In this document: one piece after another, positions 1 through 41,045 of the stretch
How positions within the stretch are numbered: the first letter of the stretch is position 1
How the letters are laid out: each line of letters starts with the position of its first letter
Assembly: GCA_005880395.1 (NCBI GenBank)
Contig: VBHQ01000078.1
Location: 1-41,045 of the forward strand
Origin: Chloroflexota bacterium
Lineage (GTDB): Bacteria; Chloroflexota; Dormibacteria; CF-121
Direction: 5' to 3'
DNA length: 41,045 nucleotides
The notes under the pieces: generated by a model
Seen by the model: only the letters and a program-made list of their open reading frames with translations
Told to the model about the DNA's origin: nothing
Databases searched by the model: none
Program-made: the position numbers and the translations under genes

Positions 1-564
1 CGCCAGGCCGAGCATCGTCATCGCCAAGGGCAGCTCGAAGGTCACGCCGAAGATGGCGATCAGGATGAGGACGAAGTTGATATAGCTCGCCGCGATTGGC
101 AGGTACTGGATGTCAGGGGTGCCAATCCCGATCAGGAAGCGCAGCGCGATTGGCATGGCGAAAAACGCGAACCCGATTCCCATCGCGAAGAGCGCAACCG
201 CCGAGGCGACGAACCCAATCGCGAACCGTCGCTCGTTTCGATGCAAGCCGGGAGCCACGAAGGTCCAGACCTGCCAGAGGATGACGGGGCTCGCCAGGAT
301 GAACCCGGTGAAGATGCCGACCTTGAAATACAGGAAGAACTTGTCGATCGGCCCGGTGAAGTACAGGACCTTGCCAGGTCCGAGCACGTGTTTGATCGGA
401 CCCAGGACGATGCCCAGCACGACGCCGGACAGGAGGAAGCCGATCACGGTTGCGACCGCCCAGGCGATCAACGAGATGATCAGCACGCGCCGGAGCTCTT
501 CGAGGTGCTCGATGATCGTCATCCGGCGCTCTTCGTCGGGGGTGACGATCGTCGGTTTGGCCAT
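1..564 (-). CDS. tatC: Sec-independent protein translocase TatC (partial, 3' end off window)
   Basis: Core membrane subunit of the twin-arginine translocase, which receives folded RR-signal proteins together with TatA. The frame is open from the ATG at 564 to the window edge (188 codons), so it is absent from the ORF track. The translation begins MAKPTIVTPDEERRMTIIEH, followed by LEELRRVLI, the conserved cytoplasmic N-terminal TatC segment, then a first membrane span (IAWAVATVIGFLLSG). Later come GPIDKFFLYFKVGIFTG and the FVAPGLHRNERR stretch typical of the family. Four hydrophobic spans are visible before the cut. tatA lies 25 nt upstream on the same strand, so the two are probably one transcription unit. 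The rest of the gene lies beyond base 1. Confidence 0.93.
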   Translation of the reverse strand, partial: MAKPTIVTPDEERRMTIIEHLEELRRVLIISLIAWAVATVIGFLLSGVVLGIVLGPIKHVLGPGKVLYFTGPIDKFFLYFKVGIFTGFILASPVILWQVWTFVAPGLHRNERRFAIGFVASAVALFAMGIGFAFFAMPIALRFLIGIGTPDIQYLPIAASYINFVLILIAIFGVTFELPLAMTMLGLA

Positions 565-589
565 GGCTGCCTCTAGAGGCGCCGCCGGC

Positions 590-844
590 TTATGACGCCT
601 TGGTGTCCGTCGGCGATTTCACGTCCGTGACCGGCGGGCGGTCGGCCGCGGGACCGGTTGGCTCGGGCTGCTCCGTGGTGCTCTTTTTGATCTCGTCCTG
701 CAGGTCGGATGACGCCTTGCGGAATTCCCGCATGGCGCGCCCGATGGCGCCGCCGACCTCGGGGAGCTTGCCCGGGCCGTAAACGATCAGCACGATGGCA
801 AGCACGAGAAGGAGGACGTACCAGTGACCGAAAACCCCACCCAT
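590..844 (-). CDS. tatA: Twin-arginine translocase subunit TatA
   Basis: Small pore-forming Tat subunit, 84 aa, within the usual 60-90 aa. One N-terminal membrane helix (residues 7-21, WYVLLLVLAIVLIVYG) is followed by the family hinge GPGKLPEVGGAIGRAMREF, an amphipathic helix, and a charged, low-complexity tail rich in Pro, Thr and Asp. This is the standard TatA/Hcf106 plan. The start ATG at 844 is well placed, and a perfect -10 hexamer lies just upstream. tatC follows 25 nt downstream. A TatB-like role cannot be separated from TatA on sequence; Gram-positive-type lineages commonly use one TatA protein for both. Confidence 0.93.
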   Translation of the reverse strand: MGGVFGHWYVLLLVLAIVLIVYGPGKLPEVGGAIGRAMREFRKASSDLQDEIKKSTTEQPEPTGPAADRPPVTDVKSPTDTKAS

Positions 845-866
845 TCAGAGTTCCTTTTGCCGGCCC

Positions 867-895
867 ATTATACGCCCGGTTCCGAAGCGGGTTGT
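867..895 (-). promoter_or_regulatory. Putative promoter of tatA-tatC
   Basis: On the minus strand a perfect TATAAT hexamer lies at 867-872, 22 nt upstream of the tatA ATG. A -35 at 17-18 nt spacing is poor (ACAACC-like), so only the -10 is convincing. It would let tatAC be expressed separately from the cyclophilin gene upstream. Confidence 0.4.
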
Positions 896-912
896 GAGAC
901 TCGCCTGAGAAG

Positions 913-1512
913 CTAGGAAGTCTGTTCCTGAACCGTTACCGACGTCATCGTGTCGCCCTGCGCGATCTTGAGGACGACGTTCATGCCGCTCGCGACGTAC
1001 CCGAAGAGGTTGTAGCTCTTGGTCAGCTTTTTGCTGTCGTCGACCGTGCAGATGAAGAACTGGCTGCCGTTGGTGTTGGGGCCGGAGTTTGCCATCGCGA
1101 CCGCGCCCGCCGTGTACTCGCCCTTGACCGGCTCATCGTTGAACTTGTAGCCTGGCCCGCCGCTGCCATCGCCTTTCGGGTCACCGCCCTGAATCACGAA
1201 GTCGGCGACGACGCGATGGAACTTGAGGCCGTCGTAGAACTTGTTGCTCGCCAGGAACACGAAGTTATTGACGCTGATCGGTGCCAGCTTCGGATCGAGG
1301 CGAAGCGTGATGGTGCCCTTGTTCGTTGTGATTGTCGCCAGGTACACGTGGGCAGTGTTGATCGTCATCGGCGGCGGCGACGTGTACGTCTTTCTCCCGT
1401 TCACGCTCGGGCTCGGGGTGGGCGTGGCGCCTGCTGTGGTGCCGACATTGCGTCCGACATAGACGGTGAAGCCGAGTATAACGACGACGATGACCCCCAG
1501 CGTCGCCAGCAT
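913..1512 (-). CDS. Membrane-anchored cyclophilin-type peptidyl-prolyl isomerase
   Basis: Catalyses cis-trans isomerisation of proline peptide bonds, probably outside the cytoplasmic membrane. From the ATG at 1512 it is 199 aa: one anchor helix (LATLGVIVVVILGFTVYVG), a Pro/Ser/Thr linker, then a cyclophilin domain with FHRVVADFVIQGGDPKGDG and GAVAMANSGPNTNGSQFFI, the core substrate- and catalysis-related motifs. The ORF track starts it at 1692, but that would overlap hemB by 130 nt. An in-frame CTG at 1566, preceded by GGAGGAG and overlapping the hemB stop, would add 18 residues before the helix and is a real alternative. It follows hemB and precedes tatA, all on the minus strand. Confidence 0.88.
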   Translation of the reverse strand: MLATLGVIVVVILGFTVYVGRNVGTTAGATPTPSPSVNGRKTYTSPPPMTINTAHVYLATITTNKGTITLRLDPKLAPISVNNFVFLASNKFYDGLKFHRVVADFVIQGGDPKGDGSGGPGYKFNDEPVKGEYTAGAVAMANSGPNTNGSQFFICTVDDSKKLTKSYNLFGYVASGMNVVLKIAQGDTMTSVTVQEQTS

Positions 1513-1562
1513 CTGGGGAACCGGTCGCCCCTGGGGCCCCCCTGGTGGACCACCGCGAGAGC

Positions 1563-2555
1563 TCAGCCCAACTCCTCCCAGCAGGGAATTTCCCGGGCCG
1601 CGTCTCGCGCGTGATAGGTGAGGATCATCTGGGCGCCGGCCCGACGAATGCCGAGCAAGATCTCGCGCACGATCCGTCGTTCGTCGATCCATCCGTTCGC
1701 CGCTGCCGCCTTCACCATCGCGTATTCGCCGCTGACGTTGTAGGCCGCGATCGGCACCTGGGTTGCCTCGCCAACGGCGCGGATGACATCGAGGAACGCG
1801 AGCGCCGGTTTGACCATCACGACGTCGGCGCCTTCCGCCACATCGAGCGCGGCCTCTCGCACCGCTTCGCGAACGTTACCCGCATCCATCTGGTAGGCGC
1901 GGCGGTCACCGAACTGCGGTGCCGAGCCGGCGGCTTCCCGAAACGGGCCATAGAAGGCGGAAGCGTACTTTGCGGCATAGGCAAGGATCGCCCGGTCGGT
2001 GAGCCCCTCCCGATCGAGCGCCGCGCGGATCGCTCCGACCTGGCCATCCATCATTCCCGAAGGGGCGATCACGTCGGCGCCGGCGGCCGCCTGGGAAACG
2101 GCGATCCGCTGGTAGACGTCGAGCGTGGCGTCGTTCGCGACCGTCTGTCCCTCGAGGACGCCGCAGTGGCCGTGATCGGTGTACTCGCACAGACAGAGAT
2201 CCGCGATCAGGAGTACCGCATCGCCGAACGCCTCCCGCAGCCGCCGCAGGCCCTGCTGCACGATGCCGTCGTCAGCCCACGCCCCCGATCCCTGCGCGTC
2301 TTTGCGCAGCGGAATGCCGAAGAGGATGACGCTCTGCACCCCCACCCTGAGCGCTTCCTCGACTTCGCGTGCGATCGAGTCGAGCGTGTGCTGGTATTGC
2401 CCTGGCATGGCGTCGATGGGGACCGGCTGCTCGATGCCCTCGCGCAGAAAGAGCGGATACACCAGGTCCTCCGGGCCAAGCCGCGTTTCGCGCGCAAGCC
2501 GGCGGAGGGCGGGCTTCGCCCGAAGCCGGCGGGGACGCTGCGAGGGGAACGTCAT
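1563..2555 (-). CDS. hemB: Delta-aminolevulinic acid dehydratase (porphobilinogen synthase)
   Basis: Condenses two 5-aminolevulinate molecules to porphobilinogen in tetrapyrrole synthesis. 330 aa, the usual length. The cysteine-rich metal site is intact ([16 protein letters not shown]), the pattern of the zinc-dependent type. The two active-site lysines are visible in [15 protein letters not shown] and [12 protein letters not shown], the latter forming the Schiff base with substrate. The gene starts with ATG at 2555 and overlaps the hemCD stop by 4 nt (ATGA), implying translational coupling. Consecutive pathway steps are therefore encoded together. Confidence 0.97.
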
Positions 2556-4204
2556 GCTGAAAGTTGGCTCCGGCCACGGACGATCGCGTCAACCAGTCCG
2601 CGCGTGGTGTACTCCGCAGCGATGATATCAACCCGCAACCCGAGCTCTCGGGCCGTCTGCGCGGTGATGGGACCGATGCACGCCACCTTGACCGATGGTC
2701 GGATCGCGCCATTGGCGGCCTGCACAAAATGGCGTACGGTCGAGGAGCTCGTAAACGTGACGAGGTCGACCCCGGCAAGCGCCGCCGGCAGCCTGGACGA
2801 AAGGCCTTCGGGGGCGATCGCCCGATAGAGCTCCATCACGGTGACCCTCGCCCCGTGCGCACGGAGACGCTCGGGCAGCACGTCGCGGGCGCCGGCGGCC
2901 CGAGCCAGCAGCACGCGGCCCCCGGGCGGCACCATCGCAATCAGCCGCTCGGCGAGGTCCTCCGCGACGAACCGTGCGGGGACCAGGGCCGGCTCGACGC
3001 CGTAGCCTCGCAGACGGGCCGCCGTCTCCGGGCCGATCGCCGCAACCTTTATATGTACGGGAAACGCCAGCTTCGCCCCATCGAGCAGCTCGAACAGGCG
3101 GTCGACCCCGTTGGCGCTGGTCACAACCAGCCAGTCGGACGCGGCCAGGCCGGCCAACTGCCCGGCGCTGACGGCGATCGGCTCGATCTCGATCACCGGG
3201 CAGGAGACGACGTCGGCGCCCTCGGCCGCCAGGGCGCTGACCAGGCTCGCCGCCTGGCGGTCGGCGCGGGTGACCATGACTCGCAGTCCGGAGAGCGCCC
3301 CGGAGCGGCGGTTCAGCAGAGCCGCTGCGCCTTGCTGCTCCAGCGTCCGCGCGACGGCATCGACGACGCCCGCGTCATCCGGGCCGCGCCCGGCTGCTCG
3401 AAGAACCCGGTGGCCCCTGGCATCGAGGACGACGGCTTGCATCTGCAGCTCACCGTCGTCCACCGTGGCGTAGGCGCCCAGCGCGGAGAGGCATCCGCCG
3501 CCGAGGCGACGGAGCAGGCCGCGCTCCGCGGCGACCGCCCGCCGTGTGTCCGCGTCGTCGATGGCCGCGACGAGTGCAGCCGCGGGGCTTCCCTCGACGG
3601 CCTGGACCGCGAGCGCTCCCTGCCCGGGAGCCGGCAGCATGACGTCGAAGGGCAGCACCTCATGCGCGGTCTCGAGCCGGCCCAGCCGTTGGAGGCCGGC
3701 CGCCGCCAGCACGAGCGCATCGACGACGCCTTCGGACAATCGCTGGAGCCGCGTATCGACGTTGCCGCGAATTTCGAGGGGCACCAGGTCCGGCCGCACC
3801 GCGGCGATCTGCGCCGCCCGGCGCGGGCTGCCGGTGCCAACCCTGGCCGCCCTGGGAAGCGTCCTCAGCGTCGCGCGATCCCGGCCGATCAGGACATCGC
3901 GGGCGTCGGCGCGCGGCAGAAACCCCCCGAGGACGAGGCCCCGGGTTTCGATCGTTGGCAGGTCCTTGGCCGAATGCACCGCCAGCTCGGCACGCCCGTC
4001 GAGCAGCGCCTGTTCGAGCTCCTTGACGAAGATGCCTTCACGAGGCGATTCCGACAGCTTCAGGGCGGGGTGACGGTCGCCGTGCGTCTTGAGCGGCTCG
4101 AGCACGAAGTCGTGCTCGGGATGGGCTCGGGTGAGCGCATCGGCGACCAGTTGCGCCTGGGCCAGGGCGAGCGTGCTTCCCCGGGTCGCCAGCCTGACCC
4201 TCAT
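2552..4204 (-). CDS. hemCD: Fused hydroxymethylbilane synthase / uroporphyrinogen-III synthase
   Basis: One 550-aa protein covering the two steps after HemB. Residues 1-300 are Hem[19 protein letters not shown] start, HSAKDLP with the catalytic Asp (D81), the substrate-binding stretch [10 protein letters not shown], and GGGC with the cofactor-binding cysteine (C238). From about residue 305 ([14 protein letters not shown]) it is HemD, with [24 protein letters not shown] and [13 protein letters not shown]. The ORF track begins at 4396, but those first 64 residues overlap the polyprenyl synthase and are not HemC-like; ATG 4204 is the natural start. HemCD fusions are known in several phyla. The fusion should be read in one frame; I see no break. 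Confidence 0.95.
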
Positions 4205-4217
4205 GGATTGACGTGCG

Positions 4218-5077
4218 TTAGCTGCGGCGGCGCACCACGTAATCGGTGAGCGATTCGAGCGCCTCACGGTGGGCGGATGGCGGAAACTCCTCCAGCTCCG
4301 CCCGCGCCCTTTCGCCGAACTCTCGCGCGTACCCATACGACTCTTCGATGGCACGCGAACCTCTGACGATCTGCACGACGTCGGCGTAATCGGCATCGTC
4401 GAGGACCCGTTTGTGCAGGATGGTCTCGAGATCGCCGTTTACGCCCGGATCCGAACGCGCCAGCATCAGCGGCAGCGTGACCGTTCCCTGCTTGAGGTCA
4501 TTGCCGACCGGCTTGCCGACTTCGGCTTCGGTCGCCAGGTAATCGAGCACGTCGTCCGCGATCTGGAACGACATTCCAAGGTAGCGGCCGAAGCGCCGGA
4601 TCCGCTCGACCCGCGCCTCGGAAAGACCCGCCAGGACGGCGCCACAGTAGGTGGAGGCCGCCAGCAGCGCGGCCGTCTTGCGTTCGATCTTGGCGTAGTA
4701 CTCCTCGAGCGACTGGTCATATCGGCGCTGACTGGTGAGCTGGAGCATCTCGCCGAAACAGATCGTCATGACCGTTTGCGAGAGCAGGGCGTCGATTGCG
4801 GGGTTGCCGATCTCGGACATCAGATTCGCGCCCTTCGCGAAGTAGTAGTCGCCGATGATGATGGCCGGATTGGGCCCAAGCGTCTCATGGCGAGTCCGGC
4901 CGCCAGGAAAACCAGCGCCGGCCGGAGTCGCTTGCCACCGGCCTCGAGGATCTGCTCCATCGCGTCCGCCACCGGTCCGAGGTCGGCTTTGACCGTCGCG
5001 TGCAACCGCTCTTCGAAGTCGTCGAGCTCGGTGCGAATGGGAACGGCAAAGTCGATTCCGGTCATGGTCGCACTCAC
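4218..5077 (-). pseudogene. Polyprenyl (isoprenyl) diphosphate synthase, internally deleted and frameshifted
   Basis: Trans-prenyltransferase that would make a C30-C50 side chain for quinones or heme. Two frames must be joined. The N-terminal part starts at GTG 5077 (GTGA overlap with the murI stop) and runs to GGKRLRPALVFLAA. The C-terminal part resumes in another frame at RTRHETLGPNPAIIIGDYYF and continues to the stop at 4218, with the second aspartate motif in FQIADDVLDYL. The block normally between them, which carries the first DDxxD motif and the RRG loop, is missing: roughly 35-38 residues (my estimate from the family). The junction is at about 4889-4910. As written, the gene cannot make an active enzyme. 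Flanking genes are intact. Confidence 0.85.
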
Positions 5078-5913
5078 GCGGCACCCTCCCGGCCGGTCAT
5101 TGCCTCCACCAACTCGAGCCGGACGGTCGTGATCGGCGGCAGGTCCTGGCCGAACAGGATCCTCGCGGTCTTGGTGAAGCGTTCGGGCGAGCCCGTGACA
5201 TAGATCTGGTGCCGGGGCGTCTCGTGGTCCGCGTACTCGAGCCCGTTCTTGGCGAGGACGCGCTTGACCCGCGCTGCGGTCGTCTCGGCAGAGTCCACGA
5301 CCGTGACCTCATCACCCAGGATCTTTCCGATCAACGGCCGCAGCAACGGGTAATGGGTGCATCCCAGGATCAGGGTGTCGGCTCCGAACCGCTGGATGTC
5401 CTCCAGGTCTTCTCGAAGCACGTCCTCGGTCTCGGGCGCCTGCGCCTTCCCGGCTTCCACGAGGTCGACCAGCTTCGGCGCCGCCTTGGGGAAGACGCTG
5501 ATCGTCGGGTTGGCCTCGCGAATGGTGTGCAGATACTCCTGGCTCTGGAGCGTTCCCTCGGTCGAGATCACGCCGACCTTCTTGTTCCGGGTGACGGCGA
5601 CGGCGGCCTCGGCCCCCGGGGTGATGACGCCGATGATCGGGATGTCGAAGACCTCTCGGGCGGTGTTCAGGGCGGCGGCGGTGGCGGTGTTGCAGGCGAT
5701 CACGACCATCTTGACGTCGAGCTTTTCGAGAAAGCGAATGATATTGAGCGCGAAGTGGCGGACCTGCGCCTGGTAGCGGGGACCGTAGGGAAAATGCCCG
5801 AGATCGGCGAAGTAGATCGTCGACTCCTGGGGAAGCTGCTGCTGCAGCTCCCGAAGCACCGTCAGCCCGCCCACGCCCGAGTCGAACACGCCGATCGGGC
5901 GCGGATCACTCAT
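5074..5913 (-). CDS. murI: Glutamate racemase
   Basis: Interconverts L- and D-glutamate to supply peptidoglycan synthesis in the cytoplasm. 279 aa from ATG 5913 (MSDPRPIGVFDSGVGGLTVL), the family length; the longer ORF-track start at 6051 adds a non-homologous leader. The two catalytic cysteines sit in VIACNTATAAAL (C74) and LILGCTHYPLL (C185), and the substrate motif FDSGVGG is at residues 10-16. The stop overlaps the GTG of the polyprenyl synthase by 4 nt. It heads the minus-strand run murI - prenyl synthase - hemCD - hemB - cyclophilin. Confidence 0.96.
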   Translation of the reverse strand: MSDPRPIGVFDSGVGGLTVLRELQQQLPQESTIYFADLGHFPYGPRYQAQVRHFALNIIRFLEKLDVKMVVIACNTATAAALNTAREVFDIPIIGVITPGAEAAVAVTRNKKVGVISTEGTLQSQEYLHTIREANPTISVFPKAAPKLVDLVEAGKAQAPETEDVLREDLEDIQRFGADTLILGCTHYPLLRPLIGKILGDEVTVVDSAETTAARVKRVLAKNGLEYADHETPRHQIYVTGSPERFTKTARILFGQDLPPITTVRLELVEAMTGREGAA

Positions 5914-6398
5914 TCGAGGCCATCTTAACAACCACTTATTGAATTGGACTCGAGATCCGGGCCGTTGACAATCAGGCCGAGAATCGATCCGTCGCGGCCG
6001 AACGCTGCAAGGCAAAACCGATCCGGGCAGTTGTACCGGCGATGAAGCCACACGTCCGCCGGGGCCGCGCCGCGAAACAAAAGCGGATCGATCGGGCCCG
6101 CGCCCGGCTCGCCGCCAGCCAGAAGCAAGCCGCCTAGCGCAGCCGGGCAGGAAACCTGCCAGCGGCGTTGACGGCTTCGCGCTCCGCTGTTGGCAGGTTC
6201 GTCACAGCCAGGGGCTATTGCCTGGCGACGCCTGGTCCAAAAGTCGTTACAGACGCGTCGAGGCGACCCGCGCCTTGCCATCTCTTTCGCCCCATGACCA
6301 TCTGAACAAGATGCCTCCGCGCCGATCGACCACCTTGGGTCACCCGGCCCGTTTGTCCCAGCGCCCCTGGTGGCGGAAGATGGGCGCCGCTTGTCTGC
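5914..6398 (+). other. Intergenic region upstream of murI and the C39-like protease
   Basis: 485 bases between the divergent murI and C39-like genes. A minus-strand ORF (5925-6281, 118 aa) ends 11 nt before the murI start and has a protein-like tail (FGRDGSILGLIVNGPDLESN), but I recognise no family and see no clear ribosome site, so I do not call it. The clearest structure is a set of GGCAGG/CCTGCC blocks at 6146-6199 (separate entry). No convincing -35/-10 pair for either flanking gene was found. Confidence 0.4.
6146..6199 (+). repeat. Competing inverted repeats upstream of the C39-like gene
   Basis: GGCAGG-AAA-CCTGCC (6146-6160) is a perfect 6-bp hairpin. Its right arm also belongs to AACCTGCCA (6153-6161), which pairs perfectly with TGGCAGGTT (6191-6199) and can extend with GCGG/CCGC past a 3-nt bulge. 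The middle arm can thus pair left or right but not both. No T-tract follows. Confidence 0.35.
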
Positions 6399-7091
6399 GT
6401 GTCCACACGAAATGTGCTCTCTGTGATCTTCCAGCCTCCACGCCGTCTCGTCCGCCCGCTGTTGCTGGCTGCCGCCATCGCGGCCGGTGCCGCGCTGTCC
6501 GCGCCGCTGCCGGCGGCCGCCGACACCTCGATGACCATCGCGGTGATGGGACAGCAGGACGGCGCCTGGGGAGGCGCTCCCCTGGGGAGCTCACCGGCCG
6601 ACACGATTGCCTCCTCGGGTTGCGCCATTACGTCGGTGACGATGATGCTTCGGTACTACGGGGTCGACACCGATCCCGGTGCCTTCAATGCCTGGCTGAC
6701 CGCCAATGGTGGCTACGCCTTCGACGATGAATTGATCTGGGATGCCGTCAGCGGCTATACCGGTGGTCGCATCGGGTTTTCCCAATGGAGGGGACCCGAT
6801 CTCGGGCTGATCCAGGGCGAGCTCGACGCCGGTCGACCGGTCGTCGCCGAGGTCCAGCTGGGTGGCAACCAGCACTTCGTCCTCATCACCGGATATACGG
6901 CCGCGGCTGGACTCCAGATCAACGACCCATGGTTCGCGGATAGCGTGAATTTCAGCGACCGCTATGGCGACCCCGCGTCCGGGATCGTCTCGATTCGAAC
7001 CTTCATGCCGGCGAATCCCGGTGGTCCGCGCGGCGGCGGCCGGCTGAGCTGGCTTGCCAATGCGTTAGCTGTTCTGCATCTAAGCCGATAA
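6399..7091 (+). CDS. Secreted C39-like (papain-fold) cysteine peptidase domain protein
   Basis: 230 aa from GTG 6399. Residues 1-43 form a secretion signal: a basic start (RRLVRP), a hydrophobic core (LLLAAAIAAGAALSA), and an AAA-D cleavage region. The mature part matches the C39-like family: SSGCAITSVTMMLRYYG with the nucleophile C75, GGNQHFVLITGY with H159, and QINDPW with D176, giving a Cys-His-Asp triad. Such proteins are extracellular hydrolases or amidase-like domains; substrate unknown. The last 25 or so residues (GGPRGGGRLSWLANALAVLHLSR) look like read-through and overlap the convergent PPOX gene by 89 nt, so the true 3' end may be disturbed. Confidence 0.75.
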   Translation: MSTRNVLSVIFQPPRRLVRPLLLAAAIAAGAALSAPLPAAADTSMTIAVMGQQDGAWGGAPLGSSPADTIASSGCAITSVTMMLRYYGVDTDPGAFNAWLTANGGYAFDDELIWDAVSGYTGGRIGFSQWRGPDLGLIQGELDAGRPVVAEVQLGGNQHFVLITGYTAAAGLQINDPWFADSVNFSDRYGDPASGIVSIRTFMPANPGGPRGGGRLSWLANALAVLHLSR

Positions 7092-7380
7092 CGAGCGCGT
7101 CGCCGGCCACCGGAAGGCCAACCCGGTACTGCACATACTTGCGCCGCAACGCGACGATGGCGCGCCGATGCTCCGCGCCGGCGCTTTCGACGACGCGGGC
7201 ACGACCTCGAAACAGCGCGTACCAGAGCCGGCGCCAGTCCTCTTCGTAGTGATCAACGAGCACCGCGGCCTTCGGATTGGTACGTACGTTGGGGCCGCCG
7301 CTCGCGAACCGTCCAACCCGCGCGCGGGCAACCTTGCGCCGGACCGATGGTGGGATCAGGCCGATGCCGTCATCTCCCAA
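7003..7380 (-). CDS. PPOX-class flavin/F420-type oxidoreductase, internally deleted
   Basis: Resembles the PPOX-class Rv0121-like family (FMN or F420-dependent split-barrel enzymes). The N-terminal LIPPSVRRKVARARVGRFAS matches the family opening, and RTNPKAAVLVDHYEEDWRRLWYALFRGRARV with the following YVQYR matches the C-terminal half. The segment normally between GRLAT and the ANP strand, including much of the cofactor-binding barrel, is absent: about 40-50 residues, in frame here, at about 7290-7306. 125 aa instead of roughly 140-170. No ATG is available; TTG 7380 is the only plausible start. The tail after LTHWQAS overlaps the C39-like gene and is probably not native. An ATATC-type operator-like site lies 46 bp upstream. 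Confidence 0.6.
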   Translation of the reverse strand: MGDDGIGLIPPSVRRKVARARVGRFASGGPNVRTNPKAAVLVDHYEEDWRRLWYALFRGRARVVESAGAEHRRAIVALRRKYVQYRVGLPVAGDALVIGLDAEQLTHWQASSAGRRRADHRDSPA

Positions 7381-7425
7381 CCCCGGCCGGACATCTGTTT
7401 GCCTTGATTTTTGCTGACATTTCCG

Positions 7426-7437
7426 ATATAACGATAT
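7426..7437. promoter_or_regulatory. Operator-like site 1 (ATATAACGATAT)
   Basis: One of three copies of an ATATC-AY-GATAT palindrome in 275 bp. This copy differs from copy 3 at one of 12 positions. It sits between the divergent PPOX gene (start 7380) and the small membrane ORF (start 7443). It looks like a dimeric regulator site; the regulator is not identified. Confidence 0.4.
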
Positions 7438-7442
7438 CTGCG

Positions 7443-7721
7443 ATGACCGCTGCCACCTGGCTCAAGGCTCGCCTGGTCGAGTTGGGCGCTGCGCTCTGCA
7501 CCGCGTTCGTTTTGATCGGCGGCCTCGCCCTGGGCGTGCCGTTCCTGCGCAGCCGCATTCCCGAGACCTTCCTCTACAGCTTTTGCTGCGTCAGCGCCGT
7601 TCTGCTCCGTGCCGGTCTTGATCTGGGCGTGCGCTCGATCGTCCTGGCCGTCCATCACCTCCCGCCGCGTCATATCATGATACCGGCAATATCACGATAT
7701 CCGGCGGGAGTGGTAAGATAA
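7443..7721 (+). CDS. Small hypothetical membrane protein
   Basis: Not recognised. ATG 7443 opens a 92-aa frame with high GC at third positions and two hydrophobic segments: AALCTAFVLIGGLALGVPFL (about residues 14-33) and ETFLYSFCCVSAVLLRAGLDLGV (about 41-63). The opposite-strand frames give Gln/Asp-rich shadow proteins, which favours this strand. The 3' end runs through two operator-like palindromes, so the natural stop may have been lost, as in other damaged genes here. There is no clear ribosome site. It could be a real two-span protein or a remnant. Confidence 0.3.
   Translation: MTAATWLKARLVELGAALCTAFVLIGGLALGVPFLRSRIPETFLYSFCCVSAVLLRAGLDLGVRSIVLAVHHLPPRHIMIPAISRYPAGVVR
7672..7700. promoter_or_regulatory. 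Operator-like sites 2 and 3 (tandem ATATC-AY-GATAT)
   Basis: ATATCATGATAC (7672-7683, containing the perfect palindrome TATCATGATA) and ATATCACGATAT (7689-7700, perfect 5-bp arms) lie 17 bp apart centre to centre. They are 69 bp upstream of the ytxH-like ATG and share the pattern of site 1. The spacing is compatible with two dimers bound side by side. Confidence 0.45.
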
Positions 7722-7768
7722 GCTCCCGGTAGAGGTAGGGCGAGCGCCCGCAGCCAAGGAGGACACGC

Positions 7769-8086
7769 ATGGGATATCTCAAAGGCGTCATGCATGGAGC
7801 GATCATCGGCGGCGCGGTCGCGCTGCTGTACGCGCCGAAGCCCGGCCGCCAGATGCGCGAGGAGCTTTCCGATCGCCTCGACCAGGTCCGCGGCCAGATG
7901 CAGCCGGTGATCGACCAGGCCCAAGGAGTCGTCGATGCGGCTCGACCCCAGGTCGAGCGCGGAATTTCGAAGGCGCAGCAGCAGGCTCAGCGAGTAACCC
8001 GGCGCGGTGACAGCAGCTCGACATCGGGCGCGTATGGTGGCTCGGCCGGCGTCGGCACGGGCAGCGCTCCCAGCCCTGGCGTCTGA
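7769..8086 (+). CDS. YtxH-like small membrane-associated protein
   Basis: 105 aa. Residues 2-27 (GYLKGVMHGAIIGGAVALLYAPKPGRQMREEL) carry the YtxH signature: one glycine-rich membrane helix ending in LLYAPK-x-G, followed by an amphipathic coiled-coil region (DRLDQVRGQMQPVIDQAQGVVDAARPQVERGISKAQQQAQ) and a Gly/Ser tail. The family is linked to general stress in Firmicutes, but its molecular role is unclear. A strong ribosome site (AAGGAGGAC) lies 5-6 nt before the ATG. The thiolase begins 30 nt downstream. Confidence 0.75.
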   Translation: MGYLKGVMHGAIIGGAVALLYAPKPGRQMREELSDRLDQVRGQMQPVIDQAQGVVDAARPQVERGISKAQQQAQRVTRRGDSSSTSGAYGGSAGVGTGSAPSPGV

Positions 8087-8115
8087 CGCGGCGATCCAAG
8101 CCTAAAATCTAGTCC

Positions 8116-9309
8116 GTGCAGCGCAACGGAGACGGGATCGTCGTCGCCGGCGGCGTGCGCACGGCGATCGGCAAATTTGCCGGAGCCTTCAAGGATCTGC
8201 CCACCTCGGATTTAGGGGCGACCGCAATCAAGGCCGCCGTGGATCGGGCCGGCATCTCGCCCGACGCTGTCGATGAGGTCATCCTCGGATGCGTTGGCCA
8301 GGTCGGCGAAGACGCGTTCAACGCGCGGCTGGCCACCTTGAAAGCCGGGCTGCCTGAGAAGACGACGGCTTTCAACGTCAACCGGCTGTGCGGGTCCGGC
8401 CTGCAGGCGATCAACAGCGCGGTCCAGGAGCTCCGCACCGGCGAGGCTGAAGTCGTGGTCGCGGGCGGCAACGAGAACATGTCGATCCAACCGTACCTGC
8501 TGCCGCGGTCGCAGGTCGGTTGGCGCCTGGGGGAAGCGGAGCTGATCGACGGCACGCTGTCCCTGGTCACCGACCCGTTTGGCCGCTATCAGATGGGCTG
8601 CACCGCCGAGAAGGTCGCGGACCGCTACGGCGTGTCGCGCGAAACGCAGGACAAGTTTGCGGCCGAGAGCCAGCGCCGCGCGGTCGCGGCCATCAACGAG
8701 GGCCGCTTCAAGGACCAGATCGTCCCGGTCCCGGTTCCGCAAAAGAAGGGGCAGCCGGTGTTGGCTGAGACCGATGAGCATCCCCGGCCGGGTACCACCG
8801 TCGAATCGCTCGCCCGCCTGAAGGCTGCCTTCCGTGAAGGTGGCAGTGTCACCGCCGGCAATTCGTCGGGCATCAACGACGCCGGCGCCGCGGTCGTCGT
8901 CATGACGAGGTCGAAAGCCGAGCAGCTGGGCGTGACACCCCAGCTCGAGTGGGTCGCCGATGCGGTCGCCGGCATCAGCCCCGAGATCATGGGGGTGGCG
9001 CCGATCTTCGCCGTCCAGAACCTGCTGCGCAAAGTCGGGATGACCATCAATGACATCGACCTGATGGAGTTGAACGAGGCGTTCGCGGCGCAGGCGGTGG
9101 CGGTCATCCGGGAGCTGGAAATCGATCCCGACAAAGTGAACCCCAATGGCGGCGCGATCGCGCTGGGCCATCCGGTCGGCGCAACCGGAGCCATCCTGAC
9201 GGTCAAGCTCGCCTACGAGCTGAAGCGGCGCCAGGCCGAATGGGGCATCGTCACGATGTGCATCGGCGGCGGCCAAGGGATCGCGACGCTCTTCCGCAAC
9301 CTGAACTGA
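8116..9309 (+). CDS. Acetyl-CoA C-acetyltransferase (thiolase)
   Basis: Condenses or cleaves acetyl-CoA and acetoacetyl-CoA, for PHB, mevalonate-type or fatty acid metabolism. 397 aa, the normal thiolase length. The acylation cysteine is in NRLCGSGLQAINSA, the substrate motif in LMELNEAFAAQ, the histidine in NPNGGAIALGHPVGATGA, and the second catalytic cysteine in MCIGGGQGIA. The start is GTG 8116. A TAAAAT -10-like hexamer at 8103-8108 ends 7 nt before this GTG, with no ribosome site between, so the mRNA may be leaderless. No partner genes of a specific pathway are adjacent. Confidence 0.94.
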   Translation: MQRNGDGIVVAGGVRTAIGKFAGAFKDLPTSDLGATAIKAAVDRAGISPDAVDEVILGCVGQVGEDAFNARLATLKAGLPEKTTAFNVNRLCGSGLQAINSAVQELRTGEAEVVVAGGNENMSIQPYLLPRSQVGWRLGEAELIDGTLSLVTDPFGRYQMGCTAEKVADRYGVSRETQDKFAAESQRRAVAAINEGRFKDQIVPVPVPQKKGQPVLAETDEHPRPGTTVESLARLKAAFREGGSVTAGNSSGINDAGAAVVVMTRSKAEQLGVTPQLEWVADAVAGISPEIMGVAPIFAVQNLLRKVGMTINDIDLMELNEAFAAQAVAVIRELEIDPDKVNPNGGAIALGHPVGATGAILTVKLAYELKRRQAEWGIVTMCIGGGQGIATLFRNLN

Positions 9310-9349
9310 GCCACCGCCGGGGATCTCGCCGCGGGCCGTTGTACCGACA

Positions 9350-10147
9350 GTGTCGCGTCTGCTCAGCCGCCCGGTCCTCTTAGCGCTAACGGCGCTGCTT
9401 TCAGCCGTGGCCGTTCTGCGCTTCGGGGTGCTTCCGACCATCCTCGTGATGATGGTCGGGGTCACGAGCGCGGTGCTCGTCGGCCGGCACCGGGCGGGTC
9501 GATTCACGGTGAGGCCGCGGGCGCGGCGCGGGCAGGAGTGGCGGCCGACCGTCCAGCACGCTGAGCTCCCGACGCCGGCGGATGACCCGGCAATTGGATA
9601 TCCCGAACCGAGCGTCGAGCAATTCGCAGCTCGGACGCCGCCGCTTGCGCACCTGAAACTGGAGGGCGGTTTACGGACCGCGCTCGATGGCTTCGCGCTC
9701 GGCCGGGCCAAGCGGATCGTCGAGGCCCCGGACCTCCTGTCCCACGCCGCCGCGGACGCCGAGTCGTGGCCTGTCGTTGAGCTCGCTGTCCAGAAGACGC
9801 TCGAGCTCGCGCGCGGGCGCGGGGTCGGCATACAGGCCGAGGGGCAGGTCGGCCTTCAGAAGGCCCTGGCGCTGAGCGCCGCTCGCGGTGTCCTGCTGGC
9901 TGAGTGGCGTCAGCTCGAGGACGGCAAGACGGTATGGGATGGTCCGGTCGCGCGCATTCGTGCCTCCGACGCCTTTACGATTCAGCGGGTCAGCGAAGCA
10001 ACGGAGCGCCAGCAGCTTCCCGATCTGTTCGCGGGAATCGCCCGCCGCCCGCAGGACTTCGAGGTCCGCCTGCTACTGCCGTACGCACTGACGACGGCGT
10101 TCTATCTGCGTCTGCAGGGAAACCCGCCGAACGCGTTCGCCGCCTAG
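9350..10147 (+). CDS. Hypothetical protein with N-terminal membrane segments
   Basis: Not recognised. 265 aa from GTG 9350. Two hydrophobic stretches occur at the N-terminus (PVLLALTALLSAVAVL and GVLPTILVMMVGVTSAVLVG), then a basic linker (RHRAGRFTVRPRARR) and a soluble domain of about 190 residues rich in Ala, Leu and Arg with no motif I can name. Codon use agrees with its neighbours. It follows the thiolase by 40 nt on the same strand and converges with the channel gene, overlapping it by 4 nt. Confidence 0.6.
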   Translation: MSRLLSRPVLLALTALLSAVAVLRFGVLPTILVMMVGVTSAVLVGRHRAGRFTVRPRARRGQEWRPTVQHAELPTPADDPAIGYPEPSVEQFAARTPPLAHLKLEGGLRTALDGFALGRAKRIVEAPDLLSHAAADAESWPVVELAVQKTLELARGRGVGIQAEGQVGLQKALALSAARGVLLAEWRQLEDGKTVWDGPVARIRASDAFTIQRVSEATERQQLPDLFAGIARRPQDFEVRLLLPYALTTAFYLRLQGNPPNAFAA

Positions 10148-11244
10148 CGGGAGGCGACCCGCAGCGGCACCTCCTCATGGCGCCGGAGCGGGAAGCGGAC
10201 GAACGAGCGGTCGCCGATCCATTGTGTCGGCGGTGCCGCCCACCATTTGGCCATGCTGTTGAGCTGCCCCGCGTACTGCGACCGCAACCTCGAGAAGGCG
10301 GTCCACGATTCTTCGGGCGCCAGCAAGGTCCAGCCGGCGGCCGCCAACCGGCTGCGGGCATCGTCAAACTCGTATCGTTCGACTCCCGCATCGCCGTCTC
10401 CGGGAATGTGGAAAAAGCCGCTGAGATCTTCGACGAGGTGGGTCCCCATGGCGAACATCATCTTTGCCGGGCCCCGCGGGCCGTCGACCACCGTCGTGAG
10501 CAGGAGGGTGGTCGCGTCGAGCACCGCGCCCAACGCGCTGACCCACGACTCGTTGTCATGGGACGAACGGAAGTAGGCGAGGATCGGAAACGCCAGGTGG
10601 CTGTCGAGGACTTCCGCGCCCCATTTCTCCCATTCGCCGAAGAGGCGGGGCAGATCCTCCCGCAGGCCATATTTCGCTGTGGTCTCCAGGAGGCTGACTC
10701 CCGAAGGCGGTGCTCCAGCCCGCGCGTCGAGGGTGACGATCTGGATCTCACGCCGCTGAAACGACGCGTACAGCGAGAAAAGGAAGCTGATCGCGAGTGC
10801 AATCGTCCCCAGGCCGCAGGCGCCGGCAAGCAAGGCGAGAAAGCGGGCAAGGCCGGACGTGGCAACAACGTCTCCGAAGCCAATGGTCAGCACCGATGTC
10901 CCGGCGAAATAAAACGCGGTCGGAAAATCCGAGACGACTGGGTTCAGCTGATGGCGCAGCGCGAAGAAGATGAAGGCAAAACCGAGAATGATCCCGGTGA
11001 CCCACAGGACCAGTAACACGACGACGGCCATCGGCGCAAATGTCCCGAAGAGTCGCTCGCGCGCGCCGGACGACCCACTGCGGAGGCCAAGCCCTCGGCA
11101 GAGCTGCCAGCCGTTCCGAATCACCAATCGGCTCAGGCGATAGCGTCCCGGGGTGGAGCGGGGCACGACGACGCTCTGGAAGACGTCGTTGAGCATGTAG
11201 ATAACGAGCGCCACGCCAATGGTAAATTCGAGTGCCTCGAGCAT
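10144..11244 (-). CDS. Two-span potassium-type ion channel protein
   Basis: 366 aa. An N-terminal helix (FTIGVALVIYMLNDVFQSVVV) precedes a pore module: helix VVVLLVLWVTGIILGFAFIFF, pore loop with the selectivity filter TIGFGD, and helix LARFLALLAGACGLGTIALAISFLFSL. This is the Ion_trans_2 plan. The C-terminal 190 residues are cytoplasmic, with no RCK nucleotide-binding signature that I can see. Filter TIGFGD suggests K+ selectivity, by analogy with TVGYGD/TIGFGD channels. The start ATG 11244 lies 13 nt after the tRNA-Leu gene on the same strand. Gating ligand unknown. Confidence 0.85.
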   Translation of the reverse strand: MLEALEFTIGVALVIYMLNDVFQSVVVPRSTPGRYRLSRLVIRNGWQLCRGLGLRSGSSGARERLFGTFAPMAVVVLLVLWVTGIILGFAFIFFALRHQLNPVVSDFPTAFYFAGTSVLTIGFGDVVATSGLARFLALLAGACGLGTIALAISFLFSLYASFQRREIQIVTLDARAGAPPSGVSLLETTAKYGLREDLPRLFGEWEKWGAEVLDSHLAFPILAYFRSSHDNESWVSALGAVLDATTLLLTTVVDGPRGPAKMMFAMGTHLVEDLSGFFHIPGDGDAGVERYEFDDARSRLAAAGWTLLAPEESWTAFSRLRSQYAGQLNSMAKWWAAPPTQWIGDRSFVRFPLRRHEEVPLRVASR

Positions 11245-11257
11245 GAGGGCATAGTAC

Positions 11258-11341
11258 TGCCGGGACGGGGACTCGAACCCCGACGCCCTTTCGGGCAGGC
11301 GATTTTAAGTCGCCAACGTCTACCGATTCCGTCACCCCGGC
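11258..11341 (-). tRNA. tRNA-Leu (anticodon TAA)
   Basis: 84 nt with a long variable arm, as expected of a class II tRNA. Acceptor GCCGGGG pairs with TCCCGGC (one G-U), discriminator A at 11258. Anticodon stem GGCGA/TCGCC encloses loop CTTAAAA with anticodon TAA at 11307-11305. A variable arm (TGCCCGAAAGGGCG) and a T arm (CGGGGTTCGAGTCCCCG) are clear. No CCA is encoded. A TACAAT -10-like box lies at 11351-11356, 10 nt upstream. Confidence 0.95.
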
Positions 11342-11407
11342 GCGAGCAACATTGTAGGGCGCTGATCTTGAAACCCGTGGCGACTTGGGGTAGGCTGCTT
11401 GACCGCA

Positions 11408-12313
11408 GTGTTATCCGCAATTGGACGGACCGTCGGCCTGATGCTGATCGCCGCGGGCGCCTGCAGCGCCCTGGCATCCGCCGGCCCGATCCAGCCCGTC
11501 GAGGCCGTGCAGCCCCCTGACGAGATTGCGGCAGTAACCGACCTCGGCCCGCTCGAGCCCAGGCCGCCCCGGCTGCACCTGCCGCCCGACCCGACCCCGA
11601 GCCCAACCCCGGCGCCGACCATGGCGGCACCGGCAACCGCGCCGGTCCGTGTCGCCGTTGCCGCCGCCCGAGCGATTCCATTGCCGGTCATCGACGCCCA
11701 GGAAATCGCCCTCGTCAACCTGGACACCGGCCGGTTCCTCTGGCAATCGCATGCCGTCATGGCCTGGGCGCCGGCGAGCCTGACGAAGATCTTCACGGCC
11801 ATGGTCGCGGTCGATGTCCTCGGCATGAGCGCGACGGTGGCTGTCCCCTCCTCGATCAGGGCGACGTTCATCGCCGACATGAATGCGAAGGCCGCAAGAC
11901 TCGGCCTGCGCATCACGCATTTCCTCAATCCGACCGGGCTCGACCAGCCCGGGCATTACTCATCCGCCCATGACCTGGCGATCGCCGCGATGTACCTCGA
12001 ATCGCACTACGGCTCGTTGGTCACCATCGCCGCGACCCCGTCGATCACGTTCCCGGCGACGGCGTCGCACAAAGCCTTCAACCTCGTGAGCCTGGACAAG
12101 CTGCTCTGGACCTATCCCGGAACCTATGGCTTGAAAACGGGATGGACCGATGCCGCACTCGGCTGCCTGATCACGACCTCGAGCCGTGGAGGGCATCGCC
12201 TCCTGGCCGTGATGCTGGGCGCACCGGCGGGCACCGCCTATGCCCAAATGCCGAAGCTTCTCGACTACGGCTTCCAGTTACTTGGCGTGTTGCCCCGACC
12301 TCCCGTCCCGTAG
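11408..12313 (+). CDS. D-Ala-D-Ala carboxypeptidase (S11), internally deleted
   Basis: Penicillin-binding-protein-type DD-carboxypeptidase that trims peptidoglycan stems outside the membrane. After a signal segment (VGLMLIAAGACSALASA) and a Pro/Thr linker comes ASLTKIFTAMVAVDVL with the SxxK motif; near the C-terminus YGLKTGWTDAALG has the KTG motif. The SxN motif (usually SGND) is missing. The text jumps from ATVAVPSSI straight to RATFIADMNAKAARLGL, skipping roughly 45-50 residues in frame at about 11846-11861. Without SxN the enzyme should be inactive. A TTGAAA-N17-TAGGCT promoter-like pair (11368-11396) puts the start at GTG 11408 or ATG 11441 rather than TTG 11399. Confidence 0.82.
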   Translation: MLSAIGRTVGLMLIAAGACSALASAGPIQPVEAVQPPDEIAAVTDLGPLEPRPPRLHLPPDPTPSPTPAPTMAAPATAPVRVAVAAARAIPLPVIDAQEIALVNLDTGRFLWQSHAVMAWAPASLTKIFTAMVAVDVLGMSATVAVPSSIRATFIADMNAKAARLGLRITHFLNPTGLDQPGHYSSAHDLAIAAMYLESHYGSLVTIAATPSITFPATASHKAFNLVSLDKLLWTYPGTYGLKTGWTDAALGCLITTSSRGGHRLLAVMLGAPAGTAYAQMPKLLDYGFQLLGVLPRPPVP

Positions 12314-12323
12314 CCGGCTAACG

Positions 12324-13487
12324 TCAGGCCGCTGGCGCGACCCGCGCCGGCCGCGTCCAATGGGCCGTGGCAACGGCGAGCGCCCCAACGCCGAGCAGCA
12401 CCGCCGCAAGACCGACCAGCCATCCCAGCAGCGGGATCGCCGTGACGACCGCGAGGACCAACAGTCCCGCCGCCAGGGCGATCGCGTCGTGGTAGCTGCC
12501 CCACCCGACCTGGGTGAAGAGGAGCCGGCCCACGAGAAAGGCTGATACGACGTACCCAAGGGCGCACACCAGAATCCAGAGTGGAATCATCAGCGCGCCA
12601 ATCCACCAGCCGCCGATCAGAATGCCGATGAGGAACACGACGAGCGCCACGATGGGCGTGGCGACCACGAGCGCGGCGCCGATGCCGAGACTGGCCCATG
12701 GCTCGGCGCGCAGCGTGTCGATGCTACGGCCGCTCAGCCGCGGAAGCAGGAAGAGGAAGATCAACCCCAGCGCCAGGATGCCGATCAGCGCCCGAAGCCA
12801 GCTAAAAAATCCGTTGGTCGCGTTGTTGGTCGGAGGACGGTGCTGCGTGGTGGTGCCATTGACGCGGGCGCCGTTCGCCAGCTCGACCTGGTTGTCGCTG
12901 GTGTAATCAAGGTTGCCGCCAATTTGCGCGCCGTCAAGCCGCAGGTGATCGACGCGGCCCGTCACGTTACCGCCGACATGATTGCGCAGGGTGAGCGTCC
13001 CCGAACCCATCGCCACGTTGCGGGTGATCGGTCCGGCGACGGTCGCGTTGCCACCGGCCACCACGAGGTCGCGGCCGATCGTCGCCCCCGAGCCGATGTC
13101 GACGGTTCCCCCGGCGATGACGATGTCGCCGGCCACCGGACCGGTGATGGTGAACGTGCCGCCGGCGGCCCGGACGCTGCCCCCGACATGCCCGCTGATC
13201 GTGAGGTTACCTCCGGCCACCATGACGTCGCGACTGACCGCCCCGGCGATCGTCACGGTTCCGCCGGCGACGATGACATTGCCATTCACATTGCCGTTGA
13301 CCGTGATCGTGCCGCCCGCGGCATAGAGGTCATCGTTGACCGTCTCCCCGCTTCCCACCGTGACATCGCTCCCCCGCCGAAGGTCGGCGGCGAGCACCGC
13401 GACAGGGATCGCGGCAAGCGCGCCACCGATGGTGAGGGCACCGAGCAGCAGGTAGATGCGGCGACGCACCGAACCGATCTCAGCCAT
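12324..13487 (-). CDS. Membrane protein with bactofilin-like beta-helix repeats
   Basis: 387 aa from ATG 13487, preceded by GGAGGGG; the track start at 13646 is too long. Order: a signal or anchor helix (IYLLLGALTIGGALAAIPVAVLA), then a repeat region of about 160 residues in which units like VAGGTVTIAGAVSRDVM recur every 17-19 residues (VAGGNLTISGHV, AAGGTFTITGPV, IAGGTVDIGSGA, VAGGNATVAGPI), the signature of a polymer-forming right-handed beta-helix. Four to five membrane helices follow (LIGILALGLIFLFLL onward). The repeats probably lie outside the membrane given the leader. Function not known; a surface scaffold is an inference. The stop is 10 nt from the convergent carboxypeptidase stop. 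Confidence 0.7.
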   Translation of the reverse strand: MAEIGSVRRRIYLLLGALTIGGALAAIPVAVLAADLRRGSDVTVGSGETVNDDLYAAGGTITVNGNVNGNVIVAGGTVTIAGAVSRDVMVAGGNLTISGHVGGSVRAAGGTFTITGPVAGDIVIAGGTVDIGSGATIGRDLVVAGGNATVAGPITRNVAMGSGTLTLRNHVGGNVTGRVDHLRLDGAQIGGNLDYTSDNQVELANGARVNGTTTQHRPPTNNATNGFFSWLRALIGILALGLIFLFLLPRLSGRSIDTLRAEPWASLGIGAALVVATPIVALVVFLIGILIGGWWIGALMIPLWILVCALGYVVSAFLVGRLLFTQVGWGSYHDAIALAAGLLVLAVVTAIPLLGWLVGLAAVLLGVGALAVATAHWTRPARVAPAA

Positions 13488-13515
13488 GACCACCCCTCCT
13501 CGGCAATTCTCGCAT

Positions 13516-13549
13516 CTCCCTTCCCCTCTGGGGGCAGGGTCGGGGCAGG
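13516..13549 (-). repeat. Dispersed GC-rich hairpin repeat, copy 1
   Basis: On the minus strand: CCTGCCCCGACCCTGCCCCC-AGA-GGGGAAGGGA. Same family as copies at 17242 and 33752. It lies between the stop of the first exporter and the start of the beta-helix protein gene. Arms CCCCC/GGGG are less perfect than in copy 3. Confidence 0.6.
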
Positions 13550-13551
13550 CC

Positions 13552-15067
13552 TCAGCCCATTGCGGCGTCAGGCTCGGCAGCGTCGGGCACCGGCACTTCG
13601 CCAAAAGCCGGTTGCGCCTGCCGGACTCGGGCCCGAAGTGGGACATCGGGCATGAACAGCGAGGCGATCAGCGCGAGCGCCACGAGCCCCACCGCCAGGA
13701 TGAACAGGTCGTGGAGCGTCAGGGCCAGCGCCTCGCGAATCGCATGCATGACCTGATCGAAGATCGGGATCGCCTGCGGCGGGAGCGTCGCCTTCGCCGC
13801 GGCGATCGCGGCGGGGTCGAACAGCGCATTGGGATTGCTGGGTGACGCCGTCGAGGGCAAGCTGAAACCCGCGGGCAGATGCAGGCTGGCTACCTGGGCC
13901 TGAATGGCCCCTGGCAGCCGCAGCGCCAGGAGCGATCCCAGGACCGCCGAGCTGACCGTGCCGCCGATGTTGCGCCAGAACTGAATCTGGCTCGTGCCGA
14001 CACCGAGAAAGCGCGCCGGTAATGCGCTCTGCACCGCATTGATGTAGAGCGGGAACGTGATCCCTAAACCGGCGCCCACGATGATGATGGCCACCGTGAG
14101 CGTGGCCTGCCACGTGGACGGCGATCAAGCCAAGCATCATCGGGGTCAGCAGTAGCCCGGAGTTCGTCACGCTGACGCCAAGCACGCCCTGGGTTTCCAG
14201 TGGGATGAAGATGATCATGCCGAACATCCCCAGCGCGCTGAAGAAGCCGACGATCATCGAGACGGCAAACGTGCGGTTCTTAAACAGCCTGAAGGGGACG
14301 ATCGGCTCCTTGACCCGCTGCTCGATCACGAAAAAGGCGATCAGCATCGCGGCCCCAAGCGCCAGCAGGCCGAGGACTTCGAACGACGTCCAGCCCTGGT
14401 CCTTGGCAACCGAGAGGGCGACGAGGATCGGGATGAGCCCGGCGGCCAACGCGGCCGAACCCCAGACATCGATGTCCCGCCAGGATGCCTTGGTCCGGAT
14501 GAAGGGTAGGAACCCGGCCACGATGATGACGCCGAGCAAGCCAACCGGCAGGTTGACGTAGAACACCCAGCGCCAGCCGAGGTTATCGGTGATGTAGCCG
14601 CCGAGGACCGGGCCGACGATCGACGAAAGCCCGAAAACCCCACCGAATAGGCCCTGCATCTTGGCGCGCTGAGCCGGCGGGAAGATGTCGGCCAGCACCG
14701 TGAAGGCCGACGCGAAGAGCATGCCGCCCATCAGCCCCTGGATGATTCGGAACACGATCAGCTGGTTCATGTCTTGCGAGATGCCACAGAGGGCCGAGGC
14801 AGCAACGAATCCGGCCATCCCGGCGATCAAAAATGGCTTACGGCCGAAGAGGTCGCCCATCTTGCCGGCGATCGGGACGACCACGGTCGAAGCGACCAGA
14901 TAGCCGGTGATCAGCCACGAGTACCGATCGAGGCCGTTGAGCTCCGAAACTATGCGCGGTAGCGCCGTGCCGACGATCGTCTGATCGAGCGCCGCCAGCA
15001 ACAGCGCCAGCATCACGCCGATGGTGGCGAACACCTTCACTCGAGTGGTCAATTCAGTTTGTGGCAT
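13552..15067 (-). pseudogene. DHA2-type multidrug MFS transporter A, internally deleted and frameshifted
   Basis: Proton-driven exporter of the 14-span DHA2 group. The N-terminal frame (ATG 15067) has DQTIVGTALPRIVSELNG (motif D1), GKMGDLFGRKPFLIAG (motif A) and GPVLGGYITDNLGWRWVFYVNLP (motif C) and runs through LLLTPMMLGLIAVHV. The rest lies in another frame, LTVAIIIVGAGLGITFPLYI to the stop at 13552. About 40 residues covering roughly one to two helices are missing at 14100-14115, inside the perfect inverted repeat CGTGGC-CT-GCCACG (14101-14114). The 5' end overlaps the MarR gene by 14 nt, so the regulator and transporter form one operon. Confidence 0.85.
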
Positions 15068-15653
15068 GCGTCTTCGCCTCCTCGGCGTTCATTGCCTGGA
15101 TGAGCCGCAAACAGATGTCCCGAAGTTGAACCAACTCGGACGCTGCAAGATTCCTTGTCAAACCCTGCTGACCGAGCGAGGCATCGCGCCAGAGCGCTTT
15201 CACTCGCTCGCGACCCGGGTCGGTGAGCTCCGCGTACACCGAGCGGCGATCGTCGGGGTCATCAACGCGTCGAACCAGCCCGTGGCGTTCGAGGTTGTCA
15301 ACCAGGCCGGTCACCGTCCGCGGTGACACCTCGAGCATTTCCGCAAGTTCCCCCATCGTCATCCGGTTCCCCTCCGCGTGCTGGAGGCGGACCAGGATTT
15401 GAAATCGGCCCTCGCTCAGCCCATGCTGGTCGGCCCAGCGCTCCATCATGAGGTGCATCTTCTTGCCGAGCATGCGAACCGCCGCCAGGGCTTCGGTTCC
15501 GGCGTCGACCCGACGGCCCGTGCGCTTCAGGAGCTCGCGGATCCGCGGGTCATACCGGCAGCCATCGGCATCCATGGGATAGTCGATTGCGCCCAGATCG
15601 AGATGGGATATCACGGGACGGACCTTTTCCTGGCTCATCTTTTCCTTACTCAT
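15054..15653 (-). CDS. MarR-family transcriptional regulator
   Basis: 199 aa from ATG 15653; the 35 residues upstream in the track ORF are not family-like. The winged helix-turn-helix is clear: LSEGRFQILVRLQHAEGNRMTMGELAEMLEVSPRTVTGLVDNLERHGLVRRVDDPDDRRSVYAELTDPGRERV, including the DxRS-type wing motif (DDPDDRRS). An unusual 50-residue N-terminal extension precedes it. It overlaps exporter A by 14 nt, the usual MarR-efflux pairing, and probably represses this operon and responds to the exported compounds. A TAATAT box and an AT-rich imperfect dyad (about 15652-15674) upstream of the start could be promoter and operator. Confidence 0.88.
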   Translation of the reverse strand: MSKEKMSQEKVRPVISHLDLGAIDYPMDADGCRYDPRIRELLKRTGRRVDAGTEALAAVRMLGKKMHLMMERWADQHGLSEGRFQILVRLQHAEGNRMTMGELAEMLEVSPRTVTGLVDNLERHGLVRRVDDPDDRRSVYAELTDPGRERVKALWRDASLGQQGLTRNLAASELVQLRDICLRLIQAMNAEEAKTHATN

Positions 15654-15705
15654 ATTTACTGGGCTCAATATTACCCGCCTCAGGGACTTCACGCCAGGCC
15701 CTTCC

Positions 15706-17210
15706 TCAGGCCACCGACGCCGGAGTCTCCACCTCGGACGCAGCGGCCAGTGATGCACTCGCGCGGCGGCTCCGAATGGCGACCGAACCGATCGCGGCCA
15801 CCAGGATCACGGCGATCGCGAGCGCCATGGTCGGCCGCATCGCGTCGACAAACGCCTGGGTGAAGACGGCGTGCGCCACCTGCTGGATCTGCTGGGCGAT
15901 CTGCGCCGGGACGCCGGCTGGTAACGCGACATTCGTCCCTGTCTGGCCACGGCCGATTTCGAGTCCGCCTTTCGCCGCCTGGCTGAACCCGGCAACGAAC
16001 GGGCCTTGCACCGGCTGCGGCAACTGCGCCGAATAGCTCGCCGCGCGGCTGTGCAGGTCGGCCGCCAGCTGGTTCTGAAGCAGCGCGCCGATCGCCGCGC
16101 TCCCAATCACGGCCCCCAGCTCCTGCACGGTGCTGATGACGCCCGAGGCCACGCCCGCCAGCCGCGGTTGAAGGTCACGGGTCGCAAGGCTGAACACGGG
16201 AGTCCAGATCCCCGCCATCCCGACGCCGGCGATCACCAGGCCCGGCACGAAGCTCCAGCGATTCGAGGCGACCTGCGCGGTCCACGCGATATAGGCGATC
16301 CCAATCGCAAACAGGCTGAGTCCAGCGATCAGAATGTATTTCGCGTAGCGATTCGCGAGCGCCGCAGCGCCGCCCGACATCAGGATCATCGCCAGCGGCT
16401 GAGGCGCGATGGCCAGGCCCGCGGCGAAGGCGCTCAGTCCAAGGACGGACTGGTAGTAGATCGTCATCGGCAGGAAGACGCCGACGATCGCGAAGCCCAT
16501 CGCGAGCATGACGAGGGTCATCAACGTGTAGTTCCGGTCCTTGAAGACCGCGAACGGCAGCAGCGGCTCCTTGTCCTGGCGCCGCCACTGCACGACGAGA
16601 AAGAGGAGCAGGACGGCCACGCCGGCCGCGATGATCTCGGGGATCGTGATCCCTGCCCATACGGTTCCCCATTCGTACCGTTGCCCCTCGATCAGGCCGA
16701 AGACGACGCCGAGCAATCCCGCGCTTGCGAGCGCGACGCCGGCGAAATCCAGTCGATGACGAAGGCCCGGTCGCAGGTCCGGGATGAACGCGAGCGCGAG
16801 CACGAACGTGATCAGCCCGATCGGTAGGTTGATGTAAAAGATCCAGCGCCATCCGAAATTCGTGACGATGAACCCGCCCAGCACCGGGCCGAGCAGCACC
16901 GCGAGCCCCGCGAGCGAACCGTAGATCGCAAAGACGCCGCCGCGGCGGTCAGGCGGAAAGAGCGAGGTCATGATCGGCAGCCCTTGCGGCGCGAGCATCG
17001 CGGCGCCGAATCCCTGTGCGCCACGGGCAAGGATGAGTTGCGTCGGGTCATGGGCCAGCCCGCTGAATGCGGAGGCAATCGTGAAAACGACCACGCCGGC
17101 CGCGAACATGTTGCGCGGCCCGAAGATGTCGCCCAGCCGTCCGGAGGTGATGAGCAGCACGGCATAGACCATGCCAGCCAGGGCGCGGACGATCGACGCG
17201 TTTCAGTCAT
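15706..17210 (-). pseudogene. DHA2-type MFS transporter B, N-terminal deletion and frameshift
   Basis: Second drug exporter of the DHA2 group. A ribosome site (AAGGAGGG) and ATG 17210 begin MTETRRSSAPWLA, which then runs out of frame. The transporter body resumes in another frame at MVYAVLLITSGRLGDIFGPRNMF (motif A) and contains GPVLGGFIVTNFGWRWIFYINLP. The missing stretch should hold the first helix with the DxTIVNVALP motif and the start of helix 2, roughly 45-50 residues, at about 17172-17192. The ORF track begins at GTG/ATG 17172, but nothing there looks like an initiation site. Later helices are complete to the stop at 15706. A padR gene lies upstream on the same strand. Confidence 0.82.
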
Positions 17211-17241
17211 GGGTGATCAAACCCTCCTTATTCGGTTCACG

Positions 17242-17276
17242 TCCCTCCCCCGCGGGGGAGCGTCAGGGTGGGGCCG
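17242..17276 (-). repeat. Dispersed GC-rich hairpin repeat, copy 2
   Basis: On the minus strand: CCCCACCCTGACGCTCCCCC-GC-GGGGGAGGGA, with a perfect CTCCCCC/GGGGGAG stem. It lies between padR and exporter B, 30 nt before the exporter start. It shares the CCC-ACCCT-lead and the C5/G5 hairpin with copies 1 and 3. Confidence 0.65.
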
Positions 17277-17339
17277 CCTGGCTATACTCGGCTTGCGCGG
17301 CCTTGAGGCCAGGTCCCTTCGCGGATCGACTCGAGGAAC

Positions 17340-17382
17340 ACGACCTCTGACGGAGTGCTCAGAACACTTCGCCGGAGGTCGT
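17340..17382 (-). terminator. Inverted repeat just after padR
   Basis: ACGACCTC (17340-17347) pairs perfectly with GAGGTCGT (17375-17382), with an inner AGTG/CACT pairing. It starts 9 nt after the padR stop. There is no T-run, so it may be a weak terminator, attenuator or mRNA stabiliser between padR and exporter B. Confidence 0.4.
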
Positions 17383-17390
17383 CATCGTTT

Positions 17391-18023
17391 TCATGCCTCA
17401 CCCCCTTTTGTTGGGCCTTCAAATTGGTCGGACACCGCCTGCATGTGATCCTTTGTGATCCACAGGCCGCCCGCCTCGATGTCGCGCACCAGCCGGCGAA
17501 TCCAATCCAGTTCGGCCTGCTTGATCGCTTGGGCGTACTCGCCTTCGATCAGGAAGAGGCGCGGCAGGCCCATTTCGAGAAAGGTCTTCAACTGCTTCTC
17601 CGACCCGGCGATCTGGCCATCGAGCAGCGCGCTGCGCACCTTGAGCAACCGGACGACTTCGTCTTTCTCGAGAATGGCGCAGAACGCCAGGGCCGCACCA
17701 AACTGGGGGTACTCGTTGATCGGTTCGGCGAGTAACTCGCGCAGCCAGGCCAGGATTTCCTCCCGACCAATCTCCGTAATGGCGTAGACGGTCCGCTCGG
17801 GGCGCCGACCTTCCCGACTCGTCGCCTGGGCATTGATGAAGCCACCCTGCTCGAGCCGCTCGACGGTGTCGTAGATCGAGCCGCCCTTGAGCTTGATGAC
17901 CTGGTCGTGTCCCCGCTCCTTCATCTTCGACTTCATCTCGTACGGGTGCATCGGGTGCTCCATCAGCAGGTTCATAACGGCCAGCGCCAGCGGGGTTCTC
18001 GGCAGCTCTCCCTTAGTCGCCAT
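17391..18023 (-). CDS. PadR-family transcriptional regulator
   Basis: 210 aa. The N-terminal winged helix has the PadR pattern: LALAVMNLLMEHPMHPYEMKSKMKERGHDQVIKLKGGSIYDTVERLEQGGFI, followed by RPERTVYAITEIGREEILAWL. A C-terminal helical domain (about residues 95-190) resembles the Vir_act_alpha_C dimerisation domain of the longer PadR subgroup. Two palindromes based on CGACTA sit directly upstream of its ATG, so autoregulation is likely. It lies upstream of exporter B on the same strand; control of this exporter is inferred from position. Confidence 0.9.
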   Translation of the reverse strand: MATKGELPRTPLALAVMNLLMEHPMHPYEMKSKMKERGHDQVIKLKGGSIYDTVERLEQGGFINAQATSREGRRPERTVYAITEIGREEILAWLRELLAEPINEYPQFGAALAFCAILEKDEVVRLLKVRSALLDGQIAGSEKQLKTFLEMGLPRLFLIEGEYAQAIKQAELDWIRRLVRDIEAGGLWITKDHMQAVSDQFEGPTKGGEA

Positions 18024-18027
18024 CGTT

Positions 18028-18061
18028 TAGTCGATGTCGACTATACCGCGCCGACTAGTCG
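18028..18061. promoter_or_regulatory. PadR operator: two CGACTA palindromes
   Basis: TAGTCGA-TG-TCGACTA (18028-18043) is a perfect 7-bp dyad starting 5 nt upstream of the padR ATG; CGACTAGTCG (18052-18061) is a second perfect palindrome with the same half-site. Both share CGACTA. They cover the likely promoter region and suit dimer binding by PadR. Confidence 0.6.
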
Positions 18062-18106
18062 CTGTCAAGTATGGCCTGTGATTCCAGGCCCAGACTTAGT
18101 TGCCCC

Positions 18107-19444
18107 CTAGACGCGGGCGACGCTCCCCGAGGTGGCACTCCGCCGAGACAGCGCGTCGATGCTGACCGCCAGGATCAGCACCACGCCCACGACGATGAAT
18201 TGCCACTGGACGGGGATCGACAGGAGGTACATGCCGTTGTAGATGCCGCCGATGACGAGTCCACCAAGAATCCCGTGGAGCACCTTTCCCCGGCCGCCGA
18301 AGAGGCTGGTCCCGCCGATGACCGCGGACGCGATCGCCTGGAGCACCAGCGAATTCCCAGGGAAGTTGTTCGACATGCCGCCAAGATTTGAGGCATAGAG
18401 AAGGGCGCCGATGCCGGCGGTGAAGGCGCTGATCGTGAAACAGAGAGTGATAATGTTCGCCAATCTCACCCCCGCCCGACGGGCCGCCTCCGGATTTCCG
18501 CCGATCGCGTACACGTAGCGACCGAAGCGGGTCTTCTGCAGCAACACCATCCAGACGGTGAAGACCGCCAGCACGATCGGGATGACCCACGGCACGCCTT
18601 CGAGCGTCCCGATCGCTGCACGGTTGACGTTACAAATGGCGACGACCACCACGGCACAGACGGCGATGAGGCCGATCTTGAGGAGCGTGAGGCTCACGGG
18701 AGGCGCCACCAATCCGCTGCGGCGCCGCCGGTTGTCGGCCGACCACATGATCAATCCGGCGGCAGCGACGAGCACCACCATGCCGACCCAGCTGACCGTT
18801 GGGTTAATCGTCCCCCACATCAGGTTGTAGAGCACCTGCAGATTTGCGTTACTACCGGCCAGGCTTGGATAGCCGGAGAACGGACCGAGGCCAAGCACAA
18901 TGAGCATGACGCCGTTGAAGATCAATCCGCCGGCAAGGGTCACGATGAGGGATGACAGCCGCAGCCGCGCGATGAGCGTTCCCTGGATCGCGCCGATGAG
19001 CGCGCAGACCAGTAGGGCAGCGGCGATTGCTGCCCACCACGGCCACTTCGTGGTGGCAGGCTGCACCAGCTGGACCGCGATCGCAGCTCCCGTCGCCCCG
19101 ACGAATCCGATGGACAGATCGATTTGGCCCAGCAGCAACGCAAAGATCACCCCCATCGCCAGCACCATGAAGACGGCGCTCTGCTGGAACAGGTTGACCA
19201 GGTTGGTCGCCGAAAGGAAGACCTGGTGCGGGCTGATTCCCTCGAAGACGAAGGTGATGATCACGAGCCCGAGGATGACGGGGAGAACCCCACTATCGCC
19301 TGCCCGAATCCGAGCCATCCACGCCTGGAACCATTGCCCCAGCGTCTGGGCAACAATTTCCGGCGGGACTTCGACAGCGGCCTCAGCAGCAGCGGTCGGG
19401 TCTTCGGACTCGGGGGCCTCAGCTCTGGCCACGTTTTTCTCCAT
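18107..19444 (-). CDS. Sugar ABC transporter permease (XylH/RbsC type)
   Basis: Membrane channel of a carbohydrate importer. 445 aa from ATG 19444, longer than RbsC because of a 50-residue acidic N-terminus. The BPD_transp_2 plan is visible: about ten hydrophobic spans, the MGVIFALLLGQIDLSIGFVGATGA motif, GTLIARLRLSSLIVTLAG, and the EAA-like loop YAIGGNPEAARRAGVRL, followed by AIASAVIGGTSLFGGRGKV. The extra central region and the KTRFGRYVYAIGGN loop are closest to xylose-type permeases. It overlaps the ATPase gene by 26 nt and is last in the operon binding protein - ATPase - permease. The substrate is not certain. Confidence 0.92.
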   Translation of the reverse strand: MEKNVARAEAPESEDPTAAAEAAVEVPPEIVAQTLGQWFQAWMARIRAGDSGVLPVILGLVIITFVFEGISPHQVFLSATNLVNLFQQSAVFMVLAMGVIFALLLGQIDLSIGFVGATGAAIAVQLVQPATTKWPWWAAIAAALLVCALIGAIQGTLIARLRLSSLIVTLAGGLIFNGVMLIVLGLGPFSGYPSLAGSNANLQVLYNLMWGTINPTVSWVGMVVLVAAAGLIMWSADNRRRRSGLVAPPVSLTLLKIGLIAVCAVVVVAICNVNRAAIGTLEGVPWVIPIVLAVFTVWMVLLQKTRFGRYVYAIGGNPEAARRAGVRLANIITLCFTISAFTAGIGALLYASNLGGMSNNFPGNSLVLQAIASAVIGGTSLFGGRGKVLHGILGGLVIGGIYNGMYLLSIPVQWQFIVVGVVLILAVSIDALSRRSATSGSVARV

Positions 19445-20246
19445 CACCATCAGCACGCCGCGACCGGGTGGACGCGCCGGTGGTCATGTAGTCGACGACG
19501 GACTGCCGATCGAAGGCATCGGCCCGATCCTGGCCCGCCATGCGTCCCAGGTGGAGCACCGCGATTCGATCGGCCACCTCGAAAACGTCGTTCAGATTGT
19601 GCGAGATCACCATCACCGCGAGCCCGCGTTCGCGAAGCCGCCGGACCAGTTGGAGAACCTGATTCGTCTGCACGACGCCGAGCGCGGCGGTCGGCTCGTC
19701 GAGCATGACGAGTTTCGAATTCCACATCACAGCCTTGGCGACCGCGACGGATTGTCGCTGCCCGCCTGAAAGCGACGCCACTGGCTGCCGGATCGATCGC
19801 ACGGTGGTGACCCGGAGGCTCGACAGCGTTTTGCCGGCGGATCGCTCCATGTCGTCCTCGTTGAGGAGGCCATTTCGGATCTGCTCGCGCCCGAGGAACA
19901 TGTTCTGGACGATGTCCAGATTGTCCGCCAGCGCGAGGTCCTGGTAAACGGTCTCGATGCCCAGTGCAGACGAGTCACGCGGGCTGTGGATCGCAACCGG
20001 CTTGCTTTCCCAGAAAAACTGGCCGCCGTCGATCTGGTAGATCCCGGCGATGCACTTGGTCAGAACGGACTTGCCGGCGCCGTTATCGCCACACAGCGCT
20101 GTGACCTGGCCGGCATAGAGGTCGAGATCGACGTTCGTGAGCGCCTGAACGGGACCGAAATGCTTGTTGATCCCCCGCACCTTCAGCAGCGGCTCGCCGA
20201 GCTGCGCCGGACCAGGGCTCGCGCCGGTTACGGCTTGCTGCGCCAC
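19419..20246 (-). CDS. Sugar ABC transporter ATP-binding protein (single domain)
   Basis: Drives the importer by ATP hydrolysis at the inner membrane face. 275 aa with one nucleotide-binding domain: Walker A GDNGAGKSVLTK, Q-loop ETVYQDLALADNLD, signature LSGGQRQSVAVAKAV, Walker B LVMLDEPTAAL and switch histidine in VISHN. Most ribose/xylose systems use a fused double-domain ATPase of about 500 aa; this one is a half-size FrcA-like form that would work as a homodimer. The start is GTG 20246. It lies 60 nt after the binding-protein stop, with a strong hairpin between. Confidence 0.93.
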   Translation of the reverse strand: MAQQAVTGASPGPAQLGEPLLKVRGINKHFGPVQALTNVDLDLYAGQVTALCGDNGAGKSVLTKCIAGIYQIDGGQFFWESKPVAIHSPRDSSALGIETVYQDLALADNLDIVQNMFLGREQIRNGLLNEDDMERSAGKTLSSLRVTTVRSIRQPVASLSGGQRQSVAVAKAVMWNSKLVMLDEPTAALGVVQTNQVLQLVRRLRERGLAVMVISHNLNDVFEVADRIAVLHLGRMAGQDRADAFDRQSVVDYMTTGASTRSRRADGDGEKRGQS

Positions 20247-20273
20247 GGCCTCACTTTATCGGGTTGAAGGCGA

Positions 20274-20298
20274 GGCGCCGCCGCCGGGCGGCGGCGCC
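20274..20298. terminator. Perfect 12-bp GC hairpin between binding-protein and ATPase genes
   Basis: GGCGCCGCCGCC-G-GGCGGCGGCGCC is a perfect dyad lying 8 nt after the binding-protein stop on the minus strand. No T-tract follows. In sugar ABC operons such a hairpin commonly stabilises the upstream mRNA or partly stops transcription, giving more binding protein than ATPase; that role is inferred. Confidence 0.55.
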
Positions 20299-20306
20299 AT
20301 TGATGC

Positions 20307-21542
20307 TTAGCTAATCCCTGCCGCGCTGCAAGCGCTGGCCCCGGCCTGCGTGCACAGCGCGCCCTTGTCAACGAACTGGTCCTTGATCACGGTGCTGTTC
20401 ATGTTCGACGAGGTGACCCACTGCGGCTTCAACAGCGAAGCCGGCTGGGTGCTCCCGGTAACGCCGGAGGGCGGCGAGGTCGTGCTGTTCAGCAGCGCGG
20501 ACGGCGGCGTCTGACCTGCCCGCAGGATGGTCGCAATCGCAACTGCGTCCTGGGCCTCGAGATAGACGGCCTTGTAAACCGACCCGCATTGATAGCCCTG
20601 CAGGACGTTGACCATGCCCTGCAGCGTCGCGTCCTGTCCAGTGGTCGGGATCTTCTTGGCCGCGACGTTCTTATTCCGAAGCACCGTGATGACGGCATTG
20701 CCAAGCCCGTCATTGGCCTCGACCGTTGCATTGATGGTCGGATGAGCGGTGAACTGGTTCTGGAAGATGGTCTGACCCTGGTCGTTCTTCCAGGCGGGCG
20801 TAACTTGCTCGTGCAGCAGCTTCATGCCCTGGCTGTTGGTGGCGCCGTCCGGCACGTTGCCGTCCTTCTTGCCCCAGATGATGTTGTTGTACCCCTGCGC
20901 AAAGGAGACGGCATTCGGATCCACATCCTGGCCGCCGTCGAGCTCGAAGACCTGCGGGCTGGAAACGTTCCAGGCCTTGGCGCAGTCGAGGAAGCCCTGG
21001 CCGATCAGCTCGCCGACCTTCTCGTTGTCAAAGCTGACGTAATAGACGCTGTTGCCCGTGAAGGTGGCGCGGTCGTAGCTGATCGTCTTGACGCCGTGGG
21101 ACTGCGCGTACTGCTGGATTTGCGCGCCAGTATTGCTGTCAAGCGGGTCGAAGATCAAGACTTTCGCGCCCTGCGTAATGTCGCCTTGCGCAAGGCTGAG
21201 CTCGGTGGCCGGGACGCCCTGCGCGTTGTCGATCTTGAACTGGCTCGAGCTATAGCCAGCCTGCTCGAAGGCCTTCTTCAAATAGGGCTGGTCGAAGTTC
21301 ACATAGCGGGTCGAGGACGTGGTATCTGGCAGGATGACGCCAACGAGCCCGCTCCCGGCTGAGGTCAGGCTCTTGAGCTGAGCCATCGCCGAAAAGCTGC
21401 TGTCGAAGGAGCTAATGCTCAAGCCCGATGGAACGGTCGCGCTTGCCGAGGTCCCGCCGGTGGTCGAATTTCCGCACGCCGCCGCGACGATCGCCATCGC
21501 GCCGACGAAAGCCAAGGTCGAAAGGCGCTTGATACTGTGCAA
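20307..21542 (-). CDS. Sugar ABC transporter substrate-binding lipoprotein (XylF-like)
   Basis: Extracellular solute receptor of the importer. A lipoprotein signal (HSIKRLSTLAFVGAMAIVAAACGNS) has the lipobox AAAC. The mature part is a Peripla_BP_4 fold: GLVGVILPDTTSSTRYVNFDQPYLKKAFEQAGY, AKVLIFDPLDSNTGAQIQQYAQSHGVKTISYDR, and VEANDGLGNAVITVLRN, typical of xylose/ribose receptors. TTG 21542 is chosen as start because AGGAGGGG lies 8 nt before it; the longer track start (21608) gives a non-signal leader. 411 aa. First gene of the operon. The ligand cannot be told from sequence. Confidence 0.9.
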   Translation of the reverse strand: MHSIKRLSTLAFVGAMAIVAAACGNSTTGGTSASATVPSGLSISSFDSSFSAMAQLKSLTSAGSGLVGVILPDTTSSTRYVNFDQPYLKKAFEQAGYSSSQFKIDNAQGVPATELSLAQGDITQGAKVLIFDPLDSNTGAQIQQYAQSHGVKTISYDRATFTGNSVYYVSFDNEKVGELIGQGFLDCAKAWNVSSPQVFELDGGQDVDPNAVSFAQGYNNIIWGKKDGNVPDGATNSQGMKLLHEQVTPAWKNDQGQTIFQNQFTAHPTINATVEANDGLGNAVITVLRNKNVAAKKIPTTGQDATLQGMVNVLQGYQCGSVYKAVYLEAQDAVAIATILRAGQTPPSALLNSTTSPPSGVTGSTQPASLLKPQWVTSSNMNSTVIKDQFVDKGALCTQAGASACSAAGIS

Positions 21543-21612
21543 GGAAAGTCCCCTCCTAATGTGATCGGTAGGCCCGAATATTGTGCAGCCCCGCAACACA
21601 ATTGGCAACCAT

Positions 21613-21631
21613 CAAATACGTACGCAAATAC
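21613..21631. promoter_or_regulatory. Direct repeat CAAATAC in the binding-protein/ftsH intergenic region
   Basis: CAAATAC occurs at 21613-21619 and again at 21625-21631 (period 12 bp) in the 171-bp region between the divergent binding-protein and ftsH genes. A nearby dyad AACACTC-N3-AAGAGTT (about 21642-21658) is imperfect. These may be regulator sites for the sugar operon; no factor is assigned. Confidence 0.3.
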
Positions 21632-21713
21632 CCGATGCTCTAACACTCTCTAAGAGTTCAGCCTCGCGGTGATCGTTGAGGAGCGTGTAGGCTGTGCTTG
21701 GAGAGGGGAACCA

Positions 21714-23557
21714 GTGGCACTTAGACCGAACACGCGATCGCCGGCTGCCGCGCCGAAGCCGGGCGGCCCTGGGCGAACGCCAACACCCTTCTGGCGCAGC
21801 AGGGGTTTCTGGATTTACCTGGTCGTGCTGCTCGCGCTCAACTACCTGATTAGCGTCTTTTTCACGAGCGGCCCCGCCCGCGTGACGGTTCCCTACTCGA
21901 CCTTCATCCAGCAGGTGAATGCGGACAACGTCAAAGACATCAGCGCGCAGAGCAACTCGATCCAAGGCGACTTCAAAAAGTCCGTCTCTTATGGCAGCGC
22001 GAGTGGCACCACGTTCCAGACCGAACGGCCCGTGTTCGCCCAGGACAACCTCGAGAGTTTGCTGACCGCTCACAATGTCACGGTCAGCGCCCAGCCACCC
22101 GGCTCGGGGCAGTCGCCGCTGCTGACGCTGCTGGTGAGTTTCGGCCCGGCGCTCCTCCTGATCGGCGGGTTCTTGTACCTGAGCCGGCGCACCGCTGCGG
22201 CAGGCGCCGGCGGCATCCTCGGAGCCTTTGGCCGCAGCCAGGCAAAGCTCTACTCACCGGACTCGGGGCCGCGGACGACCTTCAACGACGTCGCCGGCAT
22301 CGATGAGGCGAAGGCCGACCTTGCCGAGGTGGTCGACTTCTTGAAGGAGCCGCAGAAGTATCAGAAATTGGGTGCGCAGATTCCGCATGGCATCCTCCTC
22401 GTCGGGCCACCGGGGACCGGCAAGACGCTGCTCGCGCGTGCGGTCGCGGGTGAGTCAAACCGGCCGTTCTTCAGCCTCTCGGCCTCGGAATTCGTCGAGG
22501 CGATTGTCGGCGTGGGAGCCTCCCGCGTCCGCGACCTGTTCGCCCAGGCGAAGGCCGCCGCACCCAGCATTATCTTTATCGACGAGCTGGATGCCATCGG
22601 ACGCTCGCGGGCATCCTCGGCGACCTTCGGCGCCAACGACGAGCGCGAGCAGACCCTCAACCAGATCCTGACCGAGATGGACGGCTTTACGCAAAACCAG
22701 AATGTCGTCGTCCTGGCGGCCACGAACCGGCCCGAGGTCCTCGATCCGGCGCTGTTGCGACCCGGGCGCTTTGACCGGCGCGTCACGGTGTCACCGCCCG
22801 ATCGAGTGGGTCGCGCCGCGATCCTCCGCATCCATACTCGCGGCGTCAGCATCGCCCCGGATGTCGACCTCGCTCGCTGCTCGGGCTGCGACGACCGATC
22901 ACGCTGGGGCAGGATGAGCGCCGCTTGATCGCCTATCACGAATCAGGGCACGCGCTGCTCGGCCTGCTGATTCCCGAGGCCGATCCGGTGAAGAAGCTCA
23001 CCATCGTGCCGCGGGGCCTCTCCCTCGGCGTGACGTTGAGCCAGCCGATCGACGACCGCTACAACTATCCCGAAGGCTACCTGCGCGGGCGCATCACGTC
23101 GGCACTCGGGGGACGCGCGGCGGAGGAAGTCGTCTACGGCAGCGTCACGACCGGGGCCGAGAACGACTTGATGCAGGTCAACCAGATCGCCCGCTCGATG
23201 GTCGTCCGTTGGGGCATGTCGCCACGACTGGGTCCGCTGAATCTCACCGAGCCAGGCGACAGCACGATCTCCCCGCAGATCAGCCCGGAAACGGCCAGTC
23301 TTGCCGACGAAGAAGAGCGACGGATCGTCAATGAGTGCTATCAGGAGGCGATCCGTTTGCTGCAGGAGAACCGCGACAGATTGGACCGCCTCACGGAAGC
23401 CGTTCTAAAAAAGGACACACTGGATCAGGACGAGATCTATGCCGCCACCGGGCTCAGCAAGCCCCGCAATCGCGCCCTCCTCGCGCCGGTCCTTCCCCAC
23501 AACGGCTCGAGCCGCGACCACGAGCTGGCTCGGCAAGCAACCGACGCCGAGCGCTAG
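21714..23557 (+). pseudogene. ftsH: FtsH ATP-dependent zinc metalloprotease, internally deleted and frameshifted
   Basis: Membrane AAA+ protease for quality control. From GTG 21714 (after GGAGAGGGGAA): helix [19 protein letters not shown], a periplasmic domain, second helix [20 protein letters not shown], then the AAA core with Walker A GPPGTGKT, Walker [13 protein letters not shown] and the second region of homology [20 protein letters not shown]. The frame then breaks after PDVDLA. The protease half resumes in another frame, [24 protein letters not shown], with the HESGH zinc motif and a complete C-terminus. The missing piece (GMxGADLANLxNEAAL region, about 45 residues) is the AAA helical subdomain, at 22866-22892. 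Convergent 4-nt overlap with the SARP-like gene. Confidence 0.88.
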
Positions 23558-24321
23558 GCGGTCAATCCGCGCAACAGCGACTCGGTCTCGGCGGATGGCG
23601 TAACACCGAGCTCCTCCTTCAGACGTCGGCGGCAATCCTGATAGACACGCACCGCTTCCGCCCGGTCACCTCGCAAGACGAGCACGCGCATCAGCCGCCG
23701 GTAGCCGGATTCGCGGTACGGCTCCAGATCGACTGCGGCGCGCGCCTGATCGAGCGCGAGCGCGAGCTCGCCGTTTGCGACCAGCGCTTCCACACGGCAG
23801 TCCAGCGCGCGCACCAGCATGTCGGAGAGCCACTGCCGCTTGCTCGCAACCCACGGAGCATCCTCGCCGGTTAGAAAGGGGCGGCGGGCGATCGTCGTCG
23901 CGATCAATGAGGGGCCGTACGCGTCCTGTGGCCGTTCCGCGAGGATCGCCCCCTCCGCCTGGTGCACGGCGTCCGCGGCGGCCTCGAGGTCGATCCAGGT
24001 GTCCGCTGGCGGTCGAAACTGGTAGCAGTGAAACGCATTCGCGATAACGCGGTCGCGGTCGAGGTCCAGCAGGCCGAGCTTGTTGCGGAGCTTGCTGATG
24101 ACCGCGCTGAGCGCGACCGGCCATGATGGCGGCAATGTCTGCGGCCAGAGCACCTCGGCCAGCTCGGCTTGCGCCACCGCCCGCTGACGGTCTGCGACGA
24201 GATAGACGAGGGCGAGCCGGCCTTGCGGCCCCGGCAGATCGGACTCGCGCAGGAGGCGATCGCCGCGCTCGATCGCCACTTCACCCGCCAGATAGATACG
24301 AAGCGTAGGTTCTCCAAACAT
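23554..24321 (-). CDS. SARP-like transcriptional regulator with BTAD domain
   Basis: 255 aa. The N-terminal winged helix resembles the OmpR-like domain of SARP/AfsR activators (LRIYLAGEVAIERGDRLLRESDLPGPQGRLALVYLVADRQRAVAQAELAEVLWP, then LSAVISKLRNKLGL). From about residue 100 an all-helical bacterial transcriptional activation domain follows, ending with YRRLMRVLVLRGDRAEAVRVYQDCRRRLKEELGVTPSAETESLLRGL, a typical BTAD closing motif. There is no ATPase domain. It is divergent from a DUF1059 gene and a YCII gene (62 bp between starts), which are its most likely targets; that is inferred from layout only. Confidence 0.85.
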   Translation of the reverse strand: MFGEPTLRIYLAGEVAIERGDRLLRESDLPGPQGRLALVYLVADRQRAVAQAELAEVLWPQTLPPSWPVALSAVISKLRNKLGLLDLDRDRVIANAFHCYQFRPPADTWIDLEAAADAVHQAEGAILAERPQDAYGPSLIATTIARRPFLTGEDAPWVASKRQWLSDMLVRALDCRVEALVANGELALALDQARAAVDLEPYRESGYRRLMRVLVLRGDRAEAVRVYQDCRRRLKEELGVTPSAETESLLRGLTA

Positions 24322-24383
24322 TTGCCAAAGCCTGCCAGCGATGATCTTAAGGACCCGGGTCGAAATTTTCGAGGAGGTGCGGG

Positions 24384-24536
24384 GTGCAGAAACGCGTCGA
24401 CTGTGAATGCGGCTGGTCGCAGCAAACCGATGAGGAAAGCGTGCTGGTCACGGCGGTGCAGCGGCACGCGAAAGAAGTCCACAACATGGAGGGCGTGACC
24501 CGCGAGCAGGTGCTCGCCCAGGCACGACCCGTTTAG
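24384..24536 (+). CDS. DUF1059 small protein (missed by ORF track)
   Basis: 50 aa from GTG 24384 with ribosome site GAGGAGG 6 nt before. The sequence QKRVDCECGWSQQTDEESVLVTAVQRHAKEVHNMEGVTREQV fits the DUF1059 pattern: a paired CxCG near the N-terminus, then AVxxHAKEVHNM. The Cys and His residues may bind metal, but the function is unknown. Only 20 nt separate it from the YCII gene, so both should be co-transcribed. It falls below the length cut-off of the track. Confidence 0.75.
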   Translation: MQKRVDCECGWSQQTDEESVLVTAVQRHAKEVHNMEGVTREQVLAQARPV

Positions 24537-24556
24537 AGACCCACCAAGGAGAAGTC

Positions 24557-24904
24557 ATGAAGTACCTGTATCTGCTCTACGCCGACGAATCGAAGATGCC
24601 CGCGCCCGACAGCCCGCAGATGGCCCAGCAGGAAGCCGCCTTCGGCCGCTTCTACGACGAGATTTCCCAAAAGGGCCTGTTCAAGGCCGGTGACCCGGTC
24701 CGGCCATCGTCGACGGCGACGACGGTCCGCGTCCGCAATGGGTCGACCAAGACCGACGCCGGACCATTTGCCAAAAGCGGCGAGCAGGTCATCGGCTTTT
24801 ACGTTATCGAGGCGAAAAGCGAGGACGAAGCCGTCGCCTACGCAGCCAAGGTCCCCTCAGCTGCGGTTGGCGCGGTCGAAGTGCGCCCGATTCTGAGCGC
24901 GTAG
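24557..24904 (+). CDS. YCII-related (DGPF-type) protein
   Basis: 115 aa. The start MKYLYLLYADES and the KTDAGPFAKSGEQVIGFYVIEAKSEDEAVAYAAKVPSA stretch match the YCII/DGPF group (ferredoxin-like alpha-beta fold, small dimeric proteins); GPF is conserved, and the following helix plus VEVRPIL strand complete the fold. Ribosome site AAGGAG lies 6 nt before ATG 24557. Members often sit beside ECF sigma factors or activators and their role is unclear. Here the partners are a DUF1059 protein upstream and a divergent SARP-like regulator. Confidence 0.88.
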   Translation: MKYLYLLYADESKMPAPDSPQMAQQEAAFGRFYDEISQKGLFKAGDPVRPSSTATTVRVRNGSTKTDAGPFAKSGEQVIGFYVIEAKSEDEAVAYAAKVPSAAVGAVEVRPILSA

Positions 24905-24919
24905 CGTGATTCGGGAAGT

Positions 24920-25867
24920 TCAGGACCTGAGGGACTGACCTTCCCGGACTTTGAAAGCATCGAGGCATCCGGCGCTGCAGAAGAAGTCGGTTATGTCGCC
25001 CCTTTGCCACGTATGAATGGCGCCATCTACCTCGACCTGCATACCGCACACCGGATCGACCGCTACCTCGGGAAGAAGTCCGGCAGCGGCCGTATGGCTG
25101 AGACGACGCTCGGTCACGATCTCGGCCAGCGTCGCAAGCGCAATCTCCTCCTGGGAGCCGCCGACCGCGCTGTCGGCGGCACGACGCACGCGGTCGAGTC
25201 CGTTGGTCGCCCGGTCGGCGAGGATGGCAAGGACCGTCGCGGCCCGTCGGCGGCTCGCGATCAGACCGATGTATGGGGTCTTGTAGGCGAGCAGTGCCTG
25301 GATTGCGTCTTCGTCGTAATGGCCCATCGTCGCCACCACGCACCAGGTATTGCCGTCGGGTGGCGCGACCGAAAGATCGAGCGAATTGATCACGTGGTCG
25401 GCCTCTGGGAAATCGGCTGTTATGGCCCCGGGATGCACTGCCACTGTCGTAAACCCCATCGTGGCTCCCAGCCTGACCAGCGTTTGCGCTGCTGGCGTAT
25501 TGCCGGCAACAAGGAGCCGGGCGCGCGGCAGCTGGGGGTCGATGAAAACATCGAGCGACCCGGCGCTTGGACAGGTGCTCATGTGGCTGACCACGCCCGG
25601 CCGATGCTCCGGCGCCTCCTCCGGCGCGATGGTCACCAACCGTGGCTGGCCGTCGCCGAGCGCGATCAGGGCCTCCCGCCTTACGAGCGCCTCGGAGCAG
25701 CTGCCCCCAATCCAGCCCCATAATTTGCCGTCCGGCGTAACAAGCGCCTTGTCACCTGGGCGCGCTGACGTGGGCGGCTCGACCCGGACGACGGTCGCCA
25801 CGACGAAGCGCTGACCGCTCTGACGCAGCTGCACCGCCCGATCGAGGACCTCTTCAGCCAGGGACAT
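24920..25867 (-). CDS. XdhC/CoxI-family maturation factor fused to a C-terminal YHS domain
   Basis: 315 aa. Residues 1-110 are the XdhC_CoxI domain (FVVATVVRVEPPTSARPGDKALVTPDGKLWGWIGGSCSE), and residues 115-260 the Rossmann-like XdhC_C domain (ARLLVAGNTPAAQTLVRLGA, YIGLIASRRRAATVL). The tail, from about residue 267, is a YHS domain: VDPVCGMQVEVDGAIH, then FFCSAGCLDAFK, with three cysteines. XdhC proteins bind the molybdenum cofactor and help sulfurate it; YHS domains are often metal-related. It starts 3 nt after the form I coxL stop, so it should serve this enzyme. The XdhC homologue in the form II set (coxF) has no YHS domain. A copper-handling role is my inference. Confidence 0.88.
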   Translation of the reverse strand: MSLAEEVLDRAVQLRQSGQRFVVATVVRVEPPTSARPGDKALVTPDGKLWGWIGGSCSEALVRREALIALGDGQPRLVTIAPEEAPEHRPGVVSHMSTCPSAGSLDVFIDPQLPRARLLVAGNTPAAQTLVRLGATMGFTTVAVHPGAITADFPEADHVINSLDLSVAPPDGNTWCVVATMGHYDEDAIQALLAYKTPYIGLIASRRRAATVLAILADRATNGLDRVRRAADSAVGGSQEEIALATLAEIVTERRLSHTAAAGLLPEVAVDPVCGMQVEVDGAIHTWQRGDITDFFCSAGCLDAFKVREGQSLRS

Positions 25868-25870
25868 TGG

Positions 25871-28225
25871 TTACTCAGCGGCGCCGACTTCGTGCAATGC
25901 AGACCAGATCTTGTCGGATGTGACGGGCATGTCGATGTTCTTAATCCCTAGATGGGCGACCGCATCGATCACGGCATTGACGAACGCCGCGGGCGAACCC
26001 ACCGTGGCCGACTCGCCAATGCCTTTGGCGCCTATCGGATGGTGAGGCGACGGTGTGACAGTCTCATAGGTCTCGAAGTTGGGCGTCTCCCAACTCGTTG
26101 GCAAGAGGTAATCGGTGAAGTTCGAGCCGAGGCAGTTGCCCTCCTCGTCGAAGGTGATGAGCTGCATGAACGCGATGCCAAAGCCCTCGGCAAGGCCGCC
26201 ATGGATCTGACCCTCGACGATCATCGGATTGATCCGTACACCACAGTCGTCGACAGCAATCATGCGCCGTACTTTCGCCTGCCCCGTGCCGCGATCGATA
26301 TCGACCACCACCAGATAGGTGCCGAACGGATAGGTAAAGTTGGGCGGGTCGTAATATGTGACGCCCTCGAGTCCAGCCTCCATGCCATCGGGCAGGTTCG
26401 TATATGCCGCGAAGGCGATTTCCTGAATCGTCTTCGACTTCGATGGCGCTCCCTGGACAAAAAACTTGCCGTGGTCGAAATCGATATCTGCCTCGGAGGC
26501 TTCAAGTAGGTGGGCCGCGATCTTCTTGGCCTTGTCGCGCAGTTTGCGCGACACCATGGCGGTCGCGGCGCCGCCCACCGGAGTGCTGCGGCTCGCGTAC
26601 GTGCCGAGCCCGTACGGGGTGTTGTCGGTGTCCCCCTCCTGGACCATGACGTCCACGGCGGGGATGCCCAACTCCTCGGTTACGATCTGCGCGAACGTCG
26701 TCTCATGACCCTGGCCCTGGCTTTTCACACCGAGCTTGAGGATCGCTTTCCCAGTCGGGTGGACGCGTAGCTCGGCGGAGTCGAACATGCGCAGGCCTGC
26801 GATATCGAAATGCTTACCTGGCCCAGCCCCCACGACCTCGGTGAAGCTGGCGAGTCCGATGCCCATCAGCTCGCCACGCTTGCGTTTTTCCGCCTGCTCC
26901 TTGCGTAGCTCGTCATACCCGGCTTTTTCGAGCGCTAGCCGCAAGGCTTTCTCGTACTGGCCGCTGTCATAGTCGAAGCCCGTCGCCGACGTGTAGGGGA
27001 ACTGCTCCGGCCGGATGAAGTTCTTCGATCGCAGCTCCGCGGGATCCATCTTCAAGTCGATCGCTGCGGTTTCGACAAGCCGCTCGATGAGGTAAGAAGC
27101 CTCGGTGACGCGGAAGGAGCAGCGATAGGCCACGCCGCCGGGAGCCTTGTTGGTGTAGGCGCCGTCCGTCTCGACGTGCGCGGCCGGGATGTCATAGGAG
27201 CCTGTCACGATATGGAAGAGCCCGGCGCGGAACTTCGAGGGCTGGGCGTCCGCATAAAAGGCGCCGTTATCGCTCAGCATCTTGACGCGCAGGCCGAGCA
27301 TCCGACCGTCGTTGGTCACGGCTAGCTCGCCCTTCATGTGATAGTCGCGGGCAAAGCCGGTCGAGATGAGATTCTCGCTCCGGTCCTCCACCCACTTGAC
27401 GGGTTTCCCGAGTAAGAGCGACGCCGCCGTTGCGACGACATAACCCGGGTAGATCGGCACCTTGTTCCCAAATCCGCCGCCGATGTCCGGCGAGAGGATG
27501 CGGATCTTCTCCTCGGGGAGACCAGCGACGATCGCAAAGAGTGTCCGATGCGCATGCGGGGCCTGAGATGTCATATAGATGGTTGCGTTGCCTGTCACGG
27601 GACTGATGTCTGCGACAATGCCGCACGTCTCGACCGGTGACGGATGGCAGCGCGGATAGAACGTCTCCAGGCTAACCACGCGCTCCGCCCTGGCAAACGC
27701 CTGTTCCGTCTTGGCCTTGTCACCGGCTTCCCAGTGATAGATGTGGTTCGATGACTGCCCCTCCTTCTCGTCACGGACCAGCGGCGCCCCCGGTTCGAGC
27801 GCCTGGTAGGGATCCACGACTGCTGGAAGGACGTCGTAATCGACTTCGATCAGCTGCGCGGCATCACGGGCGACGTATGGATCTGTCGCAATGACGCACG
27901 CCACTTCCTGGCCCTGGAACCGAACCTTGTCCGTAGCGAGCACGGCCTGCGTGTCGCCGGACAGGGTCGGCATCCAGGCCAGCTTGTGCTGGGCTAGCAG
28001 GTCGCCGGTGACAACCGCCACTACACCGGGCACCGCCTGCGCCGCGTCGGCCTTGATCGACTTGATCCTGGCATGGGCGAACGGGCTGCGCAGGATCGAC
28101 ATATGCAGCATTCCCGGGAGCACAATGTCGTCGACGTAATTACCCTTGCCCTGGATAAAGCGGTCGTCTTCCTTGCGCTTGATGCTCTCGCCGATGAACC
28201 CCTTCAGCGGTGTTTCGGTGGCCAT
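25871..28225 (-). CDS. coxL: Aerobic CO dehydrogenase large subunit, form I
   Basis: Molybdenum hydroxylase subunit that oxidises CO to CO2 at a Mo-Cu centre. 784 aa (Oligotropha CoxL is 809). The active-site loop is AYRCSFR at residues 366-372, with C369 the copper-binding cysteine that defines true form I enzymes; the flanking text GGVAYRCSFRVTEASYLIER is highly conserved. Also present: PDIGGGFGNKV and KSQGQGHETTFAQ for cofactor binding, and GAKGIGES with the catalytic glutamate near the C-terminus. No damage is visible. It is last of the coxM-S-L order, the canonical form I arrangement, with gaps of 2-3 nt, so strongly coupled. It probably supports scavenging of low-level CO. Confidence 0.96.
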   Translation of the reverse strand: MATETPLKGFIGESIKRKEDDRFIQGKGNYVDDIVLPGMLHMSILRSPFAHARIKSIKADAAQAVPGVVAVVTGDLLAQHKLAWMPTLSGDTQAVLATDKVRFQGQEVACVIATDPYVARDAAQLIEVDYDVLPAVVDPYQALEPGAPLVRDEKEGQSSNHIYHWEAGDKAKTEQAFARAERVVSLETFYPRCHPSPVETCGIVADISPVTGNATIYMTSQAPHAHRTLFAIVAGLPEEKIRILSPDIGGGFGNKVPIYPGYVVATAASLLLGKPVKWVEDRSENLISTGFARDYHMKGELAVTNDGRMLGLRVKMLSDNGAFYADAQPSKFRAGLFHIVTGSYDIPAAHVETDGAYTNKAPGGVAYRCSFRVTEASYLIERLVETAAIDLKMDPAELRSKNFIRPEQFPYTSATGFDYDSGQYEKALRLALEKAGYDELRKEQAEKRKRGELMGIGLASFTEVVGAGPGKHFDIAGLRMFDSAELRVHPTGKAILKLGVKSQGQGHETTFAQIVTEELGIPAVDVMVQEGDTDNTPYGLGTYASRSTPVGGAATAMVSRKLRDKAKKIAAHLLEASEADIDFDHGKFFVQGAPSKSKTIQEIAFAAYTNLPDGMEAGLEGVTYYDPPNFTYPFGTYLVVVDIDRGTGQAKVRRMIAVDDCGVRINPMIVEGQIHGGLAEGFGIAFMQLITFDEEGNCLGSNFTDYLLPTSWETPNFETYETVTPSPHHPIGAKGIGESATVGSPAAFVNAVIDAVAHLGIKNIDMPVTSDKIWSALHEVGAAE

Positions 28226-28228
28226 GGC

Positions 28229-28735
28229 CTAGCTCCCTGCCCCGACCGGAATCGGAACGGCTGCCGACAGCTTCATCTGCGCGGACGCGGCGCGGACCGC
28301 CTTCACGATGTTGACGTAGCCCGTGCAGCGGCAAATGTTTCCCGAAAGCGCCCAGCGGATCTCTTCCTCATCCGGATCGGGATTGTCCGCGAGCAGCGCG
28401 AAGCTCGACATCATCATGCCGGGGGTGCAGAAGCCACACTGGAGACCGTGCTCCTGCTTGAATGCGGCCTGGATCGGATGCAGCTTGCCACCAGCGGCAA
28501 GGGCCTCGACCGACGTGAGCTGCCGGCCGTCGGCTTGGACGGCAAGGACGGCGCAGGATTTAACCGGGACGCCGTCCAGGAGGACGATACAGGCGCCGCA
28601 GTGCGACGTATCGCAGCCAATGTGGGTGCCCGTCAGACGCAGTCGTTCGCGGATGAAATGCACCAGCAGCAATCGGGGCTCGACATCGGCGGTGACCATT
28701 TCTCCATTGACCGTGAGGCTGATCGATCGTCCCAT
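28229..28735 (-). CDS. coxS: CO dehydrogenase small (iron-sulfur) subunit, form I
   Basis: 168 aa carrying two [2Fe-2S] clusters that pass electrons from the Mo site to FAD. The plant-ferredoxin-type cluster uses [16 protein letters not shown] and a later cysteine in [13 protein letters not shown]; the second cluster uses [11 protein letters not shown] and [14 protein letters not shown]. All eight cysteines are in place. [10 protein letters not shown] (with His) is the usual form I version; the other coxS in this window has Asn there. It lies between coxM and coxL with 2-nt and 3-nt gaps. Confidence 0.96.
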
Positions 28736-28737
28736 TG

Positions 28738-29610
28738 CTAGGCACCTCCCTGCGCCCGTTCGCGGGCCCGGCGCAATCCTCGCTCTGTAAAGACCCGAAC
28801 AACGTTGCGCTTGTAGTCAACCGATCCACGGTTATCGGCTTTGGGCTCTGCCGCGGCCGCGGCGAGCGCGGCAGCTTCTTTGATGGTGGCATCGTCGAGC
28901 GCGCGGCCCTTGAGCGCCGCCTCGGCCCGGTCGGCCTTTAAGTTCTGTGGGCCGACTGCCGTCAGGCCGATCCCGGCGCTCTTCACCTTGCCATCGTCCA
29001 TCTGCAGATGAACCGCCACCGCGACCGTGGCAAAGTCGCCGACCTTTCGCTCCAGCTTCAGATAGGAGCCTCCCTTCCGGCCATCGGCAGCTGGCACGCG
29101 GATCTCGACCAGAAGCTCATTCGACTTGAGCGCGCTGCTGAACGGACCCGAGAAGAAATCGCGGGCCCGGATCGTGCGGCTTCCCCTTTTCGAGCGAAGC
29201 ACAAACTCGGCGTCGAGCGCCAGCATCACCGAGCCCCAGTCGCCTGCCGGGTCGGCATGCGCCAGTGAGCCGCCTACGGTGCCCCGATTTCGGACGATCG
29301 GATCGGCGACCTGGCGAGCGGCCTCCGCAATCACGGCATACTTCGAGGCCAGCATGCCCGACCGCTCGGCGGCCTTGTGCCTGAAGAGCGGCCCAATGCG
29401 CAGGACGCCGTCGTGCTCATCGAGGAAGTCGAGTTCTGCGACCCGATTTACGTCGACGAGATGAGCCGGGCTCGCGAAGCGCAGCTTAAGCAGTGGAATC
29501 AGGCTCTGGCCGCCGGCCAGGACCTTGCTCTCATCGCCTAACGCGTCGAGAAGGTCGAGCGCCTCGTCCATCGTTTCAGGCGCGGAATATTCAAAGGGCG
29601 CTGGCAGCAT
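28738..29610 (-). CDS. coxM: CO dehydrogenase medium (FAD-binding) subunit, form I
   Basis: 290 aa flavoprotein subunit that hands electrons to the respiratory chain. The FAD pyrophosphate motifs are present: [16 protein letters not shown] (usually AGGHSLLP) and [17 protein letters not shown]. The C-terminal domain runs to the usual end ([19 protein letters not shown]). ATG 29610 is preceded by GAGGAGGGG at good spacing, better than the TTG at 29616. It is the first gene of the form I operon and has a strong promoter just upstream. Confidence 0.95.
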
Positions 29611-29658
29611 GAACAACCCCTCCTCGAGTTGATAGCGAACCTGTCGACCTGCGCCCTA

Positions 29659-29687
29659 ACCCTAGTCCGGCTGGAAAGGCTTGTCAA
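29659..29687 (-). promoter_or_regulatory. Promoter of the form I coxMSL operon
   Basis: On the minus strand TTGACA (29682-29687), 17-nt spacer, TAGGGT (29659-29664): a consensus -35 and a 4/6 -10. It lies 49 nt upstream of coxM in the 91-bp gap after the molybdopterin-binding gene, so the form I set can be transcribed alone. Confidence 0.65.
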
Positions 29688-29701
29688 TCACGGGATGATC
29701 A

Positions 29702-30627
29702 TCAACCATCGTCCTCGGTCCGCCCGCGGTAGGAGGGGAACCGGAACGCCATGTCCTTTGATAGCAGCCCACCGTGGCCAAGGCCGTTGAAGTCGGCGGC
29801 CGTGACCCGCACGCCCGTGAACAGGCGGGGAAGGATCAGGTCGAGCACCGTGGCCTTCGAGAACATACCGCAGGCTGCCACTCCGAAGATCGGCTTTCCG
29901 TCCAGGTAGGCGAGCCAGACCGCGCTGCCCGGATGGGCCGGGGCTCCACGCTTTTCGATGGTGGCGCCCACGCGTTCGAGCGCGACCAGCGTCGGATCCA
30001 GGGGATCCGTTGCATTGGCGCCGGCCGTGAGCAGCAGGTTGGCGTCGGCGAGCAACGCGGGGATGGCGCGTTGGACGGCATCAGTCTCATCGAGCACGTA
30101 GTGGATCTGGCGAAAGCCAGCACGCGCACGACACCGTGGTTGCCGACCAGGCGCTGCGCATCATGCAACCGAGCCACAGGGACAACGAAGGGCGTGACTT
30201 TCACCCCCGCAACCGTCTTGTCTTTGGAGACCAGCTGGCCATCGAAGAGGGTGAAAACCGAGACATCCTGGATGCTGTTCAGCGACTGCAGGGTCGGCAC
30301 GTCCACCTGGAAGATTCCGTTGATTGCCGCGCTCAGTCGCGCCTGGCTTTCAACCGGTTCATGCCGCGTGATCCCCGGCCCGGCCACGATCTGCGCCAGC
30401 GCTCGCGCCGCCTCGTCCTCGTGCAGATCGCCGGCTTCCATGCGGACCACGTGCAACTCATCGATCCCGCTCGCAGCGACGACCGGCCAATCGTTACGCG
30501 AAAGAATCCGACCCTTGTGCAGCAGCGGCCGGTGCTGGCCATTGGGGCCCATCAGCGTTTGCGCCAGGACTGCGCCGTCGATTGCCTCGGCGGTTAGCGC
30601 CGTTCCCCGAAGTGCCTCGGCTTTCAC
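29702..30627 (-). pseudogene. Molybdopterin-binding (MoeA/MogA-like) protein, internally deleted and frameshifted
   Basis: Probable molybdenum cofactor handling protein of the CODH cluster. The N-terminal frame (GTG 30627, GTGA overlap with coxF) has HRPLLHKGRILSRNDWPVVAASGIDELHVVRMEAGDLHEDEAA, a MoeA-N-like start, and reaches RLHDAQRLVGNHGVVRVLAF. The C-terminal frame resumes at IHYVLDETDAVQRAIPALLADANLLLTAGANATDPLDPTLVALERVGATIEKRG and CGMFSKATVLDLILPRLFTG, the MoCF-binding part. About 30-40 residues between are missing. The junction at 30107-30120 is a perfect hairpin CTGGC-GAAA-GCCAG. As written it cannot make a full protein, although the cofactor would be needed by both CODHs. Confidence 0.78.
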
Positions 30628-31628
30628 GCGCTGGTCGTGGCCATGGACGCGACCGGACCGGTCATCGGGCCGCCCCGCTTTCCGTGACGAACGGCAATCA
30701 TCTCGGCCAGGATCGCCAGCGCCGTTTCTTCAGCGGTTTGGGCGCCGAGGTCGAGGCCGATGGGTGCGTGCACCCGTTCGAGATCCGTCGGATTGATCCC
30801 GGCGGCGACCAGGCGGGCAACCCGTTCCCGGTGGGTTTTTCGACTTCCGATCGCTCCGATGTATCGCGGCCTTCCCTGGAGTGCCGCCGTCAATGTCGGG
30901 TCATCAAACTTTGGGTCGTGGGTGAGGATCACGATGTACGTCGAGCTGTCCATCGGCAGCTGCTTCAGAATCTCATCGGGCCAGGCATTGATCACCCGTC
31001 GCGCGTTTGGAAAGCGCGCGGCGTCGGCAAACTTCGACCGCGCGTCCACGATGGTCACGCGAAAGCTAAGCGCGGTGGCGAGCTCGGTCAGCGGGATCGC
31101 AACGTGCGAACCGCCGAAGATGTACAGCTCGGGGGGCCGGGGAAACGGCTCGAGGAAGGTGCCGTCGCGCCGCACCGGCGTCTCGTTCTCCAGCAGGTCA
31201 CGTAACTCGCCCTCATCGGGAGTCAGTAGCTCGCGGGCGCCAGGCGTCTTGGACACGTCGGTCTGCAGGACCACCGGCGTCTCGGCTTCGAGCGCGGCGA
31301 TCAGCTGCCGGTGCACTTTGGAGAGCGGCTCCACGAGGACGTCGAGCTCGCCACCGCAGCTCAATCCGACCGAAAAGGCCAGATCATCGCTGACGCCGTA
31401 GTGAAAAAGCTCCGCGGGTTTGCCGTTGAGGACGAGCTGTGCCTGCTCGAAGACCTCGCCTTCGAGACAGCCGCCACTGACTGACCCGGCGATCTTCCCC
31501 GACTTGCTGATCGCCATCCGCGAGCCGGCCGGCCTGGGGGCGCTGCCCCAGGTGCTGATCACCGTCGCCACCGCGACCGGATCATTGCTGGCCAGCCAAT
31601 CTTTGACGTTGGCCATGACATCGCGCAT
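30624..31628 (-). CDS. coxF: XdhC/CoxF-type molybdenum cofactor maturation factor
   Basis: 334 aa. The XdhC_CoxI domain (PVAVATVISTWGSAPRPAGSRMAISKSGKIAGSVSGGCLEG, VGLSCGGELDVLVEPL) is followed by an XdhC_C Rossmann domain (PELYIFGGSHVAIPLTELATALSF, YIGAIGSRKTHRERVARL, APIGLDLGAQTAEETALAILAEM). All expected motifs are there, and it ends without a YHS domain, unlike the XdhC protein after the form I coxL. It follows coxE by 33 nt and overlaps the molybdopterin-binding gene by 4 nt. In the CODH literature CoxF-type proteins act in cofactor insertion; the D-E-F order matches Oligotropha. Confidence 0.92.
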   Translation of the reverse strand: MRDVMANVKDWLASNDPVAVATVISTWGSAPRPAGSRMAISKSGKIAGSVSGGCLEGEVFEQAQLVLNGKPAELFHYGVSDDLAFSVGLSCGGELDVLVEPLSKVHRQLIAALEAETPVVLQTDVSKTPGARELLTPDEGELRDLLENETPVRRDGTFLEPFPRPPELYIFGGSHVAIPLTELATALSFRVTIVDARSKFADAARFPNARRVINAWPDEILKQLPMDSSTYIVILTHDPKFDDPTLTAALQGRPRYIGAIGSRKTHRERVARLVAAGINPTDLERVHAPIGLDLGAQTAEETALAILAEMIAVRHGKRGGPMTGPVASMATTSA

Positions 31629-31661
31629 ATCCAGAGTGTAATGAGGGTCCCTGAACTTACC

Positions 31662-32831
31662 TCAGGCGCTTGCGGGAAGGAGCGTTTGCCGGCGGAATGG
31701 GCGCCGTCCGGCGGTTTCGAGCAATAGGGCGCCGAGCGCCTCGAGATTCGCCAGGTTATGCGCTGGTAGGAAGTCATCCACGAATGGCAGCGCGGCCTGC
31801 AGACCGAGCGTAAGCGGCTCATAGCCGGGTGCCCCCATCAACGGGTTCATCCAGATGAGGCGGTGACACGAGCGCTGCAGGTGGGCAATGGCACGCCGCA
31901 TCTGATCGGCATCACCCCGATCCCAGCCGTCGCTGATGATCGCGACCGTGGCGCCATGGCCGAGCACCCGGCGGGCGTAACGCCGGTTGAAGGTCTCGAG
32001 CGCCTCGCCGATCCTCGTTCCGCCGGACCAGTCTTCGACCGTCGACGTGACACGGTTTAGCGCCGTGTCCACGTCGTGGTGCCGAAGCAGGCCGGTGATT
32101 CGGGTCAACCGCGTCGCAAAGACGAACGCCTCAACTCGCGTGCTTGCCGTCTTCAACGCGTAGGCAAAATTGAGAAGCAGCCGCGTATAGCGCTCCATGG
32201 AGCCGCTGATATCGCAGAGCAAGACCAGCGGCCGGGGTCGCAGGCTTGCGCTTTTCCACGAAAAAACCAGGAGCTCGCCGCCAAACCGCAGGCTGTGACG
32301 GAGCAAGCGCCGCATATCCAAACGGTCGGCGCCGCCTGGACGCATGCGACGCGACCGGGTCAGACCGGCCGGCAATCGCATCAGGCGGATCAAACGGCGG
32401 ACCTCCGCCATCTCGGCCTCATTGAGCGAATCGAAGTCCTTCTCGCGAAGGAGCTCGGCTCTCGAGTAACTCGCGATTTCCTGCTCCTCGGCGTCGGCGC
32501 CCATGTCCATGTCGTCCAGAACTTTCAGCTGGCGGCTCCCCAGGCTGATCGACCGGGCTTCGTGATCATCCATCGATCCGGCGACCGACGCCGGCTGCTC
32601 GAGCGGCCGCACACCGAGAAAGGCGCCAAGCGCCCGATCCAGGACCGGCAGCTCTTCCCGCCGCCGCGCGAAGTGGACGCGGACGACCGTCCGCAGGTCA
32701 TCGAACCGGCTCATCTCGATCAGGCTGAGCGCTCGGAGGAAGGGAAGCATCCGCGCCGGCCCGGCATCAAACCCTAGCCCGCGCAGGATGCGCCCGAAGT
32801 GCAGCCAGTTGCGGACCAGAATGCTGGTCAA
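31662..32831 (-). CDS. coxE: VWA-domain CODH maturation protein CoxE
   Basis: 389 aa, CoxE-like von Willebrand A protein that works with the AAA+ ATPase CoxD in assembling the Mo-Cu centre. The MIDAS metal site is seen as LVLLCDISGSMERYTRLLLNFAYAL (DxSxS), with a Thr in SGGTRIGEALETFNRRYA and Asp in ISDGWDRGDADQMRRAI. The N-terminal 170 residues are a helical charged region typical of the family. The start is TTG 32831, overlapping the coxD stop by 4 nt (TTGA), consistent with coupled synthesis of partners. Confidence 0.93.
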   Translation of the reverse strand: MTSILVRNWLHFGRILRGLGFDAGPARMLPFLRALSLIEMSRFDDLRTVVRVHFARRREELPVLDRALGAFLGVRPLEQPASVAGSMDDHEARSISLGSRQLKVLDDMDMGADAEEQEIASYSRAELLREKDFDSLNEAEMAEVRRLIRLMRLPAGLTRSRRMRPGGADRLDMRRLLRHSLRFGGELLVFSWKSASLRPRPLVLLCDISGSMERYTRLLLNFAYALKTASTRVEAFVFATRLTRITGLLRHHDVDTALNRVTSTVEDWSGGTRIGEALETFNRRYARRVLGHGATVAIISDGWDRGDADQMRRAIAHLQRSCHRLIWMNPLMGAPGYEPLTLGLQAALPFVDDFLPAHNLANLEALGALLLETAGRRPFRRQTLLPASA

Positions 32832-33724
32832 GCGAGAGCACGGGCCAGGAGCTCTCGAGAGCCGGTACCACGCAGTCGCTCAAGGTCCTCCTGGTACTTG
32901 ACGATCGATCCGAGCGTCGCCTGGACCGCCGCCTCATCGAGCTCGGTCTGGTCCAACGCCATCAGCGCCCGGGTCCAGTCGAGCGTTTCCGCAATGCCTG
33001 GGAGCTTGTACAGATCGAGGCGCCGGACACCACCGATGAAGGCGCTGACCTGGCGGGCCAGCTTTTGGGGCACATCGGGGATGCGCGTGTTGATGATTTC
33101 GAGCTCGCGATCGACCGACGGGTAATCGATCCAGAAATAGAGGCATCGGCGCTTGAGGGCGTCATGGATCTCGCGCGTTCGGTTCGACGTGATGATGACG
33201 GCAGGGGGCTTCACGGCCTTGATCGTGCCGATCTCGGGGATCGAGATCTGGTAATCCGACAGCAGCTCGAGAAGAAACGCCTCGAACTCGTCGTCGGCGC
33301 GGTCGATCTCATCGATCAGGAGAACGGGCGCGCTGCCGCCGTCCGTCTCGATCGCCTGCAGCAGCGGCCGCTTCACCAGGAACTGGGGACTGTAGATCTC
33401 GCGCTCGGCCTGTTCCCGATCCGCCCCTGTCGATTCGAGTAGCCGAATGTGCAGCATTTGTTTGGCATAGGCCCACTCGTACACCGCGGTGTTGACGTCG
33501 ATCCCTTCATAGCACTGCAATCGGATCAGGCGGGTGCTCAGGATTTCGGCGAGAACCTTGCCGACCTCGGTCTTCCCCACTCCGGCCTCGCCCTCGAGCA
33601 GGAGCGGCTTCTCGAGTGTCAGGGATAGAAATAGCGTCGTGGCCAGGCTGCGGTCCGCGACGTAGTGATGCTCGCGCAGCGCCCGCTCGACGTCCTCAAT
33701 CGTCGAGATGGGCAGGCCTTTCAT
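32828..33724 (-). CDS. coxD: MoxR-type AAA+ ATPase CoxD
   Basis: 298 aa. Walker A GEAGVGKTEVGKVLAE, Walker B VLLIDEIDRADDEFEAFLLELL, sensor I ITSNRTREIHDALKRRCLYFWIDYPS with the arginine finger. This is the MoxR group. CoxD in Oligotropha remodels apo-CODH so that the Mo-Cu site can be sulfurated and copper-loaded. ATG 33724 is preferred; the track start (33757) lies in the repeat-derived leader. There is no strong ribosome site at either, so coupling to coxM may have been lost when the upstream gene was truncated. Confidence 0.93.
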   Translation of the reverse strand: MKGLPISTIEDVERALREHHYVADRSLATTLFLSLTLEKPLLLEGEAGVGKTEVGKVLAEILSTRLIRLQCYEGIDVNTAVYEWAYAKQMLHIRLLESTGADREQAEREIYSPQFLVKRPLLQAIETDGGSAPVLLIDEIDRADDEFEAFLLELLSDYQISIPEIGTIKAVKPPAVIITSNRTREIHDALKRRCLYFWIDYPSVDRELEIINTRIPDVPQKLARQVSAFIGGVRRLDLYKLPGIAETLDWTRALMALDQTELDEAAVQATLGSIVKYQEDLERLRGTGSRELLARALA

Positions 33725-33751
33725 CAATGCCGATTGTAAGTTCGAGGCCCC

Positions 33752-33786
33752 CACCACCCTTACCCTCCCCCAGAGGGGGAGGGATT
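33752..33786 (+). repeat. Dispersed GC-rich hairpin repeat, copy 3
   Basis: CCACCACCCTTACCCTCCCCC-AGA-GGGGGAGGGA: a perfect 9-bp stem CCCTCCCCC/GGGGGAGGG. It lies exactly at the truncated 3' end of the form II coxM; the coxM stop TAA is made by the junction. Confidence 0.7.
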
Positions 33787-34582
33787 AGTCGGGTGAGCCA
33801 TTCAAATCCTGCTGTGGATTTGTGCCTTCCGCCGCCTTCTCGGCGGCGGCACGGATCTCATCGTCATGACCAGCTTTCCCGCGCAGGGCTTGCTCGACGG
33901 CTCGGGCGCGTAAGGGCGTGCTCCCCATGCCGGTGAGGCCGATCGCAACATTCTTGACTTCATGGCCGCTCAGGCTGACCTGGGCCGCCACGGCGACGAT
34001 CGCCCAGTCCTGCGAGCGGCGGCTGAACTTCAGGTACGTGCCCTTGCTTCCCTCCGGAGGTGTGACCAGCCGGATTTCGCGCAGGATCTCGTTCGGTTCG
34101 AGCGCCGAGGTGAAGGTGTCCACGAAGAAGTCTCGCGCCGGGATGGTGCGCTCTTCCCGAGGGCCGGCAATGATGAAGTCCGCCTCCAGCGCCAGCAGGC
34201 AGGTTGGAAAGTCGCCAAACGGGTCGGCGTGTGCCGCAGCACCACCGATGGTTCCACGGTTGCGAACCTGCGGATCACCAATCTGTGAGGCGGCGCTGCT
34301 GAGCAACGGCAACTTACGGCGGATGAGCTCCGAGAGCTGGATGTCGTGGTGCGTGGTCAACGCCCCGATCGCGATGTGGCCGTCCTCTTCACGAATGTAA
34401 TTGAGGTTGTTGATCCGGCCGATGTCGACCAGGAACGAGGGTGTCGACAGACGCAGCTTCATCAGCGGGATGAGGCTGTGGCCGCCGGCCAGGACCTTCG
34501 CCTCCTGGCCCCGCTGGACCAGCTCGGCGACCGCTTCGGGCAGGGTACGTGGCGCGACGTAGTCGAACGCTGCTGGAATCAT
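33785..34582 (-). CDS. coxM: CO dehydrogenase-type medium (FAD) subunit, form II, C-terminus truncated
   Basis: 265 aa flavin subunit. FAD motifs: VLAGGHSLIPLMKLRLS and RGTIGGAAAHADPFGDFP. The domain is normal until GTNPQQDLNGSPD, where homologues go on with Y-R-R and about 20-25 more residues. Here the codon after GAC starts with TA and becomes TAA because the repeat (ATCCCTCCCCC) follows. The loss therefore coincides with repeat copy 3. The missing tail is a small helix, so activity might survive. The start ATG 34582 overlaps the coxL stop by 4 nt. Confidence 0.9.
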   Translation of the reverse strand: MIPAAFDYVAPRTLPEAVAELVQRGQEAKVLAGGHSLIPLMKLRLSTPSFLVDIGRINNLNYIREEDGHIAIGALTTHHDIQLSELIRRKLPLLSSAASQIGDPQVRNRGTIGGAAAHADPFGDFPTCLLALEADFIIAGPREERTIPARDFFVDTFTSALEPNEILREIRLVTPPEGSKGTYLKFSRRSQDWAIVAVAAQVSLSGHEVKNVAIGLTGMGSTPLRARAVEQALRGKAGHDDEIRAAAEKAAEGTNPQQDLNGSPD

Positions 34583-36930
34583 CGATTTGACCCTCCATTG
34601 CGATGCATGAGGTGCCAGATCTTGTCGGGCGTCGCCGGCATGATCACGTCCTTGACACCGAACGGCGCGAGCGCGTCGACGATGGCATTGATCACGGTGA
34701 CGCTCGAGGCGATCGTGCCCGCTTCGCCAATGCCCTTGGTACCGAGCGGGTTGACGGGACTCGGCGTGACGGTTGCCGCCAGCTCGAACGATGGCACGTC
34801 AGGGGCCGCGGGAATCAGATAGTCGGTCAAGCTGCCGCTTCGCAGTTGGCCGGCCTCGTCATAGACGGCTTCCTCGAAGAGCGCCTGCCCGATCCCTTGC
34901 GCGATCCCACCATGCAGCTGGCCGTCGACCACCATCGGGTTGATGCGCGTGCCGCAGTCATCCACCGCAACGTAGCGCAGGATTTTCGTCGCGCCGGTGT
35001 CGGCATCGACTTCCACAACCGCGATGTGCGCTCCGAACGGCCAGACGAAGTTGGACGGGTCAAAGAAGGTTGTGGCTTCCAGGCCGCCTTCCATCCCCTT
35101 GGGTATCCGGTTGGTCTGGAACGCCGCCATAGCGATTTCCTGGATCGTGATCGATTTCGAGGGCGTCCCCTTCACAAATGCCTTGCCGTTCTCGTAGACG
35201 ACATCGGCTTCAGCCGCTTCGAGCAGATGCGCCGCGATCTTCTTCGCCTTCTCCTGCACCTTCATGGCGCTGAGGTGGACCGCATTCCCATCGAGTGCGG
35301 TGCTCCGGCTGCCGTAAGTGTTCATGCCCATCGGTCCGATCGCCGTGTCCCCGTGGACGACGTCGATGTCCTCGACCGGTATGCCCAGAACGTCGGACGC
35401 GACCTGGGCGTAGGTCGTCTCATGGCCCTGGCCGTGGGGCGAGCTGCCGATGATCACGGTCGCCTTGCCGGTGAAATGGAGATTGACGACCGACATGCCC
35501 CAGAGCGAGACGCCGGTGGCGGCCTGGGTCGCTGCCGCCGGACCCAGCCCGCAAATCTCGATGTAGGTGGCCAGCCCGATCCCGAGGTACTTCCCTTGCT
35601 TGCGCTTTTCGGCCTGCTCCTTGCGGAACCCTTTGTAATCGACCATCTCCAGCGCCTTGTCGAGCGTGATGGTGTAATCGCCGGAGTCATAGGTCAGCCC
35701 GAGCAAGGTCGTGAACGGTTGATCCTCCGCTCGAACGAAGTTCTTCCGGCGAACCTCGACCGGATCGAGGCCGGTCTCGCGGGCGATCAGGTCCATGACC
35801 CGCTCGATCAGATAGGTCGCTTCGGGCCGGCCCGCACCCCGGTAGGCATCCGTCGGGGTGCGGTTCGTGAAGACGCCGACAGACCGCCCGTCGAATGCCT
35901 TCATCTTGTAGGCGCCCTGGGCGACCAGCACGCCGAGCACCTGGAACGTGCCGAACTGACTGCAGTAGGCTCCCAGGTCCAGCCACTGGGTCGGCCGGAT
36001 CCCCAGTAGCGTGCCGTCTTTTTTCGCCGCGATCTCGACGTCCCAAATTTGCGACCGCCCATGATGGGTGGCTTTGACGTTCTCGTTGCGGTCCTCGATC
36101 CATTTGACCGGCCGTCCGATACGCCGTGACGCGAGCGCCGTCAGGATCTCCTCCGGGTAAACACGGATCTTCGATCCGAATCCCCCGCCGACCTCGGGCG
36201 CCACGACGCGGACATTGCTTTCGGAAATGCCGAGAATGACCGCGAGCCAGACCTTGACGAAATGCGGGATCTGCGTTGAGGTATAAACCGTCAACTTGTT
36301 CGTGAATGGCTTGTAGTCCGCCAGCACCCCACGGCCTTCAACCGCCACGGGAATCAGCCGCTGCTGGATCAGCCGCTGTTTGATCTTGACGTCTGCCTCG
36401 CGGAAGGCCGCTTCGATATCGCCTGAGGCGAATTTCACGTCGAATGACAGGTTGCTGCCAATTTCCTCGTGCAACACCGGGGCGTCCTTTTCGATCGCCT
36501 TTTCGATATCCAGCACCGGCGACAGCGACTCATAACGAATATCGATCCGCTCGCCCGCGTCTTCGGCGGCCGCGCGGCTGGTCGCCAGCACGATGGCCAC
36601 CGGTTCACCGGCGTAGAGAACTTTGTCGACCGCGATTGGATAGTGATTCGGATACTTCTTGTCGGGAACAAAGCACACCGTTACTGGCAGTGGAGCGTTG
36701 AATTCCGATTTCAGGTCCTTCCCCGTGAAGACCGCGAGCACACCATCGGCTTCCCTGGCTCGCCCAGTCTCGATACTGAGGATCCGGGCGTGCGCCTCAG
36801 TCGAGCGCACCACATGCATGTGGACGACGGCGGTCTGCGGGATGTCATCGACATAACTCCCGGTGCCGGTCACCAGTCGTGGATCCTCGCGACGCTTGAT
36901 GGACGCGCCGATCATCTGGGATACGGCCAT
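34579..36930 (-). CDS. coxL: CO dehydrogenase-type large subunit, form II
   Basis: 783-aa molybdenum hydroxylase. The active-site loop is AYRGAGR (residues 362-368) in place of AYRCSFR, the hallmark of form II, which lacks the copper-binding cysteine. Other Mo-cofactor motifs are intact (PEVGGGFGSKIRVYPEE, SPHGQGHETTYAQ, GTKGIGEAGT). The substrate of form II enzymes is disputed: weak CO oxidation in some, other aldehyde or purine-like substrates possible. Strong ribosome site GGAGGAGGGACAG before ATG 36930. Order S-L-M is the typical form II arrangement. Confidence 0.95.
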   Translation of the reverse strand: MAVSQMIGASIKRREDPRLVTGTGSYVDDIPQTAVVHMHVVRSTEAHARILSIETGRAREADGVLAVFTGKDLKSEFNAPLPVTVCFVPDKKYPNHYPIAVDKVLYAGEPVAIVLATSRAAAEDAGERIDIRYESLSPVLDIEKAIEKDAPVLHEEIGSNLSFDVKFASGDIEAAFREADVKIKQRLIQQRLIPVAVEGRGVLADYKPFTNKLTVYTSTQIPHFVKVWLAVILGISESNVRVVAPEVGGGFGSKIRVYPEEILTALASRRIGRPVKWIEDRNENVKATHHGRSQIWDVEIAAKKDGTLLGIRPTQWLDLGAYCSQFGTFQVLGVLVAQGAYKMKAFDGRSVGVFTNRTPTDAYRGAGRPEATYLIERVMDLIARETGLDPVEVRRKNFVRAEDQPFTTLLGLTYDSGDYTITLDKALEMVDYKGFRKEQAEKRKQGKYLGIGLATYIEICGLGPAAATQAATGVSLWGMSVVNLHFTGKATVIIGSSPHGQGHETTYAQVASDVLGIPVEDIDVVHGDTAIGPMGMNTYGSRSTALDGNAVHLSAMKVQEKAKKIAAHLLEAAEADVVYENGKAFVKGTPSKSITIQEIAMAAFQTNRIPKGMEGGLEATTFFDPSNFVWPFGAHIAVVEVDADTGATKILRYVAVDDCGTRINPMVVDGQLHGGIAQGIGQALFEEAVYDEAGQLRSGSLTDYLIPAAPDVPSFELAATVTPSPVNPLGTKGIGEAGTIASSVTVINAIVDALAPFGVKDVIMPATPDKIWHLMHRNGGSNR

Positions 36931-36945
36931 TTCTGTCCCTCCTCC

Positions 36946-37449
36946 TTATGAGACGGAGGCCGGCGTCTTCGCCTCCGCGCCGGGCGCCATCACCTTGGCT
37001 GCCGCTTGAATCGCTTTGACGATGTTGTGGTAGCCGGTGCATCGGCACAGGTTCCCCTCCAGGCCCAGGCGGATCTCTCGCTCGGTCGGATTCGGGTTGC
37101 GCTCGAGCAGCTGCTTGGCGGCCATGATCATGCCCGGCGTGCAGAACCCGCATTGCAGGCCATGCTCGTCCCAGAATGCCTGCTGGATCGGATGCAGCGT
37201 CGTGCCCTTGGCCAGCCCTTCGATGGTCATGATCTCCGCCCCGTCCGCCTGCACGGCGAACATCGTGCACGACTTGACGCTGTGCCCGTTCACGTCCACC
37301 GTACAGGCTCCGCAGTTGCTCGTGTCGCAGCCGACGTGGGTGCCGGTCAGCCCGGCAAGTTCCCGAATGTAGTGCACGAGTAGAAGCCGTGGTTCGACCT
37401 CGTGTTCGTACTTGGCCCCGTTGATGGTGACAGCAACTCTCCGCCGCAT
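36946..37449 (-). CDS. coxS: CO dehydrogenase-type small (iron-sulfur) subunit, form II
   Basis: 167 aa from ATG 37449, chosen because AAGGAGGTGGGT stands directly before it; the track start (37509) overlaps the predicted promoter. Two [2Fe-2S] sites: [16 protein letters not shown] with [10 protein letters not shown], and [21 protein letters not shown] with [14 protein letters not shown]. First gene of the form II operon S-L-M-D-E-F. It has Asn where the form I homologue has His (DTSNCG versus DTSHCG). Confidence 0.95.
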
Positions 37450-37486
37450 ACCCACCTCCTTCAGATCGCGATGCCCTGCCGGAACA

Positions 37487-37515
37487 GGTATAGCACTCGC
37501 CTTAACCACTGTCCA
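37487..37515 (-). promoter_or_regulatory. Promoter of the form II cox operon
   Basis: Minus strand TGGACA (37510-37515), 17-nt spacer, TATACC (37487-37492), 38 nt upstream of the coxS ATG. A 5/6 -35 and a TATA-type -10. It lies immediately after the aminotransferase stop. Confidence 0.55.
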
Positions 37516-37532
37516 GCCAAAATCACATTCGC

Positions 37533-38657
37533 TCAGCCGGCGGCGGTCGTCGTTTCCCGCACGAGGTCGTTCCTGAGGTCAGCCACGGCCTGAAGGACCG
37601 AATCCATGAGCGCCGGCGGACCCACCGTGATCCGCAGCTGCCCATCCAGACCGAACTCCGAGCCGGGCCGGACAAGGAACCCGCGTCGCAGCAGCCCCTC
37701 GTACCACTCCATGTCGTTGCCACCCGGGCGGGCGAGGATGAAGTTGGCCTGCGACGGCCAGGAGCCTATGCCAACCTGGCCGAGGTCCGCCGCGAACCTG
37801 TCTCGGGCATGGACGACCTCGCGACGGCGGGCCTCGATGAAGCTCGGGTCAGCCAGGCACGCCATGCCCGCGGCGAGCGCCAGCCGGTTGACGTTGAACG
37901 GCTCCTGGACCGCATCGAACGCCGGCACCAGGTCGGGGTGGACGATCGCGTAGCCGAGCCGCAGCCCGGCCAGGCCGAAAAGCTTGGAGAACGTTCGAAG
38001 GACGACCAGGGGACGACCGGTCCTGACGTCATCGACTCGCCGCGGCCGCTGCTCCGCCGGAAGGTAATCGGCATACGCCTCATCGACAACCGCCAAACAG
38101 CCCGCCGGCAGGCGCTCGAGGAAGGCCTCCCATTCTGACGCCGTCAGCGCATCGCCGGTCGGGTTATTGGGATCGCAGACGATCACCAACTTCGCCCCAC
38201 TGGCAGCCCCGAGCATCGCGTCGAGGTCGAAGCGATAGCCGATGGTCGGGACGCGGACAACCTCGGCGCCAGCCGCCTCGCACGCCTGCCGATAGAGCCC
38301 GTAGGTGGGGCGTGGAATCACGACGCGATCACCGGGGTTGATGAAGACCCCGATCGTGGAAAAAACGAGTGACTGGATTCCGTGAGCGGGCACGATCATC
38401 GTCGGGTCTGCCCCGGTCCGCACGGCGACCAGGTTTCGGAAATCCGCATACGCTCGTTCGGGATAGAGCTCGGCCTGCCGGAGCTCGTCCTTGATGGCCT
38501 CCTGGACGCCGGGAAATAGGCCGAAAAGGTCTTCGTTCCAGTTCAGCTTTACGATCTGCCCCAGACCGTATCTCGCCTTGAGCTCGCTCAACGACGGCCC
38601 GGGGTCATACGGCGCCACCGCACGCAACGGCGCTCGCCGGAGATCCCGGAAGTTCAC
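37533..38657 (-). CDS. PLP-dependent class I/II aminotransferase, histidinol-phosphate aminotransferase-like
   Basis: 374 aa, fold type I. Visible: [19 protein letters not shown] (HisC-type N-terminal motif), [26 protein letters not shown], and the cofactor-binding lysine in [19 protein letters not shown], then the C-terminal arginine in QLRITVG. This matches the HisC/Cobalamin-CobD-like group; histidinol-phosphate aminotransferase is the best fit, but no other his gene is near, so a different amino donor or phenylalanine-type substrate is possible. Starts at GTG 38657, divergent from the site-2 protease; ends 24 nt before the form II cox promoter. Confidence 0.85.
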
Positions 38658-38748
38658 CGTGCCATTGTCACCGACCGGCTCAATCCTGGTGAATCCCTTA
38701 TGCGGTCCTCATGAAATCGAAAGGGTCGCGGCCGTACAGTTTTGGAAG

Positions 38749-39933
38749 ATGAGAACGAGCCTTTCGATCGGTCGGATCGCAGGAATCGAGATCGGCCTCA
38801 ACTGGAGCCTGGCGATCGCCTTCTTCCTGTTCACGGCCAGCCTTGCAGGCGAGGTATTTCCGTCTGATGTCCCTGGATATGCCCAGACCGCCTATATCGT
38901 CGCCGCGATCGCGGCGGTCCTGTTGTTCTATGCCAGCCTGCTCGCCCACGAGCTCGGGCACGCGATCGTGGCCCGACGCCTGGGCAACCGGGTCGACGGC
39001 ATCACCCTGTGGTTGTTCGGCGGCGTGGCCCGCCTTTCCGGCGATTCGGTCTCGGATTCCGCTGAACTCCGCATCACGCTGGTCGGTCCGGCCATCACGA
39101 TCGCCGTCGCCATCGTCTTCGCGGTCATCGCCGCCGTCCTGGCGACCTTGAACGTCTTTCCGTTGACGGTCGACCTGCTCGGCTGGCTGGCTCGAATCAA
39201 CTTCATCCTGGCCGCCTTCAACCTGATTCCGGCCTTCCCGCTCGATGGCGGCCGAGTCCTTCGCGCCCTGCTCTGGCGGTTTACGCACGACCAGCTCCGC
39301 GCGACCTCGATCGCCGCCTGGCTCGGGCGCGCCTTCGGCGTCGTCCTGATTCTGGGGGGCCTGTCCATGGCGTTCCTGCAGGCTTCACTGATCAATGGCG
39401 TCTGGTTGGGCGTGCTCGGGTGGTTCCTGTTTTCGGCCGCCGGCAGCCAGGAGTTACAGACTCGGTTGCAGCGGTCGCTCACTGGAGTCACCGTCCGAGA
39501 CGTGATGGTCCCGGATCCGGTCACCGCACCTGACTGGATCACCGTCGACGACTTCGTGGCGCGGTACGCCACGGTCCACCGCGCGACGGCGTATCCCATC
39601 CGCGACTTCAACGGGCAGCTCTCGGGGCTGGTCACGCTCCACGATGTATCAGCCATCGCGCCGCCGCGGCGGGCGGGCACACAGGTGCGCGTGATCGCGC
39701 GCTCGTTGACCCAGGTGGCGCTTGCTCGACCCGACGACGCGCTGATCGACGTGCTTCACCAGGTTGAGGATCCTGCCACGGCCTATGTGCTGGTTAAGGA
39801 CGGCGACCGCCTGGTCGGAATGGTTTCTCCCGAGGACATCGGGCGTGCCCTCGACCTCGCTGGATTACGCCAGCCGGGGCCGGTCACCACCGGCCGAAGT
39901 GGAACATCTCCTGGAACGGTCGGCGACGTCTAG
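38749..39933 (+). CDS. Site-2-type intramembrane zinc protease (M50) with CBS domains
   Basis: 394 aa from ATG 38749; the track start at 38491 is inside the divergent aminotransferase. Six or so helices hold the zinc motif LLAHELGHAIVARRLG (HExxH) and the third-ligand motif NLIPAFPLDGGRVLRALLW. A CBS pair follows (VRDVMVPDPVTAPDWITVDDFV, FNGQLSGLVTLHDV, then YVLVKDGDRLVGMVSPEDIGRAL), which usually senses adenine nucleotides. Such M50B-CBS proteins cleave membrane proteins; the target is unknown. The last 15 residues (TTGRSGTSPGTVGDV) overlap the convergent nitroreductase and look like read-through. Confidence 0.92.
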   Translation: MRTSLSIGRIAGIEIGLNWSLAIAFFLFTASLAGEVFPSDVPGYAQTAYIVAAIAAVLLFYASLLAHELGHAIVARRLGNRVDGITLWLFGGVARLSGDSVSDSAELRITLVGPAITIAVAIVFAVIAAVLATLNVFPLTVDLLGWLARINFILAAFNLIPAFPLDGGRVLRALLWRFTHDQLRATSIAAWLGRAFGVVLILGGLSMAFLQASLINGVWLGVLGWFLFSAAGSQELQTRLQRSLTGVTVRDVMVPDPVTAPDWITVDDFVARYATVHRATAYPIRDFNGQLSGLVTLHDVSAIAPPRRAGTQVRVIARSLTQVALARPDDALIDVLHQVEDPATAYVLVKDGDRLVGMVSPEDIGRALDLAGLRQPGPVTTGRSGTSPGTVGDV

Positions 39934-40489
39934 TTAGCGTCGACCCCTGCGGCGTCTCTTCCGCCGACGGATAGCCAAGCGCGATGACGCCCAACATGAT
40001 GCAAGCGGAAGGGACGCCCAGTTCGCGCATGACCTCGCTCTCACCCCGGGTGATGCCGAAATACCATGCGCCGACTCCCTCATCGACCGCGGCCAGCAGA
40101 ATCAGCATGATCGCCATCGAGGTGTCGACAGTCCAGAAGGGCACCGGCCAGTTCTCTTCTTTATTCAAGCCGAACTGGATCTTGTCGGGCTGCGCGTAAC
40201 GCTCGAGATAGAGGCTTTTGTTGGCAAACGGCAGCACGATACAACCGGGAGCGGACTGCCCATCTCGGCCCGGAAATGGCTCGGGATCCGTTGGATCATC
40301 GGTGGTTCGGTAGAACCACTCGAGTTCATCTGGCTTCGTCAGAACGACGAAATCGAAACCCTGGCTGAAGCCGCCCGATGGCGCGTGTCGGGCAACTTCT
40401 AGGACTCGATCGAGCACGTCTCCGGGGATGGGCTTCGGCTCGAACATTCGAACCATTTGACGTCGCCGCACCAGGTCCCGAAAGTCCAT
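39884..40489 (-). CDS. Nitroreductase-family FMN oxidoreductase
   Basis: 201 aa. MDFRDLVRRRQMVRMFEPKPIP is the typical opening, with the Arg-Arg/Met FMN-binding motif and VARHAPSGGFSQGFDFVVL; the C-terminal GAWYFGITRGESEVMRELGVPSACIMLGVIALGYP and the closing HFGRW are also family features. It would reduce nitro compounds, quinones or similar with NAD(P)H, or act on a flavin-like substrate. It overlaps the site-2 protease convergently by 50 nt. Confidence 0.9.
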   Translation of the reverse strand: MDFRDLVRRRQMVRMFEPKPIPGDVLDRVLEVARHAPSGGFSQGFDFVVLTKPDELEWFYRTTDDPTDPEPFPGRDGQSAPGCIVLPFANKSLYLERYAQPDKIQFGLNKEENWPVPFWTVDTSMAIMLILLAAVDEGVGAWYFGITRGESEVMRELGVPSACIMLGVIALGYPSAEETPQGSTLTRRRRPFQEMFHFGRW

Positions 40490-40565
40490 GGCATCAAAGG
40501 CTAGCGTCTGCAGCCCTGGAGGCGATAGTTCGAGCTGTTCGATCTACCCGGAGAAAGTTTCCGAG

Positions 40566-40593
40566 TTCCGACCCTCGCCATGGAGGGTCGGAA
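40566..40593. terminator. Perfect 11-bp inverted repeat in the 3' region of the BNR gene
   Basis: TTCCGACCCTC-GCCATG-GAGGGTCGGAA, 26 nt after the stop of the minus-strand BNR-like gene and 77 nt upstream of the nitroreductase start. No T-tract follows on the minus strand. Most likely a terminator for the BNR-like gene; could be a regulatory dyad for the nitroreductase. Confidence 0.5.
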
Positions 40594-40618
40594 CCGGAAT
40601 CGGCGCTGCTTCAGGCGA

Positions 40619-41045
40619 TCAGCTGAAGGTGACGACGCTCGAGTAGATTGCGGACTTGTGACTATTGACGGCGCTGCCCCAGCTGAGGACGACCTGGTTC
40701 AGTGAGTTGTAGGTCGAGAGGCCGGTTGTATCGCCGGGCCAGGTGTTCGGGTCGCCGTAGTTGGTGCCCGAGACCTGAATGGGCTTCGTCAACCAACCGG
40801 CTGTAATCGAAAAGGGCCGGAGGAATTCGGCGTAGCCTGGTGAGCCGGTTACCGAATCGGTGACCTGCGTGAGCCAGCTGACGTAGACGGTGCCGGTTGG
40901 ACCCGGCGTGACCTCCATGATATGCGGCACCGGCGCGTTGTCGGTCACCTGGACCGGCTTGGACCAATGGTTACCGCCATTGGTGGAGAAGGAAAGCCAG
41001 CCGGTGTCCGGCGTCCCGAGCCCAAAGCGAAATCCTTGCTGCGTA
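40619..41045 (-). CDS. BNR/sialidase-type repeat protein (partial, 5' end off window)
   Basis: The reading frame is open from the window edge to the stop at 40619 (about 142 codons); the ORF track starts it internally at 40948. The sequence WLSFSTNGGNHWSKPVQVTD and GTVYVSWLTQVTD are typical of BNR (Asp-box) propeller repeats of sialidase-like secreted proteins: S-x-DGG-x-W-like unit seen as STNGGNHW. Rich in Ser, Thr, Asn and aromatic residues, fitting an exported beta-propeller. Enzyme activity cannot be judged from the C-terminal part alone. Confidence 0.72.
   Translation of the reverse strand, partial: TQQGFRFGLGTPDTGWLSFSTNGGNHWSKPVQVTDNAPVPHIMEVTPGPTGTVYVSWLTQVTDSVTGSPGYAEFLRPFSITAGWLTKPIQVSGTNYGDPNTWPGDTTGLSTYNSLNQVVLSWGSAVNSHKSAIYSSVVTFS

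Follow-up and report, generated by a model that had tools for sequence, protein, structure and literature searches.

A C-terminal YHS domain on CoxF as a candidate copper module of form I carbon monoxide dehydrogenase

On balance, bacteria with form I carbon monoxide dehydrogenase (CODH) take large amounts of CO out of the atmosphere (PMC6794299). The published copper-delivery model for the Mo-S-Cu site of this enzyme rests on one alphaproteobacterium, whose CoxF is tail-less. In the 41,045-nucleotide stretch of a Chloroflexota genome analyzed here (the window), the XdhC-family protein encoded next to form I coxL ends in a YHS domain. We regard the tail as a testable clue to copper delivery into CO dehydrogenase.

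The gene, coxF, follows form I coxL after 3 bp (Table 1), and a form II-type set (coxS, coxL, coxM, coxD, coxE and XdhC) lies upstream on the same strand, at 30.6-37.5 kb. The original prediction held that the XdhC protein directly after form I coxL ends in a YHS domain and that the XdhC protein of the form II set has none. The former was confirmed by the ORF, Pfam, the AlphaFold model and the gene spacing, and the latter by negative results of both Pfam and the YHS profile for the ORF at 30624-31628. The interval that had been predicted, 24920-25160, does hold the tail, but it spans residues ~237-315, while the YHS domain proper lies at 24926-25066.

Table 1. Positions of the form I and form II sets and of the CoxF features in the window.
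Feature	Position	Strand	Basis
coxF, XdhC-family maturation factor with C-terminal YHS, 315 aa	24920..25867	-	ORF, Pfam, tree with Oligotropha CoxF
YHS domain, residues 268-314	24926..25066	-	Pfam and profile matches, ligand conservation, model pLDDT
Proposed ligand Asp271	25055-25057	-	YHS tail of window CoxF
Proposed ligand Cys274	25046-25048	-	YHS tail of window CoxF
Proposed ligand Cys297	24977-24979	-	YHS tail of window CoxF
Proposed ligand Cys301	24965-24967	-	YHS tail of window CoxF
CxSxG loop of CoxF, Cys99-Gly103, CPSAG	25559..25573	-	Alignment of 81 cores; stands where other XdhCs have CGG
coxL, form I CO dehydrogenase large subunit, AYRCSFR	25871..28225	-	TIGR02416 1259.7 bits, cut-off 991; motif
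coxS, small (2Fe-2S) subunit, form I set	28229..28735	-	Pfam Fer2, Fer2_2
coxM, medium (FAD) subunit, form I set	28738..29616	-	Pfam FAD_binding_5, CO_deh_flav_C
Ordinary XdhC of form II set, CGG loop, without YHS	30624..31628	-	Pfam, negative YHS profile, loop
coxE-like VWA protein	31662..32831	-	Pfam VWA_CoxE; genome search
coxD-like MoxR AAA ATPase	32828..33757	-	Pfam AAA_5
Form II-type coxL, AYRGAGR, comparison enzyme	34579..36930	-	TIGR02416 716 bits, below cut-off; motif

Pfam assigned residues 15-80 of the window CoxF to XdhC_CoxI (E = 6.5e-20) and residues 118-250 to XdhC_C, a Rossmann domain (E = 2.7e-16), both over the cut-off, while residues 270-306 matched YHS with E = 6.4e-5 and 23.3 bits, under the gathering score of 30.3. 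Such a low score, together with apparent frameshifts elsewhere on the contig, would be expected if the YHS call were spurious or a neighboring ORF had been fused by error. However, the same architecture is found in 159 distinct tails from many phyla, and 36 of the 44 aligned relatives match Pfam YHS independently at E <= 0.001 (best 3e-16). The fold is also predicted with confidence (mean pLDDT of the AlphaFold model 93.6 overall and 90-96 at residues 271-310 of the tail, with dips to 76 at the linker, residues 261-270, and also at the last five residues). All four YHS ligands (Asp and three Cys) are present in the window CoxF, and the CoxF-tail profile matched its tail with an i-E of 9e-18, which is circular because this tail is one of the profile seeds. 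The domain was accepted despite its weak Pfam score because of the matches of the relatives, the recurrence across lineages and the confident fold, so that sequence comparison and structure prediction together indicate a true YHS domain. Chance or annotation artefact was rejected since the architecture recurs in many phyla, and the probability left for an error of this kind is negligible.

In a tree of XdhC cores from which the YHS part was left off, the window protein fell in one clade (SH-aLRT 97) with other XdhCs linked to CODH, Oligotropha CoxF among them, and ordinary XdhC and CoxI stood apart (SH-aLRT 99); the tree was made by a quick method and many of its inner branches are unsupported. 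Cys57 and Cys99 are invariant in all 81 aligned XdhC-family cores, among which the CxSxG loop is common to CoxF proteins and CGG or similar is found in ordinary XdhCs. The CPSAG loop of the window protein aligns to the position of MCPSHGTM in Oligotropha CoxF, a stretch named as a putative Cu site by Pelzmann et al. (PMC4240915). On these comparisons the window gene is an orthologue of CoxF, and 'XdhC of unknown role' was rejected because the window protein groups as CoxF. The CoxF of Oligotropha (Afipia) carboxidovorans, encoded on plasmid pHCG3, likewise belongs to the XdhC family, lies in a form I cox cluster and falls in the same clade (34% identity over the core, with the CxSxG loop shared as CPSHG), but it is 280 aa long, has no YHS and stands in the order L-D-E-F, whereas in the window F comes directly after L. 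Ordinary Moco chaperones of the XdhC/CoxI/PaoD type (for example the Rv0376c homologue, 2we7/2we8, and BH1974, 3on5) have the same two-domain core as the window CoxF (Foldseek E = 1e-13 to 6e-17, with TM-scores of only 0.4-0.6; profile matches with E = 2e-39 and 2e-24) and share Cys57 and Cys99, but they differ in having a CGG loop, no YHS and, in the loci examined, copper-free Mo hydroxylases as partners. Just outside the CoxF clade branch CoxF-like paralogues that have a CGG loop and lack YHS (L031:3071-3997, L063:8615-9484, L067:9207-10034, L253:5540-6418, L254:2396-3277), three of them in loci that have YHS-CoxF too.

That an XdhC-like protein supplies copper has already been published, for CoxF: coxE and coxF mutants of Oligotropha make CODH without copper, and CoxF was proposed as the copper supplier of the enzyme (PMC4240915). 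Each of the two mutants loses both proteins, so their phenotypes are inseparable, and the maturation steps act on the folded apoenzyme (PMC4240915). The phytase and Cu motif that the same study gives for Oligotropha CoxF is speculative, and YHS is not mentioned there (PMC4240915). The copper-delivery idea had been put forward as little described; this is true of the fusion itself, which is unreported in the literature searched, but not of CoxF as copper source, which had been both proposed and supported by mutants (PMC4240915). The literature searched, which mostly excluded subscription papers, contains nothing that links 'YHS domain' to XdhC or 'TRASH domain' to carbon monoxide dehydrogenase, and this is weak evidence of novelty. 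The window protein is CoxF in a domain variant that is undescribed as far as this search goes and apparently predominant.

A search seeded with YHS-bearing CoxF, which favors YHS by design, gave 80 loci from Chloroflexota, Armatimonadota, Actinomycetota, Halobacteria, Thermoplasmata, Nitrososphaerales, SAR324, Acidobacteriota, Bacillota, Gemmatimonadota, Bacteroidota, Eremiobacterota and Pseudomonadota. YHS was present in 76 of them, and all 68 YHS-XdhC loci with a readable CoxL loop had form I CoxL (among the other YHS-bearing loci, the loop was unreadable in five and CoxL was not in the stretch in three). To offset this bias, a second set of loci was chosen by CoxL alone. Here YHS was found in 83 of the 97 complete CoxF proteins beside form I (Chloroflexota 59/59, Actinomycetota 20/20, Halobacteria 2/2, Pseudomonadota 2/16, with 14/16 lacking it). 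YHS was absent from all 22 XdhC ORFs of 43 non-form-I loci, some of these ORFs being pieces of split genes, and from all 30 other XdhC ORFs inside form I loci. The Fisher values for the association of YHS with form I (7e-15 and 1e-18) ignore shared ancestry. The survey of XdhC-YHS fusions against AYxCSFR CoxL that was proposed with the original prediction bore it out, and the opposite pattern, fusions mainly beside form II or other Mo enzymes, was not seen in the loci examined: in searches that were not exhaustive, no YHS-XdhC stood beside other Mo enzymes in 301 Chloroflexota genomes, in 40 Chloroflexota and 3 haloarchaeal non-form-I loci or among the plasmid-collection matches listed. In one Chloroflexota genome (G087) YHS-CoxF occurs without form I CoxL, but the contig starts at the CoxF gene. 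In genome G192, what looked like a YHS match, with three stops, proved to be an ordinary XdhC. Within the sampled set, the restriction of YHS to form I loci is a strong association at the sequence level. Judged from the same loci, CoxF usually carries YHS in the sampled Chloroflexota, Actinomycetota and Halobacteria; the fusion is not peculiar to this genome and is present in several more phyla, and the YHS architecture appears to be the commonest CoxF form outside Pseudomonadota.

YHS had also been proposed as a mark of the copper-dependent set, and this holds for its restriction to form I but not for a requirement by form I. Because Oligotropha CoxF and 14 of the 16 complete Pseudomonadota CoxF proteins are without YHS, the domain is, as far as gene content tells, dispensable in some settings and not universally required for form I CODH. 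No separate YHS protein that could stand in for it was found within YHS-less clusters in the loci examined. CoxF is missing near some form I CoxLs, mostly at contig ends. Two loci, L207 (Pseudomonadota G676) and L249 (Actinomycetota G801), have form I CoxL and long flanks but no recognizable CoxF; in L207, an ORF for a MobA-like nucleotidyltransferase follows CoxE at the expected position of CoxF.

The XdhC-core tree requires four changes of YHS state, which a single early gain followed by three losses would explain most simply; its supported branches alone force fewer than four. With about four changes, the pattern therefore reflects one deep, long-kept association and not many independent ones, and the link between YHS and form I may rest on one ancestral gain followed by inheritance. 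So few changes would also be in keeping with a tail that serves sulfur, another metal (Zn, Fe), structure or docking, and whose link to form I came down by inheritance. Some TRASH/YHS domains are Zn-finger-like. XdhC-type cores hold and shield sulfurated Moco, and XdhC acts together with a cysteine desulfurase in Moco sulfuration (PMC2997495); Cys-rich tails could carry persulfide. The conservation of the ligands over the 159 distinct YHS tails (Asp 97%; the three Cys 99, 99 and 100%), in a tail that otherwise varies apart from the Gly, Met and Phe of the motifs (96-99%), argues against a purely structural part; the profile was seeded from Cys-pattern tails, which favors conservation somewhat, though detected tails needed no pattern match. 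Copper-free relatives of CODH (xanthine oxidase family) employ the sulfido-Mo ligand as well. These relatives need the ligand too, yet the tail is absent from the XdhC ORFs of non-form-I loci counted above, and because they combine a sulfido-Mo ligand with XdhC lacking the tail, the tail tracks copper rather than sulfur. The module is seen only with the copper enzyme, and therefore copper is the best explanation of the tail; a role unrelated to copper is unlikely. The clear exception to ligand conservation is the CoxF on a plasmid of Deinococcus AJ005 (L006:7992-9053), which has two of the four ligands replaced (SPVDGE...FTCANC) and adjoins a CoxL annotated as CODH.

YHS-less CoxF proteins of Comamonadaceae and other Burkholderiales mostly have another Cys-containing C-terminus, SCCGG, SCCGS, SCCHG or SCCAG, sometimes twice. 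This dicysteine tail was found in 12 of the 15 genomes in which the search for such proteins found a CoxF (L267-L275, L278, L279, L281; L276 and L278 are one genome), a fraction biased upward since the query was a CC-tailed CoxF; two of the others have YHS (L277, L280) and one has neither tail (L282). The dicysteine tail also occurs in YHS-less Burkholderiales CoxF at L076, L087 and L096. Among 263 XdhC-family ORFs, CC near the C-terminus was confined to CoxF, counting the linker of the Natronorubrum YHS protein. The SCCGG-type tail apparently gives the C-terminus of CoxF a further thiol module, independent of YHS, which strengthens the case for a metal role of this end. Oligotropha-type CoxF has neither YHS nor a dicysteine tail. 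In Natronorubrum CoxF (L005, L043, L044), SCCGG stands in the linker ahead of YHS.

What is known of other YHS domains bears on whether the tail gives copper or senses it. A YHS domain renders the Mycobacterium phlei adenylyl cyclase copper-responsive, specifically for copper, with one Asp and three Cys proposed as ligands (PMC4626032). This domain resembles the CoxF tail in its C-terminal position, its short linker and its Asp and three Cys, but it is on a signaling enzyme, as a sensor rather than for delivery (PMC4626032). According to the same source, metals other than copper, or no metal at all, may be bound by YHS domains (toluene-4-hydroxylase, as cited in PMC4626032), and copper binding by the YHS domains of Ag/Cu P-type ATPases is undemonstrated (PMC4626032). 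The closest plasmid YHS relatives of the CoxF tail among the matches listed are those of Ag/Cu P-type ATPases (SilP and relatives, 39-45% identity), which differ in lying within a membrane efflux pump. The plasmid YHS matches listed are mostly SilP and other heavy-metal P-type ATPases by annotation (E-values 0.004-1, from a Klebsiella-dominated collection), and this kinship gives only a hint of a metal role for the CoxF tail. The cyclase work, the sole functional YHS experiment found, revealed allosteric copper activation of the attached enzyme (PMC4626032), and YHS loss in Pseudomonadota fits an optional regulatory role; the YHS of CoxF might in this way be a copper sensor whose occupancy switches CoxF on, which would let CODH mature only in the presence of copper, with the copper of CODH coming from elsewhere. 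However, no enzymatic output of CoxF is known that could be switched, CODH contains no copper when coxF/coxE are lost (PMC4240915), and the SCCGG replacement tails resemble simple metal binders more than allosteric domains. A sensor in place of a donor is quite unlikely.

The reading that we prefer is copper donation: the window gene is coxF of the Mo-Cu CODH, and its YHS tail probably binds Cu(I) for delivery to the sulfurated Mo site. The XdhC core would attach to apo-CODH that has already folded, and would handle or shield its sulfurated Mo site, and the YHS domain would bind one Cu(I) via Asp271, Cys274, Cys297 and Cys301. Next, Cu(I) would reach the Mo-S site and the loop Cys of CoxL, probably via Cys99 in the CxSxG loop that is found only in CoxF. 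CoxD and CoxE, encoded here only in the form II set, may drive this step for the form I enzyme. The coxE-like gene of the form II set is the sole CoxE match in the genome of the window (79% complete; genome search), and just 9 of the 65 form I regions of Chloroflexota contain coxD or coxE, so sharing between the two sets is plausible. Cu(I) binding by the YHS domain, the Cys99 relay and the sharing of CoxD and CoxE are steps that we infer. In Burkholderiales the SCCGG dicysteine tail seems to replace YHS, and in the Oligotropha type the loop alone would remain. More broadly, and only tentatively, CoxF could be a modular copper chaperone, a single protein that both shields the sulfurated Mo site and puts in Cu(I). 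Its C-terminal thiol module would be exchangeable: YHS in most of the phyla sampled, SCCGG in Burkholderiales. This module would have been acquired at an early stage of form I CODH evolution, and Pseudomonadota, among them the only model organism studied, would later have replaced or lost it.

Should a defined metal domain prove to be present on most CoxFs, tractable actinobacteria would allow direct tests of the copper donor, and the YHS tail and CxSxG loop would be sequence markers for copper-dependent CODH.

Three other genes in the window appear to have irregular reading frames. The gene at 29650-30627 (-), beside the form II XdhC, has no Pfam match and looks frameshifted by three-frame translation, as does an MFS transporter gene at 13568-15067 (-). 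An ftsH-like gene at 21669-23557 (+) is split over two frames around 22900, and the stretch before AYHESGHALLG is apparently missing, which might be caused by a frameshift, a small deletion or an assembly error.
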